Source: Flavobacteriales bacterium
Lineage (GTDB): Bacteria > Bacteroidota > Bacteroidia > Flavobacteriales_G > Salibacteraceae
Assembly (NCBI GenBank): GCA_018660685.1
Contig: JABJJW010000012.1
Coordinates: 310,001-374,000, forward strand
Length of the DNA stretch: 64,000 nt
Direction: 5' to 3'
The notes under the pieces are model-generated. The model was given only the letters and a program-made list of their open reading frames with translations, ran no database searches and was not told where the DNA came from. Both the position numbers and the translations under genes were made by a program. Positions 1 through 64,000 of this stretch are shown here, piece by piece; the stretch's first letter is position 1; each line of letters opens with the position of its first letter.

Positions 1-1761
1 GTTTTCATCAATCAATCGTTGAGCAATTCGTCTTCTCATTTCCGTTGGATTAATGGTCTCTGTTTTTGTGAACCGTTTAATTCCCATCAACATCATTCTG
101 AGTTCATCTCCCTCTCCAAACGCCAGCACCGCTTCCTTGGCGCATTTACCAATTCGGCCTGAAGCATCATGGATGAACAGTTTAGCCATCGCTCCATAGA
201 CCTTTTGGTCATCTTCACCTAATGTGTTGATTCGCTTGTGTACCCTGAGAAGAAGCGATTCTGCAACATATGTATCAATTGCCATGTCGGCTATATTCAT
301 CAGAATTTCCTGCTCTTTGGCAAGACCACCCATGAGTTTTTGGGTTGCTGCACCAGCAACCAGCAAAATGCTCTTCTTAAATTTTTCAACTTGAGCGTAT
401 TCACGAGCAAACGGGGTGTCATCCAAATCGCCAAGATCCGGAATGCCCAACAGTTCATCCTGAACTGACTTTGCCGCGCCTAACAAGTCGAGCTCTCCCT
501 TGAGCGCCTTCTTCAATATCATATCAACGGTTAGGATGCGATTGATCTCGTTGGTTCCTTCAAATATTCGATTGATGCGACTATCGCGATAGCCACGCTC
601 GATGCGAGTCTCCGCTGAATACCCCATACCTCCGTGAATCTGCACTCCTTCATCCGCTACGTAATCAAGCACTTCAGAACCATAGACCTTCATCATCGCA
701 CATTCAGCTGCATATTCTTCAATTCCTTTCAAGGTGGCTGCACCCTTATCCAAACCGCTTTCGTCAAGATCGTCGATACGATCCTGAATATTTTGACTGA
801 TGCGATAAACAGCGCTCTCGAGAGCGTATGCTCGCAATCCCATTTCACCCAGCTTGTAACGAATCGCTCCATACTTCGAAATGGGACGGCCAAACTGATA
901 TCTTTCGTTTGCGTACCGAACGCTGGCGTCAATATATTCTTTTGTGGATCCAAGCGTTGCAGCGGCGAGCTTTATTCGCCCCACATTCAAAATGTTCAGG
1001 GCAATTTTGAATCCATTTTCTCTTTGACTCAGTTGATTGTCCTTGGGAATTTTAACGTCATTAAAAAACACCTGTCGCGTTGATGATCCCTTGATTCCCA
1101 TTTTCTTTTCTTCAGGATTCAGAACAAGGCCGTCTGTACCTTTATCGACAATGAACGCGCTCAAAGTTTCGTCGTCATCAATCTTAGCAAACACCGTAAA
1201 AACATCAGCGAATCCTGCATTGGTAATCCACATTTTTTGACCGTTGAGCAACCAATTCTCGCCCTCAAGAACAGCTTTAGACTTTCCAGAATTTGCATCC
1301 GAACCCGCGCTAGGTTCTGTTAAGCAATAGCACCCTAACCATTCACCGGTAGCCAGCTTTGTTACGTATTTCATTTTTTGCTCTTCCGTTCCATAATAAA
1401 GAATTGGGAGCGTTCCGATTCCGGTATGAGCGCTGATCGCCACACTGAATGAATGGCCACCACCCATGGCTTCTGCAGCGAGAGTAGAAGCTTTGAAGTC
1501 CATTCCCATTCCGCCATATTCTTGAGGAACGGAGATTGCCAAAATGCCCAATTCTCCAGCCTTTTTCAAGAGTCGAGGCATCAATTCAGGATCTTCCATA
1601 TTATCGATTTCTTCAACTCTAGGGATGACTTCTTGTTCAAGAAAATCTCGACATGTCTGAACTATCATCCTTTCCTCTTCATTCCATTCTTCGGGAATAA
1701 ACACCTCTTCAGGTTTCGTTTGCCGAATAAGAAATTCTCCTCCTTTAATTGCTTTTGTCAT
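1..1761 (-). CDS. fadE: acyl-CoA dehydrogenase, FadE type (C-terminus cut by window edge)
   Basis: Flavoenzyme that introduces the trans-2 double bond in acyl-CoA, the first step of beta-oxidation, passing electrons to electron-transfer flavoprotein. I translated the minus strand from the ATG at 1761; the frame stays open to base 1, giving 587 residues without a stop, so only a short C-terminus is missing for the roughly 600-residue long form. The FAD-binding segment CLTEPSAGSD lies at about residues 146-155. The family signature RIFEGTNEINR at about 398-408 carries the expected catalytic glutamate (about E401). The C-terminal extension beyond about 420 is typical of the long Bacillus FadE-like class. 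It shares strand and pathway with the genes at 2801-6820, but two plus-strand lipoproteins lie between, so it probably has its own promoter in the 45-bp gap before 1807. Assignment is firm; chain-length preference cannot be read. Confidence 0.93.
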   Translation of the reverse strand, partial: MTKAIKGGEFLIRQTKPEEVFIPEEWNEEERMIVQTCRDFLEQEVIPRVEEIDNMEDPELMPRLLKKAGELGILAISVPQEYGGMGMDFKASTLAAEAMGGGHSFSVAISAHTGIGTLPILYYGTEEQKMKYVTKLATGEWLGCYCLTEPSAGSDANSGKSKAVLEGENWLLNGQKMWITNAGFADVFTVFAKIDDDETLSAFIVDKGTDGLVLNPEEKKMGIKGSSTRQVFFNDVKIPKDNQLSQRENGFKIALNILNVGRIKLAAATLGSTKEYIDASVRYANERYQFGRPISKYGAIRYKLGEMGLRAYALESAVYRISQNIQDRIDDLDESGLDKGAATLKGIEEYAAECAMMKVYGSEVLDYVADEGVQIHGGMGYSAETRIERGYRDSRINRIFEGTNEINRILTVDMILKKALKGELDLLGAAKSVQDELLGIPDLGDLDDTPFAREYAQVEKFKKSILLVAGAATQKLMGGLAKEQEILMNIADMAIDTYVAESLLLRVHKRINTLGEDDQKVYGAMAKLFIHDASGRIGKCAKEAVLAFGEGDELRMMLMGIKRFTKTETINPTEMRRRIAQRLIDEN

Positions 1762-1806
1762 CTTAATTCAGATTTGTGTTTTTTTGAACTCCCATAATTG
1801 GAAGAC

Positions 1807-2265
1807 ATGAAATATTCGATCTATCTATTTGCCGCCGTTCTCTTTCTTTCCTCATGTAAGGAAGAACCGGATCCAGTTGCTTGCATGACCAATGTGAATG
1901 CAGAGTACACCATATTTGATGAAGCCTCTTTTGAGAACTGCTCTCAAAATGCAGCAACCTATTTCTGGTCTGTTGAGGGTACCACAACCAGTCTGAGCCA
2001 TACGGATGAAACCGTCCAATATACCTGGGATACTCCTGGAAGTTATGTGGTAAGTCTGATCGTAAGTTCAGAGAGTGGTGAAAAAGTAGATGCCATAACT
2101 CAAGATGTTGAGGTGGTTGATTATTGTTTTTCGTGTATTTATCTCGCAACCGGTCCATCATCAGAAGAAATTGTTTGTGCGACTACAGAAGGATCTATTG
2201 ATGGTGCAAATGATCGCAAACAAGAGTTAAACGATCTTGGATATACGTGCACCGAAGTGGAATAA
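1807..2265 (+). CDS. cysteine-rich PKD-like lipoprotein (paralogue 1)
   Basis: Predicted 152-residue lipoprotein of unknown function. I chose the ATG at 1807 (MKYSIYLF) over the in-frame TTG at 1798 because it puts the hydrophobic signal at the N-terminus. The lipobox ends at LSSC, so the mature protein starts at that cysteine. A PKD-like beta-sandwich follows (YFWSVEG ... W-x4-GSYVVSLIV). The C-terminus has an unusual cysteine cluster: DYCFSC, then CATTEG, then YTC near the end. The next gene (2350) has the same arrangement, so they are tandem paralogues. Both sit on the plus strand inside a block of minus-strand beta-oxidation genes. Cysteine spacing suggests disulfides or metal binding in the periplasm or at the surface; that is inference. 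Confidence 0.8.
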   Translation: MKYSIYLFAAVLFLSSCKEEPDPVACMTNVNAEYTIFDEASFENCSQNAATYFWSVEGTTTSLSHTDETVQYTWDTPGSYVVSLIVSSESGEKVDAITQDVEVVDYCFSCIYLATGPSSEEIVCATTEGSIDGANDRKQELNDLGYTCTEVE

Positions 2266-2349
2266 GGAACGATCAGTTCGAATGATAAGTTTTCCTGTAA
2301 TAGCGCTAGTTCAATGAGTATATTTTGGCAGATTAAAGCAATTCCCGAA

Positions 2350-2796
2350 ATGCGAACAATCGTACCTATTAGTCTGTTATTGTTTATGCTAACTTCTTGT
2401 TTCAACGAACCTGAAGCATGTTTTACAGTCGATGCCACGGATGTCAAAATCTTTGAAGCAATTACCTTGAACAATTGTTCCGAAAACGCCAAGAAATATG
2501 AGTGGACTATTGAGGATGGTGATTCTGATCGAATCTTTGATGATGAAGATCCATTGGTGTCTTGGTCAAACACAGGGGAATTCTCCATCCGGCTTATCGC
2601 TTCAAACAGCCGCGAGTCAAAATCTGACGAGATAATCAATGAGATTGTCATTTCTGATTACTGTTATTCCTGTAGTGATCCTTCATTTCCTGGGTCTTCT
2701 ATTACGATCTGCGCTTCTGAGTTTGAGCGGCTTCAAGACTTAAACTTCACGGTCGATCTCTATGAGTCTGGAGACTATGTCTGCACTATTCAATAG
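2350..2796 (+). CDS. cysteine-rich PKD-like lipoprotein (paralogue 2)
   Basis: Predicted 148-residue lipoprotein, tandem paralogue of the gene at 1807. The ATG at 2350 (MRTIVPIS) is preferred over the upstream ATG at 2314 because it starts directly at the signal peptide; the lipobox ends in LTSC. Shared blocks with the paralogue are AC-[MF]-T, IF-x-EA, NCS-x-NA, Y-x-W-[ST]-[VI]-E, and the C-terminal DYC-[FY]-SC followed by [IV]CA and a final Y-[VT]-C. The middle is PKD-like. The stop lies 4 bp from the convergent thiolase stop, so no terminator fits between them. Function is unknown; exported and lipid-anchored is the only safe statement. Confidence 0.8.
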   Translation: MRTIVPISLLLFMLTSCFNEPEACFTVDATDVKIFEAITLNNCSENAKKYEWTIEDGDSDRIFDDEDPLVSWSNTGEFSIRLIASNSRESKSDEIINEIVISDYCYSCSDPSFPGSSITICASEFERLQDLNFTVDLYESGDYVCTIQ

Positions 2797-2800
2797 CCTT

Positions 2801-3973
2801 TTACATCATCTCAATAACTCCTGCGGCACCTTGACCAGTTCCCACGCACATGGTTACGATGCCATATTTCTGATCTCTGCGCTTTAGTTCATTCAACAAT
2901 TGAACGGTGAGCTTAGCACCAGTGCACCCTAAAGGATGCCCGATTGAAATGGCTCCTCCATTCACATTTACTATTTCTTGATTCAATCCAAGCTCTCTTA
3001 TAACCGCAAGAGACTGAGACGCGAAGGCCTCGTTCAGTTCAATTAGGTTGATGTCGTCGAGTGTTAGCCCAGCCTGCTTCAAAGCCATAGGTACCGCTTC
3101 AACCGGGCCAATGCCCATGATGCGAGGAGGAACACCTGCGACCGAATAGGACTTAAGGCGAGCGATGGGTTCCACGTTCAATTCTTTCAACATCTTTTCG
3201 GACACGACCAAAACAAAGGCGGCGCCGTCGCTGGTTTGTGATGCGTTTCCAGCCGTTACCGTTCCTTTTGCATCAAAGACCGGTCGAAGTTTTGCAAGTC
3301 GGTCAAGACTGGTGTCCGGGCGCGGACCCTCATCTGTGTCAAACACATAAGATCTGGTTTTTCGCTTGTCACCTTCAACATAAACCTCTTGCACTTCAAT
3401 TGGTGTGACTTCATTTTTAAATGATCCATTCTTAATGGCCTCAATCGCCTTCGTGTGTGAGCGATAGCCAAATTCATCTTGATCTTCTCGACTCACTTTA
3501 TATTCATTGGCGACTGCCTCGGCGGTTAGACCCATTCCCCAGTAATAATCGTGTTGTTCTTGGGAGACTTTTGCATTCGGAACGATGCGCCACCCACCAA
3601 ATGGGATTGGGCTCATGCATTCTACTCCGCCAGCAATAATGCAATCCGCGAGTCCGGCGTGAATTTTAGCTGAAGCAATAGCAATGGTCTCGAGACCTGA
3701 AGAACAATAACGATTTACCGTCATGCCGGGAACTTTGTCCGTATCTAAGCTCATCAAGGAAATCATTCGACCAACGTTCAAGCCTTGTTCCGCCTCTGGA
3801 GTAGCATTCCCAACGATGACATCTTCGATTCGCTCCCTGTCAAGGTTTGGGACTCCACTCAACATGTCTTGGATTACGGTAGATGCGAGATCATCCGGCC
3901 GCGTGAATCTCAGCTTTCCTCTGGGCGCCTTTCCAACCGCTGATCGTTTTCCCTGTATGATGTATGCATCCAT
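2801..3973 (-). CDS. fadA: acetyl-CoA C-acyltransferase (thiolase)
   Basis: Thiolase of 390 residues that cleaves 3-ketoacyl-CoA with CoA to acetyl-CoA and a shortened acyl-CoA, the last step of beta-oxidation. All catalytic elements are visible: the nucleophile C90 in [11 protein letters not shown], the NEAFA motif, H346 in [16 protein letters not shown], and the second active-site cysteine C376 in [10 protein letters not shown]. Length is normal for the family. The start is 13 bp downstream of the stop of the two-domain dehydrogenase at 3987, so they are almost certainly cotranscribed. The order regulator, dehydrogenase/hydratase, thiolase resembles the Bacillus fadNAE arrangement. A purely biosynthetic acetoacetyl-CoA thiolase is less likely given the neighbours. 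Confidence 0.95.
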
Positions 3974-3986
3974 ATATTCTAATCGA

Positions 3987-6395
3987 CTAATTCCTCAATA
4001 CTTTCCCTGACTTCACAATGCTTTGAAGTCTTTCCAATGTCTTTCGTGTTCCGCACAATTCGATAAAAGCCTTTCGCTCCAAGTCGAGCAAGTATTGCTC
4101 ACTAACCTGCTGCGGGTAACTTAAATCTCCACCGCACAGCACCCATCCTAGTTTTTCACTGATTACGCGATCATGCTCGCTCATGTAATGTCCAGAGACC
4201 ATGGTCTCTGCACCGACGAAAACCAATCCAAGGCCTTCATTTCCCATGACTTCTATGTCTTTCCTCTCGACCGGTTCAGTGTATCCTTTCTTAGCTAGTT
4301 GCAGCGCTTTATTCTTTGCCACAGTGAGTTGCATTGATCTATTGACGACCACTTCATCAATTCCTTTTCGCAGATAGCCTAGTTCGAAAGCCTCATACGC
4401 TGACGTAGAAACTTTAGCCTGGGCGATTGTCATAAGCCTATTCCTGAACTGATTTGTTCTTATTCCTCCTTCAGACAGCTCATCTGATAATCTAACAGCG
4501 AATTCTTTCGTCCCACCACCGGCGGGGATTACTCCGATTCCGAATTCAACAAGTCCGATGTAAAGTTCTGCGTGTGCTACGACGCTATCAGCGTGAAGGC
4601 ATAGTTCACAGCCTCCACCTAATGCCATATTGTGTGGTGCGGCTACTACAGGGATACCCGAATAGCGAATTCGCATCATCGTATTTTGAAATTGACGGAT
4701 GGCGAGGTCAAGCTCTTCATAGTCTTGTTCTGCCGCCATCATCAGTATCAATCCTGCGTTGGCACCTGCACTGAACAAGTCACCTGAGTTGGAGACCAAA
4801 AGTCCTTCATAGCTCTCTTCGGCTAATTCAATTGCTTTATTGATACCACTAAGAACATCGCCTCCGATGGTATTCATCTTTGTTGTGAATTCAATGTTGA
4901 GGATTCCATCACCAAGATCCGTTATCACGGAACCTGAATTCTCCCATACAATGCCATTAGATCGGGCAATAGCCAGACTTACCTGACCTTCTTGACCAGG
5001 GATTTCTAAGTAAGCATTTGTGCGAATATCCCAGTAGAGCCTCTTCCCTTTTTCGATTTTGTAAAAGGATTCAGCTTTGGCTTCGACCATTTTGCTCACC
5101 CACACTGGTAGATCTAACTTTCGTTCCTTGGCCAAGGCGAGAATTTCGTGGAATCCGATCGCGTCCCATGATTCAAAAGGACCGAGTTTAAAACTAAATC
5201 CAGCCTTCAGTGCGTCATCGACCCTATAAACTTCATCGCTTATCTCAGGAACCCTGTTGGACGCATATTGCACCATTGCCAAAAAATGATCTTTAAAAAA
5301 CTGACCTACCCGATCATTTAGGTTGAATAGGGACTTTAGTCTGCTTTCTAGATTATCATCCGCCTTTATTGCTTCAATAGAAGGTAAATTGGGCTTTTGC
5401 CTAGGGCCGTATTCTAGCGTATCAAGGTTAAGAGTTAAGATTTCAGATTTACCCTCATCGTTTTTAATCTTTTTGAAGAATCCTTGCTTTGTCTTGGATC
5501 CAAGCATATTGTTCGAGGCCATTTGAGAAACATAGTCTGGAACCTTGAATAGCTCTTTGGCTTCGTCGTTTGGAACGTTATCGCTCAACCCATTGGCAAC
5601 GTGGATGAGGGTGTCTAAACCCACCACGTCCGTCGTTCGGAAAGTCGCTGATTTGGCCCGGCCAATAAGCGGACCCGTCAGGCGATCAATCTCATCGACG
5701 GTCCAGCCATTTTCTTTGATGTAGTGAAACATCCACATAATATTGAACACACCAATTCTATTTGCAATAAAGGCCGGTGTGTCCTTGCATAATACAGTGG
5801 ACTTGCCAAGAAAGCGCTTCCCATAATCCATGTGGAAGTCCAACACTTCTGAGGATGTATCTGGACCTGGGATTATCTCGAGCAGCTCTAAATATCGAGG
5901 TGGATTGAAAAAATGGGTGCCACAAAAATGCTTTCGAAAATCTTCAGAACGACCCTCAGACATTAAATGAATAGGAATGCCTGAAGTATTCGAGGTGATC
6001 AATGTTCCCTCTTTTCGAATACCATCCAGCTTCTCAAAGAGATCCTTTTTAATATCCAAGCGTTCTATGATGGCTTCCAATATCCAATCGTACTCGCTAA
6101 CCTTTTCCAGATCATCGTCAAAATTTCCTGTGGTTATGAGCGATGGAACACCGCTCTGATATAAAGGAGATGGACTGCTCTTGATCGCAGATTTTAGGCT
6201 ATCGTTGACAATTCTATTGCGCACTTGAGCGTCCTCTAAACTGAGTCCTTTGGCAACCTCTGTTTCTGATAACTCCTTCGGAACAATGTCAAGGAGCAGA
6301 ACCTGCACGCCAACATTGGCGAAATGGCATGCAATTCGAGATCCCATTATTCCCGAACCCAGAACTGCAACTTTTTGAATTCTTCTCTTACTCAT
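3987..6395 (-). CDS. fadN: 3-hydroxyacyl-CoA dehydrogenase / enoyl-CoA hydratase (FadN type)
   Basis: Two-domain beta-oxidation enzyme of 802 residues with the dehydrogenase first and the crotonase fold second, the reverse of E. coli FadB and the order seen in Bacillus FadN (YusL). The Rossmann glycine motif GSGIMG is at about 13-18 and the dehydrogenase signature THFFNPP at about 160-166 contains the likely catalytic histidine H161. In the C-terminal part, ALGGGCEL and GLVEFGIGVIPAGGG carry the two glutamates expected in an active enoyl-CoA hydratase. It begins inside the last codons of the MarR gene (4-bp ATGA overlap) and is followed after 13 bp by the thiolase. Repression by the MarR protein, probably relieved by acyl-CoA or fatty acid, is inferred from the operon. 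Confidence 0.94.
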   Translation of the reverse strand: MSKRRIQKVAVLGSGIMGSRIACHFANVGVQVLLLDIVPKELSETEVAKGLSLEDAQVRNRIVNDSLKSAIKSSPSPLYQSGVPSLITTGNFDDDLEKVSEYDWILEAIIERLDIKKDLFEKLDGIRKEGTLITSNTSGIPIHLMSEGRSEDFRKHFCGTHFFNPPRYLELLEIIPGPDTSSEVLDFHMDYGKRFLGKSTVLCKDTPAFIANRIGVFNIMWMFHYIKENGWTVDEIDRLTGPLIGRAKSATFRTTDVVGLDTLIHVANGLSDNVPNDEAKELFKVPDYVSQMASNNMLGSKTKQGFFKKIKNDEGKSEILTLNLDTLEYGPRQKPNLPSIEAIKADDNLESRLKSLFNLNDRVGQFFKDHFLAMVQYASNRVPEISDEVYRVDDALKAGFSFKLGPFESWDAIGFHEILALAKERKLDLPVWVSKMVEAKAESFYKIEKGKRLYWDIRTNAYLEIPGQEGQVSLAIARSNGIVWENSGSVITDLGDGILNIEFTTKMNTIGGDVLSGINKAIELAEESYEGLLVSNSGDLFSAGANAGLILMMAAEQDYEELDLAIRQFQNTMMRIRYSGIPVVAAPHNMALGGGCELCLHADSVVAHAELYIGLVEFGIGVIPAGGGTKEFAVRLSDELSEGGIRTNQFRNRLMTIAQAKVSTSAYEAFELGYLRKGIDEVVVNRSMQLTVAKNKALQLAKKGYTEPVERKDIEVMGNEGLGLVFVGAETMVSGHYMSEHDRVISEKLGWVLCGGDLSYPQQVSEQYLLDLERKAFIELCGTRKTLERLQSIVKSGKVLRN

Positions 6396-6820
6396 AATTC
6401 CTTCAATGTGTGACGATCGATCAACTCTATTACTTCTTTGAAATGCTCCACTTTTTCCTTCGACAAATCCTTCAAGATTCGCTCGTTAAATTCAACGACG
6501 CTTGCTCTCGATACCTCCCTCATCCTCTCTCCAGCACTAGTCAGAACAATCCTCATTACACGTCGGTCATTCTTGTCTTTCACTCGTTTGATAAGGTCTT
6601 TTTCTTCCATCGATTTTATGGTTCTACTCAAGCTGGTTGGCTCCATCCCCATTTTTGGCCCGAGTTGAGTAGAAGGTGTTCCTTCCTTCGGGTCAATGTT
6701 CAAAAGAATGAATCCAATTCCTTGGGTTATTCCATACTTGTTTGCCTCCTGATTGTACATCTTGGAGATCTTCAGCCATGCCCAACGAACATGGAAATCG
6801 ATTGTTTCTTCTGGCTTCAC
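6392..6820 (-). CDS. MarR-family transcriptional regulator of the fad operon
   Basis: Winged-helix regulator of 142 residues. The segment from about 48 to 98 reads as the MarR DNA-binding domain: LGPKMGMEPTSLSRTIKSME is the recognition-helix region and KDKNDRRVMRIVLT the wing, with the DxR signature. Flanking helices would form the dimer interface. It is the first gene of the beta-oxidation operon and overlaps the dehydrogenase start by 4 bp, so autoregulation together with the fad genes is likely. A perfect 12-bp palindrome 27 bp upstream of its start is a candidate operator. By analogy with other MarR or FadR-type lipid regulators the ligand could be a fatty acid or acyl-CoA, but nothing in the sequence proves this. 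Confidence 0.88.
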   Translation of the reverse strand: MKPEETIDFHVRWAWLKISKMYNQEANKYGITQGIGFILLNIDPKEGTPSTQLGPKMGMEPTSLSRTIKSMEEKDLIKRVKDKNDRRVMRIVLTSAGERMREVSRASVVEFNERILKDLSKEKVEHFKEVIELIDRHTLKEL

Positions 6821-6846
6821 GTCCTAAACGAATATAACAATATTAT

Positions 6847-6858
6847 TATGCATGCATA
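6847..6858. promoter_or_regulatory. candidate MarR operator (12-bp palindrome)
   Basis: TATGCATGCATA is a perfect palindrome 27-38 bp upstream of the MarR start at 6820, in a 170-bp divergent intergenic region shared with the TonB receptor. MarR dimers bind short palindromes in their own promoters, so this is a reasonable operator candidate. No second copy was seen in the window. Confidence 0.4.
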
Positions 6859-6977
6859 GCTTTTATATATTTTTGGGAACTTCAACCTCCTTTTGTTGGT
6901 TACACACGTCCTTATACCGTTGGTAAATAATTATCCTCCTTTTATCCATATGATACCCTATCAGAGGTCGCTGCACA

Positions 6978-6985
6978 TAGATTTG
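6978..6985 (+). promoter_or_regulatory. candidate -7 promoter element of the TonB receptor gene
   Basis: TAGATTTG matches the Bacteroidetes -7 consensus TAnnTTTG and ends 17 bp before the ATG at 7003. I do not see a convincing -33 TTTG at the expected spacing, so the call rests on the -7 match and position only. Confidence 0.35.
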
Positions 6986-7002
6986 CAGCTGCTTTGAAAT
7001 TC

Positions 7003-9450
7003 ATGAAATCACTACTTACACTTTGCCTCACTCTGAGCATGTTTATTGGACTCGCTCAGAAGGATGTTACGCTATCCGGATACGTCAATGAAAACGAGTC
7101 TGGGGAAGGGATGATTGCCGCTACAGTTCTTGTAAAAGAGCTTGGTGTGGGTACCTCTTCTAACGAATTTGGATTCTACTCAATTTCGCTTCCACCTGGC
7201 ACCTATACCATTGAATGGTCATTCGTTGGCTTCAATACTGTTTCAGAACAAATTGAACTAACCCAAAACATTACTAAGAATGTTGCTTTGGGATTTGGGG
7301 AGACGATTTTAGATGAAGTAGTAATCACCGGGGAGAGAGCAGATGTCAACGTTACAAGCGTCGAAATGAGCGTCGAAAAAATGGATATCCAGCTGGTGAA
7401 GAAAATGCCCTCGCTCATGGGAGAAGCAGATATCATAAGGTCGATTCAGTTACTTCCAGGAGTCACCACAGTGGGCGAAGGAGCTACCGGGTTTAATGTA
7501 AGAGGGGGAAATGTTGATCAAAATTTAATTTTATTAGACGACAGTCCAGTATTCAGCTCCTCGCATTTGTTTGGATTTTTTTCTGTCTTCAATGCGGACG
7601 CAATTAAATCCACGAAGCTGTACAAAGGCGGCATGCCTGCCAAGTACGGAGGACGACTTTCATCGGTTCTTGACATTCGCCAGAAAGAAGGAAACATGAA
7701 GAAGCTGGAGGTCAATGGTGGCGTTGGCCTTCTATTTAGCCGATTGACCATCCAAGCACCAATTGTAAAAAACAAGGCTTCCTTTATTCTCTCAGGAAGA
7801 CGCAGTTATTTCGATTTGTTCTTTCCTCTTGCTAAAAACGAAACAATCAAGGACACGAGGTTGTATTTCTACGATCTTAACGGTAAGGTCAATTGGATTA
7901 TCAATGACAAAAATCGAATCTACTTGGCAGGGTACAATGGCAGTGACGTTTTTAATCTCGCACAATCATTTAGCACACGCTGGGGAAACACAACAGGTTC
8001 GCTTCGATGGAATCATTTGTTCTCTGACAAGCTTTTCTCAAATTCAACATTAGTCTATAGCAAATATGATTATGCGCTTGGTGCTGAAACAGATGCATTT
8101 GGGTTCGATTGGTTGGCAAGCATAGAAAACTACAGTGCTAAAATTGATTTCACCTACTTCCTAAATCCAAAAAATAAGATTGATTTTGGATGGCAAAGCA
8201 CATACTACATTTTCAGGCCGGGCAAGGCAACTGGCTTCTTTGAAGTTCAGGATACGGTACAGGAGTTTGAATCGGAGATTCAGAGTATTCCTGCCGTTGA
8301 AACCGCACTTTACATAAGCAACGAACAAAAGATTGGAACAAGGCTGACAATCGCATATGGTCTTCGTTGGAGTGGTTTTGCTCAAGTTGGAAAAGGCGAC
8401 ATCTATACCTATGACAATGGGCCGATCGATCCTGAAAATCCCACTTCAACAATTTCGCCGGACGATACAGTTCAATTCGAAGCAGGCGAAATTGTGAAAG
8501 CCTATCACGGTATTGAACCAAGACTCAGTGTCAATTACCAGCTGAACGAAGTGTCTTCCATCAAAGGAAGTTATAACCGAAATCGGCAGTACATACACCT
8601 GATTTCAAACACCACAGCGGCAACACCGGTGGATATTTACATGCCTGCAGGACGATACATTAAACCAGGTGTGGTCGACCAAATCGGACTCGGGTATTTT
8701 AGAAACTTCGCGGATAATACGTATGAAAGTTCCGTGGAGGTTTACTACAAGAAGTTTCAAGACCTTGTAGATTATAAGGACGAAGCCGAGCTCCTATTTA
8801 ATAATACCATTGAAACCGAACTGTACTCGGGAGGAGGTGAAGCATATGGGCTCGAATTTCAATTCAAAAGATCAAAAGGAAAACTAACAGGATGGGTTAG
8901 CTATACTCTATCACGAGTTGTTCGAGACGTTGAAGAAATCAACAATGGTGACCCTTATCCGGCAAACTGGGACAAAACGCATGATGTCAGTGTTGTTGTA
9001 AGCTATGACATCACTGAAAGCATCAATGTCTCTTCCAACTTTGCGTACATGACTGGGCGACCCATCACCTACCCAGATGGTAGGTTCACCTTTGGAGAAG
9101 TAACAGCACCGCTCTATACAAAACGCAATGGGGCTCGTACTCCGGATTATCACAGACTTGATTTAGCCCTGAATTTCAATTTGAGTAAGGAAGGCCATAA
9201 CGTTATTCCTCTCGCGCTGGCTGGCTGGATTTGGCCGATGATTCCTTTCTACTACGGATGGCGTTACACTCCGCTGAAAAAGGTCGTTGACATGGACTTG
9301 TCGGTTGGAGTCTACAATCTCTATGGTCGAAAAAACCCTTACTCGGTTTACTTCCGACAGGACCCAGATCAACCAGCAGTCACCAAGGCTTACCAGCTTT
9401 CGATATATGCTATTCCAATTCCTTATGCTACTCTAAACTTTAAATTCTGA
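7003..9450 (+). CDS. TonB-dependent receptor with carboxypeptidase-regulatory-like domain
   Basis: Outer-membrane active transporter of 815 residues. The start is the ATG at 7003 (MKSLLTLCLTLSMFIGLAQ), which gives a clean signal peptide; an in-frame TTG nine bases upstream is less likely. Residues about 20-100 form a carboxypeptidase-regulatory-like beta-sandwich (VTLSGYVNENESGEG ... GFYSISLPPGTYTI). The plug follows, with IQLLPGVTTVGEGATGFNVR and GGNVDQNLILLDD. The rest is beta-barrel and the chain ends in an aromatic F-K-F as expected for BAM substrates. The stop overlaps the start of a DUF4249 lipoprotein by one base (TGATG). TonB receptor plus DUF4249 lipoprotein is a recurrent Bacteroidetes pair, analogous to but distinct from SusCD. 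The substrate is unknown; no catabolic enzymes adjoin. Confidence 0.93.
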   Translation: MKSLLTLCLTLSMFIGLAQKDVTLSGYVNENESGEGMIAATVLVKELGVGTSSNEFGFYSISLPPGTYTIEWSFVGFNTVSEQIELTQNITKNVALGFGETILDEVVITGERADVNVTSVEMSVEKMDIQLVKKMPSLMGEADIIRSIQLLPGVTTVGEGATGFNVRGGNVDQNLILLDDSPVFSSSHLFGFFSVFNADAIKSTKLYKGGMPAKYGGRLSSVLDIRQKEGNMKKLEVNGGVGLLFSRLTIQAPIVKNKASFILSGRRSYFDLFFPLAKNETIKDTRLYFYDLNGKVNWIINDKNRIYLAGYNGSDVFNLAQSFSTRWGNTTGSLRWNHLFSDKLFSNSTLVYSKYDYALGAETDAFGFDWLASIENYSAKIDFTYFLNPKNKIDFGWQSTYYIFRPGKATGFFEVQDTVQEFESEIQSIPAVETALYISNEQKIGTRLTIAYGLRWSGFAQVGKGDIYTYDNGPIDPENPTSTISPDDTVQFEAGEIVKAYHGIEPRLSVNYQLNEVSSIKGSYNRNRQYIHLISNTTAATPVDIYMPAGRYIKPGVVDQIGLGYFRNFADNTYESSVEVYYKKFQDLVDYKDEAELLFNNTIETELYSGGGEAYGLEFQFKRSKGKLTGWVSYTLSRVVRDVEEINNGDPYPANWDKTHDVSVVVSYDITESINVSSNFAYMTGRPITYPDGRFTFGEVTAPLYTKRNGARTPDYHRLDLALNFNLSKEGHNVIPLALAGWIWPMIPFYYGWRYTPLKKVVDMDLSVGVYNLYGRKNPYSVYFRQDPDQPAVTKAYQLSIYAIPIPYATLNFKF

Positions 9451-10439
9451 TGAAGAGAATCCTGATATATTTCTGTGCTGTTGCACTGGTATCGCTGAGT
9501 GCATGCGAAGAGGAAATCTCGTTGGATCTGCCTGAGAATGAAGCTGAACTAGTCATTGAAGGCTATATGGTAGATCTCGATTTTTATATCCCGGACGGAG
9601 ATCTTGATTGTAGCGGAATTATCACTGTGCCCCATGAGCAGATCGTTTTTGCTGCAAGTTTAGCAGCTGAGTTTCCGATTGATTCAATCGAATCCGAAGC
9701 GGATTACTTTCCCTTCAACAAGGTTAAATTGACAACGACCAGCAACTATTTCTCGAATTCAGAATCACCAACCGTGAGTGACGCTGTCGTGAAACTATTC
9801 AAGGATAAGAACTTAGTAGAAACCTTGGTGGAAGATCCAGAATTGCCGGGCGTATATCGGATCACACATGACCCAGATGCATCTGGTGAGGCGTATTATC
9901 ATTTAGAAATTGATGCCCTCGGAAACTTTTATGAGACTGTACCCGAATTGTATGTGTCAACTCCTCCTCTTATAGGAGTTAGTGCAAACTATGGACCTAA
10001 CTTCCTCGGCGACAGTTGTGCCTACTACATGGGAATGGACACGTATGAAACTCCAGGCTTGGGGGACAACTACCGCTGGATGTTCTACATAAACAATGAA
10101 TACGTGAGTAACCCCGGCTTTATCGCAGGGTCGAATGACGATAACTTCGATGGTCTTTGCTTATTTGGCATAGATGTATACGGAAATGAACTTGAACTAG
10201 GCGACACGGTTGTGGTCTTTCAATTGCGTGTCAGTGATACTTACTCCAGCTTTATTGGGTCGTTACAAAACCAGACTGCTTTTGTTGGTTCTCCGTTTGA
10301 CACTCCTCCAGCTCCAATACGAGGCAATCTAAAGAATGTGACAACTGGGATCAATGCGTTTGGCTATTTCAGTGCAGGAGGTATTTCGGCGAACTTGGTC
10401 GTAGTACCGGACACCATTCCTGACGAACCTTGCAACTAA
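9450..10439 (+). CDS. DUF4249 family lipoprotein, partner of the TonB receptor
   Basis: Predicted surface or outer-membrane lipoprotein of 329 residues. The signal ends with the lipobox SLSAC, followed by the typical DUF4249 opening EEEISLDLPENEAELVIEG. A further four cysteines lie in the mature part (DLDCSG, DSCAYY, GLCLFG and the C-terminal EPCN), possibly two disulfides. It starts in the stop codon of the TonB receptor (TGATG), so translation is coupled and the two proteins probably form one uptake complex in the outer membrane. The family is known by context to accompany TonB receptors, but the ligand is not defined for it, and none can be read here. Confidence 0.88.
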   Translation: MKRILIYFCAVALVSLSACEEEISLDLPENEAELVIEGYMVDLDFYIPDGDLDCSGIITVPHEQIVFAASLAAEFPIDSIESEADYFPFNKVKLTTTSNYFSNSESPTVSDAVVKLFKDKNLVETLVEDPELPGVYRITHDPDASGEAYYHLEIDALGNFYETVPELYVSTPPLIGVSANYGPNFLGDSCAYYMGMDTYETPGLGDNYRWMFYINNEYVSNPGFIAGSNDDNFDGLCLFGIDVYGNELELGDTVVVFQLRVSDTYSSFIGSLQNQTAFVGSPFDTPPAPIRGNLKNVTTGINAFGYFSAGGISANLVVVPDTIPDEPCN

Positions 10440-10500
10440 TCTGTTGAAATCTTTGACCAATATCAGTGAATTAGAATTCGCTGCTTGAAGAGAGGAACAT

Positions 10501-10528
10501 TACCTTTGTTTAGAATAATTCTAAACAA
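10501..10528 (+). promoter_or_regulatory. -7 promoter element overlapping a perfect Fur-type dyad
   Basis: TACCTTTG at 10501-10508 fits the Bacteroidetes -7 consensus TAnnTTTG. It overlaps a perfect inverted repeat at 10506-10528 with 11-bp arms TTGTTTAGAAT and ATTCTAAACAA around a single central A. The core TTAGAAT-A-ATTCTAA has the 7-1-7 form bound by Fur-superfamily regulators (Fur, PerR, Zur, Irr). The loop would be one base, so it is not a transcription terminator. A repressor here would block the promoter of the small gene starting at 10559. The regulator's identity is inference. Confidence 0.6.
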
Positions 10529-10558
10529 GCTTTGATCCGTACAGCCACTCCTCCGACT

Positions 10559-10690
10559 ATGCAAGAACCGTGTATCGCGGTACAGCTATTTGGTGAATAC
10601 TCCATTGAGCAACTACTGCTTAAGAAGAAGTGTTGTAAAAAGTTTAAGAAGAAGGGAAAGAAGGCTTGCAAGAGCTGCCCCACTCACTGA
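10559..10690 (+). CDS. 43-residue Lys/Cys-rich small protein
   Basis: Short gene read directly from the sequence: ATG at 10559, TGA at 10688, 43 residues. The N-terminal half is mixed (MQEPCIAVQLFGEYSIEQ) and the C-terminal half is extremely basic with paired cysteines: KKKCCKKFKKKGKKACKSCP. Five cysteines occur, arranged as C, CC and CxxC. Its own promoter element and a perfect Fur-type dyad lie 31-58 bp upstream, which argues strongly that it is a real, regulated gene. I recall similar CCKK-[YF]-KKKGK-type mini-proteins in Bacteroidetes but cannot check. A role in metal binding or nucleic-acid contact is possible; no function is established by the sequence. It sits between the TonB/DUF4249 pair and a convergent glycosyltransferase. 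Confidence 0.7.
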   Translation: MQEPCIAVQLFGEYSIEQLLLKKKCCKKFKKKGKKACKSCPTH

Positions 10691-10803
10691 TCAATTTCCT
10701 TCGAACGTGCAGGTCGTATTAGAACCCTGAGTTGAATTTGTGTAGTTCAAGAGCATTGTGATTTCTCCAGAAGAAGAGAAACTTTAACATGCTTCGAAAA
10801 TAG
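10691..10803. other. intergenic, no feature recognised
   Basis: This is the rest of the 364-bp gap between the DUF4249 gene and the convergent glycosyltransferase. I see no open frame of interest, no strong hairpin with a T-run on either strand, and no repeat. Confidence 0.5.
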
Positions 10804-11727
10804 TCAGTCTACTAACGTGTAATTTTTAAAAGACATAATCTGCTCACCGCCAAGCAGCGTCTTTTCGAGTTTAGTTATAAGACGGTTCTTCATGCGTTCA
10901 TGTTTGAACGGATACTTTCTCACAACCGGATCAGAGGTAAGTTGATTTTGCCAATCTAAGCTCGCAATCCTCTTTTTCATTACTTCAGGATGCGATCCAT
11001 CGAACGTGTCTAAATTGCTCATGTTGCCAAATTGAAAATCCCCGCTGAAGCGAGGTTTGGGATGTGAATGGATTTCATCGAGCGCCAACATTTTCTCAGT
11101 AACTAATTTTGGTGGTCTTACCCATCCATAGTGAAATATTCGAGCATCGCAGTGAGCAGCAAAGAGCTTTCTCGATCCTGTTTTTCTGCGGTAAGAAACG
11201 CCATCAAAGTCCGAGATATAACGAAAGGATTGGGCACTTTCCCATGAATGAATGTTCTTTTGATTCTTCACCATTCGGATCTCTCTCGGGTACCAGCCAT
11301 GGGAGTTCACAAGGTGAGTATAGTCGCCCCAGAAATGTAGGTAGTCGAATACCAAGGCCTCCACTTTTTGATCTCCATTGAATCGTTTAGAAGAATCGAG
11401 AATATTCTTGTGATCATCCTCGTGGAGAATCTCATCTGCTTGGAGGTAAAGAAGCCAATCTCCGGAACAAAATGATTTCGCAAAGTCGGTTTGTTGAGCG
11501 TGCACCGTTCCATCAGGATACTTGTTCAAATCCCACTTGGTATGAACAATTCTGAGCTTGTCCGAATCAATGGATTCAAGCAATTGGAGTGTATTGTCTT
11601 CTTCCTTTCCTTTTCCAACAGCCACTACAAACTCATCAACAATGGGCAATGCGCTGAGAATACTCTCTTTAATTGGATAGTACAGCAAGTCTGCATTTCG
11701 GCACATGGAAAATCCTGATATCCCCAT
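10804..11727 (-). CDS. glycosyltransferase family 2-like protein
   Basis: Predicted cytosolic sugar transferase of 307 residues. The GT-A-like N-terminal part contains VVAVGKGKEEDNTLQLLES and a DxD-like acidic motif in LYLQADEILHEDD (about 94-106), the position where family 2 enzymes bind nucleotide-sugar and metal. It has no membrane segments. The start overlaps the stop of the upstream ABC exporter by one base, so it is the third gene of purB, ABC exporter, glycosyltransferase. Pairing with an MsbA-like exporter suggests a role in lipopolysaccharide or another glycolipid, but donor and acceptor are unknown. Confidence 0.8.
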   Translation of the reverse strand: MGISGFSMCRNADLLYYPIKESILSALPIVDEFVVAVGKGKEEDNTLQLLESIDSDKLRIVHTKWDLNKYPDGTVHAQQTDFAKSFCSGDWLLYLQADEILHEDDHKNILDSSKRFNGDQKVEALVFDYLHFWGDYTHLVNSHGWYPREIRMVKNQKNIHSWESAQSFRYISDFDGVSYRRKTGSRKLFAAHCDARIFHYGWVRPPKLVTEKMLALDEIHSHPKPRFSGDFQFGNMSNLDTFDGSHPEVMKKRIASLDWQNQLTSDPVVRKYPFKHERMKNRLITKLEKTLLGGEQIMSFKNYTLVD

Positions 11728-13535
11728 CAGCCCAAATCTTGTAATTCAACCAATCGCTTATAGAGACCTGCCTCCGTAATTAGCTCTTGGTGCGTACCAC
11801 TTTGAACTATTTCTCCTTGTTCGATCACCATAATGCGCGAGGCATTCTGTACAGTGCTTAATCGGTGGGCTATCACAAAACTCGTCCGACCTTCAAGAAG
11901 CTTTTCCAAGGCGCTCTGAACAAGGCGCTCAGATTCAGTATCCAATGCTGATGTAGCTTCATCAAGAATCATAATTGGAGGGTTCTTTAGGATGGCACGG
12001 GCGATGCTGATCCTTTGCTTCTGTCCTCCGCTAAGCTTACTTCCACCTTCTCCAATATTGGTGTCCATTCCTTCTGGCAAGGACATCACAAAGCCGTGGG
12101 CATTAGCAGCGTGAAGGGCATCAATGATCTGCTCCTCAGAAGCTTCAGGATTTCCAATGAGAAGGTTGTTCTTGACTGAGTCGTTGAACAAAATGCTTTG
12201 CTGAGAGACAATGCCAAATAGGTTTCGCAGATCTTCGACCTTGTAATCATTGATGTTGACCCCGTCAATTGAAATGGAGCCATCAACGACTTCATAGAAG
12301 CGAGGGAGAAGGTCAACTAGCGTTGATTTACCGCCTCCTGATGGACCGACCAAAGCGATGCTATCCCCTTTGGCAATTTTGAGGTTTACATTTTTCAGCA
12401 CGCTCACAGATTCATACTTGAAGTTGACCGCATTAAATTCAATCAATTCCTTGAAATCATCAACTTTCTTTGGGTTATCTATTTCCAGGATTTTTTCATC
12501 CTCGCCCAAAACTTCTTCAATTCGCTCGCTTGCTGAAATACCGCGTTGAACTCTGGAAAATGCTTCCGTCAATGTTTTAGCTGGAGAAATCATTTGTGAA
12601 AAAATCACGATGTAGGCAATAAAGAACTCTCCATTCAGCATGCGGCCTTCCAACACTAAACCGCCTCCAAACCAAAGTATGAGTGCTATGGCCACGGCCG
12701 ACAACGACTCACTAAGAGGAGAAGCTAAGTACTGCTTTCGAAAAAGTCGAACCATCAATCTAAAGTGCCGATCGTTGCGACTGGTAAAGCGTTCTTCAAA
12801 TGATCGTTCGGCGGTGAACCCTTTAATTATTCGGATACCAGAAACGGACTCTTCTAAAAACGCTACAACCTTACCCATCTCCGTTTGACCCTTCTTCGCT
12901 GTTCGTTTCAACGATTTACCAATTCGGCCGATGATCAATCCAGAAACAGGCAATACGATCAAAACAAAAAGCGTGAGTTGCCAAGAAATGAATAGCAAAC
13001 TGATCAGATATAGAACGATCATGACCGGCTGTCGAAACATGGCCTCTAAAGCGCCCATGACTGACCATTCGACCTCGTTCACATCGTTGGTGAACCTCGA
13101 GTAAATATTCCCTTTCCTCTCCGCGGTGTAATAAGACATTGGCAAGCGCATGAGCTTGAAGAATAGATTGGCTCGAATATCTCGAACAACCACATTGCGT
13201 AAGAAGGCCATTTCTACTTGTGCGAGGTAGCGGAACACGTTTCTGACTAAAAACAATATGACGATGATGATGCAGAATACCAAGAGCGCATGCTTCGGTC
13301 CATTGTCCAAAATATAGCCTTCAAAAAATGAATTGACATCATTCAGAAAACCGTTGCTAAGTTCTGTCTGTTCCTTTTCTGGATCTACAGAGTCAAATAA
13401 GATTTTTATAAATGGAATGATAGCCGAAAACGAGACAACGGAGAATGCCGCATTCAACAAATTGTAGAATAAGTTGAGAGCAATCCTCGACTTGTATGGT
13501 ACGAGGTACCTAAGTATATCAATAAAGTTTCTCAC
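11727..13535 (-). CDS. ABC exporter, MsbA-like (fused permease and ATPase)
   Basis: Half-transporter of 602 residues with an N-terminal six-helix membrane domain (about 15-325) and a C-terminal ATPase. Walker A GPSGGGKST is at 397-405, the Q-loop region GIVSQQSILF at 441-450, the signature LSGGQ at 501-505 and Walker B IMILDE at 521-526, followed by the H-loop in FVIAHRLST. All catalytic residues are present, so it should work as a homodimeric exporter in the inner membrane. The arrangement matches MsbA-type lipid flippases, and the next gene is a glycosyltransferase, which fits export of a lipid-linked glycan. A multidrug role is equally compatible with the fold. It overlaps purB by 4 bp upstream and the glycosyltransferase by 1 bp downstream. 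Confidence 0.9.
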   Translation of the reverse strand: MRNFIDILRYLVPYKSRIALNLFYNLLNAAFSVVSFSAIIPFIKILFDSVDPEKEQTELSNGFLNDVNSFFEGYILDNGPKHALLVFCIIIVILFLVRNVFRYLAQVEMAFLRNVVVRDIRANLFFKLMRLPMSYYTAERKGNIYSRFTNDVNEVEWSVMGALEAMFRQPVMIVLYLISLLFISWQLTLFVLIVLPVSGLIIGRIGKSLKRTAKKGQTEMGKVVAFLEESVSGIRIIKGFTAERSFEERFTSRNDRHFRLMVRLFRKQYLASPLSESLSAVAIALILWFGGGLVLEGRMLNGEFFIAYIVIFSQMISPAKTLTEAFSRVQRGISASERIEEVLGEDEKILEIDNPKKVDDFKELIEFNAVNFKYESVSVLKNVNLKIAKGDSIALVGPSGGGKSTLVDLLPRFYEVVDGSISIDGVNINDYKVEDLRNLFGIVSQQSILFNDSVKNNLLIGNPEASEEQIIDALHAANAHGFVMSLPEGMDTNIGEGGSKLSGGQKQRISIARAILKNPPIMILDEATSALDTESERLVQSALEKLLEGRTSFVIAHRLSTVQNASRIMVIEQGEIVQSGTHQELITEAGLYKRLVELQDLG

Positions 13536-14893
13536 GCCTCAGGCATTCGAAACACACCAATGTAGTTGTGTGGAGTAACCTGCTTTAGTTCTTCTTTTAC
13601 TTCTGCACTAACGTCGAGCTTATCGATGAATTGTTCGAGCGTTTCAGGTGTTACAGACGAGTTTCCTCTAGTGAGTTCTTTTAAAGCCTCATATGGCTTA
13701 TCAAAGCCTTCGCGGCGCAAGACGGTTTGAATAGCTTCGGCGCAAACCTCCCAATGGGAATCGAGATCGGAGCGAAGCTGTTCCTCATTTAATATCAATT
13801 TTGAAAGTCCTTTGGCTATAGAGTTAAGGGCAATCAACGTGTGAGAAAATGGCATCCCGATATTCCTCAACACCGTTGAGTCTGTAAGGTCTCTTTGAAG
13901 TCTAGAAATAGGCAATTTAGCAGCGAGGTGCTCCGCCATCGCATTCGCAAAACCTAGATTTCCTTCTGCATTCTCGAAATCAATTGGGTTAACCTTATGT
14001 GGCATTGCTGAGGAACCAATTTCTCCTTTGACAACTTTCTGCTTGAAGTAATCCATTGAGATGTACGTCCAAACATCGCGACACAGATCGATTAGAATGT
14101 TGTTTATCCTCTTCCAAGAATCCATGAGCGCTGCCATTTGATCGTAGTGCTCAATTTGAGTAGTGGTCTGTGACCGCTGCAAACCGAGGGTGTCGTCGAC
14201 AAAAGCGTTGGCGAATGAGACCCAATCTGTATCTGGATAAGCCAGTGTATGGGCATTCATATTGCCCGTTGCACCGCCAAATTTTGCAGCAATCGGAAGT
14301 TCGGCCAATGCCGCAGCTTGGATTTTTAGACGCTCAACGAAAACGTAAATCTCTTTTCCTAATCGGGTTGGTGAAGCAGGTTGACCGTGGGTTCGTGCCA
14401 GCATCGGAATCTCTGACCACATGGCCGCCATACCATTCAGCTGAGCGATTATCTCCTCCAGTTTTGGTAGCATAACTTGCTCTTGGGCCTCTTTGATCGA
14501 CAGAGGCACAGAAGTGTTGTTGATGTCCTGACTAGTCAAACCAAAGTGAACAAACTCCAAGAGGTCTTCTCGTTCCAATCTACCGAGTTGCTCTTTTACA
14601 AAGTATTCTACCGCCTTCACGTCATGGTTAGTGGTGCGCTCAATTCCCTTGATCTGCTCTGCATCTTGAAGAGTAAAGTCCATGTAAACACCGCGCAACT
14701 TGTATATCTCGTCCTCCGACAGGGCATTTATTCCTTTCAAGCCTTTGGATGCCAAAAGAATTAGGTATTCAACCTCAATTCTCACTCTATACTTGAACAG
14801 AGCATATTCAGAGAAGAAGTCAATTAGTGGTTCGGTGTGCCTGGCGTACCTTCCATCAACAGGCGAAACTGAAGTCAAAGCCTTTAAGGGCAT
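13532..14893 (-). CDS. purB: adenylosuccinate lyase
   Basis: Purine-biosynthesis enzyme of 453 residues that splits fumarate from SAICAR and from adenylosuccinate. The fumarase/lyase superfamily signature GSSAMPHKVNPIDFENAEG is at about 293-311 and holds the flexible-loop serine. ARTHGQPASPT at about 166-176 contains the expected catalytic histidine H169. Length and the SPVDGRYA start resemble the E. coli-type PurB. It overlaps the ABC exporter by 4 bp, placing a housekeeping gene at the head of an envelope operon. Confidence 0.96.
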   Translation of the reverse strand: MPLKALTSVSPVDGRYARHTEPLIDFFSEYALFKYRVRIEVEYLILLASKGLKGINALSEDEIYKLRGVYMDFTLQDAEQIKGIERTTNHDVKAVEYFVKEQLGRLEREDLLEFVHFGLTSQDINNTSVPLSIKEAQEQVMLPKLEEIIAQLNGMAAMWSEIPMLARTHGQPASPTRLGKEIYVFVERLKIQAAALAELPIAAKFGGATGNMNAHTLAYPDTDWVSFANAFVDDTLGLQRSQTTTQIEHYDQMAALMDSWKRINNILIDLCRDVWTYISMDYFKQKVVKGEIGSSAMPHKVNPIDFENAEGNLGFANAMAEHLAAKLPISRLQRDLTDSTVLRNIGMPFSHTLIALNSIAKGLSKLILNEEQLRSDLDSHWEVCAEAIQTVLRREGFDKPYEALKELTRGNSSVTPETLEQFIDKLDVSAEVKEELKQVTPHNYIGVFRMPEA

Positions 14894-14911
14894 GCGTAAA
14901 ATTTAGGGTCG

Positions 14912-14919
14912 CAAAATTA
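14912..14919 (-). promoter_or_regulatory. candidate -7 promoter element of purB
   Basis: On the minus strand this reads TAATTTTG, a match to TAnnTTTG, about 20 bp upstream of the purB ATG at 14893. No clear -33 TTTG is visible, so confidence is limited. Confidence 0.35.
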
Positions 14920-15017
14920 AACCTTGTAAGCGAGACCGTTATCGTCAATGGTATGCATATCTCTCATTTGGAACCATTGTCACCGAACGACAGTGTTTAT
15001 AGTTCCATATTTGCCTC

Positions 15018-15818
15018 ATGTTGGAGATGATAGGATATGCAGCGGCAGCTCTAATCGGTGTATCACTGGGACTTATAGGAGGCGGTGGTTCAGTTTTAAC
15101 TGTGCCGGTTCTCGTTTATCTCATGGGTGTGTCTCCGGTTCTAGCAACAGCGTATTCGCTCTTCATCGTCGGGTCATCCGCAGCGGTTGGTGCCTTTCGT
15201 TATGCGCGAAAGGGTCAAATTGACTTTAGAACTGCTCTAATTTTTGGCATTCCTAGCATAATCGCTGTTTACATAACCCGAAAGTTTGTTGTCCCTGCCA
15301 TACCCGAGGAAGTATTTGAATTCGGGAATGTGCTTATCACAAAAGGCACTTTACTCATGGTCCTCTTTGCTTTGCTCATGTTGGTGGCTTCCATAGGTAT
15401 GATACGTAAGAGAAAGGAATCTTCCGGCCCCCAGAAGAGTAAGTCAGAGTTTCAAAAGGTTTTGATTGTTCTTGCTGAAGGACTAATCGTCGGCGGACTC
15501 ACGGGTTTAGTTGGCGCTGGAGGAGGATTTCTAATAATCCCTGCCCTTGTGCTTTTTGCAGGCTTAAAAATGAAAACTGCCATTGGCACCTCTCTAATCA
15601 TTATTTCTGCGAAATCTCTAATTGGCTTCCTGGGTGACGTAAGCAACTACGATGTTGATTGGTCCCTCCTCATAATTTTTAGTGTTCTGGCCATTGGAGG
15701 AATATTCATTGGGAGCTTCTTGAGTACCAAAGTGGATGGTCCCAAACTCAAGAAAGGTTTTGGATGGTTTGTCCTGATCATGGGAGCCAGCATTCTTCTC
15801 AAAGAAATATTGGCCTAG
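15018..15818 (+). CDS. TauE/SafE family sulfite/organosulfur exporter-like permease
   Basis: Integral membrane protein of 266 residues with about eight hydrophobic segments. The internal repeat of the family is visible: GLIGGGGSVLTVPVLVYL near residue 15-32 and GLVGAGGGFLIIPALVLF in the second half. Members move sulfite, sulfoacetate or related anions across the inner membrane; the direction and substrate vary. Rhodanese genes and a CysZ-like protein follow on the same strand, which supports a sulfur role. A strong terminator lies 104 bp downstream, so it may form its own transcript. Confidence 0.88.
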   Translation: MLEMIGYAAAALIGVSLGLIGGGGSVLTVPVLVYLMGVSPVLATAYSLFIVGSSAAVGAFRYARKGQIDFRTALIFGIPSIIAVYITRKFVVPAIPEEVFEFGNVLITKGTLLMVLFALLMLVASIGMIRKRKESSGPQKSKSEFQKVLIVLAEGLIVGGLTGLVGAGGGFLIIPALVLFAGLKMKTAIGTSLIIISAKSLIGFLGDVSNYDVDWSLLIIFSVLAIGGIFIGSFLSTKVDGPKLKKGFGWFVLIMGASILLKEILA

Positions 15819-15889
15819 GTAACTGTTGTCACAGTACAAGCATTTCACCTTCTCTTTATTTGCACTTGGTAAATCATAGATTGGTGTAT

Positions 15890-15911
15890 CCCTCGTATGA
15901 GGATGCGAGGG
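15890..15911 (+). ncRNA. possible short structured RNA hairpin before a terminator
   Basis: CCCTCG (15890-15895) pairs with CGAGGG (15906-15911) around a 10-base loop, and a strong intrinsic terminator begins 11 bases later. A promoter-like TTTATTTG (one mismatch to TAnnTTTG) is at 15855-15862. This could be the 3' end of the TauE transcript or an independent RNA of roughly 80 bases. Evidence is structural only. Confidence 0.25.
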
Positions 15912-15921
15912 GTGAGGTTAG

Positions 15922-15952
15922 AACGGGGCCCTTTTCGGGCCCCGTTATTATT
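15922..15952 (+). terminator. intrinsic terminator after the TauE/SafE gene
   Basis: Ten-base-pair stem AACGGGGCCC (15922-15931) with GGGCCCCGTT (15937-15946), loop TTTTC, followed by a weak ATTATT tail. It separates the TauE gene from the rhodanese operon. Confidence 0.8.
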
Positions 15953-16022
15953 CTCAATTAGTAATGCAAGACACCAACAAACTGACAAGCCTTCGTTTCA
16001 TTTGCACTCTTAAACATGAATT

Positions 16023-16358
16023 ATGTTCGGATTATTTAATAAAACCAAGTCATTTGAGGAGATCAGCTCTCCTGAATTTGAATTAAAAATGAAGTCAAAG
16101 GACACAATCGTTCTCGATGTGCGAACAGGTGGTGAATTTGCATCCGGGTACATTCCCGGCGCGAAAAATATTGACGTAAACAGTGGCGATTTTGCCTCTA
16201 GAATAAGCAAGTTGGACAAATCAAAAAACTACCTTGTTTATTGCAGAAGCGGAATGCGAAGCGCCTCTGCTTGTACCTACCTGGGCGAACAAGGCTTCGA
16301 AAACGTCACCAACTTAAGAGGCGGTATTATGGGCTGGAAAGGACAGGTCAAGCGCTAA
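16023..16358 (+). CDS. single-domain rhodanese-like protein (cytosolic)
   Basis: Rhodanese of 111 residues with no signal peptide. The fold elements IVLDVRTGGEFASGYIPGA and the active loop VYCRSGMRSA are complete, with the persulfide-forming cysteine at C74. It should carry sulfane sulfur from thiosulfate or persulfides to a thiol acceptor in the cytosol. The stop codon TAA overlaps the ATG of a 74-residue membrane protein, and a second, lipid-anchored rhodanese follows, so sulfur handling on both sides of the inner membrane is suggested. A promoter-like TTCATTTG occurs 18 bp upstream of the start. Confidence 0.9.
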   Translation: MFGLFNKTKSFEEISSPEFELKMKSKDTIVLDVRTGGEFASGYIPGAKNIDVNSGDFASRISKLDKSKNYLVYCRSGMRSASACTYLGEQGFENVTNLRGGIMGWKGQVKR

Positions 16359-16582
16359 TGCTATTCATCCAAAAAAATTGGAAGTTATGGATCATGGCCT
16401 CCTTGACCTTAGGACTTGCACCCTTCGTTCCTGAACCACATATTTTCGGTAAGGTTCAATGGATTCTTGGAGATCCATCCGGAATGCAAATGATGGATTG
16501 GTTTGATCTCCTGTTGCATGGAAGTCCTTGGGTCCTTCTTCTTTTATCTTTGATTTTAAACCTGAAAAAGACGCGATCATGA
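16358..16582 (+). CDS. small membrane protein (74 residues) between two rhodaneses
   Basis: The gene starts in the TAATG overlap with the upstream rhodanese. It encodes 74 residues with two hydrophobic segments: WIMASLTLGLAPFVPEPH near 12-29 and the C-terminal SPWVLLLLSLILNL ending in a basic KKTRS tail. PEPHI and a central DWFDLLLHGSPW are distinctive. I recall similar short proteins beside rhodaneses in flavobacteria but cannot verify it. Its stop overlaps the next rhodanese start by 4 bp, so it is translationally coupled on both sides. Function is unknown; an inner-membrane partner of the flanking sulfurtransferases is an inference. Confidence 0.75.
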   Translation: MLFIQKNWKLWIMASLTLGLAPFVPEPHIFGKVQWILGDPSGMQMMDWFDLLLHGSPWVLLLLSLILNLKKTRS

Positions 16583-16944
16583 AATACCTTCTCACAATGA
16601 CAATTGCTTTCGTAATGCTTGGGTGTAACGCCCAACAAGGCGATTCAAAATTTCCAGACGTTTCCAACGAACAGGCCAAAGAATTGATGGCTGCTGTTCC
16701 TAACCTTCAAATCATCGACGTGAGAACGGATGGTGAAGTCTCTAATGGAATGATCAAAGGAGCAATTCAAATAGACATTTCGAAATCAGATTTCGATGAG
16801 AAAATCGGCAAACTAAGCAAAGAAGCTCCTGTGCTTGTTTACTGTGCTGCAGGTGGTCGTAGCAAAACCGCTCAGGATAAGATGAAGGAAATGGGCTTCA
16901 AAGAAGTTCATAATCTCAGTGGTGGATATTCCGGCTGGAAGTAG
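16579..16944 (+). CDS. rhodanese-like lipoprotein (periplasmic)
   Basis: Sulfurtransferase-like protein of 121 residues. I use the ATG at 16579 (MKYLLTMTIAFVMLGC), which gives a lipoprotein signal with the lipidated cysteine at about C16; a frame extension upstream to 16528 lies within the previous gene. The rhodanese domain covers about 30-121 with IIDVRTDGEVSNGMIKGA and the active loop YCAAGGRSKTA, nucleophile C89. It would act on the periplasmic side of a membrane, complementing the cytosolic rhodanese at 16023. It starts inside the stop of the 74-residue membrane protein. Confidence 0.88.
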   Translation: MKYLLTMTIAFVMLGCNAQQGDSKFPDVSNEQAKELMAAVPNLQIIDVRTDGEVSNGMIKGAIQIDISKSDFDEKIGKLSKEAPVLVYCAAGGRSKTAQDKMKEMGFKEVHNLSGGYSGWK

Positions 16945-16952
16945 AGATTCCG

Positions 16953-17837
16953 ATGGCCGACTATCTCAAAATCATCTCAGATTCTTTCACTGGATACTGG
17001 AATTATCTGATTTCGGAGATAACCACATTCGCGTGGCACAACTACTTCTGGTGGCTCGTCGGACTTTCTGTCTTGGTATGGGCACTTGAACTAGCATTGC
17101 CATGGAGAATAGAGCAGAAATCCATCAGACGAGACTTTTGGCTTGACGGGTTTTACATGTTTTTCAACTTCTTTCTTTTTTCTCTTGTTGGCTACAACGC
17201 GATATCCAATGTGGCCGTTGAGGCTTTTGGAGACTTGTTGGGCATTGTAGGCATAACAAACTTGGTCGCAATCGAAGTTTCGAGCTGGCCAATCTTGGTT
17301 CAGTTTGCTTTGATGTTCTTCATTGCAGATTTCGTGCAATGGAATATTCATAGACTGCTCCATCGCGTTCCATGGCTGTGGGAATTCCATAAAATTCATC
17401 ACAGCGTAAAGGAGATGGGTTTCGCAGCACATCTCAGATTTCATTGGATGGAAACGATTGTGTACAAGTCCATTCAGTATTTACCTCTGGGAATGATTGG
17501 CTTTGGCATCCAAGATTTTTTCGTTTTGCACATTTTCACCGTTGCCATTGGTCACTTAAATCACGCCAATGTTGGATGGGACTACGGCCCACTGAAGTAC
17601 TTCCTAAACAATCCTAGGATGCACATTTGGCATCACGCTAAAGACATTCCTGAAGATCGGAAGTTCGGAATCAACTTTGGTATTTCGTTGAGTCTGTGGG
17701 ATTACATATTCGGAACGGCTTGGATCCCAAAACCAGGTCGTGACATTGAACTAGGCTACGAGGATGTGGACAAGATGCCTACAGGATTTATTGCCCAAAC
17801 CATTCGTCCATTTCAAGCTCTTTTTTCGCGGTCCTGA
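16953..17837 (+). CDS. fatty acid hydroxylase / sterol desaturase superfamily protein
   Basis: Membrane-bound di-iron oxygenase family protein of 294 residues. The histidine clusters are present: HRLLH at about 133-137, HKIHH at about 146-150, HLNHANVGWDYG further on and HIWHHAKD near the C-terminus. Several hydrophobic segments precede the first cluster. Such enzymes hydroxylate or desaturate lipids with O2, and the substrate here is not predictable. It lies 8 bp after the rhodanese lipoprotein and 29 bp before the Crp/Fnr gene, on the same strand. Confidence 0.88.
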   Translation: MADYLKIISDSFTGYWNYLISEITTFAWHNYFWWLVGLSVLVWALELALPWRIEQKSIRRDFWLDGFYMFFNFFLFSLVGYNAISNVAVEAFGDLLGIVGITNLVAIEVSSWPILVQFALMFFIADFVQWNIHRLLHRVPWLWEFHKIHHSVKEMGFAAHLRFHWMETIVYKSIQYLPLGMIGFGIQDFFVLHIFTVAIGHLNHANVGWDYGPLKYFLNNPRMHIWHHAKDIPEDRKFGINFGISLSLWDYIFGTAWIPKPGRDIELGYEDVDKMPTGFIAQTIRPFQALFSRS

Positions 17838-17841
17838 GCCG

Positions 17842-17849
17842 TATATTTG
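17842..17849 (+). promoter_or_regulatory. candidate -7 promoter element of the Crp/Fnr gene
   Basis: TATATTTG matches TAnnTTTG exactly and ends 17 bp before the ATG at 17867. The -33 region is T-rich without a clear TTTG. It may give the regulator an independent transcript. Confidence 0.4.
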
Positions 17850-17866
17850 GTTCATAACCTCAGTCT

Positions 17867-18517
17867 ATGAACCAAGAGATACACCAGATTCTTACAGATC
17901 AGTTTGGCGTGTTTGAACCCGAACTGATCAATACCTTGGCAGATATCGGCACGATAAAATCGTTTGAAGAAGGCGATGAATTGATGCGAACCGGCCAGTA
18001 TTTCAAATCGACCATGCTCATCGTAGATGGACTTGTGAAGCTCTATCGTGAGGATGATGAATCAAACGAATTCTTCGTGTACTTCATCGAGCCGGGTAAT
18101 GCTTGTGCTCTGTCCATGGTCTGTGCTTCTCAGCAGCTCACCTCCGAAGTGATGGCCAAAGCATTGAAGCCTACCAAGGCTATCCTCGTTCCTATCGAAC
18201 AGATGGATGAATTGATGTTGAAGTACAAGTCATGGTACTATTTTGTTCTTGAAACATATCGTTCGCGGTTCGAGGAATTGCTTTCTGTGGTCGATGCTAT
18301 CGCCTTCAAAGCCATGGACGATCGATTGATATTCTATCTTGGCAAACAAGTGGATACGCTTCAATCAAATTTGATCAGTACGACCCACCAAGAAATTGCG
18401 ACGGATTTGAATACTTCTCGGGAAGTCATTTCTCGGCTGCTCAAAAAAATGGAGCAGAAGCGAATGATCAAGTTGCACAGAAACAAAATTGAAGTACTAG
18501 AAGAACTACATGCTTAG
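17867..18517 (+). CDS. Crp/Fnr family transcriptional regulator
   Basis: Regulator of 216 residues with an N-terminal cyclic-nucleotide-binding-type beta-roll (about 20-125) and a C-terminal winged helix (about 150-205). The HTH reads THQEIATDLNTSREVISRLLKKMEQK. No Fnr-like N-terminal cysteine cluster is present, so an oxygen-sensing iron-sulfur cluster is unlikely. The roll lacks an obvious cAMP phosphate-binding RSAR-type motif, so the ligand is open. Its position at the end of a rhodanese/hydroxylase operon suggests it controls that operon. It overlaps the next gene by 8 bp. Confidence 0.9.
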   Translation: MNQEIHQILTDQFGVFEPELINTLADIGTIKSFEEGDELMRTGQYFKSTMLIVDGLVKLYREDDESNEFFVYFIEPGNACALSMVCASQQLTSEVMAKALKPTKAILVPIEQMDELMLKYKSWYYFVLETYRSRFEELLSVVDAIAFKAMDDRLIFYLGKQVDTLQSNLISTTHQEIATDLNTSREVISRLLKKMEQKRMIKLHRNKIEVLEELHA

Positions 18518-19280
18518 ATCGCTATCGTACTACACCAAGGCCATTCATTTTCTATTTAGTAAAGGGCTTGGTTGGTTTATGGTATTCCCAATAATCATTA
18601 CCATTCTTGTGTTCATTGGTGGCTTCTCATTGACAAATTGGGCAACGGACGCAGTTTATGCAATACTGAACGATTGGGTCGGCGAAATGAGCTGGCTACC
18701 TGATTGGGCAAGTTGGATTCGAGACGCGATCTACTGGCTGGTTTGGCTTATTCTCAGAGTCATGCTCTACTTCGTGCTTGCCTTTGTGGGCGGATCGATC
18801 ATCCTCTTGTTGATGGCTCCGATTCTAACCTGGCTCAGTGAAAAAGTTGCCGCCAAAATGGGGAAGGACGTTCCAGAATTCAATCTAGTTCAATTCATGC
18901 GCGATCTTACTCGAGCAGCTGGACTAGCCATTAAGAATGGAGTCATTCAATTGGGGCTTTCCATTGGTTGCTTCATTCTTGGATTCGTCCCAGTAATCGG
19001 GCTAGCAGCACCATTCTTGCTCTTTGGAATCAACGCTTACTTCTATGGATACAACTTCATGGACTATACTCTAGAAAGGAGGAAGTTGAGCGCTAGAGAG
19101 AGTAACTCATTCGTTTGGACCAATCGATTCCAGTCAATCGGCTTGGGCTCGCCTTATGCACTTTGGATCTTGGTTCCGGTTATTGGACCGGTTACTTCCG
19201 GGTTTGTGGCCGTTTTCGCCACCGTGGCCGCGACGCTTTCATTGGAAGATCAACCAACAGGTGATGTTGCGCATCTATAA
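18510..19280 (+). CDS. EI24/CysZ-like membrane protein
   Basis: Integral membrane protein of 256 residues. Hydrophobic segments lie around 20-45, 75-110, 145-180 and 215-240, separated by an amphipathic loop containing LSEKVAAKMGKDVPEF. The pattern fits the EI24 family, whose bacterial member CysZ moves sulfate into the cytosol. With TauE/SafE and two rhodaneses nearby, a sulfur-anion role is attractive but inferred. The start overlaps the Crp/Fnr stop by 8 bp, so the two are translationally linked. Confidence 0.78.
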   Translation: MLRSLSYYTKAIHFLFSKGLGWFMVFPIIITILVFIGGFSLTNWATDAVYAILNDWVGEMSWLPDWASWIRDAIYWLVWLILRVMLYFVLAFVGGSIILLLMAPILTWLSEKVAAKMGKDVPEFNLVQFMRDLTRAAGLAIKNGVIQLGLSIGCFILGFVPVIGLAAPFLLFGINAYFYGYNFMDYTLERRKLSARESNSFVWTNRFQSIGLGSPYALWILVPVIGPVTSGFVAVFATVAATLSLEDQPTGDVAHL

Positions 19281-19300
19281 CGAGAACTTTGAACCTATCT

Positions 19301-19945
19301 ATGAAATTACTTGCCCTTTCTTTGCTCACCATTCTATTGGCCTCCTTTTCGAGCTGCAAGGAGTACTCCCTTGACCAAGAAACGATTGACTTAATCGACT
19401 CAGCCACAGCGAGGCACTACAGCCATTTTGACGAATTCGATTCTAACTTAGGATGGCTTGCCGAGGATTATAACTTGGGACAGATTGAAGCTGATCATTA
19501 CATCGACTTAGGAGTGTTGAGTCTTAATGCATATCAAGGGGAAGATTGTGACAGACAAAGTGTTGAGTTTGGGTTTGAGCTTGATGGTGAGCTAGCTACT
19601 CTTTTTGCCGAAGAAGAAGACATTCACATAGAGATCGAGATTAATCGTGCGGTGACGAGCGCCTTAGGATCCAATTCATTCAGCTATTCGTATGGGTATA
19701 CTACCACAAGAATCTACTTTGAACAAATTGAAGATGTTACCTGTTTCGAGCTGATACTCGATAAAGGCGAAATTAAAGAGGCCTACTCCAATGGAGAGGT
19801 CGTTATAAATTATTGGATCTCGAGCTTTAATTCGAGCATCCCAAGTTCAAAGTTTGAATTTGAATCCGACGCCTGCGGACCAGACCTGTATGCCGGTGCC
19901 GAAATGGAAATCGATCGTTTCTCGATCTTCAGAACTCGGGATTAG
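19301..19945 (+). CDS. predicted lipoprotein of unknown function
   Basis: Exported protein of 214 residues. The ATG at 19301 is chosen over the in-frame TTG at 19289; it gives the signal MKLLALSLLTILLASFSSC with the lipidated cysteine at about 19. The mature part is very acidic and probably beta-rich (EEEDIHIEIEINRAV). Three further cysteines occur (GEDCDR, VTCFE, DACGP). I do not recognise a family. Its stop codon overlaps that of the convergent DUF6438 gene by 4 bp (TTAG). Confidence 0.75.
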   Translation: MKLLALSLLTILLASFSSCKEYSLDQETIDLIDSATARHYSHFDEFDSNLGWLAEDYNLGQIEADHYIDLGVLSLNAYQGEDCDRQSVEFGFELDGELATLFAEEEDIHIEIEINRAVTSALGSNSFSYSYGYTTTRIYFEQIEDVTCFELILDKGEIKEAYSNGEVVINYWISSFNSSIPSSKFEFESDACGPDLYAGAEMEIDRFSIFRTRD

Positions 19946-20559
19946 TCTTCCTTCTTTTCTGGCTTATACGGATACCACTGTAGATCCTTAATAAAGGTTT
20001 CGAGTTCCGTTTCCAACTCTCTCAAGTCATCAGGGGCATTCATTCGATGGTATGTCCAGTGCGTACCGTTTTCTGATTTGATAATGGTTGTCGTAGATGG
20101 AAGATCCGTCACCGGGGCATCATAAACATGATCCATTTTGAAAAAGCCATGATCGTTGGCCAGTTTCAAGATTCGGTCGATGTGATCTTCCGTGAACCCC
20201 GTTTGATAATAACCCGCATAATCAAAATTTTGCTTGGCCTCCATGACGGCGTGCCCATCTAGGTACACATTGACTTCGTACACTGGACATTTACCAAAAC
20301 AAGGAGTTCGTTTGAAACGCAGAAACAAATTCTCCGCATACTCAGGCTGATACTTTGAAAGGTCGACTTGCTGCTTCGGTTCGACAGGCGCTGCCTGATC
20401 AACGGACTCTGCAGCTTCATAATCTGCCGTCGCAATCTCTTTCTTCTCTGCCTTACTTTTCTCAACCCTAGCCGCACTCTTATCGGTAGATTTCTGATTG
20501 TTTTTGCAGCTGCTAAAAGCCACAAGAGCAATCATCGGAAGTATAAGTAGATTCTTCAT
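19942..20559 (-). CDS. DUF6438-type lipoprotein
   Basis: Lipoprotein of 205 residues. The open frame extends upstream to 20685 into yidC, but the ATG at 20559 gives a proper signal, MKNLLILPMIALVAFSSC, so I use it. The mature N-terminus is a charged, Ala/Lys/Glu-rich linker of about 60 residues. The C-terminal domain begins LFLRFKRTPCFGKCPVYEV, the motif by which I recognise DUF6438. The CxxxC pair could be redox-active or metal-binding. It lies 4 bp after the yidC stop and is probably cotranscribed with it. Function is not known. Confidence 0.8.
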   Translation of the reverse strand: MKNLLILPMIALVAFSSCKNNQKSTDKSAARVEKSKAEKKEIATADYEAAESVDQAAPVEPKQQVDLSKYQPEYAENLFLRFKRTPCFGKCPVYEVNVYLDGHAVMEAKQNFDYAGYYQTGFTEDHIDRILKLANDHGFFKMDHVYDAPVTDLPSTTTIIKSENGTHWTYHRMNAPDDLRELETELETFIKDLQWYPYKPEKKED

Positions 20560-20563
20560 TGCC

Positions 20564-22456
20564 TTATTTTTTTGGAGGTTGATAACCCCGATTCTTCGCC
20601 ATTTTCTCAAGCCTTTTCTGGAACTTACTCTTCGTTTTAGTCTTCGTCTTGTTAGCCTGAATCTTCGCACGAATTGCATCGTCATTGATGAAGTATCGTT
20701 TGATGACGAACTGCTGTATCATCGTAATGACATTGGCCATGAAATAATAGTAACTCAAACCTGAAGAGTAGCTATTGAAGAAGAACAACAACATGAACGG
20801 CATGAAGTAGATCATCATCTTCATTTGTGGCATTTGTGCATTAGCGCCACCGGACATATCCATGTTATACTTCGAATAGAAGAATGTAGAAATGGCCATT
20901 AACAATGTGAACAAGCTGATGTGATCTCCATAAAATGGAATTTCCCATGGCAAGCTGTAGATCGAGTCATAAGACGATAAATCCTCAGCCCAGAGAAATG
21001 ATTCTTGTCTCAATTCAATACTTGCGGGGAAGAATCGGAACATCGCATAAAGTATCGGGAGCTGGAGGAGCATCGGCACACAACCAGCCATAGGATTAAC
21101 CCCCGCTTGTCGATACAGCCCCATGACAGCCTGCTGCTTTTGCATGGCGTCCTTATTTTCGTACTTCTTGTTAAGCTCATCGACCTCTGGCTTCAAAGCC
21201 TTCATTCTCGCGCTGGAAACGTAGTTCTTCCACGTCAGCGGAAATAGAATCAGCTTGATAAAAATCGTTAGAATCAGGATAATAATTCCATATCCCAAGC
21301 CCGTATTATTATCCAGAATGTTGAATGTTGGAATGACCAAAAACCGGTTGACCCAGCCAAAAATTGCCCAGCCCAGATCAATCTGATCTTCAAGACCTAT
21401 TTCAAGATTCTTGAGTGTTTGATAGTGATTTGGTCCGAGGTAGATCTGAAAAGGAAATGATGGATTGCGATCGTTCCCAAATTCCATTCCCATGGTCGCC
21501 GCCATTCCTTTGGTGTATTCTTCATCGTCCAATTCGATGGTTTCAACCGACGACCCTTCTTTGCTGAAACCTAGTTCAGAAATCAATGCTGCCGAGAAAA
21601 ATTGTTGTTTGAACGCCACCCATTGAATCGTCGCCTCTAGGTCTTCTTTCTCATAGCTACCTTCAGAAACATAGTCCGCAGCATCTTCCATGTACTTGTA
21701 GTACATCGTGGTTTTCATCTGCTCTTGCTCCCTACTCTTTTCATGAAATGGTGCTTGCAATTCCCATGACAGTTCGAACATGTCTTCGCTAGCTCGCAGA
21801 AGATTGTCCATTCCTACTACTTCAATGTTCGCATCGACCAAATAGCTTCCATCTTCCGGAAGGCCATATGATACTTCAAGGTATTGTTGCTCCGTTTGAC
21901 CGTAAATCCGGTACACAGCCTTAGACGAAGTCATCTGTTCTTCAACCGGAGTCCAGTAGAGTTCAGAACTCGCGAGTTCTGTGTTTTGATCAGCCCAGAA
22001 AAGGAAGTTGAATTTGGAGGTTGATTCATCAAACAGCAAAAGGGGCATAGAGTCATAAGTGACATATTCCTTCAGCTCGCCTCTCACAGGAGCAGCTCCT
22101 TTGTTTGATATATTGAGTCTTACAAGGTCATTCTCAATGACATGCACCGTTTCTTGTCCCTGCGCTGCAGCTGCGAACGATCCAAATCGTTGCTTATGTC
22201 TAATCCGATCCAACGAATCTTGAAGAGCTTGGGCAGTCGAATCGAGGGTGCTCGTTACTTGTTCAACGGTATCTTCTCGTGGGCTGATTGCAACAGTCTC
22301 GGCTTCTCGTTCAGCTCTTTCTGCTTGAACATTCTCGATGCTGTCATTGGCTCGTTCATGAGCTTCAATCTCCTCTTGTGAAGGCTGCATCCAAAGAGAA
22401 TATCCAATAAGGATGGCTCCAATCAATAACAGCCCAGTCAACGTATTCCTATCCAT
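20564..22456 (-). CDS. yidC: membrane protein insertase YidC
   Basis: Inner-membrane insertase of 630 residues, the usual length in Bacteroidetes. An N-terminal transmembrane anchor (LTGLLLIGAILIGYSLWM) is followed by a large periplasmic beta domain to about residue 350. The conserved Oxa1/YidC core comes next: IILILTIFIKLILFPLTWKN, MKALKPEVDELNKKY, MGLYRQAGVNPMAGCVPMLL and the last helices near SYYYFMANVITMIQQFVIKR. The C-terminus is strongly basic, suited to ribosome contact. It works with Sec or alone to insert membrane proteins. Confidence 0.97.
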   Translation of the reverse strand: MDRNTLTGLLLIGAILIGYSLWMQPSQEEIEAHERANDSIENVQAERAEREAETVAISPREDTVEQVTSTLDSTAQALQDSLDRIRHKQRFGSFAAAAQGQETVHVIENDLVRLNISNKGAAPVRGELKEYVTYDSMPLLLFDESTSKFNFLFWADQNTELASSELYWTPVEEQMTSSKAVYRIYGQTEQQYLEVSYGLPEDGSYLVDANIEVVGMDNLLRASEDMFELSWELQAPFHEKSREQEQMKTTMYYKYMEDAADYVSEGSYEKEDLEATIQWVAFKQQFFSAALISELGFSKEGSSVETIELDDEEYTKGMAATMGMEFGNDRNPSFPFQIYLGPNHYQTLKNLEIGLEDQIDLGWAIFGWVNRFLVIPTFNILDNNTGLGYGIIILILTIFIKLILFPLTWKNYVSSARMKALKPEVDELNKKYENKDAMQKQQAVMGLYRQAGVNPMAGCVPMLLQLPILYAMFRFFPASIELRQESFLWAEDLSSYDSIYSLPWEIPFYGDHISLFTLLMAISTFFYSKYNMDMSGGANAQMPQMKMMIYFMPFMLLFFFNSYSSGLSYYYFMANVITMIQQFVIKRYFINDDAIRAKIQANKTKTKTKSKFQKRLEKMAKNRGYQPPKK

Positions 22457-22480
22457 TTCTCAGGTCTTTCTTAAGCGCGG

Positions 22481-22488
22481 CAAAGGTA
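22481..22488 (-). promoter_or_regulatory. candidate -7 promoter element of yidC
   Basis: On the minus strand this is TACCTTTG, matching TAnnTTTG, 25 bp upstream of the yidC ATG. No -33 element is evident at normal spacing. Confidence 0.4.
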
Positions 22489-22568
22489 TATTTTCAGGTC
22501 AAGTACCATGCCGTGATATGTTGAATGGCATTGTGGCATACATGAAGATTGTCTCTTCTCTCCTAAAC

Positions 22569-23687
22569 CTACTTTAGATACCTGAAGTCGTGGTTGTTTT
22601 TGATTTTCTGGAGGGAGTGATATATTAATTCAATCACACTTTCGACATCATCCTTGTGCACCATCTCAACCGTCGTGTGCATGTAGCGCAGCGGAAGTGA
22701 AATCAGCGCAGCAGCTACTCCACCGGCTCCAAACGCAAATGCATCCGTGTCCGTTCCAGTAAAACGACTAGCGGCCATTCGTTGGAAGTCAATTTTATTA
22801 TCGTCAGCCGTTTTAAGAATGAGCTTCAACAAATTGTTCTGGACGCTCGGGGCATAGCTAATTACAGGTCCGTCACCTGATTTGAAATCGCCTTGCTCCA
22901 ACTTCTTGATCATTGGTGTATTGGTATCGTGGCATACATCCGTCACGATGGCAACGTCAGGCCGAATTCGTTCAACGATCATTTCTGCTCCTCGAAGACC
23001 TATTTCCTCTTGAACGGAGTTAACGATGTAAAGACCAAATGGCAACTTGACCTTGTTCTCCTTCAACAGGCGCGCCACCTGGGCGATCATGAATCCGCCC
23101 ATTCGGTTATCCAAGGCACGACCAACGAGATGATCTTTATTTAGTATCATGAACTCATCTGGATAGGTAATCACACATCCTACATGTATTCCCATGTCCA
23201 ACACGGCTTTCTTAGTTCTTGCCCCACAATCAAGGAAGATATTGTCTGCTTTGGGAGTTTCTTCCTTCCCAGCTCTACGGGTGTGGATTGCAGGCCAACC
23301 AAATACTGCTGGTACTTCCCCTTTATCTGTGTGGATGATGACTCTTTTTGACGGCGCAATCTGGTGATCAGAGCCTCCATTCCTTTTCACATAGATGAAT
23401 CCGCTGTCATCAATATAATGAACAAACCAGGAGATTTCATCAGCATGTGCTTCAATTACGACCTTGTATTCAGCTTCCGGATTAACGATGCCGACTACCG
23501 TACCATACGTATCCACGATGTAGTCATCGATGTACGGCTTGATATAATCCAACCAGAGCTTCTGTCCTTCTGACTCGAATCCAGTCGGTGATGCATTGTT
23601 GAGATAACTAGCCAAGAAATCCATGGATTTATCGTTCAACACCTTCATTGACCCTTTTGCCTTTTTAGTACTCTGCTGTTTTGCCAT
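22569..23687 (-). CDS. M42 family metallopeptidase (glutamyl/tetrahedral aminopeptidase-like)
   Basis: Cytosolic zinc or cobalt aminopeptidase of 372 residues. The metal-site residues are in place: H81 and D83 in EAHADEIS, D193 in GRALDNRMGG, E227-E228 in VNSVQEEIGLRG, D250 in VTDVCHD, and a histidine in LRYMHTTVEMVH. A basic N-terminal tail of about 15 residues precedes the domain. Members form large dodecameric particles that trim peptides, complementing proteases such as the ClpXP encoded further on. It stands alone between yidC and a divergent small gene. Confidence 0.92.
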   Translation of the reverse strand: MAKQQSTKKAKGSMKVLNDKSMDFLASYLNNASPTGFESEGQKLWLDYIKPYIDDYIVDTYGTVVGIVNPEAEYKVVIEAHADEISWFVHYIDDSGFIYVKRNGGSDHQIAPSKRVIIHTDKGEVPAVFGWPAIHTRRAGKEETPKADNIFLDCGARTKKAVLDMGIHVGCVITYPDEFMILNKDHLVGRALDNRMGGFMIAQVARLLKENKVKLPFGLYIVNSVQEEIGLRGAEMIVERIRPDVAIVTDVCHDTNTPMIKKLEQGDFKSGDGPVISYAPSVQNNLLKLILKTADDNKIDFQRMAASRFTGTDTDAFAFGAGGVAAALISLPLRYMHTTVEMVHKDDVESVIELIYHSLQKIKNNHDFRYLK

Positions 23688-23774
23688 TCTATATTATTAA
23701 GATGCCGAAAGTATAAAGCCTGATCGATAAATTCCCTTGTCCAAACTGATAGTTTTAATCGCAGATTTGTACTC

Positions 23775-23957
23775 ATGTTCACGACAGGCCGAATAATTTT
23801 CGCAGTATTCTTCTTGGTGGCTTTTGCCGCCTTTCTAATCTGGGCCTATGTGAAAGACGCAAGGCTTCAGAAGCAATATTTCAAAGGCACTGGGTACATC
23901 TTTCTAATATTGACTGCTCTCTGGTTTATCTTCTATTTCTTCGTCAAACTCACATAG
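23775..23957 (+). CDS. small two-helix membrane protein (60 residues)
   Basis: A 60-residue protein with two strongly hydrophobic stretches (IIFAVFFLVAFAAFLIWAYV and YIFLILTALWFIFYFFV) joined by a short basic loop KDARLQKQYFKGTG. The composition, spacing and own intergenic position support a real gene. I recall similar MFTTGR-starting proteins in flavobacteria but cannot confirm. No function can be assigned. Confidence 0.68.
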   Translation: MFTTGRIIFAVFFLVAFAAFLIWAYVKDARLQKQYFKGTGYIFLILTALWFIFYFFVKLT

Positions 23958-23997
23958 CAAGAGCAACCCTTTTGCTTAACTGCCCGTACATTCATAG

Positions 23998-25425
23998 GTG
24001 TTGAGGTTACTCATATTTTCATTTGCCCTAATTCTACTAGGCTCTTGCTCCCAAGGTTCTGCCAAGAAAACCGAAGAGAAAATTGCATACGTGAAACCAT
24101 TAATGCGAGATCTCACCGAGATTAAGGAATCTGGGAAATTGATTGCCCTCACCGATTTCAGCAGTTCGAGTTACTTCATCTACAAGGGAGTTCCGATGGG
24201 GTTTGAGTACGACCTTTTGGAGCGGTTTGCGGATCATGTTGGAGTGGAGCTTTCAATCCAAATTGTGCAAGACATGGATCATGTCATGGATTCTCTGAGC
24301 CATGGACAAGGAGATCTTATTGCCGCTAACTTCACGGTTACACAGCGACGAAAAAACAAGGTTCTGTATTTAGAACCAATTCTCGAAACGCGCCAGGTCC
24401 TCATCCAGAAAATGCCAGAGAACTATTGGAAAATGACCCAAGACCGCCTAGACAAGGCGCTCGTTAGAGATATTTCAGGTTTGATTGGCAAAACCATCCA
24501 TGTACGAAAGGAGACTTCATTTTACACGCGGCTGCTCAACATCATGGATGAAATCGGCGGAATTATCGACGTAGAATTTGCTGGTGACATTGGAACTGAA
24601 AAGCTGATCGAAATGGTTTCCACCGGTGAAATAGAATACACCATGGCGGATGAGAATATTGCCATATTGAACAAAGGGTACTACCCTAATATTGACATTA
24701 AAACGCCGATGAGTTTCAACCAACGGATTGCGTGGGCGACTCGGAAGAATCATGTAGAACTTCAATCGGCTTTCCAAGATTGGTTTGAGCGTTTTAAAAA
24801 GACTGAAGAGTTTGCCATGATTCACCTTAAGTATTTCAAGGCTCGAACAAAACACAGAGAGCGAGTGCTCAGTGAGTATTCTTCTCTTAAGGGAAACAAG
24901 ATTTCGCCTTATGACAAAATCATCAAGAAGGAAGCGGAGCGACTGGATTGGGATTGGAAACTCCTAGCTGCCATGATCTACCAAGAAAGCCACTTTATTC
25001 CCGATGCAGAAGCCTGGACGGGCGCAAGCGGCCTTATGCAGCTTATTCCTGCAACTGCTTCCCGTTTCGGAGCTGATAGTGTTCAAGACCCAAATCAAAA
25101 CATTCACGCTGGAGTGTCATTCTTGTTGACTCTTAAAGAATACTGGTATGAACATCTGCCCGACTCCATAGAAAAGACCAACTATATACTAGGTTCATAC
25201 AATGTTGGTTTGGGGCATGTTCTGGACGCTCAGCGACTTGCCGAAAAGAACGGCAGCGACAAATCAAGCTGGGAAGATGTCGCCATTTATCTCGAGTTGA
25301 AATCACAACGTCAATATTACAAGGACAAGGTGGTGAAACATGGTTACTGTCGGGGACGTGAGCCGGTGAACTATGTCAAGGAAATAAACCAACTCTGGGA
25401 GCATTATAAGAACGCTCCGATTTAA
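23998..25425 (+). CDS. MltF-like membrane-bound lytic murein transglycosylase
   Basis: Lipoprotein of 475 residues with two domains. The start is GTG at 23998 or the adjacent TTG at 24001; no ATG precedes the signal LLIFSFALILLGSC. Residues about 40-270 resemble a type-3 periplasmic solute-binding domain (SGKLIALTDFSSSSYFIYKG ... LLERFADHVGVEL). The C-terminal part (about 305-455) is a soluble-lytic-transglycosylase domain: MIYQESHFIPDAEAWTGASG holds the catalytic glutamate, followed by GLMQLIPATA and a GSYNVGLGH segment. This matches MltF, in which the binding domain regulates peptidoglycan cleavage. Confidence 0.9.
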   Translation: MLRLLIFSFALILLGSCSQGSAKKTEEKIAYVKPLMRDLTEIKESGKLIALTDFSSSSYFIYKGVPMGFEYDLLERFADHVGVELSIQIVQDMDHVMDSLSHGQGDLIAANFTVTQRRKNKVLYLEPILETRQVLIQKMPENYWKMTQDRLDKALVRDISGLIGKTIHVRKETSFYTRLLNIMDEIGGIIDVEFAGDIGTEKLIEMVSTGEIEYTMADENIAILNKGYYPNIDIKTPMSFNQRIAWATRKNHVELQSAFQDWFERFKKTEEFAMIHLKYFKARTKHRERVLSEYSSLKGNKISPYDKIIKKEAERLDWDWKLLAAMIYQESHFIPDAEAWTGASGLMQLIPATASRFGADSVQDPNQNIHAGVSFLLTLKEYWYEHLPDSIEKTNYILGSYNVGLGHVLDAQRLAEKNGSDKSSWEDVAIYLELKSQRQYYKDKVVKHGYCRGREPVNYVKEINQLWEHYKNAPI

Positions 25426-25427
25426 GC

Positions 25428-26210
25428 CTACTTCTTCATCCAGCCTGGCATCGAATCTGGATCTCTTTTAGTCTTTCTTTTTTTCTCTTTCGGCTCTTCA
25501 TGAAATAGATACCGAAAGTCGAGGGTAAGATAGTTTCCAGCTAACTGAAGGTGTGCTTGGTCTGAAATCGCGTTTCGCTCATACAATAGAAAGGAGTGGT
25601 AAATATTTTGAAATGGCAAGTGATAAGAGCCACCAACATAGAAGTACCCAGATTTTTCTGTTCTGAATTCGTAGCCTAGGTTGGCTATCAATCCGACTTT
25701 CATCCAAGAAAGTAAGTTCGTTGTTTCGTTCAAACCTCTTCGAATACCAACATGCTCAAACTCGTCAGAACTTCCTAGGCTACTCACATCTGAAGGGAAG
25801 ACATCGAAGGCTAGTCCAAATGCTGTATTCATGTAAATCTGGTCTGTGAGGCGAATGAATACCATGCCTAACACAGGGACTTCATATCCGTAAATACCAA
25901 ATCTTGTTGTGTCGGCATATGCATCCAGATTGTCAAAAACCGTTGCTTCAAAGTGCCGTTTTACTAAACTGATCCCAGTTTCCATAGAGAAACGCTCATT
26001 GAGACCAATTCTGATGATGCCTCCCATTGAATAACCCAGCTTCTGATTGACGGCGAAATCCAGATTATTTTTCGTCAACGCCGTTTCACCGGTGTTAAAC
26101 AGATTACTCGGAACTATCGGCTTAATCTGAAGCCCAAAGGTGGTCACCCTTTTTTGCGAGTGAACCATGGAGGTTGATCCAATGAGTAATATGATTAATA
26201 GAATTCGCAC
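25428..26210 (-). CDS. predicted outer-membrane beta-barrel protein
   Basis: Exported protein of about 260 residues. The open frame begins upstream at 26294, overlapping the preceding gene; the GTG at 26210 gives a clear signal peptide (RILLIILLIGSTSMVHSQ), so I prefer it. The mature part alternates hydrophobic and polar residues as in outer-membrane barrels (FSMETGISLVKRHFEATVF, YFYVGGSYHLPFQNIYHSF). The C-terminus is a basic, charged tail. It is the last of three same-strand genes after the M23 peptidase. Function unknown. Confidence 0.72.
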   Translation of the reverse strand: MRILLIILLIGSTSMVHSQKRVTTFGLQIKPIVPSNLFNTGETALTKNNLDFAVNQKLGYSMGGIIRIGLNERFSMETGISLVKRHFEATVFDNLDAYADTTRFGIYGYEVPVLGMVFIRLTDQIYMNTAFGLAFDVFPSDVSSLGSSDEFEHVGIRRGLNETTNLLSWMKVGLIANLGYEFRTEKSGYFYVGGSYHLPFQNIYHSFLLYERNAISDQAHLQLAGNYLTLDFRYLFHEEPKEKKRKTKRDPDSMPGWMKK

Positions 26211-26262
26211 CGTACAAATTTCGGCATTGAATAGCAGTCGGAGTAGGGAATTAAGAATTCGG

Positions 26263-26613
26263 CTATTCAGAGACGATATAGCCAAGGAACGCAAGTAGAA
26301 TTACCAAGAGAGAAAGTGCAAAGACAATAAAACGCATCAGAGCGGTGGGAATAAACTTGTCTCTCCCCTTTCCCATAGCCATGAAGTTTAGCTTATCAAC
26401 CTTTGTTTCGTAGGCCTTTAAAACTCCAAAATAAGTGGGCTTCTTTGGATCATCCTCATCAATTTGGGCTTCAAACTCGATGTCAGCATCTACCAATAAT
26501 TCCGTGAAGTATTCCGCTTGGGACGCATCAAAGTATCGATAAACAGCCTTCCGGTCGTTGGTTGGATGCTTGAGTTTGTTCGTGAAATTAAACTGCTCTT
26601 CGAGGTCGATCAT
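26263..26613 (-). CDS. small protein with C-terminal membrane anchor
   Basis: A 116-residue protein. The soluble N-terminal part (KAVYRYFDASQAEYFTELL ... DIEFEAQIDED) resembles the small signalling-type domain DUF2007, which handles pairs of residues near metal or peptide sites, but the similarity is only by eye. The C-terminus is one transmembrane helix (LMRFIVFALSLLVILLAFLG). It starts within the last codon of the M23/LysM gene (4-bp overlap), so its product is made with that cell-wall enzyme. Role unknown. Confidence 0.72.
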   Translation of the reverse strand: MIDLEEQFNFTNKLKHPTNDRKAVYRYFDASQAEYFTELLVDADIEFEAQIDEDDPKKPTYFGVLKAYETKVDKLNFMAMGKGRDKFIPTALMRFIVFALSLLVILLAFLGYIVSE

Positions 26614-27719
26614 ATCACCCTCAATCGTTGCCCTACGTAGAGATAGCTGTTGCGCCGAATTCCATTTAATTCTGCGAGCTTGTAGGTTGTCGTGCCGTAC
26701 TCTCGGGCAATTTTGTAGAGGCTATCGCCTCGTTCAACGGTATAAATCACCGTTCCTTTTGGATAGGAAACATAGCCGTTTTTCGTACGCTTCAGGACGA
26801 GCGTGTCGTTGATCAGTATCTTTTCTTCAAATGAAATGAAGCTCAATGGATTTACAGCTTTCCCTTTGAATCTCACTTCGAAGTGCAAATGACTTCCAGT
26901 ACTATTTCCTGAGCTTCCACCCAGACCAACCAATTGTCCACCTTCAACTCGATCCCCCGTTTTTACTTTGAACCGATGAAGATGTGCATAGACAGTTTCA
27001 AGTCCGTTGAAATGTCGAACAACTACTACCCTTCCAAATCCTCCATAATACTTAGCAACTCTAACAACACCCGGAAAAGCAGAGACTACGGGATCCCAAA
27101 CCTCCAAATCAATGTCTATCCCATTGTGCATACGCCCATCGCGCCAGCCAAACTTTGAGGTCAACACATTCTCGACAGGCAAATGAAACTCGCCAAGCTC
27201 CTGACTAGATAGCAGTAACGACATGGAAGTATCCTGATTCCCTAATCCCCATGGGTATGGGTTTGGTTTTGAGTCATCCCAACTTGGATAAAAATCCGTT
27301 GCGGGGATTCTTGAATGTTTTGAGCCCACAAACAGATCTGTTGGCGTAGCAAAAGTCACTTGCTCAGGTCTGTTGGCGAGATAGATATTGATCTGATTAA
27401 TCAATGCATAAGGAACGTCCTCTGTTTCAAAAAGCGAATCGATGTATGCCACTAATTCTTCTTCACTCTTGTTTTTGAGCGATAAGTAGAGGTTTATGTA
27501 GCTCCAAAGCCTATTTGGACCATGAAACTTCAATATTGAGTCTCGCAAATCCGAAACCTGGCCATCGGATAGACCATCAACGGCATCAAAAAGCACCTCC
27601 TCTCCATACAGAACAGTCGCCCGGATGGTATCCCTTTTAACAGGATCCTTTGGCTCAGACCCATAACCAGTTAAGGTCCAGCACACTAAAACTAAGAATA
27701 GGATATTTATCTTTTGCAT
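26610..27719 (-). CDS. M23 family metallopeptidase with C-terminal LysM domain
   Basis: Exported peptidoglycan endopeptidase of 369 residues, starting with the signal peptide INILFLVLVCWTLTGYGS. The zinc peptidase core lies at about 190-300, with the ligands in HNGIDID and the terminal HLHFEVR motif, preceded by GGSSGNSTGS. A LysM domain near the C-terminus (YTVERGDSLYKIAREYGTT ... YVGQRLRVI) would bind glycan strands. The core is complete, so the enzyme is probably active. It heads a three-gene run with a small anchored protein and an outer-membrane barrel. Confidence 0.92.
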   Translation of the reverse strand: MQKINILFLVLVCWTLTGYGSEPKDPVKRDTIRATVLYGEEVLFDAVDGLSDGQVSDLRDSILKFHGPNRLWSYINLYLSLKNKSEEELVAYIDSLFETEDVPYALINQINIYLANRPEQVTFATPTDLFVGSKHSRIPATDFYPSWDDSKPNPYPWGLGNQDTSMSLLLSSQELGEFHLPVENVLTSKFGWRDGRMHNGIDIDLEVWDPVVSAFPGVVRVAKYYGGFGRVVVVRHFNGLETVYAHLHRFKVKTGDRVEGGQLVGLGGSSGNSTGSHLHFEVRFKGKAVNPLSFISFEEKILINDTLVLKRTKNGYVSYPKGTVIYTVERGDSLYKIAREYGTTTYKLAELNGIRRNSYLYVGQRLRVI

Positions 27720-27793
27720 GGCAGAGCTTGCAAAATTATGGATTTAAAGGCGTGCTCGGTAGACCGAACCGAGGAACCAGACTGTTTAAAGCA

Positions 27794-28348
27794 TTACTTC
27801 CACTTGATATTGCAACCCATACTGGGATATTGGATGTTGTCAACATCCTCATTTCGTAGCAAAGAATCTAGACATGCCACTAATTCGGCTCCGGTCACTG
27901 GTTTTCCATTCCCAGGCGAACTGTCATCCATGCGTCCGCGATAGACACAACGGTCGTTTTCGTCAAAAACTGCAATGTCTGGCGTGCAAACAGCATCATA
28001 GGCTTTTGCCACATCCTGGGTCTCGTCGTATAAGTATGGAAATGGAAAATTCATTTGCTGAGAAAGCTCATTCATTTTATCGGGACTATCGGCTGGATAA
28101 GCTTCCACATCATTCGAACTGATTGCTATAAACCCAATGCCTAGTGGGATATAATGATTTCCAATGTCCACCAGCTTTTCACGCACATGAACAACATAAG
28201 GGCAGTGATTGCAAATGAACATGACGACGGTCCCCTTGGATCCGTGGTGTTCACCAAATGAATCCATTTTTCCAGTTATAACGTTGAGAAGAGAAAATTC
28301 CGGGGCGGTGAATCCCAAAGGAATTGCAACTGTTTCTGTAAGTGCCAT
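27794..28348 (-). CDS. thioredoxin-fold redoxin (AhpC/TSA-like) with CNHC motif
   Basis: Protein of 184 residues with the peroxiredoxin/thioredoxin fold. The start APEFSLLNVITG is typical, and FICNHCPYV (C46, C49) provides a CxxC active site. The C-terminal segment PDIAVFDENDRCVYRGRMDD matches this thioredoxin-family subgroup. No signal peptide is apparent. It probably reduces disulfides or peroxides, but the partner is unknown. Its minus-strand start is 103 bp from the divergent YceI gene. Confidence 0.87.
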   Translation of the reverse strand: MALTETVAIPLGFTAPEFSLLNVITGKMDSFGEHHGSKGTVVMFICNHCPYVVHVREKLVDIGNHYIPLGIGFIAISSNDVEAYPADSPDKMNELSQQMNFPFPYLYDETQDVAKAYDAVCTPDIAVFDENDRCVYRGRMDDSSPGNGKPVTGAELVACLDSLLRNEDVDNIQYPSMGCNIKWK

Positions 28349-28389
28349 GTTGGTGTTTCGTCAAAAGTAGATCGATCGTTTTAACTTTA

Positions 28390-28424
28390 TTTGTGTTTAC
28401 ATTAGATGTATATACATATATTTG
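28390..28424 (+). promoter_or_regulatory. promoter of the YceI gene with embedded 12-bp palindrome
   Basis: TTTG at 28390-28393 and TATATTTG at 28417-28424 fit the Bacteroidetes -33 and -7 elements with 23-bp spacing. Between them, ATGTATATACAT (28406-28417) is a perfect palindrome touching the -7 box, a natural place for a repressor. The ATG follows at 28452. Confidence 0.55.
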
Positions 28425-28451
28425 TAGAATCAAAACTAAAACACATACTAA

Positions 28452-29054
28452 ATGAAACGATTAGTTCAAATAGCAGCACTCGGTCTAGGCATCGTAGTCG
28501 TTGCGTTCAAACCAATTGATGATGGCATTAAAACGCTCGACATCAAACCAGAAGCAAGTAAAATAGAATGGGTAGGAGAAAAAATAACTGGAAGCCACAA
28601 TGGTCTTATTGCACTCAAAGGAGGAACACTCCAAGTTGATGGCAATAAGATTATTGGAGGATCTTTCGAAGTGGATATGAACTCAATGACTGTAGAAGAC
28701 ATCCAAGGAGAGTACGGAGCCAAATTATTGGGTCATCTCAAATCAAATGACTTCTTCGCTGTTTCTGATTTTGGAACCGCAAAATTCAAAATCGAAAAGG
28801 TTGAATCCAACAAATCAGGAGAGTACAACACAATGATTCATGGACAACTGAGCATCAAAGGACAAACTCACCCAATTTCCTTCCCTGCAAACGTGCAGAT
28901 GAATGATGGTAAGCTCGCTGCTTACGGTGAAATCGAAGTTGATCGAACGAAGTACGATATCCATTACGGGTCGGCTAGCTTCTTTGACAATTTGGGTGAC
29001 AAAGCAATATCCGATAGCTTTAAACTTAAGGTAAGCCTAGGGGCAAAAATTTAA
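28452..29054 (+). CDS. YceI family protein
   Basis: Predicted periplasmic lipocalin-like beta-barrel of 200 residues. The N-terminus MKRLVQIAALGLGIVVVAF is a signal peptide or anchor. The mature part begins KTLDIKPEASKIEWVGEKITG and includes GGSFEVDMNSMTVEDIQGEYG and the GQLSIKGQTHPISFPANV segment typical of the family. YceI proteins bind polyisoprenoids or other amphipathic lipids; no enzymatic function is established. It has its own promoter with a palindrome and a strong terminator downstream, so it is a single-gene transcript. Confidence 0.92.
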   Translation: MKRLVQIAALGLGIVVVAFKPIDDGIKTLDIKPEASKIEWVGEKITGSHNGLIALKGGTLQVDGNKIIGGSFEVDMNSMTVEDIQGEYGAKLLGHLKSNDFFAVSDFGTAKFKIEKVESNKSGEYNTMIHGQLSIKGQTHPISFPANVQMNDGKLAAYGEIEVDRTKYDIHYGSASFFDNLGDKAISDSFKLKVSLGAKI

Positions 29055-29077
29055 AGCAAAGCTTTCGAGCAAATAAC

Positions 29078-29106
29078 AAACCCTGGGTATCCGCCCGGGG
29101 TTTTTT
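29078..29106 (+). terminator. intrinsic terminator after the YceI gene
   Basis: Stem AAACCCTGGG (29078-29087) with CCCGGGGTTT (29094-29103), one G-T wobble, loop TATCCG, followed by a run of six T. It ends before the RNase HII start at 29124. Confidence 0.85.
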
Positions 29107-29123
29107 GTTGGTAGATTCGTTCA

Positions 29124-29729
29124 ATGTTGGATGCGAGGCTACAATCTTCTAGAGTCGAGGCAGGATGCGACGAGGTTGGGCGGGGTTGTCTCGCTGGCCC
29201 AGTTACAGCAGCAGCTGTCATCCTCCCACGAGATTTTAAACACCCGAACCTGAATGACTCTAAAGCTGTATCCAAAACCAAGCGAGATCAACTCAGGAAA
29301 ATCATAGAGAAAGAAGCCATCGCTTGGGCTGTGAAATTTATCTCGCCTTCAAAAATTGATAAAATCAACATATTAAGAGCATCGTTTCTAGCTATGGAGC
29401 AAGCGGTTGAACAACTGAAAACCCAACCGGAATACTTGTTGATCGACGGGAATCGTTTCATTTCTAATTTGACCATACCGTTCGAGTGCATCGTTCAGGG
29501 CGATTCTAAAAACGGTTCCATTGCTGCGGCATCGATATTGGCGAAGACGCATCGAGACGACTACATGAGAAAAATTCACGCAGAATTTCCCTACTACGCA
29601 TGGGACTCAAATGTTGGCTACCCAACAAAGGCTCATCGCGATGGGATTAGAAAGCACGGCGCAACAAAATATCACCGACAAAGCTTTCAGCTTCTCCCGC
29701 CTCAACTTGAACTTGATTTCGGGAATTAA
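29124..29729 (+). CDS. rnhB: ribonuclease HII
   Basis: Enzyme of 201 residues that nicks RNA in RNA-DNA hybrids, including single ribonucleotides in DNA. The signature GCDEVGRGCLAGPV gives the first two acidic residues (D16, E17), and YLLIDGNRF and THRDDYM give the remaining catalytic aspartates. The segment SIAAASILAKTHRD and the YPTKAHRDGIRKHG C-terminus are standard. Length is normal. The ATG lies 18 bp after the YceI terminator, so transcription must begin just upstream or within that hairpin region. Confidence 0.95.
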   Translation: MLDARLQSSRVEAGCDEVGRGCLAGPVTAAAVILPRDFKHPNLNDSKAVSKTKRDQLRKIIEKEAIAWAVKFISPSKIDKINILRASFLAMEQAVEQLKTQPEYLLIDGNRFISNLTIPFECIVQGDSKNGSIAAASILAKTHRDDYMRKIHAEFPYYAWDSNVGYPTKAHRDGIRKHGATKYHRQSFQLLPPQLELDFGN

Positions 29730-29796
29730 CAGTCACTGATTAAAAGTCCTCTTAGCTCTTATGAACCTGCCCAATCTACCTCGTTAGTTTTGTGTG

Positions 29797-32043
29797 ATGC
29801 GATGGCTCTGGATTCTCCTTTTTCTTCTCGTAATCTCTGCAGGAGGTTGGTATGCTTATACGAAGTACTTTACGCAAGAGACCGGGATGGAGTCGCACTT
29901 CATTCCAGGTGATGCTTGGTTAGTCTACAAGTCCGACTCAACTGATCGAGAGAGCTTTATCCTCTCTCAGCTAATTGATGAGGCCACAATGAAGGCGGCG
30001 ATGGATATCATCGCTGACCTGGGTGTTGAGGAATGGCTGTTCTACACTTGTGCTGAGGATGACCGTTTTGGCTTGATAGCGTACGGAGCTTCTAGTTCGA
30101 TTCAATCGGAAGTATTCACTGCATCCCACGTCTCTTCTCAATTCACGATTCTCTCTAATTACCCGGTTCAATTAGAAGAAGAACATTTGAAAGACGAGCT
30201 TTTCCTTAAAGCGCAAAAGCGTTCAAATAATTTTTGCCTGTTGGGCACAGAGGGCACTCTCCGAAAAATATCAAGCTATTTTCCAGCGAGCACAGTCAAT
30301 ATATTGAAAACATTTATTGAGGATAGTTGGGTAACGCTGAACATAAAAGAGACCACACAACTTGTACAAATTGACGGCGTCGGTCTCTCGAAACAAGACC
30401 ATTCGAGCAAACCATCATCCTCTGCCCTATTGAGATACCTACCGGCTCAGTGCAATTCTGCTCTTGTCATGAGCTTGGATTCAAACATGTCGGTTCTCAT
30501 TGCATCGATCCCGGATGAGTCGACTGGAAATGCATTTACGGCTCTTGGTGCTTCTAAATTTGAGAACCGTATGGAAGACGAGGCATCCTATAACGGTATT
30601 CAGATTGGCATAAGTAGTACCACTCACATTCCGATGCCCCTTGAGTTTGATTGGACTGACGAGGCATTCTATGCCGATCTCGGCTCATTCTTCATCTTCA
30701 CTGAAACAGTGGATCAGATAAGAAGCATTATTGACGACTATGTTGCGGATGATGTTCTAACCCGTTCGATCTATTTCAAGACACTCGAAAGTGCGATTAC
30801 GGATGCTCAATTCAGTTTTTATGTGCGTCCGTCAGCTCAGAGCCTCGAGAACGAACTTGTAGAAGTCTCCGATTCTGATCATGGTATCAACTCCATTGTA
30901 TTTCAGCGTCACGCAGAAATTCCCTACCAAACATTCTTCAATCTAGCGGTATCCAGAAATGAAGAATTGAGAGATCAGTGTCCTATTCTTTGGAGCATGT
31001 ATGCAGATTCAGAGATAACCGGAGGTCCATGGCGATTCAAGAATCACTATACCAATGTAGAGGAGATCATCATACAGGATTCTCAGCACCAACTGTACCT
31101 GATTAATGCGGATGGAAAGACGCTTTGGAAAAAGCAACTTGACGAGCCGGTAATTGAAGACATCCAACAAGTCGATCTATATGGGAATGACAAGTTTCAA
31201 ATCCTATTTACCACCGCATCTTACCTCATGGCAGTAGATCGAAATGGAAATAATGTGTCAGGATTTCCTATGAAAATGAATAATAAGGCAACAGCAGCTC
31301 CCGCATTGGTACGATACGAAAAGAACGGTGATGCGCGAATTATTGTCGGGGATGGACCGTTGATTAGAAATATTGGCGGTAATGGCGAAGCGGTGAAAGG
31401 CTGGAAGAGCCCGGAATTGTCAGATCAACTAGAACTCCCTATCGCGTATCGATCCTTCGATGGAAAGGACTACCTAATTGCATTTTCACGCGATCACAAG
31501 CTTTATTTCTTGGATCGTAGAGGCAAATTGAGGGGCCGACCTCAGCAGATAGTTGAACACTTGAAAGAACCTGAAATCTACATCGGCTCCAGTCTTTCAA
31601 CTTCTTTTATATCAGGCTATGATTCATTGGGTAAAATCCACCTTCATCAACTAAACGGTGACACATCTTCGAGCACAATTCTCCCGGTAGGTACTGCTGT
31701 AGTAGCGAATATGATCGACGTGCCTTCGAAGTCAATTGCCATACTTAATGGAGATCGTATTTACTACAGAGATGGCGATGGTTCAGTGAAATTGGACTAC
31801 TTGCTTCCCGAAACGATGATTGCAGATATTCACCTAGTAGACCGAGCCAAAAACTGGATTGCAGTTTCAAGCGAAGACGGCATGAATACTTATGTAATCG
31901 ACTTGAATGGAAAGATGCTCGATCGCATGCCTGTTGATGGTACCGGTAAACCCATCATGCTAGACGTAGATGGGAATAGTGTTCCTGAGTTATGTGTAAA
32001 ATCCGAAGGCGGTGAAATTGTTCTTTATCAACTGACGAACTAG
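29797..32043 (+). CDS. large membrane-anchored protein with DUF3352-like and propeller-like parts
   Basis: Protein of 748 residues starting at the ATG 29797, one codon after an in-frame GTG. One transmembrane anchor (WLWILLFLLVISAGGWYAY) is followed by a soluble exported chain. The first half (about 35-400) resembles DUF3352-type proteins by eye (FIPGDAWLVYKSDS, LLRYLPAQCNSALVMSLDS). The second half from about 410 shows repeated blade-like units such as LYLINADGKTLWKKQL, LMAVDRNGNNVSGFP, LYFLDRRGKLRGRP and TYVIDLNGKMLDRMP, as in PQQ or FG-GAP propellers. No catalytic motif is visible. It follows rnhB by 67 bp; its stop overlaps that of the convergent glucosaminidase by 4 bp. Function unknown. 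Confidence 0.75.
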   Translation: MRWLWILLFLLVISAGGWYAYTKYFTQETGMESHFIPGDAWLVYKSDSTDRESFILSQLIDEATMKAAMDIIADLGVEEWLFYTCAEDDRFGLIAYGASSSIQSEVFTASHVSSQFTILSNYPVQLEEEHLKDELFLKAQKRSNNFCLLGTEGTLRKISSYFPASTVNILKTFIEDSWVTLNIKETTQLVQIDGVGLSKQDHSSKPSSSALLRYLPAQCNSALVMSLDSNMSVLIASIPDESTGNAFTALGASKFENRMEDEASYNGIQIGISSTTHIPMPLEFDWTDEAFYADLGSFFIFTETVDQIRSIIDDYVADDVLTRSIYFKTLESAITDAQFSFYVRPSAQSLENELVEVSDSDHGINSIVFQRHAEIPYQTFFNLAVSRNEELRDQCPILWSMYADSEITGGPWRFKNHYTNVEEIIIQDSQHQLYLINADGKTLWKKQLDEPVIEDIQQVDLYGNDKFQILFTTASYLMAVDRNGNNVSGFPMKMNNKATAAPALVRYEKNGDARIIVGDGPLIRNIGGNGEAVKGWKSPELSDQLELPIAYRSFDGKDYLIAFSRDHKLYFLDRRGKLRGRPQQIVEHLKEPEIYIGSSLSTSFISGYDSLGKIHLHQLNGDTSSSTILPVGTAVVANMIDVPSKSIAILNGDRIYYRDGDGSVKLDYLLPETMIADIHLVDRAKNWIAVSSEDGMNTYVIDLNGKMLDRMPVDGTGKPIMLDVDGNSVPELCVKSEGGEIVLYQLTN

Positions 32044-33023
32044 CTACCGGCGAACAGCTTGGCCATTTTTCCGACCTCACGAAGCTTCACTTTCTGGCCG
32101 GCATTTAGCGTTCCATCTTTCGTAAGATCATTGATCTTGATCAATCTCTTAATCTTCACTCCGAATCTCTGAGATACGTGCCACACGGTTTCGCCGGCTT
32201 GAACCGTATGATATGTCTTTCTAGCATTTCTCCGCTTGGGTTGTAAGTAGATAATCTCGCCTGGAACTATCCTCGTATTCTTATTTAGATCGTTGTACTT
32301 GATGATCTGCCATCGACCCATGTCATGTCGATCTGCAATTGCTTCAGGAGTATCCCCCGTATTGGCAATCACGTACTTAATGTTGTTATCACTAACCTTA
32401 ATAGTCCTAACTGCCAGCGCATTCGGCTTAGTTGTCATTTCTGGTTCAGGCTTCACCTTTTCAACCGGGACTTGATCAGGTAGTTTCTTTGAACGGTCAT
32501 ATTTAGCTAGGTCGTTCTCTTCAATTATTTTGATGAGCAAATCTGGATACTTCGGGTTCGTAGCGTAACCGGCTTTTTTCAAACCTCTTGCCCAACCTTT
32601 ATAGTCGGCTGTCTTGAGATTGAACAGCTCGGCGTATCGATCTCGCGTTCTTAAAAACTCACTGTGATCGCGATAAGAATCGTAAACTGAATAGTACTTT
32701 CTGAAACACTCGTTCTTCTCGTCATCGTCTTGAATGAATGTTGGTCCTTCCCAACCTTTATGGCATTTAATTCCGAAATGATTTCGGGCGTACTTCGCCA
32801 ATGGGCTATTTCCATAATCGCTCTCCAACATACCTTGAGCTAAGGTGATGCTTGCAGGAACTCCCGACGAATGCATTTCTCGTATTGCTTGATCCCTGTA
32901 AGTATCGATGTAATCAATCTTGCTCATCCTAGGCTCAGAAGGCTGCGATTGGGCCCCTAGAGACATGGTGAGGAAACAACTTACGATAGCGAGTGCTATC
33001 CAATTATTACTTTGCATTCCCAT
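32040..33023 (-). CDS. glucosaminidase-domain peptidoglycan hydrolase with two LysM domains
   Basis: Exported wall hydrolase of 327 residues. After the signal peptide (ending near SLGAQSQ) a mannosyl-glycoprotein-type endo-beta-N-acetylglucosaminidase domain spans about 37-185, with the probable catalytic glutamate E67 in LAQGMLESDYGNSP. Two LysM repeats follow, IKYVIANTGDTPEAIADRHD at about 214-262 and YHTVQAGETVWHVSQRFG at about 272-318, for binding glycan. The start is the ATG at 33023 or the next one two codons on. It is the fourth cell-wall gene in 24-33 kb, after MltF, M23 and the small anchored protein. Confidence 0.9.
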   Translation of the reverse strand: MGMQSNNWIALAIVSCFLTMSLGAQSQPSEPRMSKIDYIDTYRDQAIREMHSSGVPASITLAQGMLESDYGNSPLAKYARNHFGIKCHKGWEGPTFIQDDDEKNECFRKYYSVYDSYRDHSEFLRTRDRYAELFNLKTADYKGWARGLKKAGYATNPKYPDLLIKIIEENDLAKYDRSKKLPDQVPVEKVKPEPEMTTKPNALAVRTIKVSDNNIKYVIANTGDTPEAIADRHDMGRWQIIKYNDLNKNTRIVPGEIIYLQPKRRNARKTYHTVQAGETVWHVSQRFGVKIKRLIKINDLTKDGTLNAGQKVKLREVGKMAKLFAGS

Positions 33024-33105
33024 AGCTTGTCTTATGACAAAATTACTGAGTTATTAACGGAGTTATTAACAAGCTGTTTGGGTTTATCAACACAGAGATT
33101 GTTAA

Positions 33106-34032
33106 TTGGCTTTGGAAGGAACAGTGATAAAAAGTACCGGCAGTTGGTACAAAGTGAGATTGGATAGCGGAGAATTGATTGACGCGAGAACACGAGGCAA
33201 ACTCAGAACTCAGGGAATCAAAAACACCAATCCAGTAGCGGTTGGTGATAAAGTCACCCTTGAATCCGACGATGACACCTCGTTCGCAATATCAGCAGTC
33301 CATGAGCGCTTCAACTATATTATTCGAAAATCGACGAAGCTTTCGAAACAAACGCACATCATTGCTGCAAATCTCGATCTCGCTCTGGTTATCACAACGC
33401 TCAAAGAACCCAAACTGAAGTTGGGTTTCGTTGATCGCTTTCTTATCACTGCTGAGGCATACAATATTCAGGCACACATCATTTTTAACAAGGCGGATCT
33501 TCTCAATAAGGAAGAGATGGACTACCTAGAACAACTACGTGCTGCATACAAGGATTGCGGATATGAATCTTCGGTCATTTCAGTCCTCAATAATGAAGGC
33601 ATCGAAGAATTGAAACAACTTATAGAAGGTAAAAAAAACCTCGTTTCTGGGCATAGCGGTGTAGGAAAAAGTTCCTTGCTCAACTCAATTAATCCGGGGG
33701 TTAACGTTAAGGTTTCTTCCGTATCAGAATCAACCGACAAAGGCCAACACACTACCACTTTTGCCGAAATGTTTGAGGTTGCACAAGACACTTACATCAT
33801 TGATACTCCAGGATTAAAAAGTTTTGGACTGATTGACATGCAGCCAGAAGAATTGAAGGACTTTCTCCCAGAAATTGTCGAACGAAGCTCTGGCTGTAAA
33901 TTCCACAATTGCCTCCATCTCAATGAACCGAGCTGTGCTGTTCGCGATGCATATGAGAATGGAGAGTTACCCTGGTTTCGATACGAGAACTACCTCTACC
34001 TGATTGAAGAGCTGAAAGAATTGAAACAATGA
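33106..34032 (+). CDS. rsgA: ribosome small subunit-dependent GTPase A
   Basis: Circularly permuted GTPase of 308 residues that checks late 30S maturation. The start is a TTG: 33106 or, perhaps better, 33112, which would give the family-typical N-terminus MEGTVIKSTGSWY. An OB fold is first, then the G motifs in permuted order: G4 FNKAD at 127-131, G1 GHSGVGKSS at 182-190 and G3 DTPGLKSFG at 233-241. The C-terminal zinc site has C264, C269, H271 and C277. It overlaps dtd by 4 bp and heads a five-gene operon. Confidence 0.94.
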   Translation: MALEGTVIKSTGSWYKVRLDSGELIDARTRGKLRTQGIKNTNPVAVGDKVTLESDDDTSFAISAVHERFNYIIRKSTKLSKQTHIIAANLDLALVITTLKEPKLKLGFVDRFLITAEAYNIQAHIIFNKADLLNKEEMDYLEQLRAAYKDCGYESSVISVLNNEGIEELKQLIEGKKNLVSGHSGVGKSSLLNSINPGVNVKVSSVSESTDKGQHTTTFAEMFEVAQDTYIIDTPGLKSFGLIDMQPEELKDFLPEIVERSSGCKFHNCLHLNEPSCAVRDAYENGELPWFRYENYLYLIEELKELKQ

Positions 34033-34481
34033 GGGCAGTAATCCAACGGGTTTCAAATGCTTCTGTTGAGGTTGAAAGCAATCAAATCAGTTCAATAGGC
34101 CTCGGATTCTTAGTTCTTCTGGGAATTGAAGAGGCCGATGAAAAACAGGACGCGGAATGGTTGAGCAGCAAAATTGCGGCCCTTCGTGTGTTTGCAGATG
34201 AAGAAGGGTTAATGAATAAATCAATCATTGATGTTGGTGGCGAGGTACTCGTTGTGAGTCAGTTTACATTACATGCTTCTTATAAAAAAGGGACTCGACC
34301 AAGTTTCATTAAAGCAGCGAGGCCGGAGAAGGCAAATCCACTTTACGAGTATGTCTGTGAGTCCTTAGAGTCAATCTTGGAAAAGCCAACTTTGAAAGGT
34401 GTGTTTGGCGCATATATGGATGTAAATTTGGTGAACGACGGACCCGTCACAATTATCATCGACACTAAAAACAAGGAATAG
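34029..34481 (+). CDS. dtd: D-aminoacyl-tRNA deacylase
   Basis: Proofreading enzyme of 150 residues that hydrolyses D-aminoacyl-tRNA and glycyl-tRNA(Ala). It begins MRAVIQRVSNASVEV and carries the two defining motifs SQFTLHA and NDGPVTI. Length is normal. It overlaps rsgA by 4 bp (ATGA), so the two translation-quality genes are coupled. The next gene, an MBOAT acyltransferase, starts 2 bp after its stop. Confidence 0.95.
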   Translation: MRAVIQRVSNASVEVESNQISSIGLGFLVLLGIEEADEKQDAEWLSSKIAALRVFADEEGLMNKSIIDVGGEVLVVSQFTLHASYKKGTRPSFIKAARPEKANPLYEYVCESLESILEKPTLKGVFGAYMDVNLVNDGPVTIIIDTKNKE

Positions 34482-34483
34482 CC

Positions 34484-35884
34484 TTGCTGTTTAACTCGCT
34501 TCCTTTTCTAATATTCCTACCAACGGTTGTGGTATTGTACTACCTCCTACCGAAGAATACCCGATGGTTTTTACTGTTACTTGCCAGCTACTTCTTCTAC
34601 GGGTTTTGGAAGATTGAGTACCTCAGTCTCATCGTCATTAGCACGACGACAGACTACTTCGCGGCTCGATTAATTTACAGTTCCAAAGCCCAAGTCAAAC
34701 GAAAATTGGCTCTTGCGTTCAGCCTCTCGATGAACCTCGGTCTTCTGGCATTCTTTAAGTATTCAGGCTGGTTCATTGAAGACGTTGCGAATCCGGTTGG
34801 ACTTCTCGGAGATGATGTCAGTTTGAAGTTGATGCGCTTCATGTCATTTGCGCTTCCTGTAGGAATTTCTTTTTACACGTTCCAAACCATGGGATATACG
34901 ATCGATGTGTATTACGGAAAAGCCACACCCGAACGGAATCCGCTCAAATTCGCCCTTTTCGTGAGCTACTTCCCTCAACTTGTTGCAGGCCCCATCGAGC
35001 GTTTCAACACGCTCATGCCACAGCTCAACAGAGAAGTTTCGTACGACTATCGCAACATCCAACATGGTGCGCGATATATTCTTTATGGCTTGTTCATCAA
35101 GATGTGCATCGCCGACAACCTTGCTCCCATCGTCGATCAAATTTTTAATCAACCCGATATTGCTTCGAGCTCACAACTAGTATGGGGAATGATTCTCTTT
35201 GGCCTCCAGATCTACAGTGACTTCCATGGATATTCCCTCATCGCGATCGGAGTCGCCAAACTGATGGGAGTGGATCTCATGAAGAACTTTGACGCCCCTT
35301 ACTCTTCGCTGAGCATTCGAGAGTTTTGGTCCCGGTGGCATATTTCACTCTCTACGTGGTTTCGTGATTACTTATTCATTCCTCTGGGCGGAAGCCGCGT
35401 ATCCACTTTGAAGTTGACCGTCAACATAATGGCGGTCTTTCTCATTAGTGGGTTATGGCATGGGGCAAACTGGACGTTTGTGGTTTGGGGCGCTCTACAC
35501 GGTTTGGCCTATTTAGGTGAGAGGTGGTTCCTGTCCTCCGACACGAAGAACACGCTCAGCGTACCGCGATGGATTGCAACGATGGCGGTGGTTTTTATAG
35601 CCTGGATATTCTTCCGAAGCGATTCAATCAACGATGCAACACTGTATATAGCTCGCATGTTTGCTTGGGAGTCAGGATCACTTAGCATAAGCTGGGATCC
35701 TGTATTGATTTCACTTCTCGGTCTATTTCTTCTCTCGGATATTCACTTTAGAAACCGAGATTTCGATGAGTGGCTTCAGACCAAGTCTTCTCTCCAGCGC
35801 TGGTCAGTTTATGGACTCCTCATATTCTGCACTACCGCGCTCTCAGGCACTGTTAACCACCCGTTCATATACTTCCAATTCTGA
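34484..35884 (+). CDS. MBOAT family O-acyltransferase (AlgI-like)
   Basis: Polytopic membrane acyltransferase of 466 residues. The start is TTG at 34484, with AAGGA six bases upstream (34473-34477), and the product begins MLFNSLPFLIFLPTVVVLYY. Family landmarks are VAGPIERFNTLMPQL, REFWSRWHISLSTWFRDYLF and the catalytic-histidine motif SGLWHGANWTFVVWG. Such proteins take acyl groups across the inner membrane and O-acylate extracellular polymers, as AlgI or DltB do. The next gene overlaps its stop by one base (TGATG) and looks like the exported transferase partner. The acceptor glycan is unknown. Confidence 0.9.
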   Translation: MLFNSLPFLIFLPTVVVLYYLLPKNTRWFLLLLASYFFYGFWKIEYLSLIVISTTTDYFAARLIYSSKAQVKRKLALAFSLSMNLGLLAFFKYSGWFIEDVANPVGLLGDDVSLKLMRFMSFALPVGISFYTFQTMGYTIDVYYGKATPERNPLKFALFVSYFPQLVAGPIERFNTLMPQLNREVSYDYRNIQHGARYILYGLFIKMCIADNLAPIVDQIFNQPDIASSSQLVWGMILFGLQIYSDFHGYSLIAIGVAKLMGVDLMKNFDAPYSSLSIREFWSRWHISLSTWFRDYLFIPLGGSRVSTLKLTVNIMAVFLISGLWHGANWTFVVWGALHGLAYLGERWFLSSDTKNTLSVPRWIATMAVVFIAWIFFRSDSINDATLYIARMFAWESGSLSISWDPVLISLLGLFLLSDIHFRNRDFDEWLQTKSSLQRWSVYGLLIFCTTALSGTVNHPFIYFQF

Positions 35885-36858
35885 TGGTTATTCTCAGAAA
35901 AATAGCAGCGGTTTTTCTAGTTCTAGTAATTTCTGGATGGATCTTCGATCGCTACTTGCTTCGTGACTTTTTAGATGATCATGCGGAACAGAAGCTACAG
36001 GTCGAGAAGATCAAGAATTGCGACGTAGTCTACATGTCTGCATCGAGTAACTTTCCTCAGTACGGCGATGATGATACAAGGAAGATTAGTCAAATGGTGG
36101 CTTCTTATTTTCCGAATCAACGTTTTGAAGCTATCAATAAACCGGCTTCGCATGCTGGAGTGTTTAAACGGTTGATGAACTCCTTCCCAGAAAATAGTGA
36201 AGTTTCGACATTCATTATTACGATCAATTTGAGAAGCTTCGGAGCAGACTGGATATATTCAGAATTGGAATCATCCCTGAACAAGGCTAACTTGATGTAC
36301 AGCAATCGACCAGCCATCATCAATAGGGTATTGATTGGTCTTCAAGCCTACGAAAGTTTAACTGAAGAAGAGCGAACAAGTCTGCGGAATGAATACTGGG
36401 ACGATCAAACTCTGCCGGTCTCTGATGCACTCATCTCTGTAAATAAATGGTGTGCAGAATATAAGTGGGGAGATTGGAAAAATCCCAAACGGCAGCTTGC
36501 CGATCAGTTTATTAAGCAATATGCCATCATCATTCAAGAGGACAACCCTCGAATCCAAGACTTGGATGCCTTAGTACATGAAGCCCAACATAGCGGGGTG
36601 AATCTTCTATTTCACATTTTGCCAGAAAACCTTGAAAAAGCCGACTCATTGGTTGGATCAGACCTCGTAGAAATTATGAAAGACAATGCCCAATTCATAG
36701 AGGAGCGCTATTCTTCAAAAGGGATCATTGTTGTGAATAACATTGATCTAGTACCATCTGAGAGCTTCACAGATAAAGACTTTCCCACTGAACACTATGA
36801 CCAGCGAGGAAGACAGGCCGTTGCAAGTTCTGTTGCCCAACAACTCAAGAAATTATGA
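35884..36858 (+). CDS. SGNH-like exported partner of the MBOAT acyltransferase
   Basis: Protein of 324 residues anchored by one N-terminal transmembrane segment (KIAAVFLVLVISGWIFDRYL). The motif VYMSASSNFPQYG at about 49-61 is placed like the nucleophile block of SGNH hydrolases, and the C-terminal PTEHYDQRGRQAVA holds an H with a preceding acidic residue as in AlgJ/DltD-type transferases. Sequence similarity is weak, so the assignment relies on position and on the TGATG overlap with the MBOAT gene. It likely completes acyl transfer in the periplasm. It overlaps the MazG-like gene by 4 bp. Confidence 0.7.
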   Translation: MVILRKIAAVFLVLVISGWIFDRYLLRDFLDDHAEQKLQVEKIKNCDVVYMSASSNFPQYGDDDTRKISQMVASYFPNQRFEAINKPASHAGVFKRLMNSFPENSEVSTFIITINLRSFGADWIYSELESSLNKANLMYSNRPAIINRVLIGLQAYESLTEEERTSLRNEYWDDQTLPVSDALISVNKWCAEYKWGDWKNPKRQLADQFIKQYAIIIQEDNPRIQDLDALVHEAQHSGVNLLFHILPENLEKADSLVGSDLVEIMKDNAQFIEERYSSKGIIVVNNIDLVPSESFTDKDFPTEHYDQRGRQAVASSVAQQLKKL

Positions 36859-37181
36859 CATTACAAGATGCGCAGTCCCAAGTTGACTCTTGGATTCAGA
36901 CCTACGGTGTTAGGTATTTCAATCAGCTGACTAATACCGCTATACTCTCTGAAGAGGTAGGCGAACTCGCTCGAATTATGGCTCGCCGATATGGAGAGCA
37001 AAGCGAAAAGGAGAGTGACAAAAAACTGGATCTTGGAGATGAAATGGCTGACGTACTATGGGTTCTTATCTGCCTTGCTAACCAATGTGATATAGATCTG
37101 GAGCAGGCCTTTAAAAAGAATTTAGAAAAGAAGACCTCGAGGGACAGCAATCGACACCTAAACAATCCAAAGCTGAAATAA
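36855..37181 (+). CDS. MazG-like nucleotide pyrophosphohydrolase
   Basis: Small all-alpha NTP pyrophosphohydrolase of 108 residues. The metal-binding motifs of the family are present: EEVGEL at about 33-38 and DEMADVLW at about 62-69, separated by RRYGEQSEKESDKK. Single-domain MazG-like proteins remove non-canonical or excess nucleotides. It is the last gene of the rsgA operon and is followed by a bidirectional terminator. Confidence 0.88.
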   Translation: MTLQDAQSQVDSWIQTYGVRYFNQLTNTAILSEEVGELARIMARRYGEQSEKESDKKLDLGDEMADVLWVLICLANQCDIDLEQAFKKNLEKKTSRDSNRHLNNPKLK

Positions 37182-37183
37182 AA

Positions 37184-37209
37184 AAGCCCTCCACGTGAAT
37201 GGAAGGCTT
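37184..37209. terminator. bidirectional terminator between MazG-like gene and hppA
   Basis: AAGCCCTCCA (37184-37193) pairs with TGGAAGGCTT (37200-37209), with one mismatch, loop CGTGAA. On the minus strand it is followed by six T, on the plus strand by CCTTTTG, so it best serves hppA and may also stop the rsgA operon. Confidence 0.75.
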
Positions 37210-37231
37210 CCTTTTGAATTGTAAATTCTCT

Positions 37232-39496
37232 TTACTCGAATTGAGCAGCGTCAGCAACAGTTTCAGTTGCCTCTTCAATGATCTCAATACTCATTTCCTC
37301 TGCTGGTTCTTCAATAACAGTCATTTCTTCGAGCGCAATAGAAGGTGCGATCACAAGTGCCACAACTGCCATTAACTTAAGTAGAATGTTGAGTGAAGGA
37401 CCTGACGTGTCTTTGAAAGGATCACCCACAGTATCACCAACAACCGTCGCCTTGTGAGGCTCTGATCCTTTGTAGTACATCTCGCCGTTGATTTCAACAC
37501 CTTCTTCAAACATCTTCTTAGCATTGTCCCAAGCACCACCAGCATTCGACTGGAAGATTGCCATCAAGACACCGGCTGAAGTAACTCCTGCAAGTAGACC
37601 ACCGAGCATTTCTGGACCGGCTATGAATCCAACAAGGACAGGAGCAATAACCGCAAGTAATCCTGGGACTACCATTTCACGGATAGATGCCTTTGTTGAA
37701 ATCTCAACACACTTGTCATATTCAGGAACCCCATCAGCCGCATCAAAGACCTTTCGATCTTCTTCGCTCCATTCACTGGATTCCTTTCCGTCATTCTTTT
37801 TCATCACCTCCAAAGCAGCCTTCAAAGCTGGAAGTTCTTTGAACTGACGTCTAACTTCTTCAATCATGGCCATCGCTGCACGTCCAACTGCATTCATACT
37901 TAAAGCAGAAAAGACAAACGGTAGCATCGCCCCAACTAAGAGACCAGCCATTACCATTGGCTCAGCGATATTGATCATGCTGACGTTAGCTTGTTGCATG
38001 AAGGCTGCGAAAAGCGCCAGTGCCGTTAGTGCTGCAGAGCCAATCGCAAATCCTTTTCCGATGGCAGCGGTTGTATTTCCTACTGCATCGAGCTTATCCG
38101 TACGCTGACGAACTTCTTTAGGCAATTCTGCCATCTCGGCTATTCCACCTGCGTTGTCAGAGATTGGTCCGTAGGCGTCAACGGCTAATTGAATTCCTGT
38201 GTTAGCAAGCATACCAACCGCTGCAATTGCGATTCCGTAAAGACCTGCAAACTCATACGCAACCAAGATTGCTGCTGCAATAAGGATAACTGGAATGGCA
38301 GTGCTCATCATTCCAACACCCAGTCCAGCGATAATGTTCGTAGCAGAACCTGTCAACGACTGTCTTACAATTGAAAGAACTGGAGGAGTTCCTGTTCCAG
38401 TATAATATTCAGTGATCTTACCAATTCCAAGACCAGCAATTAGACCAGCGAGTGTTGCGAAGAATACTCCATTCGCTGAATACTCGGTGCCTCCAAGTAG
38501 CCATGTTTCTGGAAGGAAATACTGTATAATAAAGTAAGAAGCAATTACCATTACCCCTGCCGAACCAAATTCTCCAATGTTCAACGCACGGTGTGGGCTT
38601 CCACCTTCTTTCACTTTAACGAAGAACGTTCCGATGATGGAAACTAGTATTCCAACCGCAGCGAGTGCAAGCGGAAGAATGACAGCTCCGAGACCGTCCA
38701 TTGGGAAGTCATTAATAGCCACGAACGCTGCACCAAGAACCATAGTGCCAATTATAGATCCTACATACGACTCAAATAAGTCAGCACCCATTCCGGCAAC
38801 ATCACCGACGTTGTCTCCAACGTTGTCAGCAATTGTAGCTGGATTTAAGGGGTGGTCTTCAGGAATACCTGCTTCAACCTTTCCAACTAAGTCAGCTCCA
38901 ACATCAGCCGCCTTGGTGTAGATTCCTCCTCCAACTCTTGCGAAGAGTGCAATGGAAGATGCTCCCAAAGAAAAGCCGGCTAATACATTTAATACCGTAG
39001 CAACGCTCTTTGCATCGCCTAAACCATACATTTTAGAATAAAGGATAAAAAGAATGCTCAATCCAAGAACACCGAGGCCAACTACACCAAGACCCATAAC
39101 GGATCCGCCACCGAAAGCAACCTCAAGGGCTCTTCCTAGGGAAGTTCGTGCTGCATTGGTTGTTCTAACATTTGCCTTTGTGGCTACCCTCATTCCGAGG
39201 TATCCTGCTAGCGCAGAACAAATTGCTCCAACCACGAATGATAAGGCAACGAAAACAGTAGAGTTTTCTTCATTCGCTCCTTTAAATGCGAGAAGAGCAG
39301 CTACAGCAACTACGAAAATTGCGAGTACTTTATACTCAGCCCTTAAAAAGGCCATAGCTCCTACAGCTATGTTCTCGGCTATTCTAGCCATTTTTTCAGT
39401 TCCAACTTCTTGTTTTGAAACCCATGCACTCTTCCATGCAACATATAGAAGTGCAAGCACACCGAACGCAGGGATTGCGTATATCAAATTATCCAT
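37232..39496 (-). CDS. hppA: membrane-bound ion-translocating pyrophosphatase (K+-dependent type)
   Basis: Integral pyrophosphatase of 754 residues with about 16 membrane segments. The substrate-binding motif [19 protein letters not shown] is intact, followed by the aspartate-rich [20 protein letters not shown]. Hydrolysis of pyrophosphate drives H+ or Na+ out of the cytosol; the ion cannot be told by eye. The segment [15 protein letters not shown] has Ala where K+-independent enzymes carry Lys, so K+-dependence is predicted. The acidic C-terminal tail after the last helix is unusually long. A promoter lies at 39553-39581 and a terminator follows the stop. Confidence 0.95.
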
Positions 39497-39552
39497 TCTA
39501 ATTATTGATTTTGAATAAGTTAATGAGGTTTTCTACCCCAAATTTAAGCGCG

Positions 39553-39581
39553 CAAAGATAGTAGCCTATTCAAACTAACAA
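39553..39581 (-). promoter_or_regulatory. promoter of hppA
   Basis: On the minus strand TTG (39581-39579) and TATCTTTG (39560-39553) are separated by 18 bp, matching the Bacteroidetes -33/-7 elements. Transcription would start about 50 bp before the ATG at 39496. Confidence 0.55.
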
Positions 39582-39592
39582 TGCTGGTGTTG

Positions 39593-40399
39593 TCAAAATA
39601 TGAACCCCATAAGGAGATAAGGACCGTAATGCTGATATGAAGCGATGATCCGGCGATTATCCCATGAAACTTCTTCTGTAGAATAATATGTAGCTGCGAA
39701 ACCAAGTTGACCGGTCAATCCTAATTTCTGACCCGTGTCTATCAATATGCCTAAACCACCTGTAACTTGCTTCACAGGGGAGAATTCAAGAAACTGTACA
39801 CCCCATCCGGTATTCCCGAAAAAACCAGCGGTTGGAGACCATGCAGCGGAGGCATTCAAGAATGGCTTTGCAACTCCATTTTTCGATAAGAACTTCCTCC
39901 CTTGCAATGAAAATTTTGCCATCGAGTAATCAGAAAAATTCCATGATACGCCTGCTCCTAATGCCCAGCTGCCACCTAAACGCTTCCACTGTGTAAACGA
40001 CATATCCACGACGAATGGCGTAATTGGATAAAAACCTCCGCTCACTTCGGTCATCCATTTATTGTCGAGAAGATTGTACGATGCATGTTTCAACTGGGGT
40101 CTATTGGATGCAGTTGGCCGTGCAGCATTGCGATAACTTCCGGTAGTTCTAGTAGATATTCTTGAAGACTGCTTCGAGGGTTTTGTAGGCAAGACTAGTC
40201 GAATACTTTCTCGTTCAATGCTTTCCACTCTATCGCCAGACCTAACTAGGAGAATGTCACTTCCAATGGCTATTAGTTCTCCCTTGATATACTCACCATT
40301 GTCTACGAAAATCTCTACGTACTTAGCTTGCGAAAAACCGATCGACGCAATGAGCATCGAGAAGATAAATGTGATTGGGCGCACCGGTTTCGATTTCAT
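39593..40399 (-). CDS. exported protein, small N-terminal domain plus predicted outer-membrane barrel
   Basis: Protein of 268 residues. The ATG at 40399 (MKSKPVRPITFIFSMLIAS) is chosen over 40420 since it sits directly before the signal peptide. A short domain at about 25-70 (YVEIFVDNGEYIKGELIAIG ... LVRSGDRVESIERESI) looks like a small beta-barrel element. A Ser/Thr/Arg-rich linker follows, then a predicted outer-membrane barrel ending GPYLLMGFIF with a terminal aromatic residue. Function unknown. It has its own transcript, 96 bp upstream of hppA on the same strand. Confidence 0.72.
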   Translation of the reverse strand: MKSKPVRPITFIFSMLIASIGFSQAKYVEIFVDNGEYIKGELIAIGSDILLVRSGDRVESIERESIRLVLPTKPSKQSSRISTRTTGSYRNAARPTASNRPQLKHASYNLLDNKWMTEVSGGFYPITPFVVDMSFTQWKRLGGSWALGAGVSWNFSDYSMAKFSLQGRKFLSKNGVAKPFLNASAAWSPTAGFFGNTGWGVQFLEFSPVKQVTGGLGILIDTGQKLGLTGQLGFAATYYSTEEVSWDNRRIIASYQHYGPYLLMGFIF

Positions 40400-40531
40400 A
40401 TTCAGACGTAATAAAGACAAGAAGCGTTCGTTATGAAATAAGTTTCGTCAAAGCTACTAACGTTATCGTCGAATCTTTCGTCTACTTAATCGAGATTTAA
40501 ATCCCAATTTTTGGATAAACACTATCACCCA

Positions 40532-41893
40532 ATGAAGTCACTCACCCGAATTACCCTTTTTGCAGTGGTATTGGTAATGGCCGCGACAGGATGTCGAAAG
40601 GTCAAGCAAACCACAATTTACACGGCCAATGTTCCTGTGTACATGAGCTATGAATCCCTCAGAACCTCGATTGTCAATGACAACGACAGAGTGTTAGAAA
40701 AACCAGGAAAAATATTCTTGTATGGCGATTGGATCATGATCAATGATTTTGAATCAGGGATCCACCTTTATGACAATACAAACCCGGCTAATCCAGTCCA
40801 CAAAGCATTTGTTAATGTGCCTGGAAACGTCGACATGGCTGTGAGAGACAACATCCTCTACGTTGACAGTTATGTTGATCTTGTGGCAATTGATATAAGT
40901 GACCCAGAAGGAGTCCGAGAAGTTGGACGAGTTCCAGACGCTTTATCCTACACCATACCATCAACGATGGACTGGACTTATCCAGTATCGAACGTCGACC
41001 CTACAAAGGGTGTCGTTACAGGATATCAAGTGGCTGAGGTTCGAGAAGACTGTAAAGACGAAGATTGCTACGGTTATTACCGGAGTGCATGGGACGAAGA
41101 TTGGAACGGAACCTGGAATGGCAGTATGATGTCAGACGCCGGTTCACCTGTGTCTTTTTCAGGAACAACAAACAATGTAAGATCAAGCGCAAGCAGCAGT
41201 CAATCCGGAATTGCTGGATCGATGGCTAGATTCATGTTGATCGACACATACTTATATGTAATAGTCGATGAAACCACTGTGAATATTTATGATATCTCTA
41301 CCAATAATATGAACTACGTGAATTCATTCTCTCCATGGAATGATGCTGGAGGTTGGGGTATGATTGAGACGCTGTTCACATTTAAAGAGCACCTATTCAT
41401 TGGCTCTAATAATGGCATGTTGGCATATAATGTCTCAAGTCCAGACAATCCGTCGTACTTGTCAAGTTATTCTCACATGACATCTTGTGATCCAGTAGTT
41501 GCGAATGATGATTACGCATTCGTTACGCTCAGAGCAGGAAATACATGCAATTGGGCTAATGACAATCAATTGGACATACTCGACATCGACGACATCATGC
41601 AACCAAGGTTGATCAAGACTTGGCCAATGACAAATCCTCACGGTTTAAGTATTGATAGCGAATCAGAGTTGCTCTTCCTTTGCGATGGAACGGATGGTCT
41701 TAAGATCTACGATTTCAGTGTGATCGGAGAGACTGGTGCAAATAGATTAGATCACATCACGGGTATGGAAACATACGATGTGATAACACACCGTAGCATC
41801 GCTCATGTCATCAGCAGAGATGGCCTTTACCAATATCAATATTCTCCTGAAGGAGAGATGACTGAGCTGAGCAGAATAGAGCTTGGAGATTAG
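40532..41893 (+). CDS. LVIVD-repeat lipoprotein
   Basis: Lipoprotein of 453 residues starting at the ATG 40532 (MKSLTRITLFAVVLVMAATGC). The mature part is a beta-propeller of LVIVD-type repeats: DWIMINDFESGIHLYDNTNP, LYVDSYVDLVAIDISDPEGV, LYVIVDETTVNIYDIST, LFIGSNNGMLAYNVSSPDNP and LFLCDGTDGLKIYDFS. A Ser-rich insert (VRSSASSSQSG) follows a cysteine pair (EDCKDEDCYG). Propellers of this kind usually mediate binding at the cell surface; the partner is unknown. A terminator follows. Confidence 0.85.
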   Translation: MKSLTRITLFAVVLVMAATGCRKVKQTTIYTANVPVYMSYESLRTSIVNDNDRVLEKPGKIFLYGDWIMINDFESGIHLYDNTNPANPVHKAFVNVPGNVDMAVRDNILYVDSYVDLVAIDISDPEGVREVGRVPDALSYTIPSTMDWTYPVSNVDPTKGVVTGYQVAEVREDCKDEDCYGYYRSAWDEDWNGTWNGSMMSDAGSPVSFSGTTNNVRSSASSSQSGIAGSMARFMLIDTYLYVIVDETTVNIYDISTNNMNYVNSFSPWNDAGGWGMIETLFTFKEHLFIGSNNGMLAYNVSSPDNPSYLSSYSHMTSCDPVVANDDYAFVTLRAGNTCNWANDNQLDILDIDDIMQPRLIKTWPMTNPHGLSIDSESELLFLCDGTDGLKIYDFSVIGETGANRLDHITGMETYDVITHRSIAHVISRDGLYQYQYSPEGEMTELSRIELGD

Positions 41894-41986
41894 TTAACGT
41901 TTCTTAGCAACTAATTGGCACAGAAATTGAAATAAATTTAGCCTACAGCGTTATATACGCACATAGGTTAGTAGGTTTAGTTTATG

Positions 41987-42020
41987 AAAAGGCCCCTGTT
42001 TCTCAAAGCAGGGGCTTTTT
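41987..42020. terminator. bidirectional terminator between LVIVD lipoprotein and pdhB
   Basis: GCCCCTG (41992-41998) pairs with CAGGGGC (42009-42015), extended by a G-T wobble and A-T pairs, loop TTTCTCAAAG. A five-T run follows on the plus strand and CCTTTT on the minus strand, so it can serve both convergent genes. Confidence 0.85.
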
Positions 42021-42031
42021 CTTGCTCAGGT

Positions 42032-43012
42032 TTAAACTAAGTAAAGAGATTCCTTAACTCGAAGGATCGTTTGCTCAACCGTCGGAACGGCAATTTCAAT
42101 CAAGTTTGGACTAAATGGGTACGGCGTATCAGATTGCATTACCCTCGATACAGGAGCGTCAAGATGGTCGAAAGCGTCCTTCTGAATTCTATAGGCAATC
42201 TCACTGGAGATGCTACTGTATGGCCAGCTTTCCTCAACAACAACGCATCGGTTGGTTTTTTGCACGGATCGAATGATGGTCTCTACATCTAGAGGCCGAA
42301 TCGTTCTCAAATCAATGACCTCACAGCTAATTCCATCTTTGGCTAATTCGTCTGCGGCTTCAAGTGCCACTTTCATGATCTTCCCAAAAGAAACGATGGT
42401 TACATCATCCCCCTTTCTTTTAATGTCGGCCTTGCCAATCGGGATAAGGTATTCTCCATCTGGAACTTCTCCTTTATCTCCATACATCTTTTCAGATTCT
42501 AGGAAGACGACTGGATCATCATCTCTGATCGCTGATTTCAAAAGTCCTTTGGCGTCAGCCGGATTGGATGGTGTCAAGACTTTTAGCCCTGGCACGTGTG
42601 CATAGAATGCTTCAAAGCTTTGAGAGTGCGTGGCTGCAAGTTGCCCTGCGGTACCATTTCCTCCTCGGAAAACGATTGGTACATTGTATTGCCCTCCAGA
42701 CATCTGCAACATTTTCGCAGCTGAATTAATAATCTGATCCGCAGCTAGAATGGCAAAGTTCCATGTCATGAATTCGACGATCGGCCGAAGTCCATTCATG
42801 GCAGCTCCAACCCCGATTCCCGTGAACCCCAATTCTGCAATTGGCGTATCGATTATTCGATCTGCACCGAACTCATCCAGCATTCCCTGACTTACTTTGT
42901 AAGCGCCATTATACTCAGCCACTTCTTCGCCCATAAGAAAGACTCGATCGTCTCTTCTCATTTCTTCATTCATGGCCTCTCTCAAGGCATCTCTAAATTG
43001 AATCGTGCGCAT
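42032..43012 (-). CDS. pdhB: pyruvate dehydrogenase E1 component, beta subunit
   Basis: Thiamine-diphosphate enzyme subunit of 326 residues. I use the ATG at 43012 ([20 protein letters not shown]), because the longer open frame from 43063 has no homologous N-terminus. Landmarks are [40 protein letters not shown] and the C-terminal [17 protein letters not shown]. With the alpha subunit it decarboxylates pyruvate for acetyl-CoA. The alpha subunit and E2/E3 are not in the window, and the gene stands alone. A branched-chain 2-oxoacid role cannot be excluded but the overall sequence fits PdhB of Bacteroidetes. Confidence 0.92.
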
Positions 43013-43203
43013 ACTCCAATTGATTGGGGCGCAAAAATAAGTGGCAGATTCCACTTTATTCAATCCGTCACCAGGAACCTTTCTCTGCTATTCATGTATC
43101 GCCGACCCAATCGGTCGGTTTGATTCCATTTCTCAACGATAAGATCAAATGAAATATCACGTCTTTTTCGTATAAAAGCCCCGCAATAGACGCTGGAAAT
43201 TCC

Positions 43204-43224
43204 GTGCAAAAGCTACTTTTGCAC
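43204..43224 (+). promoter_or_regulatory. candidate etfBA promoter with inverted repeat
   Basis: TACTTTTG at 43214-43221 matches the -7 consensus TAnnTTTG. It lies inside a perfect inverted repeat, GTGCAAAAG (43204-43212) and CTTTTGCAC (43216-43224), spaced by CTA. The etfB ATG is at 43254. The dyad may be an operator or an accident of the T-rich box. Confidence 0.45.
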
Positions 43225-43253
43225 TCCTTAATCAAGAGCAGAATTTCGAGCCG

Positions 43254-43994
43254 ATGAATATCCTAGTATGTATAAGTAAAGCTCCTGACACTACGAGTAA
43301 AATCACTTTTAAAAATAAAAACACTGCCTTCAACGAAGATGGTGTACAATTCATTGTCAATCCCTATGACGAGTGGTATGCTTTAGTGCGAGCCTTAGAA
43401 CTGAAAGAAGCCCAAGGAGGCAAAGTCACAATTGTAAGTGTGGGAGGAGCTGATGTTGAACCAGTAATGAGAAAGGCACTTGCCATTGGAGCTGACGAAG
43501 CCGCTCGAATTGATGCCAATCCTACCGATGCTTTTCAGGTAGCATCAGAAATTGCAACCTACTGCAGTCAAAATAGTTTTGACTTGATTTTGGTTGGCAA
43601 AGAGACTATTGACTACAACGGTTCACAAGTTGGTGGCATGCTCGCTGCTATCGTTGATCTTCCATTTGTAAGCAACGTGAGCAAACTCGAAGTTTCTGAT
43701 GGAAAGGCGCAAGTGGAACGCGATAAGCAAGGCGGAAACGAAGTGGCCGAGCTCAACTTACCCTGTGTAATTAGCTCTGCAAAAGGAATGGCCGAGCAGC
43801 GCATTCCAAACATGCGCGGAATCATGGCCGCCAGAACGAAGCCTTTGACTGTGATTCCTTCTGCCAATCCAGAAACACTCACAGAAATCACCGCTTTCAC
43901 CTTACCTCCAGAGAAAGGATCAGTCAAGCTTATTGATCCAGACAACATGGAAGAATTGGTTAATCTACTTCACAACGAAGCAAAAGTTATTTAA
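43254..43994 (+). CDS. etfB: electron transfer flavoprotein, beta subunit
   Basis: Subunit of 246 residues that, with EtfA, carries electrons from acyl-CoA dehydrogenases to the quinone pool. The start MNILVCISKAPDTTSKITFK, the AMP-binding-type segment VGGADVEPVMRKALAIGADEA and the family signature near VERDKQGGNEVAELNLPCVIS are visible. The stop is 2 bp before etfA. It should accept electrons from the acyl-CoA dehydrogenase encoded at 1-1761. Confidence 0.95.
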   Translation: MNILVCISKAPDTTSKITFKNKNTAFNEDGVQFIVNPYDEWYALVRALELKEAQGGKVTIVSVGGADVEPVMRKALAIGADEAARIDANPTDAFQVASEIATYCSQNSFDLILVGKETIDYNGSQVGGMLAAIVDLPFVSNVSKLEVSDGKAQVERDKQGGNEVAELNLPCVISSAKGMAEQRIPNMRGIMAARTKPLTVIPSANPETLTEITAFTLPPEKGSVKLIDPDNMEELVNLLHNEAKVI

Positions 43995-43996
43995 GC

Positions 43997-44965
43997 ATGA
44001 AGGTTTTAGTATTTGCAGATAGCAGCAACGGTAAGGTTGCAAAGTCCGCTTTCGAAGCGGTGACCTACGGAAAGAAAATTGCCGACCAATCGGGAGGAAG
44101 TCAGACCACGATTTCATACGGGCAGCTGGAAGATTCAGAGCTCGACGAACTTGCTTCCTACGGTAGTGGCGAAATTCTCCACTATTCCGGTGACACTGAA
44201 ATGGACCCACTCAGATTGGCCAAACTTGTTAGTGGCGTTGCCACTGATCAAGGGTACGAAGTGATCGTCTTTTCTCATGACTACACCGGAAAATCAATTG
44301 CACCAATGACTGCGGCCAAATTGCGAGCTGGCCTTGTAACAGGGGCTATTGATTATCCAAAGACAGATGGAGGTTTTACAGTCAAAAAAGCTGTTTTCTC
44401 CGGGAAGGCGTTTGCTGAAGTGAAAATTAATTCAACCATTAAGGTGATCAGCTTGCTTCCTAATTCGATTTCCAAAGAAAAAAACGGAGCCACGAAAAAC
44501 GTAAGTGCAATATCACCGGACCTCGGTGCACATTCCGTAAATGTTGTTGAATTCAAGGCAAAAGGTGGAGAAGGAATCAATCTCACCGAAGCTGAACTTG
44601 TTGTTTCTGCTGGTCGCGGTCTTAAAGGCCCGGAGAATTGGGGTATGATTGAAGAGCTCGCTTCAGAATTAGGAGCGGCGACGGCATGCTCTCGTCCTGT
44701 AGCCGACATTGGATGGAGACCTCACCACGAACATGTGGGCCAAACTGGTATTGCCATTCGGCCCAACCTATACATTGCTGTTGGAATCTCCGGGGCTATT
44801 CAGCATTTAGCTGGAGTGAATGGAAGCAAAGTCATTGTCGTAGTGAATACAGATAGCGAAGCCCCGTTTTTCACTGCTGCTGACTATGGTGTTGTTGGAG
44901 ATGCTTTTGAAGTAATCCCAAAACTCCTTGATGCCCTGAAAGCACATAATGCTGCACAAGCCTAA
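43997..44965 (+). CDS. etfA: electron transfer flavoprotein, alpha subunit
   Basis: FAD-carrying subunit of 322 residues. The C-terminal FAD-binding domain has the diagnostic GRGLKGPENWGMIEELASEL, the WRPHHEHVGQTGIAIRP segment and YIAVGISGAIQHLAGVNGSK. The N-terminal half is the smaller alpha/beta domain. It lies 2 bp after etfB, so the two are cotranscribed in fixed stoichiometry. The bifunctional nuclease follows 6 bp after it and may share the transcript. Confidence 0.95.
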   Translation: MKVLVFADSSNGKVAKSAFEAVTYGKKIADQSGGSQTTISYGQLEDSELDELASYGSGEILHYSGDTEMDPLRLAKLVSGVATDQGYEVIVFSHDYTGKSIAPMTAAKLRAGLVTGAIDYPKTDGGFTVKKAVFSGKAFAEVKINSTIKVISLLPNSISKEKNGATKNVSAISPDLGAHSVNVVEFKAKGGEGINLTEAELVVSAGRGLKGPENWGMIEELASELGAATACSRPVADIGWRPHHEHVGQTGIAIRPNLYIAVGISGAIQHLAGVNGSKVIVVVNTDSEAPFFTAADYGVVGDAFEVIPKLLDALKAHNAAQA

Positions 44966-44971
44966 AACCTG

Positions 44972-45568
44972 ATGGACAAGTCCAGAATACAACTTGAAAT
45001 TCTTGGTTTGTCGGAAAGTCAAACCCAAACCGGAGCGTATGCTTTAGTCCTGGGTGAGTCTGATGGCCGAAGGAGACTTCCAATAATCATTGGGAATTTT
45101 GAAGCGCAGGCGATTGCAATTGAATTGGAAGGCATGAAACCTAGCCGTCCACTAACGCATGATATATTCAAAACATTCGCCGACACATTCGAAATTGGCG
45201 TTAAAGAAGTCATAATCTACAACCTTGTAGAGGGTATCTTTTTTGCGAAATTGATTTGCACCCGTGCTGATGGTGAAGACGTTGAAATCGATACTCGAAC
45301 AAGTGATGGCATCGCCCTTGCTGTGCGATTCAAATGTCCAATTTACACGTATGAGTTTATTCTAGGATCAGCAGGTATCATTCTAGAAGACGAAGAAATT
45401 GAAGCGCTCACCAGCGACGAGGAGGGAGAAAAGATCAGCATCCTCGAAACTCCCGAATATGCCAGCATGAATCTCGAAGATCTCGAAATTGAATTGGAGA
45501 AAGCTATTTCTGAGGAAGACTATGAGAAGGCGACCATTCTTCGTGACGAGATTCAGAAGAGAAAGTAG
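44972..45568 (+). CDS. bifunctional nuclease family protein with C-terminal UVR motif
   Basis: Protein of 198 residues. The N-terminal DUF151 domain (about 1-135) starts KSRIQLEILGLSESQTQTGA and includes LPIIIGNFEAQAIAIELEGM and the RTSDGIALAVRF segment. The C-terminus (about 165-198) is a UvrB/UvrC-type helical hairpin, LEKAISEEDYEKATILRDEI. DUF151 proteins have been described with DNase/RNase activity in plants and Archaea/bacteria, and the UVR motif suggests protein-protein contact with ClpC- or Uvr-type partners. It follows etfA by 6 bp. Confidence 0.9.
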   Translation: MDKSRIQLEILGLSESQTQTGAYALVLGESDGRRRLPIIIGNFEAQAIAIELEGMKPSRPLTHDIFKTFADTFEIGVKEVIIYNLVEGIFFAKLICTRADGEDVEIDTRTSDGIALAVRFKCPIYTYEFILGSAGIILEDEEIEALTSDEEGEKISILETPEYASMNLEDLEIELEKAISEEDYEKATILRDEIQKRK

Positions 45569-45601
45569 ATTCATTAACTTTCCGGCTCAATAGCCTGCCT
45601 T

Positions 45602-46894
45602 TTGATATTAGCAATCCTTCGTGGACTTCTTGGACTAGCTGTTTTAGTAGCACTTGCGTATCTAGCAAGCCAAAACAGAAAAAAAATTGACTGGACCCTC
45701 GTTGGAAAAGGGATTCTTCTGCAGATAGTTTTCGCCTTCCTTGTGCTGAAGGTAGAGTTTGTAGCCGTCGGATTTGAATGGCTCAGCAAAGTCTTCATCA
45801 AGGTTATTTCGTTTACCCAATACGGCACTGACTTTCTATTCAGGTCATTTATCACGAATGAGATGGAACCTGGTGTCATCAGCTTCGCATTCAATGTTCT
45901 CCCGACGATTGTCTTCTTCGCCGCATTGAGCAGCATTTTATACTATTTAGGAATACTTCAAAAGGTGGTCTATGGCTTCGCTTGGGTAATGAAGAGACTC
46001 ATGCGATTGAGTGGCGCTGAAAGTTTAGCTGCCGCCGGCAATATTTTCCTTGGTCAGACAGAATCACCGCTTTTGGTGAGACCTTACTTGAACTCGATGA
46101 CCAGATCGGAGATGATGTGTTTGATGACTGGCGGCATGGCAACTATTGCTGGGGGGGTACTCGCCGCCTACATAAACTTCCTAGGTGGAGATGACCCTGT
46201 GCAACAGCTTCTTTTTGCGAAGCATTTACTGACTGCTTCCGTAATGTCCGCACCGGCTGCGATTGTGGCAGCGAAAATCCTCGTTCCGGAGGTTGATCAA
46301 TTCGATCAAACGATGGAGATCAACAATGACAAAATCGGCAGTAACTTTTTGGAAGCCATTACCAATGGAACCACAGATGGATTGAAGCTGGCGATCAACG
46401 TAGGCGCCATGCTCCTCGTTTTCACAGCGCTGGTTTATTTAGGAAACTTCATTCTCAGAGATGGGATTGGTGCAATAACCGGGCTCAATGAAGTCATTCA
46501 GGATGGCACCAACTACGACGGCTTGACCTTCCAATTCATTATCGGATACGCCTTTGCTCCAATCGCTTTTCTCATGGGAGTTCAATCCGATGACATTGTG
46601 TTAGTCGGCCAGCTGCTAGGTGAAAAAACAATTCTAAACGAATTCTACGCCTATGTCACTTTAGGCGAAATGAAGTCCAATGCAGAATTCGCCAGTGAGA
46701 AATCCATCATAATGGCCTCATACATACTTTGCGGGTTCTCAAATGTTGCTTCTATCGGCATTCAAATTGGTGGAATAGGCTCTCTTGTACCAGGCAGAAA
46801 ATCACTCCTGAGTTCTCTCGGTTTTTATGCGTTGATTGGTGGGACGATCGCTTGTCTGTTCACCGCCACAATCGTTGGTATGTTTTATTCATAA
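45602..46894 (+). CDS. NupC-type concentrative nucleoside transporter
   Basis: Inner-membrane nucleoside permease of 430 residues. The start is the TTG at 45602; no in-frame ATG occurs before the first conserved helices. Diagnostic segments are IFLGQTESPLLVRPYLNSMT and MTGGMATIAGGVLAAYINFL, with the later IGYAFAPIAFLMGVQ and YILCGFSNVASIGIQIGGI. It should import nucleosides with Na+ or H+. ThyA follows 76 bp downstream on the same strand, compatible with a thymidine or pyrimidine link, but a shared transcript is not proved. Confidence 0.9.
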   Translation: MILAILRGLLGLAVLVALAYLASQNRKKIDWTLVGKGILLQIVFAFLVLKVEFVAVGFEWLSKVFIKVISFTQYGTDFLFRSFITNEMEPGVISFAFNVLPTIVFFAALSSILYYLGILQKVVYGFAWVMKRLMRLSGAESLAAAGNIFLGQTESPLLVRPYLNSMTRSEMMCLMTGGMATIAGGVLAAYINFLGGDDPVQQLLFAKHLLTASVMSAPAAIVAAKILVPEVDQFDQTMEINNDKIGSNFLEAITNGTTDGLKLAINVGAMLLVFTALVYLGNFILRDGIGAITGLNEVIQDGTNYDGLTFQFIIGYAFAPIAFLMGVQSDDIVLVGQLLGEKTILNEFYAYVTLGEMKSNAEFASEKSIIMASYILCGFSNVASIGIQIGGIGSLVPGRKSLLSSLGFYALIGGTIACLFTATIVGMFYS

Positions 46895-46969
46895 CTCGTT
46901 AATAGCTTTTTCGAGTTCTCCTTGTTTTGAACCAATTTCCGGTGGAATTTTGAATCATCATTTGATCAC

Positions 46970-47764
46970 ATGCAACAATACCACGATCTACTAAGACACA
47001 TACTGGATAACGGAGCGGAAAAGGGTGACAGGACAGGCACAGGAACTGTAAGCAGTTTTGGTTACCAAATGCGTTTTGATCTCAGCGAAGGCTTTCCGGT
47101 GCTCACGACAAAGAAGCTTCATCTCCGGTCAATAATTCATGAATTGCTTTGGTTTTTGCAAGGAGACACGAACATCCAATATTTGAAAGATAACAAGGTT
47201 CGTATCTGGGATGAGTGGGCTGACGAAAACGGCAATCTGGGCCCAGTTTATGGCTATCAGTGGAGATCGTGGCCAACTCACGATGGTCGTAAAGTAGACC
47301 AGATCACAAACTTGATTGAGCAGATTAAGTCAAACCCAGATTCGAGGCGTCACATCGTGAGTGCTTGGAACGTCGCTGACATCGAAAACATGGCTCTCCC
47401 TCCTTGCCACACAATGTTTCAATTCTATGTTGCAGAAGGCAAATTGAGCTGTCAACTTTACCAAAGGAGCGCTGATGTCTTTCTCGGAGTGCCTTTTAAC
47501 ATTGCGTCCTATGCGCTTCTCACATTGATGGTTGCTCAAGTCTGCGATTTCGAGCCGGGTGACTTCGTACACACATTTGGTGACGTCCATTTGTATTCAA
47601 ATCATATTGAGCAAGCACAACTTCAGCTCACACGTGATATCAAGTCACTGCCTACATTGAATATCAACCCAATGGTCAAGGACATCTTTTCATTTACGTA
47701 TGAGGACTTCGAGTTGGTAAATTATGAACCACATCCTCACATTAAGGCTCAAGTCGCAGTATAA
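46970..47764 (+). CDS. thyA: thymidylate synthase
   Basis: Enzyme of 264 residues that methylates dUMP to dTMP with methylene-tetrahydrofolate. The nucleophile is C146 in [14 protein letters not shown], and the substrate loop [19 protein letters not shown] is complete, as is the N-terminal [11 protein letters not shown]. Length equals that of E. coli ThyA. The folA start follows its TAA directly, so the two are one operon: FolA regenerates the tetrahydrofolate oxidised by ThyA. Confidence 0.97.
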
Positions 47765-48265
47765 ATGAAGATTTCGTTGATCGCCGCAATTGGTGAGAAT
47801 AAAGTGATTGGTGCGAAAGGAGATTTGCCTTGGCATCTTCCGGATGACATGAAGTTCTTTTCGACGACCACACGAGGGCATTACGTACTCATGGGAAGGA
47901 AGAATTATGATTCAATTCCATTGAAATTTAGACCTCTACCTGGTCGACCGAATATTGTGGTGACAAGGACAAATCAGATCAATGACCAGCACGTTCACGT
48001 GGTCAACACAATTGAGAAAGGCATACAATTGGCCAGAGAAGCAAGGGAAGAAGAACTGTTCATCATTGGTGGCGGTGATATTTACCGACAAACTATCGGA
48101 ATTGCCGACAAGCTCTATATCACTCATGTCGATGCCTCACCCGACGGTGACACACACTTTCCTGAATTCGATATTTCGGAATACACCAAAACAACTCTTG
48201 AGCACCATCCTATGGATGATGTTCACAACTTCTCTTTCACAATCTGCGTCTACGATAAAAATTGA
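47765..48265 (+). CDS. folA: dihydrofolate reductase
   Basis: Enzyme of 166 residues that reduces dihydrofolate with NADPH. Family landmarks are IAAIGENKVIGAKGDLPWHLPDDM, with the conserved acidic residue after LPWHLP, HYVLMGRKNYDSI and EELFIIGGGDIYRQTI. It abuts thyA with no gap. Length is normal for chromosomal enzymes. Confidence 0.97.
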   Translation: MKISLIAAIGENKVIGAKGDLPWHLPDDMKFFSTTTRGHYVLMGRKNYDSIPLKFRPLPGRPNIVVTRTNQINDQHVHVVNTIEKGIQLAREAREEELFIIGGGDIYRQTIGIADKLYITHVDASPDGDTHFPEFDISEYTKTTLEHHPMDDVHNFSFTICVYDKN

Positions 48266-48310
48266 TCGAATTTTCAACATTCGTTAAATTTGTCTATCCT
48301 AGCCGTATCA

Positions 48311-49156
48311 ATGCGACCTCTACGACAAGTCTCTTTCATATTAGCCTCGGCGCTACTTCTTATTGGAACTGTAATTAGTTGCAACAAGAGCGATCGTGAT
48401 GAAGATCTCGAAACACTTGCTGCAAGGGATTATGCGCTAGCCCATCACATCTTCGATGATGCTTTCAGAGAAGTGCATCGTTTTGCCATGAGAGATTCCT
48501 TACTCAATGACACAGGACTCATCATCTGGTTTGACGACTGTATTTATCGAGCAACCCTCGATGATACCGTGGCTGTTTTCCCGATCAACCTCACACTGAA
48601 TTGGAGTGATGATGGTATCCAATGCCACGATGGATTCTATCGATACGGGATTATCAATGCAGAATTCACAGGAAAATACTTGAACAAAGGAACAACTGCG
48701 ACCATCACTTTTGACGGATATCGAAAGGACAAGTACGACGTGAGCGGAACTGTGTACATCACGAATCTTGGATTGAACGCTGATGCAAAACGCCAATACC
48801 GGATGACGATCGAAGACGGGCTGGTCACCGGAACCAATATCGAGATTGAGATGAATGGCGAATACGTCATGGTCTGGAGTGACGGGTCGAGTACAGACAG
48901 CGCGATCGATGATGATGTCTTTTTAATTTCCGGCCTATCCTATGGTGAAAATTCACGTGGCAGTACGTTTACAGATGAGATTACAACCCGCTATACGAAC
49001 AAGCTGGCCTGCCAATGGTTTGTTTCAGGAAGATCTGAGATGAATATTCAGAATCTCAATACACGATATCTTAACTATGGTGATATTGATTCATGCGACA
49101 ATCGATTGTTGTCTCGGAGAAATAACACGTACTTCAAAATAGAAGTCCCTTACTAA
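48311..49156 (+). CDS. predicted lipoprotein of unknown function
   Basis: Exported protein of 281 residues. The ATG at 48311 is preferred over the upstream start at 48290; the signal MRPLRQVSFILASALLLIG ends in the lipobox VISC. The mature part looks beta-rich: INLTLNWSDDGIQCHDGFYR, FTGKYLNKGTTATITFDGY and ISGLSYGENSRGSTFTDEI. Conserved cysteines (DDCIYR, IQCHDG, LACQWF, SCDNR) may form disulfides. I do not recognise the family. It follows folA by 45 bp, and its stop overlaps the clpX stop by 4 bp (CTAA). Confidence 0.75.
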   Translation: MRPLRQVSFILASALLLIGTVISCNKSDRDEDLETLAARDYALAHHIFDDAFREVHRFAMRDSLLNDTGLIIWFDDCIYRATLDDTVAVFPINLTLNWSDDGIQCHDGFYRYGIINAEFTGKYLNKGTTATITFDGYRKDKYDVSGTVYITNLGLNADAKRQYRMTIEDGLVTGTNIEIEMNGEYVMVWSDGSSTDSAIDDDVFLISGLSYGENSRGSTFTDEITTRYTNKLACQWFVSGRSEMNIQNLNTRYLNYGDIDSCDNRLLSRRNNTYFKIEVPY

Positions 49157-50397
49157 GCCGCTCTTAGCTTCCTAAAAGTGCTCTTCTCAAACTTCTCTTT
49201 CGCATAATCCAAACTGATCTTGAAGTTTTCTGGCTTTGGATCCTGAGAAGGCAACTCGTACATCGCATCCATCATGATGGCCTCACAAATGGAACGAAGT
49301 CCTCGCGCTCCGAGCTTATATTCCATCGCTTGCTCCACAATGTAGTCGAGAACGTGTTTCTCGAATGACAATTTGATATCCTCCATTTCGAAGAGCCGCA
49401 TGTATTGCTTAATCAAAGCATTTTTAGGCTCCGTCAATATTCGTCGCAAAGTACTTTGATCCAATGGGTTCAAGAATGCAACCAAGGGGAGACGTCCAAT
49501 AAGTTCTGGAATAAGACCGTACTCACGTAAGTCCGAAGGACTCACATATTGAAGGAGATTCTCTTTCTCAACTTCGCCTTCTTGTGTTTTACTGCGATAA
49601 CCTATGGCTGATGTGTTAAGTCTTCTGGAAATGATTCGGTCAATTCCATCAAATGCACCACCACAGACAAACAATATATTCTTTGTGTCAATCTGTACCA
49701 GCTTCTGCTCAGGGTGCTTTCTACCGCCTTGAGGTGGAACACCCACAGTTGATCCTTCCAGTAGCTTTAAAAGGCCTTGTTGTACTCCTTCTCCACTCAC
49801 ATCTCTTGTAATTGAAGGATTATCTGATTTACGGCTGATCTTGTCCACCTCATCAATGAAGACAATTCCGCGCTCTGCGGCCTCTACATTGTATTCAGCG
49901 GCTTGAAGTAACCGGCTGAGTATGCTCTCAACGTCTTCACCAACATATCCTGCTTCCGTTAATACCGTTGCATCTGCAATGCAGAACGGAACATTCAAGA
50001 TTTTGGCAATTGTTCTTGCGAGGAGGGTTTTTCCTGTTCCGGTCTCCCCAACGAGGATCATGTTACTTTTTTCTATGGTAACATCGCCTTCATCCTCTGT
50101 CTGTGAAATTCGCTTGTAATGGTTGTAAACCGCAACGCTCAAGTTCTTCTTGGCTTCATCCTGACCTATGACAAATTCATCCAGGTGGGATTTCACTTCA
50201 AAGGGCTTGAGAAGGTTGACTGAGCCCAGAACAGAGTCTCTGAGTCTTGAGCTTAATTCTTCATCCACAATTCGTGATGCCTGCTGGATGCATCGGTCAC
50301 AGATGTGACCAGTGATTCCGGCGATCATCACCGCGGTTTCGCGCTTGTCTCTTCCGCAGAAGCTACACTTGATTTGTTCTTCGGTTTGCCTTGCCAT
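49153..50397 (-). CDS. clpX: ATP-dependent Clp protease ATP-binding subunit ClpX
   Basis: AAA+ unfoldase of 414 residues. The N-terminal zinc-binding domain has C11, C14, C33 and C36 ([17 protein letters not shown]). Walker A is GETGTGKT, Walker B FIDEVDK, and the sensor and arginine-finger region follows at [10 protein letters not shown]. The ClpP-binding loop area lies near [18 protein letters not shown]. It forms hexamers that feed tagged substrates to ClpP, encoded 3 bp upstream on the same strand. Confidence 0.97.
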
Positions 50398-50400
50398 GGC

Positions 50401-51081
50401 TTATGGTTTACGCTGGAGAACCTCGTCTATCATTCCATACTCCTTCGCCTCCTGGGCCTTCATCCAATAATCCCTGTCACTGTCTTCCCAGACTTTCTTT
50501 GCCTTTTGATTCGTGTGCTCTGCGATTATGTCGTAGAGCTCTTCCTTGATTTTTCGAATTTCTTCAGCCGTAATTGCAATATCGGAAGCTTGGCCGCCCA
50601 TTCCGCCCATTGGCTGATGGATCATGACTCTAGCGTGCTTCAAAGCTGTGCGCTTGCCTTTTTCTCCTGCACATAGTATTACAGCGGCCATAGAAGCGGC
50701 CATTCCTGTGCAAATTGTAGCTACGTCACAATTGATGTATTGCATTGTATCATAAATACCAAGACCGGCATAAACAGAGCCTCCTGGGCTGTTTATATAG
50801 ATCTGTATGTCCTTTCCTGAATCAGCGGATTCAAGGAAGAGTAACTGAGCTTGAATCACATTTGCGATGAAATCATCAATAGGCAATCCTAAAAAGATGA
50901 TACGATCCATCATCAACCGTGAAAAGACGTCTACTTCACGAAATGGCATTGGACGTTCTTCAATTACGGTACGTGTCATTCCCTGCGGATTTGGAGCCGC
51001 CTTAAGGTACTCATCAACAGATAATCCACTCATTCCTAAGTGATTGACTGCGTAATTTCTAAACTCTTTCTGATCGATCAT
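50401..51081 (-). CDS. clpP: ATP-dependent Clp protease proteolytic subunit ClpP
   Basis: Serine protease of 226 residues. The catalytic triad is S130 in [14 protein letters not shown]155 in [12 protein letters not shown] and D204 in EDSDRDYWM. The N-terminus is about 25 residues longer than E. coli ClpP, with a propeptide-like stretch. The start is 1 bp past the trigger factor stop, and clpX follows 3 bp after, giving the tig-clpP-clpX proteostasis operon. Confidence 0.97.
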
Positions 51082-51082
51082 T

Positions 51083-52492
51083 CTAAAACTTTAAAAAACT
51101 TGATATCTGATCCTTCAAATTGCCTTTTCCAGATCTACTAGAGGCTAATTTAACGAATTCATCAAAGGAGACTTCTTTTTCCTGAATCTTGACGGTATTC
51201 GAATAAAAAGAAGTTAAACGCTCATCGAGCAACTGATCATAGGTTTTTTGCACCTCTTCCTCCTTCTGCAGGAAGTTTTGAGCGAACTGATTCAACATTT
51301 CATCATCCACTTCTGGCTGACCGAAACTTTGGAATTGAGCCTTTATACTTTCCTTGACTCTAGCTTCTATATCAGTAAACTCGACCTTGATTTCATTTGA
51401 CTTTGCAATTTCTGACTCAATGAGTTGAGTTCGAAGCATGCGGCTATAATCGTCATACTCCTTGTCAATGTCTGCTTGCGTAATTGGCTTCTCCGGATTT
51501 TGTGATCCAGACTCCAATAACCATCGTTTTAAAAATTCATCCGGAAGCTCCAATTTCAGCTTGTCAATCAGCTTATCCTGAATATCGCGACGTAGCTTTT
51601 TGTCGCTGTCTCCTTCAAGGTACTTGGTCAAATCATCAGTGATCTTCAACCTAAATTCTTCCTCAGTACTCACCGCGCCTGGATTAAAAACTTTATCAAA
51701 GAGCTCTTGGTTAATCTCATGCGGATCTATTTTATGAATAGAATCAACGCGTAATTCGAAGTGCTTACTTAGATCGCTCAGTTGGTTAACTGGCACACCA
51801 ATCATGGCGGATAAATCTGCATCCCCTTTACAGAGCTTTGCCGGTTCAACTACGAGCGTTTCCTGAACCTTCAGGCCTACAAGCTTGTCTTTCGACGCCT
51901 TGTCATCAACATACTCCACCGCAATGGTCGTGTGATTGTGAACTCCACCTTCCTTTCGAGTCCCACTCTTGTCGCATTCGAAAAGGGTTCCGTAAATCAT
52001 GTCAGTGTCTCCGACAAATTGAACCTCTTCACTCTGGCCATGACGACGCTGGAAGTCAACGACATACTTATTTAGTAATTCGTCGTCAACAATAATCTTG
52101 TACTTAGTAAACTTGTCTTTGTCATTGATGCTGACCTCAAAGTTGGGCGCAAGACCAAGCTCATAAGAGAATTCGAATGTCTTTTCAAAATCTAACTGCA
52201 GCTCTTCTTGATCTTTCGGAATCGGCTGTCCTAAGATGTTGAGCTCGTTTTCCTTGATATGAGAATTTAGGTTTTCAGATAAAAGTTTGTTCAGCTCTTC
52301 AGCCAATACAGCTTTACCATACATTTTCTTGGCAACGCCAAATGGGACCTTTCCCGGGCGGAACCCTTGAAGTGTCATTTGCTTTCGGTGATTATCTAAT
52401 ACGCTTTTGACCGATTTCTCGTAGTCAGCAGGTTCAATCTTTATTGTCACCTGAGCATTTAAATCATCGATGTTTTCCTGTTTGATATCCAT
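51083..52492 (-). CDS. tig: trigger factor
   Basis: Ribosome-associated chaperone of 469 residues. The N-terminal ribosome-binding domain (about 1-120) includes [19 protein letters not shown], which carries the expected G-F-R-x-G-K-x-P signature. The middle region lacks a well-conserved FKBP core by eye, common in Bacteroidetes, and the C-terminal arm domain is helical and charged. It is the first gene of the operon with clpP and clpX. A terminator separates it from the tRNA gene upstream. Confidence 0.93.
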
Positions 52493-52517
52493 TATAGAGG
52501 AATTAATGCTTAGAAAT

Positions 52518-52544
52518 AAAAAAAGACCGATCAGAGCGGTCTTT
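52518..52544 (-). terminator. intrinsic terminator after tRNA-Leu
   Basis: On the minus strand AAAGACCG (52544-52537) pairs with CGGTCTTT (52529-52522), loop CTCTGAT, followed by a run of T down to 52518. It ends the tRNA transcript before tig. Confidence 0.82.
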
Positions 52545-52580
52545 ATTCAATTAAATGATGGTCACCCATCTCTAGTTTAG

Positions 52581-52662
52581 TGCGGATGGAGGGACTCGAA
52601 CCCACACGCCTTGCGGCACTAGATCCTAAGTCTAGCGCGTCTACCAATTTCGCCACATCCGC
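52581..52662 (-). tRNA. tRNA-Leu (anticodon TAG)
   Basis: On the minus strand the cloverleaf reads from GCGGATGTGGCG at 52662 to the acceptor CCATCCGC plus discriminator A at 52581. The anticodon stem CTAGA/TCTAG surrounds the loop CTTAGGA, so the anticodon is TAG. There is a long variable arm, as in Leu and Ser tRNAs, and the T-arm GGGTTCGAGTCCC is complete. CCA is not encoded. Confidence 0.95.
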
Positions 52663-52692
52663 ATCATAAAGAACAGCCTTAAAAAAGGGATG

Positions 52693-52700
52693 CAAAGATA
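52693..52700 (-). promoter_or_regulatory. candidate -7 promoter element of tRNA-Leu
   Basis: On the minus strand TATCTTTG matches TAnnTTTG, about 31 bp upstream of the mature tRNA 5' end. The -33 region is AT-rich without a clear TTTG. Confidence 0.4.
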
Positions 52701-52735
52701 TAATTATTCGAAATTAAAATTGACTCAGGAAAAAG

Positions 52736-52765
52736 TTTGATTCGCTCGTGTGAAATCTACTTTTG
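52736..52765 (+). promoter_or_regulatory. promoter of the flavin reductase operon
   Basis: TTTG at 52736-52739 and TACTTTTG at 52758-52765 match the Bacteroidetes -33 and -7 boxes with 18-bp spacing. The ATG is at 52782. This is the cleanest promoter match in the window. Confidence 0.65.
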
Positions 52766-52781
52766 CCATCAATTTCAATTT

Positions 52782-53672
52782 ATGAAAGTCGATCCTCGAG
52801 ATATTCCAACGTCAAAGCTGCATGGTTACCTACTTGGAGCTATCGGCCCACGGCCAATAGCTTTCGCTTCTACCATGGACGAAGACGGAAATCCAAACCT
52901 CAGTCCTTTTAGTTTCTTCAATGTGTTCTCTGCAAATCCTCCAATTCTCATCTTTTCCCCAGCAAGAAGAGGAAGAAACAACACGACCAAACACACCTAC
53001 GAAAACGCAAAACGAGTCAATGAGGTAGTGATCAATGTTGTGAATCACGACATGGTTCAGCAAATGTCGCTGTCAAGCACCGAATATCCAGAAGGCGTTA
53101 ATGAATTTGAAAAATCAGGCTTAACTCCGCTTGCCTCTGAAATGGTTAAACCATTCCGAGTAAAAGAATCGCCTGTTCAATTTGAATGTAAAATCCAAGA
53201 AATTGTAGAACTAGGCCAAGAAGGTGGAGCAGGTAATCTGATCATTTGCGAGGTGGTTTTCATTCACATCAATGAAGAAGTTTTAGACTCCGATGGAAGA
53301 ATTGATCAGACTAAGATTGACTTGGTTGGTCGAATGGGTGGTAATTACTATGTACGAGCACAAGGTGATGCCTTATTTGAGGTTGCGAAACCAATAAAAA
53401 GCTTAGGAATTGGAGTGGATCAAATCCCGGAACAAATCCGTAACAGTCACATTCTCAGTGGGAATAACTTGGGTCAACTCGGTAATATTGAAGAATTCCC
53501 GAACGAGACTGACGTCAACGAATGGAAACTAACAGAGTTGGCTGAAATGTTCGTAAAATTTGAAGAAGACAGTGCGCAATTGGGGGTTGAATTACATAAA
53601 CTTGCTCATGAGTTTTTGGAGAAAGGTGAAGTTGTTGAAGCCTGGAAAACCTTGCTCGCATATAACGACTAG
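52782..53672 (+). CDS. flavin reductase family protein (FMN-binding split barrel)
   Basis: Predicted FMN-dependent oxidoreductase of 296 residues. The ATG at 52782 (MKVDPRDIPTSKLHGYL) lies just after the promoter, so the longer open frame from 52737 is rejected. The flavin-binding segment is GAIGPRPIAFASTMDEDG, followed by SPFSFFNVFSANPPILIF. The C-terminal 100 residues are helical and beyond the usual core. Physiological substrate unknown. DUF3127 follows 2 bp after its stop. Confidence 0.88.
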   Translation: MKVDPRDIPTSKLHGYLLGAIGPRPIAFASTMDEDGNPNLSPFSFFNVFSANPPILIFSPARRGRNNTTKHTYENAKRVNEVVINVVNHDMVQQMSLSSTEYPEGVNEFEKSGLTPLASEMVKPFRVKESPVQFECKIQEIVELGQEGGAGNLIICEVVFIHINEEVLDSDGRIDQTKIDLVGRMGGNYYVRAQGDALFEVAKPIKSLGIGVDQIPEQIRNSHILSGNNLGQLGNIEEFPNETDVNEWKLTELAEMFVKFEEDSAQLGVELHKLAHEFLEKGEVVEAWKTLLAYND

Positions 53673-53674
53673 AA

Positions 53675-54037
53675 ATGGAAGTAGAAGGAAGTATTAAGGT
53701 GGTTTTTGACATGCAATCATACGCATCAGGATTCACTAAAAAAGAGTTTGTTGTTACGACGAAAGAGCAATATCCACAGGATATAAAACTGGAGTTGATC
53801 AAGGATAGAACCGATCTTATTGACCCATACAAGGCTGGAGACAATGTAAAAGTTCATTTCAACCTTCGGGGAAATGAATACAACGGAAAATACTTTGTAA
53901 ACCTTCAGGCTTGGAGAATTGAACCACTCAGTTCGGGAGTTCCAGAAACCGATGAAGGCTCTTCATTGGACGCGGGTGGATTCCCGGAGGAACCAATGGT
54001 TTCTGGAGGGGCTGAAGAAGACGATTTACCGTTTTAA
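53675..54037 (+). CDS. DUF3127 protein with SSB-like acidic C-terminal tip
   Basis: Protein of 120 residues. The N-terminal part (about 1-85) is an OB-fold-like beta domain: GSIKVVFDMQSYASGFTKKE, then LELIKDRTDLIDPYKAGDNV and KVHFNLRGNEYNGKYFVNLQ. A flexible Gly/Glu-rich linker ends in EEDDLPF, closely resembling the DDDIPF tip by which bacterial SSB recruits repair proteins. The family has been noted as possibly single-stranded-DNA binding. It lies 2 bp after a flavin reductase and shares one base with the AtoE transporter start (TAATG). Confidence 0.85.
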   Translation: MEVEGSIKVVFDMQSYASGFTKKEFVVTTKEQYPQDIKLELIKDRTDLIDPYKAGDNVKVHFNLRGNEYNGKYFVNLQAWRIEPLSSGVPETDEGSSLDAGGFPEEPMVSGGAEEDDLPF

Positions 54038-55413
54038 TGAGGGAAGGGTTGATTGAAACCTATATCAAAGCGGTCCGACGACTGCTTCCTTCCCCTTTCA
54101 CAATTGCCCTAATTCTTACAGGGTTCACCCTCGTTCTAGTTCTTGTCAAGCAAGTTGTTGGCTCTGGTACGTTTCAGCCTTTAACGACTATCGAGTGGTG
54201 GTCTAGTGGGCTTTGGAATGTTGGACTTATTGTCTTCGCATTTCAAATGATGCTCATGCTTGTGCTAGGCCATATACTGGCGCTGTCACCTTCTGTAGAT
54301 CGTTTGATACAACGGGTTTTAAAGTATTGCACTACAAGTGCCAATTCCGCCGCACTCGTCGCATTCTCTACCATGTTTGTTGGCCTGTTCAACTGGGGGT
54401 TAGCCCTGATTTTCGGGGCAATTTTCGCTTACAAAGTCGGCAAGAAGGCCGAAACTGAAGGCCTCGCCATTAACTATCCATTGGTTGGAGCCGCGGGTTA
54501 TTCAGGACTCATGATTTGGCATGGAGGACTATCTGGATCTTCCTTGATTAAAGTTGCGGAACCTGGTCATCTGGCAGGTTTGATGGGAGATTCTTACCAA
54601 ACCATATTACCTAATATGATCTCCCTTGGGAGTACTGTATTTTCTTGGATGAACATCGTATGTTCCATACTCCTGCTCGTCGTGGTTCCGTTTACAATGT
54701 ACTGGCTTGGAAAGCGCACCCATTCCGAGATACCGTCGTTTTCAAAATTGCCAGAAGAAATTCCAAAGGAAGAAACTCAAATTGGAGCCGAGCGATTTGA
54801 CAACGCGCGCGTCGTTTCTCTAATCGCTGGATTATTTGTTTTGATCGCGGTTGTGGTTGAAGGAATAAAAACGGAAGGTGAAATTTTAAATTTCTTTAAT
54901 CCGAACAACATCAACCTGCTCCTACTCGCACTCTGCTTAGTAAGTCATCGAAGTATAAATGCCTTTCTCAAAGCAACTGAGGAGGCTATTTCAGGAGCGT
55001 CCGGAATCTTGATTCAATTTCCACTCTATTTCGGAATTCTAGCGCTTATGAATCAAAGTGGGCTGATCACAAATATTTCAGATTTCTTCATTTCGATTTC
55101 GAACGAATGGACTTACCCAATTCTGACCTTTATAAGCGCTGGTTTGGTAAACATCTTCGTACCAAGCGGTGGTGGTCAATGGGCGATTCAGGGGCCCATC
55201 ATCATTCAGTCTTCGTTGGAATTGGGAGTGCCATTGAATAAGAGCATTTTAGCATTAGCCTATGGCGATCAAATAACAAACATGCTGCAGCCCTTTTGGG
55301 CTCTGCCTTTATTGGGCATCACAAAACTCAAAGCAAGAGATATTCTTCCGTACACGCTCGTAATCTTCCTAGCGGGCAGTCTTGTTTTCTTGACGGTGCT
55401 TTTGCTGTTTTAG
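54037..55413 (+). CDS. short-chain fatty acid transporter, AtoE family
   Basis: Inner-membrane permease of 458 residues. It begins MREGLIETYIKAVRRLLPSP, followed by about a dozen hydrophobic helices. Landmarks are FSTMFVGLFNWGLALIFGA, LIWHGGLSGSSLIKVAEPGH and NIFVPSGGGQWAIQGPII, typical of AtoE-type proteins. It would take up acetoacetate, butyrate or related acids, which would feed the beta-oxidation thiolase elsewhere in the window. Its stop overlaps the convergent glycosyltransferase stop by 4 bp (TTAG). Confidence 0.88.
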   Translation: MREGLIETYIKAVRRLLPSPFTIALILTGFTLVLVLVKQVVGSGTFQPLTTIEWWSSGLWNVGLIVFAFQMMLMLVLGHILALSPSVDRLIQRVLKYCTTSANSAALVAFSTMFVGLFNWGLALIFGAIFAYKVGKKAETEGLAINYPLVGAAGYSGLMIWHGGLSGSSLIKVAEPGHLAGLMGDSYQTILPNMISLGSTVFSWMNIVCSILLLVVVPFTMYWLGKRTHSEIPSFSKLPEEIPKEETQIGAERFDNARVVSLIAGLFVLIAVVVEGIKTEGEILNFFNPNNINLLLLALCLVSHRSINAFLKATEEAISGASGILIQFPLYFGILALMNQSGLITNISDFFISISNEWTYPILTFISAGLVNIFVPSGGGQWAIQGPIIIQSSLELGVPLNKSILALAYGDQITNMLQPFWALPLLGITKLKARDILPYTLVIFLAGSLVFLTVLLLF

Positions 55414-56504
55414 ACTCTTTGAGTTCGGCCCTTCCAAATAAAGGTTGGCTTAACCAAAGACGCTGATGCCATGACCAGCACGTAAATTGGGTAAATCAGG
55501 CTGAGCAAAATTGCGTGGCGCAGATCTACTCTTTCGTTCAGTCTGGCAAACCAGATTGTGTGATGTGACAGCTCCACGAGGAATCGAATCCCCAAATAAA
55601 GTATTGACCATATCCACATCTCTTGAAGAAACATCCATCCTAGTGTGTACAGATGAAGGACCGAGAGACAGAACAAGGTTGCCGAAAACATAGCTGCTCT
55701 CGTTCCCTGCTTTTGCTGCTTAGACAACCATCGTAAGCGCTGGTTCCAATGCGAGCTCCAAGATGGATTAGCTTTCGTAATTACGGCTGCATCCTTCGAA
55801 TAGCACTGAGCTCGATCCTCAGCAGGCAGGGCCGTTGCGAAGAAGACATCATCTCCACTCACATTTTCATTCTTTAGGGACTCTCCAAAGAGATCTAAAA
55901 CAGAATGGTGTAATAGCATATTTGCGCCATTCACCATAACAGGGATTCCTCGACTAAACAAGCTTTGAGAGACAACCTGATTATTCAAATGCTCATGTCT
56001 TTCGATACCAGCGAACAGCGTATTCCCTTTGATTAATACTGGTCCAAAAACGGCCTTTGAACCACTCGATTGACATGTCGCTATCATCCGCTGAATCGTT
56101 GTTGGACCAACCTCACAATCCGCGTCGGTCAGATAAATCCATTCTGAACTGACTTGCTCAAGGCCGACCTTTAGTGCGTGCTTTTTACCCTGGACTGATG
56201 GCTCCAAAACTGTCATCTCAAGTCTTGACATTTCCGATGCTGCCTCCTTGGCTGTCCTCACTGTTTCATCGGAACTCGAATCATCCACAAGGATGACATT
56301 CAGATTTTGCTCGAGACCAATAGAACCATTGAGTGACTTCAGAAGTTGAGCAATGTTTTGCTGCTCGTTTCTCACCGCTACAAGAACTGAAACCGTCTGT
56401 TCAATCTCATTTTGCTCTACATCCACAGGCCTTTTATCAAGACCGTATGAAATCCAGATGAAGAAAAGAAACCAAAGAAAAAGAGCAAGTAGAATAAGGA
56501 TCAT
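55410..56504 (-). CDS. membrane-anchored glycosyltransferase family 2
   Basis: Processive-type GT2 of 364 residues. An N-terminal membrane helix (ILILLALFLWFLFFIWISYG) precedes the GT-A domain: SVLVAVRNEQQNIAQLLKSL, ILVDDSSSDET, the DxD motif in YLTDADCEVG, and NQRLRWLSKQQKQG with the QxxRW signature. C-terminal helices follow. It starts 4 bp inside the UPF0104 gene end. The pair could build or move a lipid-linked glycan. Confidence 0.88.
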   Translation of the reverse strand: MILILLALFLWFLFFIWISYGLDKRPVDVEQNEIEQTVSVLVAVRNEQQNIAQLLKSLNGSIGLEQNLNVILVDDSSSDETVRTAKEAASEMSRLEMTVLEPSVQGKKHALKVGLEQVSSEWIYLTDADCEVGPTTIQRMIATCQSSGSKAVFGPVLIKGNTLFAGIERHEHLNNQVVSQSLFSRGIPVMVNGANMLLHHSVLDLFGESLKNENVSGDDVFFATALPAEDRAQCYSKDAAVITKANPSWSSHWNQRLRWLSKQQKQGTRAAMFSATLFCLSVLHLYTLGWMFLQEMWIWSILYLGIRFLVELSHHTIWFARLNERVDLRHAILLSLIYPIYVLVMASASLVKPTFIWKGRTQRV

Positions 56505-57481
56505 CGCGGCTTAAAGATGCGATATGTAAACAACACGCACGCACCAATAAGCGCCGGTATAGCCACGTTGATGGTCCACACAAATAGAACCGCATAGGTG
56601 ACCATGGCTAAGTCAACATCGAAGAGCTGGAAATATGAAAGTGCCATCGATTCCCTGAGCAGTATTTCAGGAACCGGGAGGAATGGAACCAAGGTCGTTG
56701 AAAACAACGTGAGAGCTGAAGCTCCTCCAATGGCCCACCAATCTGTTGACTCAAGAAGGAGGTAGAAGACAATTAGGTATTGAGCGAGGAAGGTCGAGAA
56801 TCGAAATAGAGACAGCAGATATAGCTGGTGAAGCATAGCTGATGGAATCTCACTGAATACATCCAAATGCCGTTTGTACTTCTTCAAAAACTTGATCTTC
56901 AAAAGAATCGTAGAAAATAGTTCAATTCTCAAATAGAGAAAGAGCGTGGTCAGGAAAAAGAGAAATAGGACTACTTGGAAGATGAGCGTGGGCAATATTC
57001 CTAGCGCTTGTTCACCAATTCTGCTTAGAAGGAAGATCATCCCTCCTACTCCAAAAGTCACCGTTGCCATAGTCTGAGACAAGCCATTCACAAAAGCCAG
57101 TAAAGAAGCTTTCACCCGGCGCTCTGGGCTTAAAGCAAGTATTCGTCCGATGAACTCACCAATTCTATTCGGAGAAAACACACCGACCGTGACACCGCTG
57201 AGCACTCCCTTCACTGCGGTCGTCCACCGAATCGAAAATTGTGTTTCCACCAACCATTTCCATTTGAGCACTTCAATGCCCCAATTGACTGCCATCACAA
57301 CAAGGACAAGACTCCCTAAGGCAGTAAGATGAATTATTGAAAAGGATGAGAAACTGAACGCTTGCAATTCAAGACCCACAACTGAGTTTTGAAGTTTCGA
57401 GACGATGTACCAAATGGCAGCGGTAGAAATAAAGAGCTTCAAACTCCACGAGCTCAACCGTCGAATAACGCTCAAGTCCAT
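56501..57481 (-). CDS. UPF0104 / lysylphosphatidylglycerol synthase-like membrane protein
   Basis: Polytopic membrane protein of about 326 residues. I use the ATG at 57481 (MDLSVIRRLSSWSLKLF), which leaves 67 bp for the divergent ruvC promoter; the frame extends to an ATG at 57550 with a hydrophilic 23-residue extension. Helices such as FISTAAIWYIVSKL, the GVLSGVTVGVFSPNRIGEF motif and later LFSTTLVPFLPVPEILLRES fit the family. Members flip or modify lipids, but this one lacks the soluble synthase domain. It overlaps the glycosyltransferase by 4 bp. Confidence 0.82.
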   Translation of the reverse strand: MDLSVIRRLSSWSLKLFISTAAIWYIVSKLQNSVVGLELQAFSFSSFSIIHLTALGSLVLVVMAVNWGIEVLKWKWLVETQFSIRWTTAVKGVLSGVTVGVFSPNRIGEFIGRILALSPERRVKASLLAFVNGLSQTMATVTFGVGGMIFLLSRIGEQALGILPTLIFQVVLFLFFLTTLFLYLRIELFSTILLKIKFLKKYKRHLDVFSEIPSAMLHQLYLLSLFRFSTFLAQYLIVFYLLLESTDWWAIGGASALTLFSTTLVPFLPVPEILLRESMALSYFQLFDVDLAMVTYAVLFVWTINVAIPALIGACVLFTYRIFKPR

Positions 57482-57548
57482 CTGTTTAGAACTTTTAGAA
57501 CGTAAATTTTCTGCCCTGTTCGACTCTTTTATCTTCGAGAAAGTATTC

Positions 57549-58115
57549 ATGAGTTCCTCCAACCGTACATTCAAAGAAAAGATAATTCTAGGTATCGACC
57601 CCGGAACAAACGTGATGGGTTATGGTGCTGTACTAGTGCAAGGCCAAGAATTAAGTCATGTAAGTATGGGTGCAATTCATTTGAAAGATCCAGACCCAGC
57701 CATCAAACTCAAGATGATATTCGAAAAGACACTTTGGCTTATCGATGAAAACAAACCGGATGAAATGGCCTTTGAGGCGCCCTTCTTTGGGAAGAATGTT
57801 CAATCCATGTTGAAACTAGGCCGAGCTCAAGGTGTTTCAATGGCTGCCGCACTCTATCGCGGATTGCCAATCGCCGAATACAGCCCAAGAAAGGTAAAAC
57901 AATCGATCACCGGAAGTGGAGCTGCATCTAAGGAACAAGTCGCCAAAATGCTACAATCCTTGCTCAAATTGGAAACCCTACCAAAAAGCCTCGACGCGAC
58001 AGATGGGATGGCGGTTGCATTGTGCCATCACTTTCAGTCCACGAGTCCGATAAGTTCATCTAAAGGGAAAAGTTGGGATGCTTTCATCAAAAGCAATCCA
58101 GACAGAATAAGTTAA
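57549..58115 (+). CDS. ruvC: crossover junction endodeoxyribonuclease RuvC
   Basis: Holliday-junction resolvase of 188 residues. The ATG at 57549 (MSSSNRTFKEKIILGIDPGT) gives the family length; the open frame extends upstream to 57405 within the UPF0104 gene. Catalytic acids are D17 in GIDPGTN, the glutamate in AFEAPFFGKN, and the pair in DATDGMAVALCH. The KSITGSGAASKEQVAKML region is characteristic. Its stop overlaps that of the convergent HIT gene by 4 bp (TTAA). Confidence 0.95.
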   Translation: MSSSNRTFKEKIILGIDPGTNVMGYGAVLVQGQELSHVSMGAIHLKDPDPAIKLKMIFEKTLWLIDENKPDEMAFEAPFFGKNVQSMLKLGRAQGVSMAAALYRGLPIAEYSPRKVKQSITGSGAASKEQVAKMLQSLLKLETLPKSLDATDGMAVALCHHFQSTSPISSSKGKSWDAFIKSNPDRIS

Positions 58116-58507
58116 AAGGCATTTGCGATTTTAACTCGAATATCTTCAAACTCTTCCGTGCTCAGCGAAAGCTTTGGTCGAGAGAAATCCAAATCTGATA
58201 TTGAATTAATGGGCACCAGGTGAATGTGGGCATGTGGCACCTCAAGGCCGATGACTGAGACCCCGATTCGTTCGCACGGAATAACTTTTTCTATGGCTTT
58301 AGCCACCTTTTTAGAAAAGACCAAATACTCACTGAGGATTTCTGGTTCAAGATCGAATATGTAGTCAATCTCAATCTTGGGAATGACCAAAACATGGCCT
58401 TTTGCTAACGGGTTGATATCAAGGATGGCAAAAAATTCGTCGCTCTCAGCAACAAAATGGCCTGGAATTTCTTTAGATAATATTTTCGAAAAAATGCTCG
58501 GCATCAA
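58112..58507 (-). CDS. HIT family protein
   Basis: Histidine-triad nucleotide hydrolase of 131 residues. The triad is in GLEVPHAHIHLVPINS; the N-terminal half has FSKILSKEIPGHFVAESDEF and the GHVLVIPK segment. Such proteins hydrolyse nucleoside phosphoramidates. It starts inside the greA stop (4-bp overlap). Confidence 0.92.
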   Translation of the reverse strand: MMPSIFSKILSKEIPGHFVAESDEFFAILDINPLAKGHVLVIPKIEIDYIFDLEPEILSEYLVFSKKVAKAIEKVIPCERIGVSVIGLEVPHAHIHLVPINSISDLDFSRPKLSLSTEEFEDIRVKIANAF

Positions 58508-58977
58508 CGAGTAATTTCTAGAATTTCAAATTTCATCACTCCGTTTGGTACTTCAATCTCCGCTACGTCACCGAGCTTTTTGCCCAACAGACCTTTTCCT
58601 ATTGGAGAGTCTACTGAAATCTTTCCAGAACGAAGGTCTGCCTCATTTTCGGCAACAACTGTATACGTCATCTCTTTGTTCATCGCCAAGTTCTTGATCC
58701 GAACTGTAGAGAGAATCAACACTTTTTCATTGTCCAGCTGAGATTCATCGATGATCTGTGCATTGCTGATACCATCTTCAAGTTTGGCGATTTTCATCTC
58801 AAGCAGGCCTTGTGCTTCCTTCGCTGCATCATACTCAGCGTTCTCACTAAGGTCCCCCTTATCTCTGGCCTCACCAATCTGCTTAGAAATGGCAGTCCGT
58901 TGAACAGTCTTCATTTCATGCAGCTCATCTTTCAACTTCTTCAATCCCTCTTCGGAATAATAAGATACTTGTGCCAT
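58504..58977 (-). CDS. greA: transcription elongation factor GreA
   Basis: RNA polymerase rescue factor of 157 residues. The ATG at 58977 (MAQVSYYSEEGLKKLKDELH) is the family start; an upstream in-frame ATG at 59019 is rejected. The N-terminal coiled coil (about 1-75) includes IGEARDKGDLSENAEYDAAK with the acidic tip, and the C-terminal FKBP-like domain ends GLLGKKLGDVAEIEVPNG. It acts in the polymerase channel to promote transcript cleavage. It overlaps the HIT gene by 4 bp. Confidence 0.95.
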   Translation of the reverse strand: MAQVSYYSEEGLKKLKDELHEMKTVQRTAISKQIGEARDKGDLSENAEYDAAKEAQGLLEMKIAKLEDGISNAQIIDESQLDNEKVLILSTVRIKNLAMNKEMTYTVVAENEADLRSGKISVDSPIGKGLLGKKLGDVAEIEVPNGVMKFEILEITR

Positions 58978-59058
58978 GAATTTCGATTTGTAATAATTGA
59001 AATACAAAGGAACCGCCAACCAGCGGTTCCATCTGCGAAAATATATGTAATAATTTAA

Positions 59059-60147
59059 TTAGATGCGTAAGCGCAACCCAAAGCTATGAGTACCTCCTAG
59101 CGGATTCGCAAAGCGATATGAGTAGTCGAAACTAAAGCCGCTTTCAGCTTTCCCTTTGAAAGGGAGCATCAATGACATTCCAACCGTTGGACCTGTGTTA
59201 GCATTTACTCGACCTCCATTTCCTAAAGCCGAGAAACCTTTTGCTTCATAGACTAAACCACCTCTCACGGCAACGTAGTTCTTATATCCAAACTCCACGC
59301 CTCCACGCAATTGATCTTGAGAAAAGGAATTTGATGTGAAGGTTCCAGCAACCGTGATCTTATAGTCTGAAGGCGCTTTTGCATCTTCCTCAGCCTCTTC
59401 TGCTGGAGTGGCTAATAGATAGATATCATACGCCGCACCGATATTCAGCAACGCTGGCATTTCAAAGCTTTCAGCTCTTTGGTTCAACGTGAATTCACCG
59501 TCCTGAAGTATTACAACTTGAGACAATCCATCTCCTTCGTACTTCATCTTTGGACCGACATTTCTCAATGCAATTCCGAATTTGATCCTGTCATTGTCTC
59601 CAGTTACATATCTAATTCCAGCATCCAATGCCATACCGTTTGCTGATACATTATTGATTGCCTCATTGACGACTCGGATTGCTCCACCACCGTGAATACT
59701 ATTAGAAAACGCATGACCATACCCAATTGTCATATTGAGATACTGAGGTCGGAACGTTCCTTGTCCACCATCAGGGTTAGCCGTCGTTGTGATTCCGATT
59801 TCTCCAAATGACATCGCATTGAAGCCAAGTCCTATTACTCCTTGTTCGCCAACTCTCTGTGCAAGGGCAAATGAGTTGATCGATATACCAGAGCCACTGA
59901 AAAGTTGAACATTGGTGAAATTGAACTCCGTCTTTCCGATACCGGTCAAACCTGAAATGTTCAAATTGAACGCTTCAACCCCAGAGGCAAATGCACTGTT
60001 GGCACCACCCATTCCGCTACTGCGAGCCCAAGGATTGATTAGCAATTCATTCGCTCCTGCCTGGCCAATTCGCTCCTTGTTCCCTGCGAACCCAGCGAAA
60101 CACATTGATGCCAACGCGATACTTAATATATGCTTAGTCATTTTCAT
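59059..60147 (-). CDS. PorV/PorQ family outer-membrane protein
   Basis: Predicted outer-membrane barrel of 362 residues. A signal peptide (HILSIALASMCFAGFAG) is followed by the diagnostic start GANELLINPWARSSGMGGAN and GVEAFNLNISGLTG. The remainder alternates as a barrel and ends FGLRLRI. In type IX secretion PorV carries cargo with C-terminal signals at the outer membrane. The preceding gene encodes a giant secreted protein and ends only 18 bp upstream, so this is probably a dedicated partner rather than the genome's main PorV. Confidence 0.88.
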   Translation of the reverse strand: MKMTKHILSIALASMCFAGFAGNKERIGQAGANELLINPWARSSGMGGANSAFASGVEAFNLNISGLTGIGKTEFNFTNVQLFSGSGISINSFALAQRVGEQGVIGLGFNAMSFGEIGITTTANPDGGQGTFRPQYLNMTIGYGHAFSNSIHGGGAIRVVNEAINNVSANGMALDAGIRYVTGDNDRIKFGIALRNVGPKMKYEGDGLSQVVILQDGEFTLNQRAESFEMPALLNIGAAYDIYLLATPAEEAEEDAKAPSDYKITVAGTFTSNSFSQDQLRGGVEFGYKNYVAVRGGLVYEAKGFSALGNGGRVNANTGPTVGMSLMLPFKGKAESGFSFDYSYRFANPLGGTHSFGLRLRI

Positions 60148-60165
60148 TTTCCTTCACTTTGGTGA

Positions 60166-63100
60166 TTAGAACGAGTTCAGGTCGATTGGACGTAGAACAC
60201 CAAACCACTTCAATATTTTCTCTCCAAGACCCGGTGCTTCTACATGAATTATGTAGAGACCACTCGCGATCGTTATGTTGTCTTGATTCTTCAGATCCCA
60301 ATCAATACTGGTTGCTGTAGGATCATCTTTATCGTAAGTCCTTACGAGCGTACCATTCACTGTGAAAATGTTGATGGTACACACTTCCGGAAGATTGATC
60401 AGTTTCACTACGTAATCCAAACGCTGCTCTTCATAGGAGCTATAGGCGTAGTATGGATTCGGCACCGCCTTAATTTCATCAAGAGCATCAGTTCCCAGTG
60501 AATCTGAAATTGTTGGAGCAACTTTGTACGTATTGAAGTTGTACAATGGAAGGCCACGATTCACCGTCTCGACCATTCTCAAGCCAGCACCTGAAGTAGA
60601 CACAAATCCAGCTTCAACCGCTTTAAAGGCGCCTCCTTTATAGTACCGAACAGAATCCTGAACAATGATGGTTGAGTCACCTGACTGAACTTCAAAATCT
60701 TGATTCACGGTCACACGACCATCCGATACATAGTACTGACCACCACTCGCAATTGAAGTTGCATCAACGAAGTCTGTACTAGGAGAATAAGGACGATACT
60801 TAGAAGCAGCGCGTAATTGGATAGTAACACCGTTACTATCTGAATCACCCCATAATTGACCATTCTCGGCAACCAGAGGGTATCCGACCCATGCTCCTGC
60901 TCGGAACACAGACATGAACCCTTGGTAAGCTTCTTCGTTTGGATTGATAATATTAGGATTGTTTGTTGGGTCAAACGTCGCCATGTTTCCATATGCGTAC
61001 GAACCACCATCATAAGACGGCATTAGTCTGCGTGGTTTACCTAACTTCTGACCATCTTCTGCGTTGTTTCTGAACACGTACACCATGTGCATTCCTCCAT
61101 AACGAAGTTCACCCCATAGTTCTTCAGCAACTTTATCGGTTGGATTCCACTGCATGTCTCGCCCATTTTCACCGGCAAGCCAAGAATTCTCAGAGAATGC
61201 CATATTCAATCGCTCACCTGTTTCCACGTCCACTGCATATCCAGGGAACCATCCCATACCATATGATAAACCTTCCAAGGCAGCCAAATTGTAACCGATA
61301 CTGGCGAAGTAGTCTTTGTCAGACTGACGCATGTTGGCAATCATTGAGGTAGTCAATACTTGATCACCGAAGTATGTTGCCTCCTCTAAATTCACTCCTG
61401 ACTCAAACTGGTTCAATCCATTTTTGTCAACGGATAAGCCGCGACGAAGTTCGCCTCTAACAATATCACCTTCATTAAGGAAGGCAACATCCCCTGCCTC
61501 AATCACCGGACAGCGAGTCCATTTGTTCTTGTCTTTTGTAAAAATGACGTCAACACTAGGCGTATTATGCAATCCAGCATTGTTACGCATGTCCTCAGCA
61601 AACTTCATTGCAGAAGTAACGCTTGTTCCAGCGAAGAACGGTACAGGATGTGCCGTATCAAAGCTTGCAAGTGCCCATGGGGACCAAGTTCTTCCGGCAA
61701 TATTCTCCCAGTCTTGTGCTGAGTCACACGGAACTTCGTTGGCATTATCCAAGAAGCAGTCCGTACAAGGAATCTCAAGCGTCGCAGCCGCGTCTGGATA
61801 GTACGTTCCCGCCTTAATCCAGTTGAAGTCGCAATCAGCATCTTCATCGATGATACCACCTAACCACTGATCAGTTTGATCATCGTACTCGATGTTGAAA
61901 CCAATATATCCATTGTTAATCGTTCCTTCTTCGTTCGCTGCGAAACCAGGACCCACTGAAAGTGAAAGGCCAAGATCAAACAAGACTTGCTCATTATTCT
62001 GTCGAATAGTCTGGTCCGCATAGATTGTATCTAGAGGAGTTTCAGCGTTATTTCGCTCATATAATAACCAAGTAAGGTTGGAATAGTCCTGATTGGCGGT
62101 TGTATCAATAAACTTGATTGTAAACTCTCCTGGTTGGATTGTCAGAGGATCAACCACTTTCAAGGCAACCGGTCCTTCACCAGCCGCATACTTCAAGTTG
62201 GGCGAGGTCCAGTAATCTGGGCTTGCACCTGCAGACATCATAGAATCGATCTGATCCTCTTTGATATTCACATAGTTCCCACCGTTTCCACGTCCTTCAA
62301 CTCTAGTGATCTCAATTCCATCACCGTATTCGGCGTTCAATTGAATACCGTTGAACTCAATATCCGTCTTATGAGGAATGGCCGCATAAACTTGCACAGG
62401 CCCACTTGGAGATTTACGAGATGCCAAGTAAGGAATTTTCTGACCGTCCAATCTTGGTGGATCTGAAGATGGGTCATAGACTCCATCGACAAATTCGAGA
62501 TTTCCAAAACCATCACCATATCGGTTGTACGCATAAGCAATCACCATATAGTAGTATGTCTTGTGGTTGATCAACCGGATGTTGTCTACAGCGAATAGAT
62601 CCTGATCAATCTTAAACGTGTGACGAATCCCTTCGTTCGCTCCATCAACCTTGACAATCGGAACATCCTGACCAATCTGTGAGTTGTACTCATAGTTGAT
62701 CAACTTAGACACCCCATTGGCAATGTCAACTTGAGACATCAAACGTGCCTTATCTGGGTCGTTCAAGTCATTCGTACTAACTGTAGCATCTGCCAATTGA
62801 TAAATCTGATATCCTTCAAACTTGTACGTGGCAAATACAGACTTCTCTTTAGGAGTCAGACGTACATCGTTCTTACCATCATCATTTGTATCAATTGAAT
62901 CCGGTGCTGCGAGGAATGGATCAACTGCTTCGAACCCTTCATTGAAGTTGTTCGAATTGATTCCATTGGACAGCATAAGAATAACTTCCTTGTCCAATTC
63001 TTGAACTGTAACATCTGGAGCATCAGGACCGTCAAGAATCTCAAAGCAAGAATCAAATAATGCTTGAGTCTTATCATCGGCCTTTCTCATGTCTTCAACA

Positions 63101-64000
63101 GACTGAAGACGTCCACCGGATGCTGCTTGCATCCAAACGACTCCAACAGTAATATTATTTACGGCACCTGGGCCTAATCGGAATGGACCAGATGATTGTA
63201 CAAATCGTCGGTCACCTGGAGGGTTACCAGCGTTTACTTCCGTCCATGGCTCTGTATTTCCAGGATCAACTCCATCGGTTCCCCAATTTTGAGGATCGGT
63301 ATCCCCAGGGAACATGTAACTGGCAGGTATCGCCGCTGGGTTGGAAGGATCGTATCCATTTCCACCAAAAGTCATTGGAGTTCCATCTCTCCAGATACCA
63401 CGCAACATGTTATAGTAATCTGTCGCGATACTCGGGTCACCTGTTGGGCCTGCCGCGTTGTTATGATAAAGGAATTTACGCATTCCATATCGCTCGTTAT
63501 CTACGATTCCGTCGCCATATCCTGCTCCTTGACCAGCGTAAATAATTCCGTCCTCAGCAAGAGCGCCAGCGTAGTCATTTTCGCAAAAACAATTATCAAT
63601 ACCATCATTTGCCTGGAACGGACCTTGGAAAAAGTCAACTCCAATTGCAGGTGGTTGAGTTCCGTATCCAAGATTACCAGAGGCATCTTGATCATCGTCA
63701 TCACCATTATAGAAATACCCTAATCCCCGGCGAACATCAACACCGACATAGTCATCCTGTGCATTACCGAGGTCACCATCTACCCACTGACCGAAGTACG
63801 TATCACTGAGTTCGAAAGTCGAACGGTTAATAAGCTCGTAGTTGTAGAAGGTCATGTTGTTGACCTCATCTGTCGTAGCGAATGCAAATGCTTGCGCACG
63901 AATTTCCATTCCGATTGACTGACCACCGGATTCAGTATGGACATTCCCCTTGTCATTAAAGACCCACCAAAGGTTCTGATCACCATAAATGTCCTTTACT
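60166..64000 (-). CDS. giant secreted protein, T9SS-associated type (N-terminus cut by window edge)
   Basis: The minus-strand frame is open to base 64000, giving at least 1,278 residues; the ATG at 63909 is internal, since in-frame codons continue upstream (WWVFNDKGNVHTESGG). The chain is acidic, Asn/Asp/Gly-rich, with many aromatic repeats and few basic clusters, typical of large Bacteroidetes surface proteins. The C-terminus (about the last 90 residues) is a FlgD-like Ig module: CTINIFTVNGTLVRTYDKDD, then SGLYIIHVEAPGLGEKILKW, ending RPIDLNSF. This differs from the canonical type IX signal but occupies its place. It is 18 bp upstream of the PorV-like gene. Role unknown; surface attachment or adhesion is inference. 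Confidence 0.85.
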   Translation of the reverse strand, partial: VKDIYGDQNLWWVFNDKGNVHTESGGQSIGMEIRAQAFAFATTDEVNNMTFYNYELINRSTFELSDTYFGQWVDGDLGNAQDDYVGVDVRRGLGYFYNGDDDDQDASGNLGYGTQPPAIGVDFFQGPFQANDGIDNCFCENDYAGALAEDGIIYAGQGAGYGDGIVDNERYGMRKFLYHNNAAGPTGDPSIATDYYNMLRGIWRDGTPMTFGGNGYDPSNPAAIPASYMFPGDTDPQNWGTDGVDPGNTEPWTEVNAGNPPGDRRFVQSSGPFRLGPGAVNNITVGVVWMQAASGGRLQSVEDMRKADDKTQALFDSCFEILDGPDAPDVTVQELDKEVILMLSNGINSNNFNEGFEAVDPFLAAPDSIDTNDDGKNDVRLTPKEKSVFATYKFEGYQIYQLADATVSTNDLNDPDKARLMSQVDIANGVSKLINYEYNSQIGQDVPIVKVDGANEGIRHTFKIDQDLFAVDNIRLINHKTYYYMVIAYAYNRYGDGFGNLEFVDGVYDPSSDPPRLDGQKIPYLASRKSPSGPVQVYAAIPHKTDIEFNGIQLNAEYGDGIEITRVEGRGNGGNYVNIKEDQIDSMMSAGASPDYWTSPNLKYAAGEGPVALKVVDPLTIQPGEFTIKFIDTTANQDYSNLTWLLYERNNAETPLDTIYADQTIRQNNEQVLFDLGLSLSVGPGFAANEEGTINNGYIGFNIEYDDQTDQWLGGIIDEDADCDFNWIKAGTYYPDAAATLEIPCTDCFLDNANEVPCDSAQDWENIAGRTWSPWALASFDTAHPVPFFAGTSVTSAMKFAEDMRNNAGLHNTPSVDVIFTKDKNKWTRCPVIEAGDVAFLNEGDIVRGELRRGLSVDKNGLNQFESGVNLEEATYFGDQVLTTSMIANMRQSDKDYFASIGYNLAALEGLSYGMGWFPGYAVDVETGERLNMAFSENSWLAGENGRDMQWNPTDKVAEELWGELRYGGMHMVYVFRNNAEDGQKLGKPRRLMPSYDGGSYAYGNMATFDPTNNPNIINPNEEAYQGFMSVFRAGAWVGYPLVAENGQLWGDSDSNGVTIQLRAASKYRPYSPSTDFVDATSIASGGQYYVSDGRVTVNQDFEVQSGDSTIIVQDSVRYYKGGAFKAVEAGFVSTSGAGLRMVETVNRGLPLYNFNTYKVAPTISDSLGTDALDEIKAVPNPYYAYSSYEEQRLDYVVKLINLPEVCTINIFTVNGTLVRTYDKDDPTATSIDWDLKNQDNITIASGLYIIHVEAPGLGEKILKWFGVLRPIDLNSF

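Follow-up and report, generated by a model that had tools for sequence, protein, structure and literature searches.

A conserved mini-protein gene with a predicted Fur operator and an FhuF-type cysteine motif, adjacent to ferritin genes in many Bacteroidota

Results

Gene content and promoter of the locus

The window (the whole 64-kb stretch of DNA analyzed, G000:C22:310001-374000) belongs to the 2.58-Mb genome of a marine bacterium. It carries a TonB-dependent receptor gene and a DUF4249 lipoprotein gene, followed by a promoter box, a perfect palindrome and a very short gene encoding a Lys-rich, Cys-containing mini-protein (Table 1). The DUF4249 gene adjoins the mini-gene across the genus and in a member of another genus (G015), and the order is identical in loci L057 and L058. 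Within the genus of the window the mini-gene lies beside the DUF4249/TonB pair and not beside ferritin; the ferritin gene of this genome is on another contig. No FhuF_C domain scored over the cut-off in the window genome, and neither Fer2_BFD (PF04324) nor any Bfd-type ferredoxin was found in the 13 genus genomes searched (0 of 13).

Table 1 Features of the mini-gene locus (positions in the window)
Feature	Position	Strand	Basis
TonB-dependent receptor, carboxypeptidase-regulatory-like domain	6994..9450	+	PF13715, PF07715; 5′ of the DUF4249 gene
DUF4249 lipoprotein, gene 5′ of the mini-gene	9450..10439	+	PF14054, E 3e-8
Bacteroidota-type −7 promoter box (predicted), TACCTTTG (TAnnTTTG)	10501..10508	+	sequence
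Fur operator (predicted), perfect 11-1-11 palindrome TTGTTTAGAATAATTCTAAACAA	10506..10528	.	unique in window; conserved 5′ of orthologues; Fur-box match
Mini-gene; probable product 52 aa from TTG 10532 (43 aa from ATG 10559)	10532..10690	+	ATG in orthologues at the TTG place; purifying selection; 11 of 13 genus genomes
C-C-x10-C-x2-C-P core, FhuF-type [2Fe-2S] motif (predicted), Lys-rich loop	10631..10681	+	TIGR03950 positions 201-222 of 223, E 0.0018

An earlier, sequence-only reading had described a perfect inverted repeat with 11-bp arms around one base, lying on a TAnnTTTG box. Both features are present, and the dyad overlaps the TTG of the −7 box TACCTTTG; the −33 element of this promoter is weak by eye. 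By direct counting, TTGTTTAGAATAATTCTAAACAA is the sole perfect 11-1-11 palindrome (23-mer) in the window, and a general repeat search did not report it. A search of the 2.58-Mb genome found the 17-bp core TTTAGAATNATTCTAAA exactly once without mismatch. That reading had also proposed that the dyad be sought upstream of the gene in relatives; a dyad with at most two mismatches is there in 10 of the 11 gene-bearing genomes of the genus (the exception being G010); in G015, outside the genus, the dyad upstream of the mini-gene was perfect.

The mini-gene is conserved and coding

The same reading had placed a 43-residue frame between ATG 10559 and TGA 10690. The reading frame stands, whereas the start is probably 27 bases too far downstream. 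Homologues in the genus open with an ATG a few bases 3′ of the dyad, at the position of TTG 10532 in the window, so the TTG is more likely to be the start than ATG 10559, and the product is likely to have 52 residues. The short Lys/Cys frame, which it had suggested seeking in related genomes, is conserved in 11 of 13 genus genomes; the two genomes in which it was not found are 78% and 82% complete. Among 20 core codons compared in 12 genomes, the third position varied in all 20, the first position in 5 and the second position in 6 (pN/pS approximately 0.08, with pS saturated). This concentration of variation at third codon positions shows that the frame is coding and under purifying selection, and we regard the gene as almost certainly real.

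The Fur-type dyad and the same gene recur in dozens of Bacteroidota, with the dyad just 5′ of the gene. Homologues outside the genus were collected with a degenerate DNA pattern that fixes the Cys spacing; the resulting counts are lower bounds, and the family is larger than counted. Two loci (L099 and L113) were left out as chance pattern matches, and L154, whose C-terminus is that of a true FhuF, was treated separately. A first scan of genome contigs for relatives confirmed none, and we guess that filtering of the Lys-rich query was the cause. A 26-position model matched 2 of 394 genomes in a sample of the phylum, its own genome included, which is probably an undercount because the E cut-off is strict for so short a profile. 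No Pfam family covers the mini-protein, and Fer2_BFD and FhuF_C likewise gave no match to the window protein. Literature searches for the peptide, and for FhuF together with ferritin in flavobacteria, turned up no prior description; the family appears to be unnamed so far.

The dyad resembles a Fur box

In Riemerella anatipestifer (Flavobacteriales) the Fur box has the consensus ATTTAGAATTATTCTAAAT and lies <100 bp from the start codon, and purified Fur bound fragments with such boxes in gel-shift assays (PMC5609570). On the minus strand, the window site equals this box at 17 of 19 positions, 3 to 30 bp 5′ of the start. The core is identical, whereas the outermost bases of the window site are G/C and not A/T, and its arms lengthen the dyad to 23 bp. 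The genome holds one FUR-family gene (E 7e-24); the best NCBIfam match of its product is a Fur model, yet the protein falls below all Fur/PerR cut-offs of NCBIfam.

Within 100 bp upstream of the listed homologues from other genomes, the half-site TTTA[GA]A[AT]T occurred in 72 of 106 cases, as compared with 13.8 in shuffled sequences (maximum 23). Their aligned operator consensus is approximately TTATTTAGAWTnAWTnnAAATAA. Relative to TTTAGA, the start of the −7 box is 8, 14 or 15 bases upstream at most loci and 20 bases downstream at five. This variable position of the box relative to the dyad points to a repressor site and not to an RNA element. A reading of the dyad as an RNA hairpin was ruled out, since at about six Vicingaceae-type loci the dyad sits 5′ of the −7 box and hence outside the expected transcript, whereas at most others it is 3′ of the box.

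Similar dyads were found elsewhere in the genus. The congener G004 has two (L050:3507-3523 and 3578-3594, G004:C1), with one mismatch each, 5′ of an operon encoding a T9SS-sorted HmuY-like protein, a DUF6607 protein, a small membrane protein and a TonB receptor. Of the 13 genus genomes, only 1 has DUF6607. The Fur-type operator proposed in the sequence-only reading is thus supported by the match to the R. anatipestifer box, by the single FUR-family gene and by the dyads before the HmuY-like operon. Judged from these comparisons, the dyad is very probably a Fur operator, and operator and gene family together are well supported.

A related dyad (L056:3423-3439, corresponding to G000:C20:7422-7438; also L051, L052, L053 and L054; for example, TTAGGAATGATTCTTAA and TCTAGAATGATTCTTAA) lies between tRNase Z-like and NarL-type response-regulator genes in at least five genus genomes. 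It is possibly a second target of the regulator of the mini-gene.

The cysteine motif is of the FhuF type

The arrangement C-C-x10-C-x2-C is present in the window protein and in those genus members that a plain similarity search recovered. It is also present in 107 of 107 listed members found with the pattern, which itself imposes the spacing. In two more distant relatives (L013 and L014), the loop is one residue shorter. FhuF holds its [2Fe-2S] cluster with C-C-x10-C-x2-C, a motif termed unprecedented; fhuF is Fur-controlled, and no template for the cluster was to be had for modeling FhuF (PMC8068687).

When 75 listed members were scanned against 18,950 NCBIfam models, the top three families were all FhuF-type models (TIGR03950, 72 members; TIGR03951, 51; PRK10647, 6). 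Ten decoys (shuffled, shuffled with Cys fixed, and reversed) gave zero matches to the NCBIfam models. FhuF_C (PF11575) matched 7 of the 75 weakly (best E 0.021), as compared with 1.7e-7 for the true FhuF C-terminus of L154. The window protein scored 18.1 bits against TIGR03950 (cut-off 137.9), with only 52 residues and a match to the last approximately 22 positions of the model. This confinement to the last 22 positions points to a stand-alone cluster end and not to an FhuF. In one ferritin-linked member (L162), the C-terminus, CCSRFKKKGKTYCKDCPLS, falls between the mini-protein type and that of true FhuF (FhuF_C, E 0.056).

Most relatives have one to three extra Cys in the N-terminal half (the region of 10532-10630 in the window; for example, PPCIAVQF and SPCxxxxCxxxCGG), and others have none. 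These residues possibly form a second metal site or a docking segment.

The AlphaFold model was of modest confidence (pLDDT 69.5, pTM 0.39; block means of 74-86 for residues 21 to 50), with a helix at 24-40 running through CC and a short turn at CxxC. As a prediction it is neutral with respect to a cluster, speaking neither for nor against one. A Foldseek search of the model against the PDB gave no match, and a PDB sequence search gave nothing useful.

Ferritin is the commonest upstream neighbor in relatives

Among the 100 listed loci with a callable upstream gene, the first upstream gene was a same-strand ferritin in 56 (PF00210, E 1.5e-31 for a representative). The linkage spans at least seven named genera (Aquimarina, Lacinutrix, Psychroserpens, Pontimicrobium, Winogradskyella, Wenyingzhuangia and Urechidicola). 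Because a genome has one or few ferritin genes among thousands, the linkage exceeds chance, with the caveat that, being related, the species do not count as independent samples.

At the 56 ferritin-linked loci, the box lies between the two genes in 50, and both the box and a T-run do so in 44, an arrangement suggestive of separate control for the two genes. At five loci there is neither T-run nor box; in three of these, the ferritin stop codon is 87-95 bp from the CC codons, a spacing compatible with a single ferritin/mini-gene operon. Most mini-proteins have a net charge of about +10 to +12, and the listed ferritins carry −8 to −16 per subunit.

Other upstream neighbors were a cation-efflux gene, a hemoglobin-like gene, aspS and DUF4249/TonB. 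At five loci (L064:4006-5100, L063, L107, L180 and L181), the gene directly 5′ of the mini-gene encodes a cation-efflux (CDF) transporter, and a Fur-type dyad is absent; the CDF-linked mini-proteins of one genus have a long Lys-rich tail. At six others (L098, L101, L159, L169, L170 and L177), it lies 3′ of a short gene that we take to encode a truncated hemoglobin, an identity that Pfam did not confirm, and the dyad is mostly 5′ of the −7 box.

Discussion

To our knowledge, the recovery of iron from ordinary ferritin is largely an open matter; it is for bacterioferritin that a ferredoxin partner is well defined. The mini-gene adjoins a ferritin gene in many relatives, and its product may thus serve to retrieve stored iron. 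With plentiful iron, metal-loaded Fur would cover the −7 box and the start site and keep the mini-gene off; under iron shortage, Fur would leave and the mini-protein would be made. It would then carry electrons one at a time and reduce the ferric iron in ferritin, or in another ferric store, so that Fe2+ comes out. In function it would be the counterpart of Bfd, with another cysteine motif. A role of this kind is favored by the Bfd-like regulatory logic, by the iron-storage partner gene in many relatives and by the opposite charges of mini-protein and ferritin. We lean, if slightly, towards a Fur-controlled FhuF-type [2Fe-2S] mini-ferredoxin that gives electrons to ferritin for iron release in the manner of Bfd. 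That iron release from ferritin is its main role we hold to be evenly balanced. The broader proposal, that ordinary ferritin has its Fur-controlled partner for iron release in a widespread Bacteroidota family of approximately 50-residue FhuF-type [2Fe-2S] proteins, as bacterioferritin has in Bfd, is tentative and in our estimate falls somewhat short of probable. For the organism of the window, we infer ferritin as the partner from the loci of its relatives.

The cluster is predicted from the motif, and the mini-protein probably carries one, although the four Cys could also hold zinc. The sequence-only reading had left a choice among metal carrier, chelator and regulator. The evidence now favors a specific FhuF-type [2Fe-2S] mini-protein linked to ferritin. 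As a zinc or iron chaperone or buffer, the mini-protein would hold one ion with its four Cys and dock on ferritin or a transporter through its Lys, without redox activity. The four invariant Cys, the additional Cys of many members and the adjoining cation-efflux gene in one genus fit such a protein. The exact FhuF spacing and the specific matches to FhuF models, with negative decoys, do not, and the site is of the Fur rather than the Zur type and the neighbor is an iron store; we consider a chaperone quite unlikely. A zinc-finger-like, Lys-rich and Fur-regulated nucleic-acid-binding regulator, tuning the expression of ferritin or of further iron genes, would agree with the small size, the high positive charge and the ferritin linkage. 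No match to a DNA-binding or RNA-binding family was found, however, the acidic ferritin surface accounts for the charge equally well and the motif is specific to FhuF, which together make a regulator highly improbable.

An iron-related redox role could also be served without ferritin. The mini-protein might be the stand-alone electron-transfer end of a reductase for ferric siderophores or imported iron, perhaps acting with DUF4249/TonB, ferritin being merely a regulatory neighbor elsewhere. Such an arrangement would explain the FhuF-type motif and the Fur box, the DUF4249 and TonB receptor genes directly 5′ in the genus, and a genome in which no FhuF_C passes the cut-off. Against this, ferritin is the commonest neighbor among the listed loci, the mini-protein has no FhuF substrate-binding domain, and the DUF4249/TonB pair, with a stop of its own, has no established link to iron; on balance we find this explanation unlikely. 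The signal itself might be peroxide or another cue if the dyad were bound by a different regulator, whether an unrelated factor or the single FUR-family protein acting in a PerR-like way. That protein falls below the NCBIfam cut-offs, and a similar dyad also precedes a response-regulator gene. The site nevertheless equals a Fur box that genetic work on Fur and gel shifts identified in a member of the same order, the best model for the protein is Fur, and dyads precede a heme-uptake-type operon in G004, so another regulator seems improbable.

The electron-transfer reading, with Fur as the predicted repressor, provides a directly testable candidate for iron release, as a tiny protein with putative Fur control and a predicted cluster is encoded beside ferritin in many Flavobacteriaceae. 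If true, the unusual cluster motif of FhuF would occur in the mini-protein in a minimal natural form. Here, an operator led to a gene family that has no Pfam model.

Three known systems bear comparison. Like the FhuF family (TIGR03950, TIGR03951 and PF11575), the mini-protein has C-C-x10-C-x2-C at its extreme C-terminus, usually followed by Pro, and putative Fur control; unlike it, it shares only approximately 22 residues, has no large helical domain, has a Lys-rich loop and scores far below the cut-offs. Bfd is a small [2Fe-2S] protein that gives electrons to bacterioferritin under iron shortage (PMC12363616). The mini-protein is similarly small, proposed to carry a [2Fe-2S] cluster, linked in many relatives to an iron-storage gene and expected under iron shortage; such a gene adjoins it in the majority of listed relatives with a callable neighbor and in none of its own genus. 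It differs from Bfd (PF04324) in having no BFD domain and a ferritin as partner gene, in a genus without Bfd. In Firmicutes, Bfd homologues are also found with the IMEF encapsulins, which store iron (PMC6668986). There, too, a [2Fe-2S] protein is encoded with iron-storage cargo, whereas the mini-protein has a different motif and belongs to Bacteroidota.
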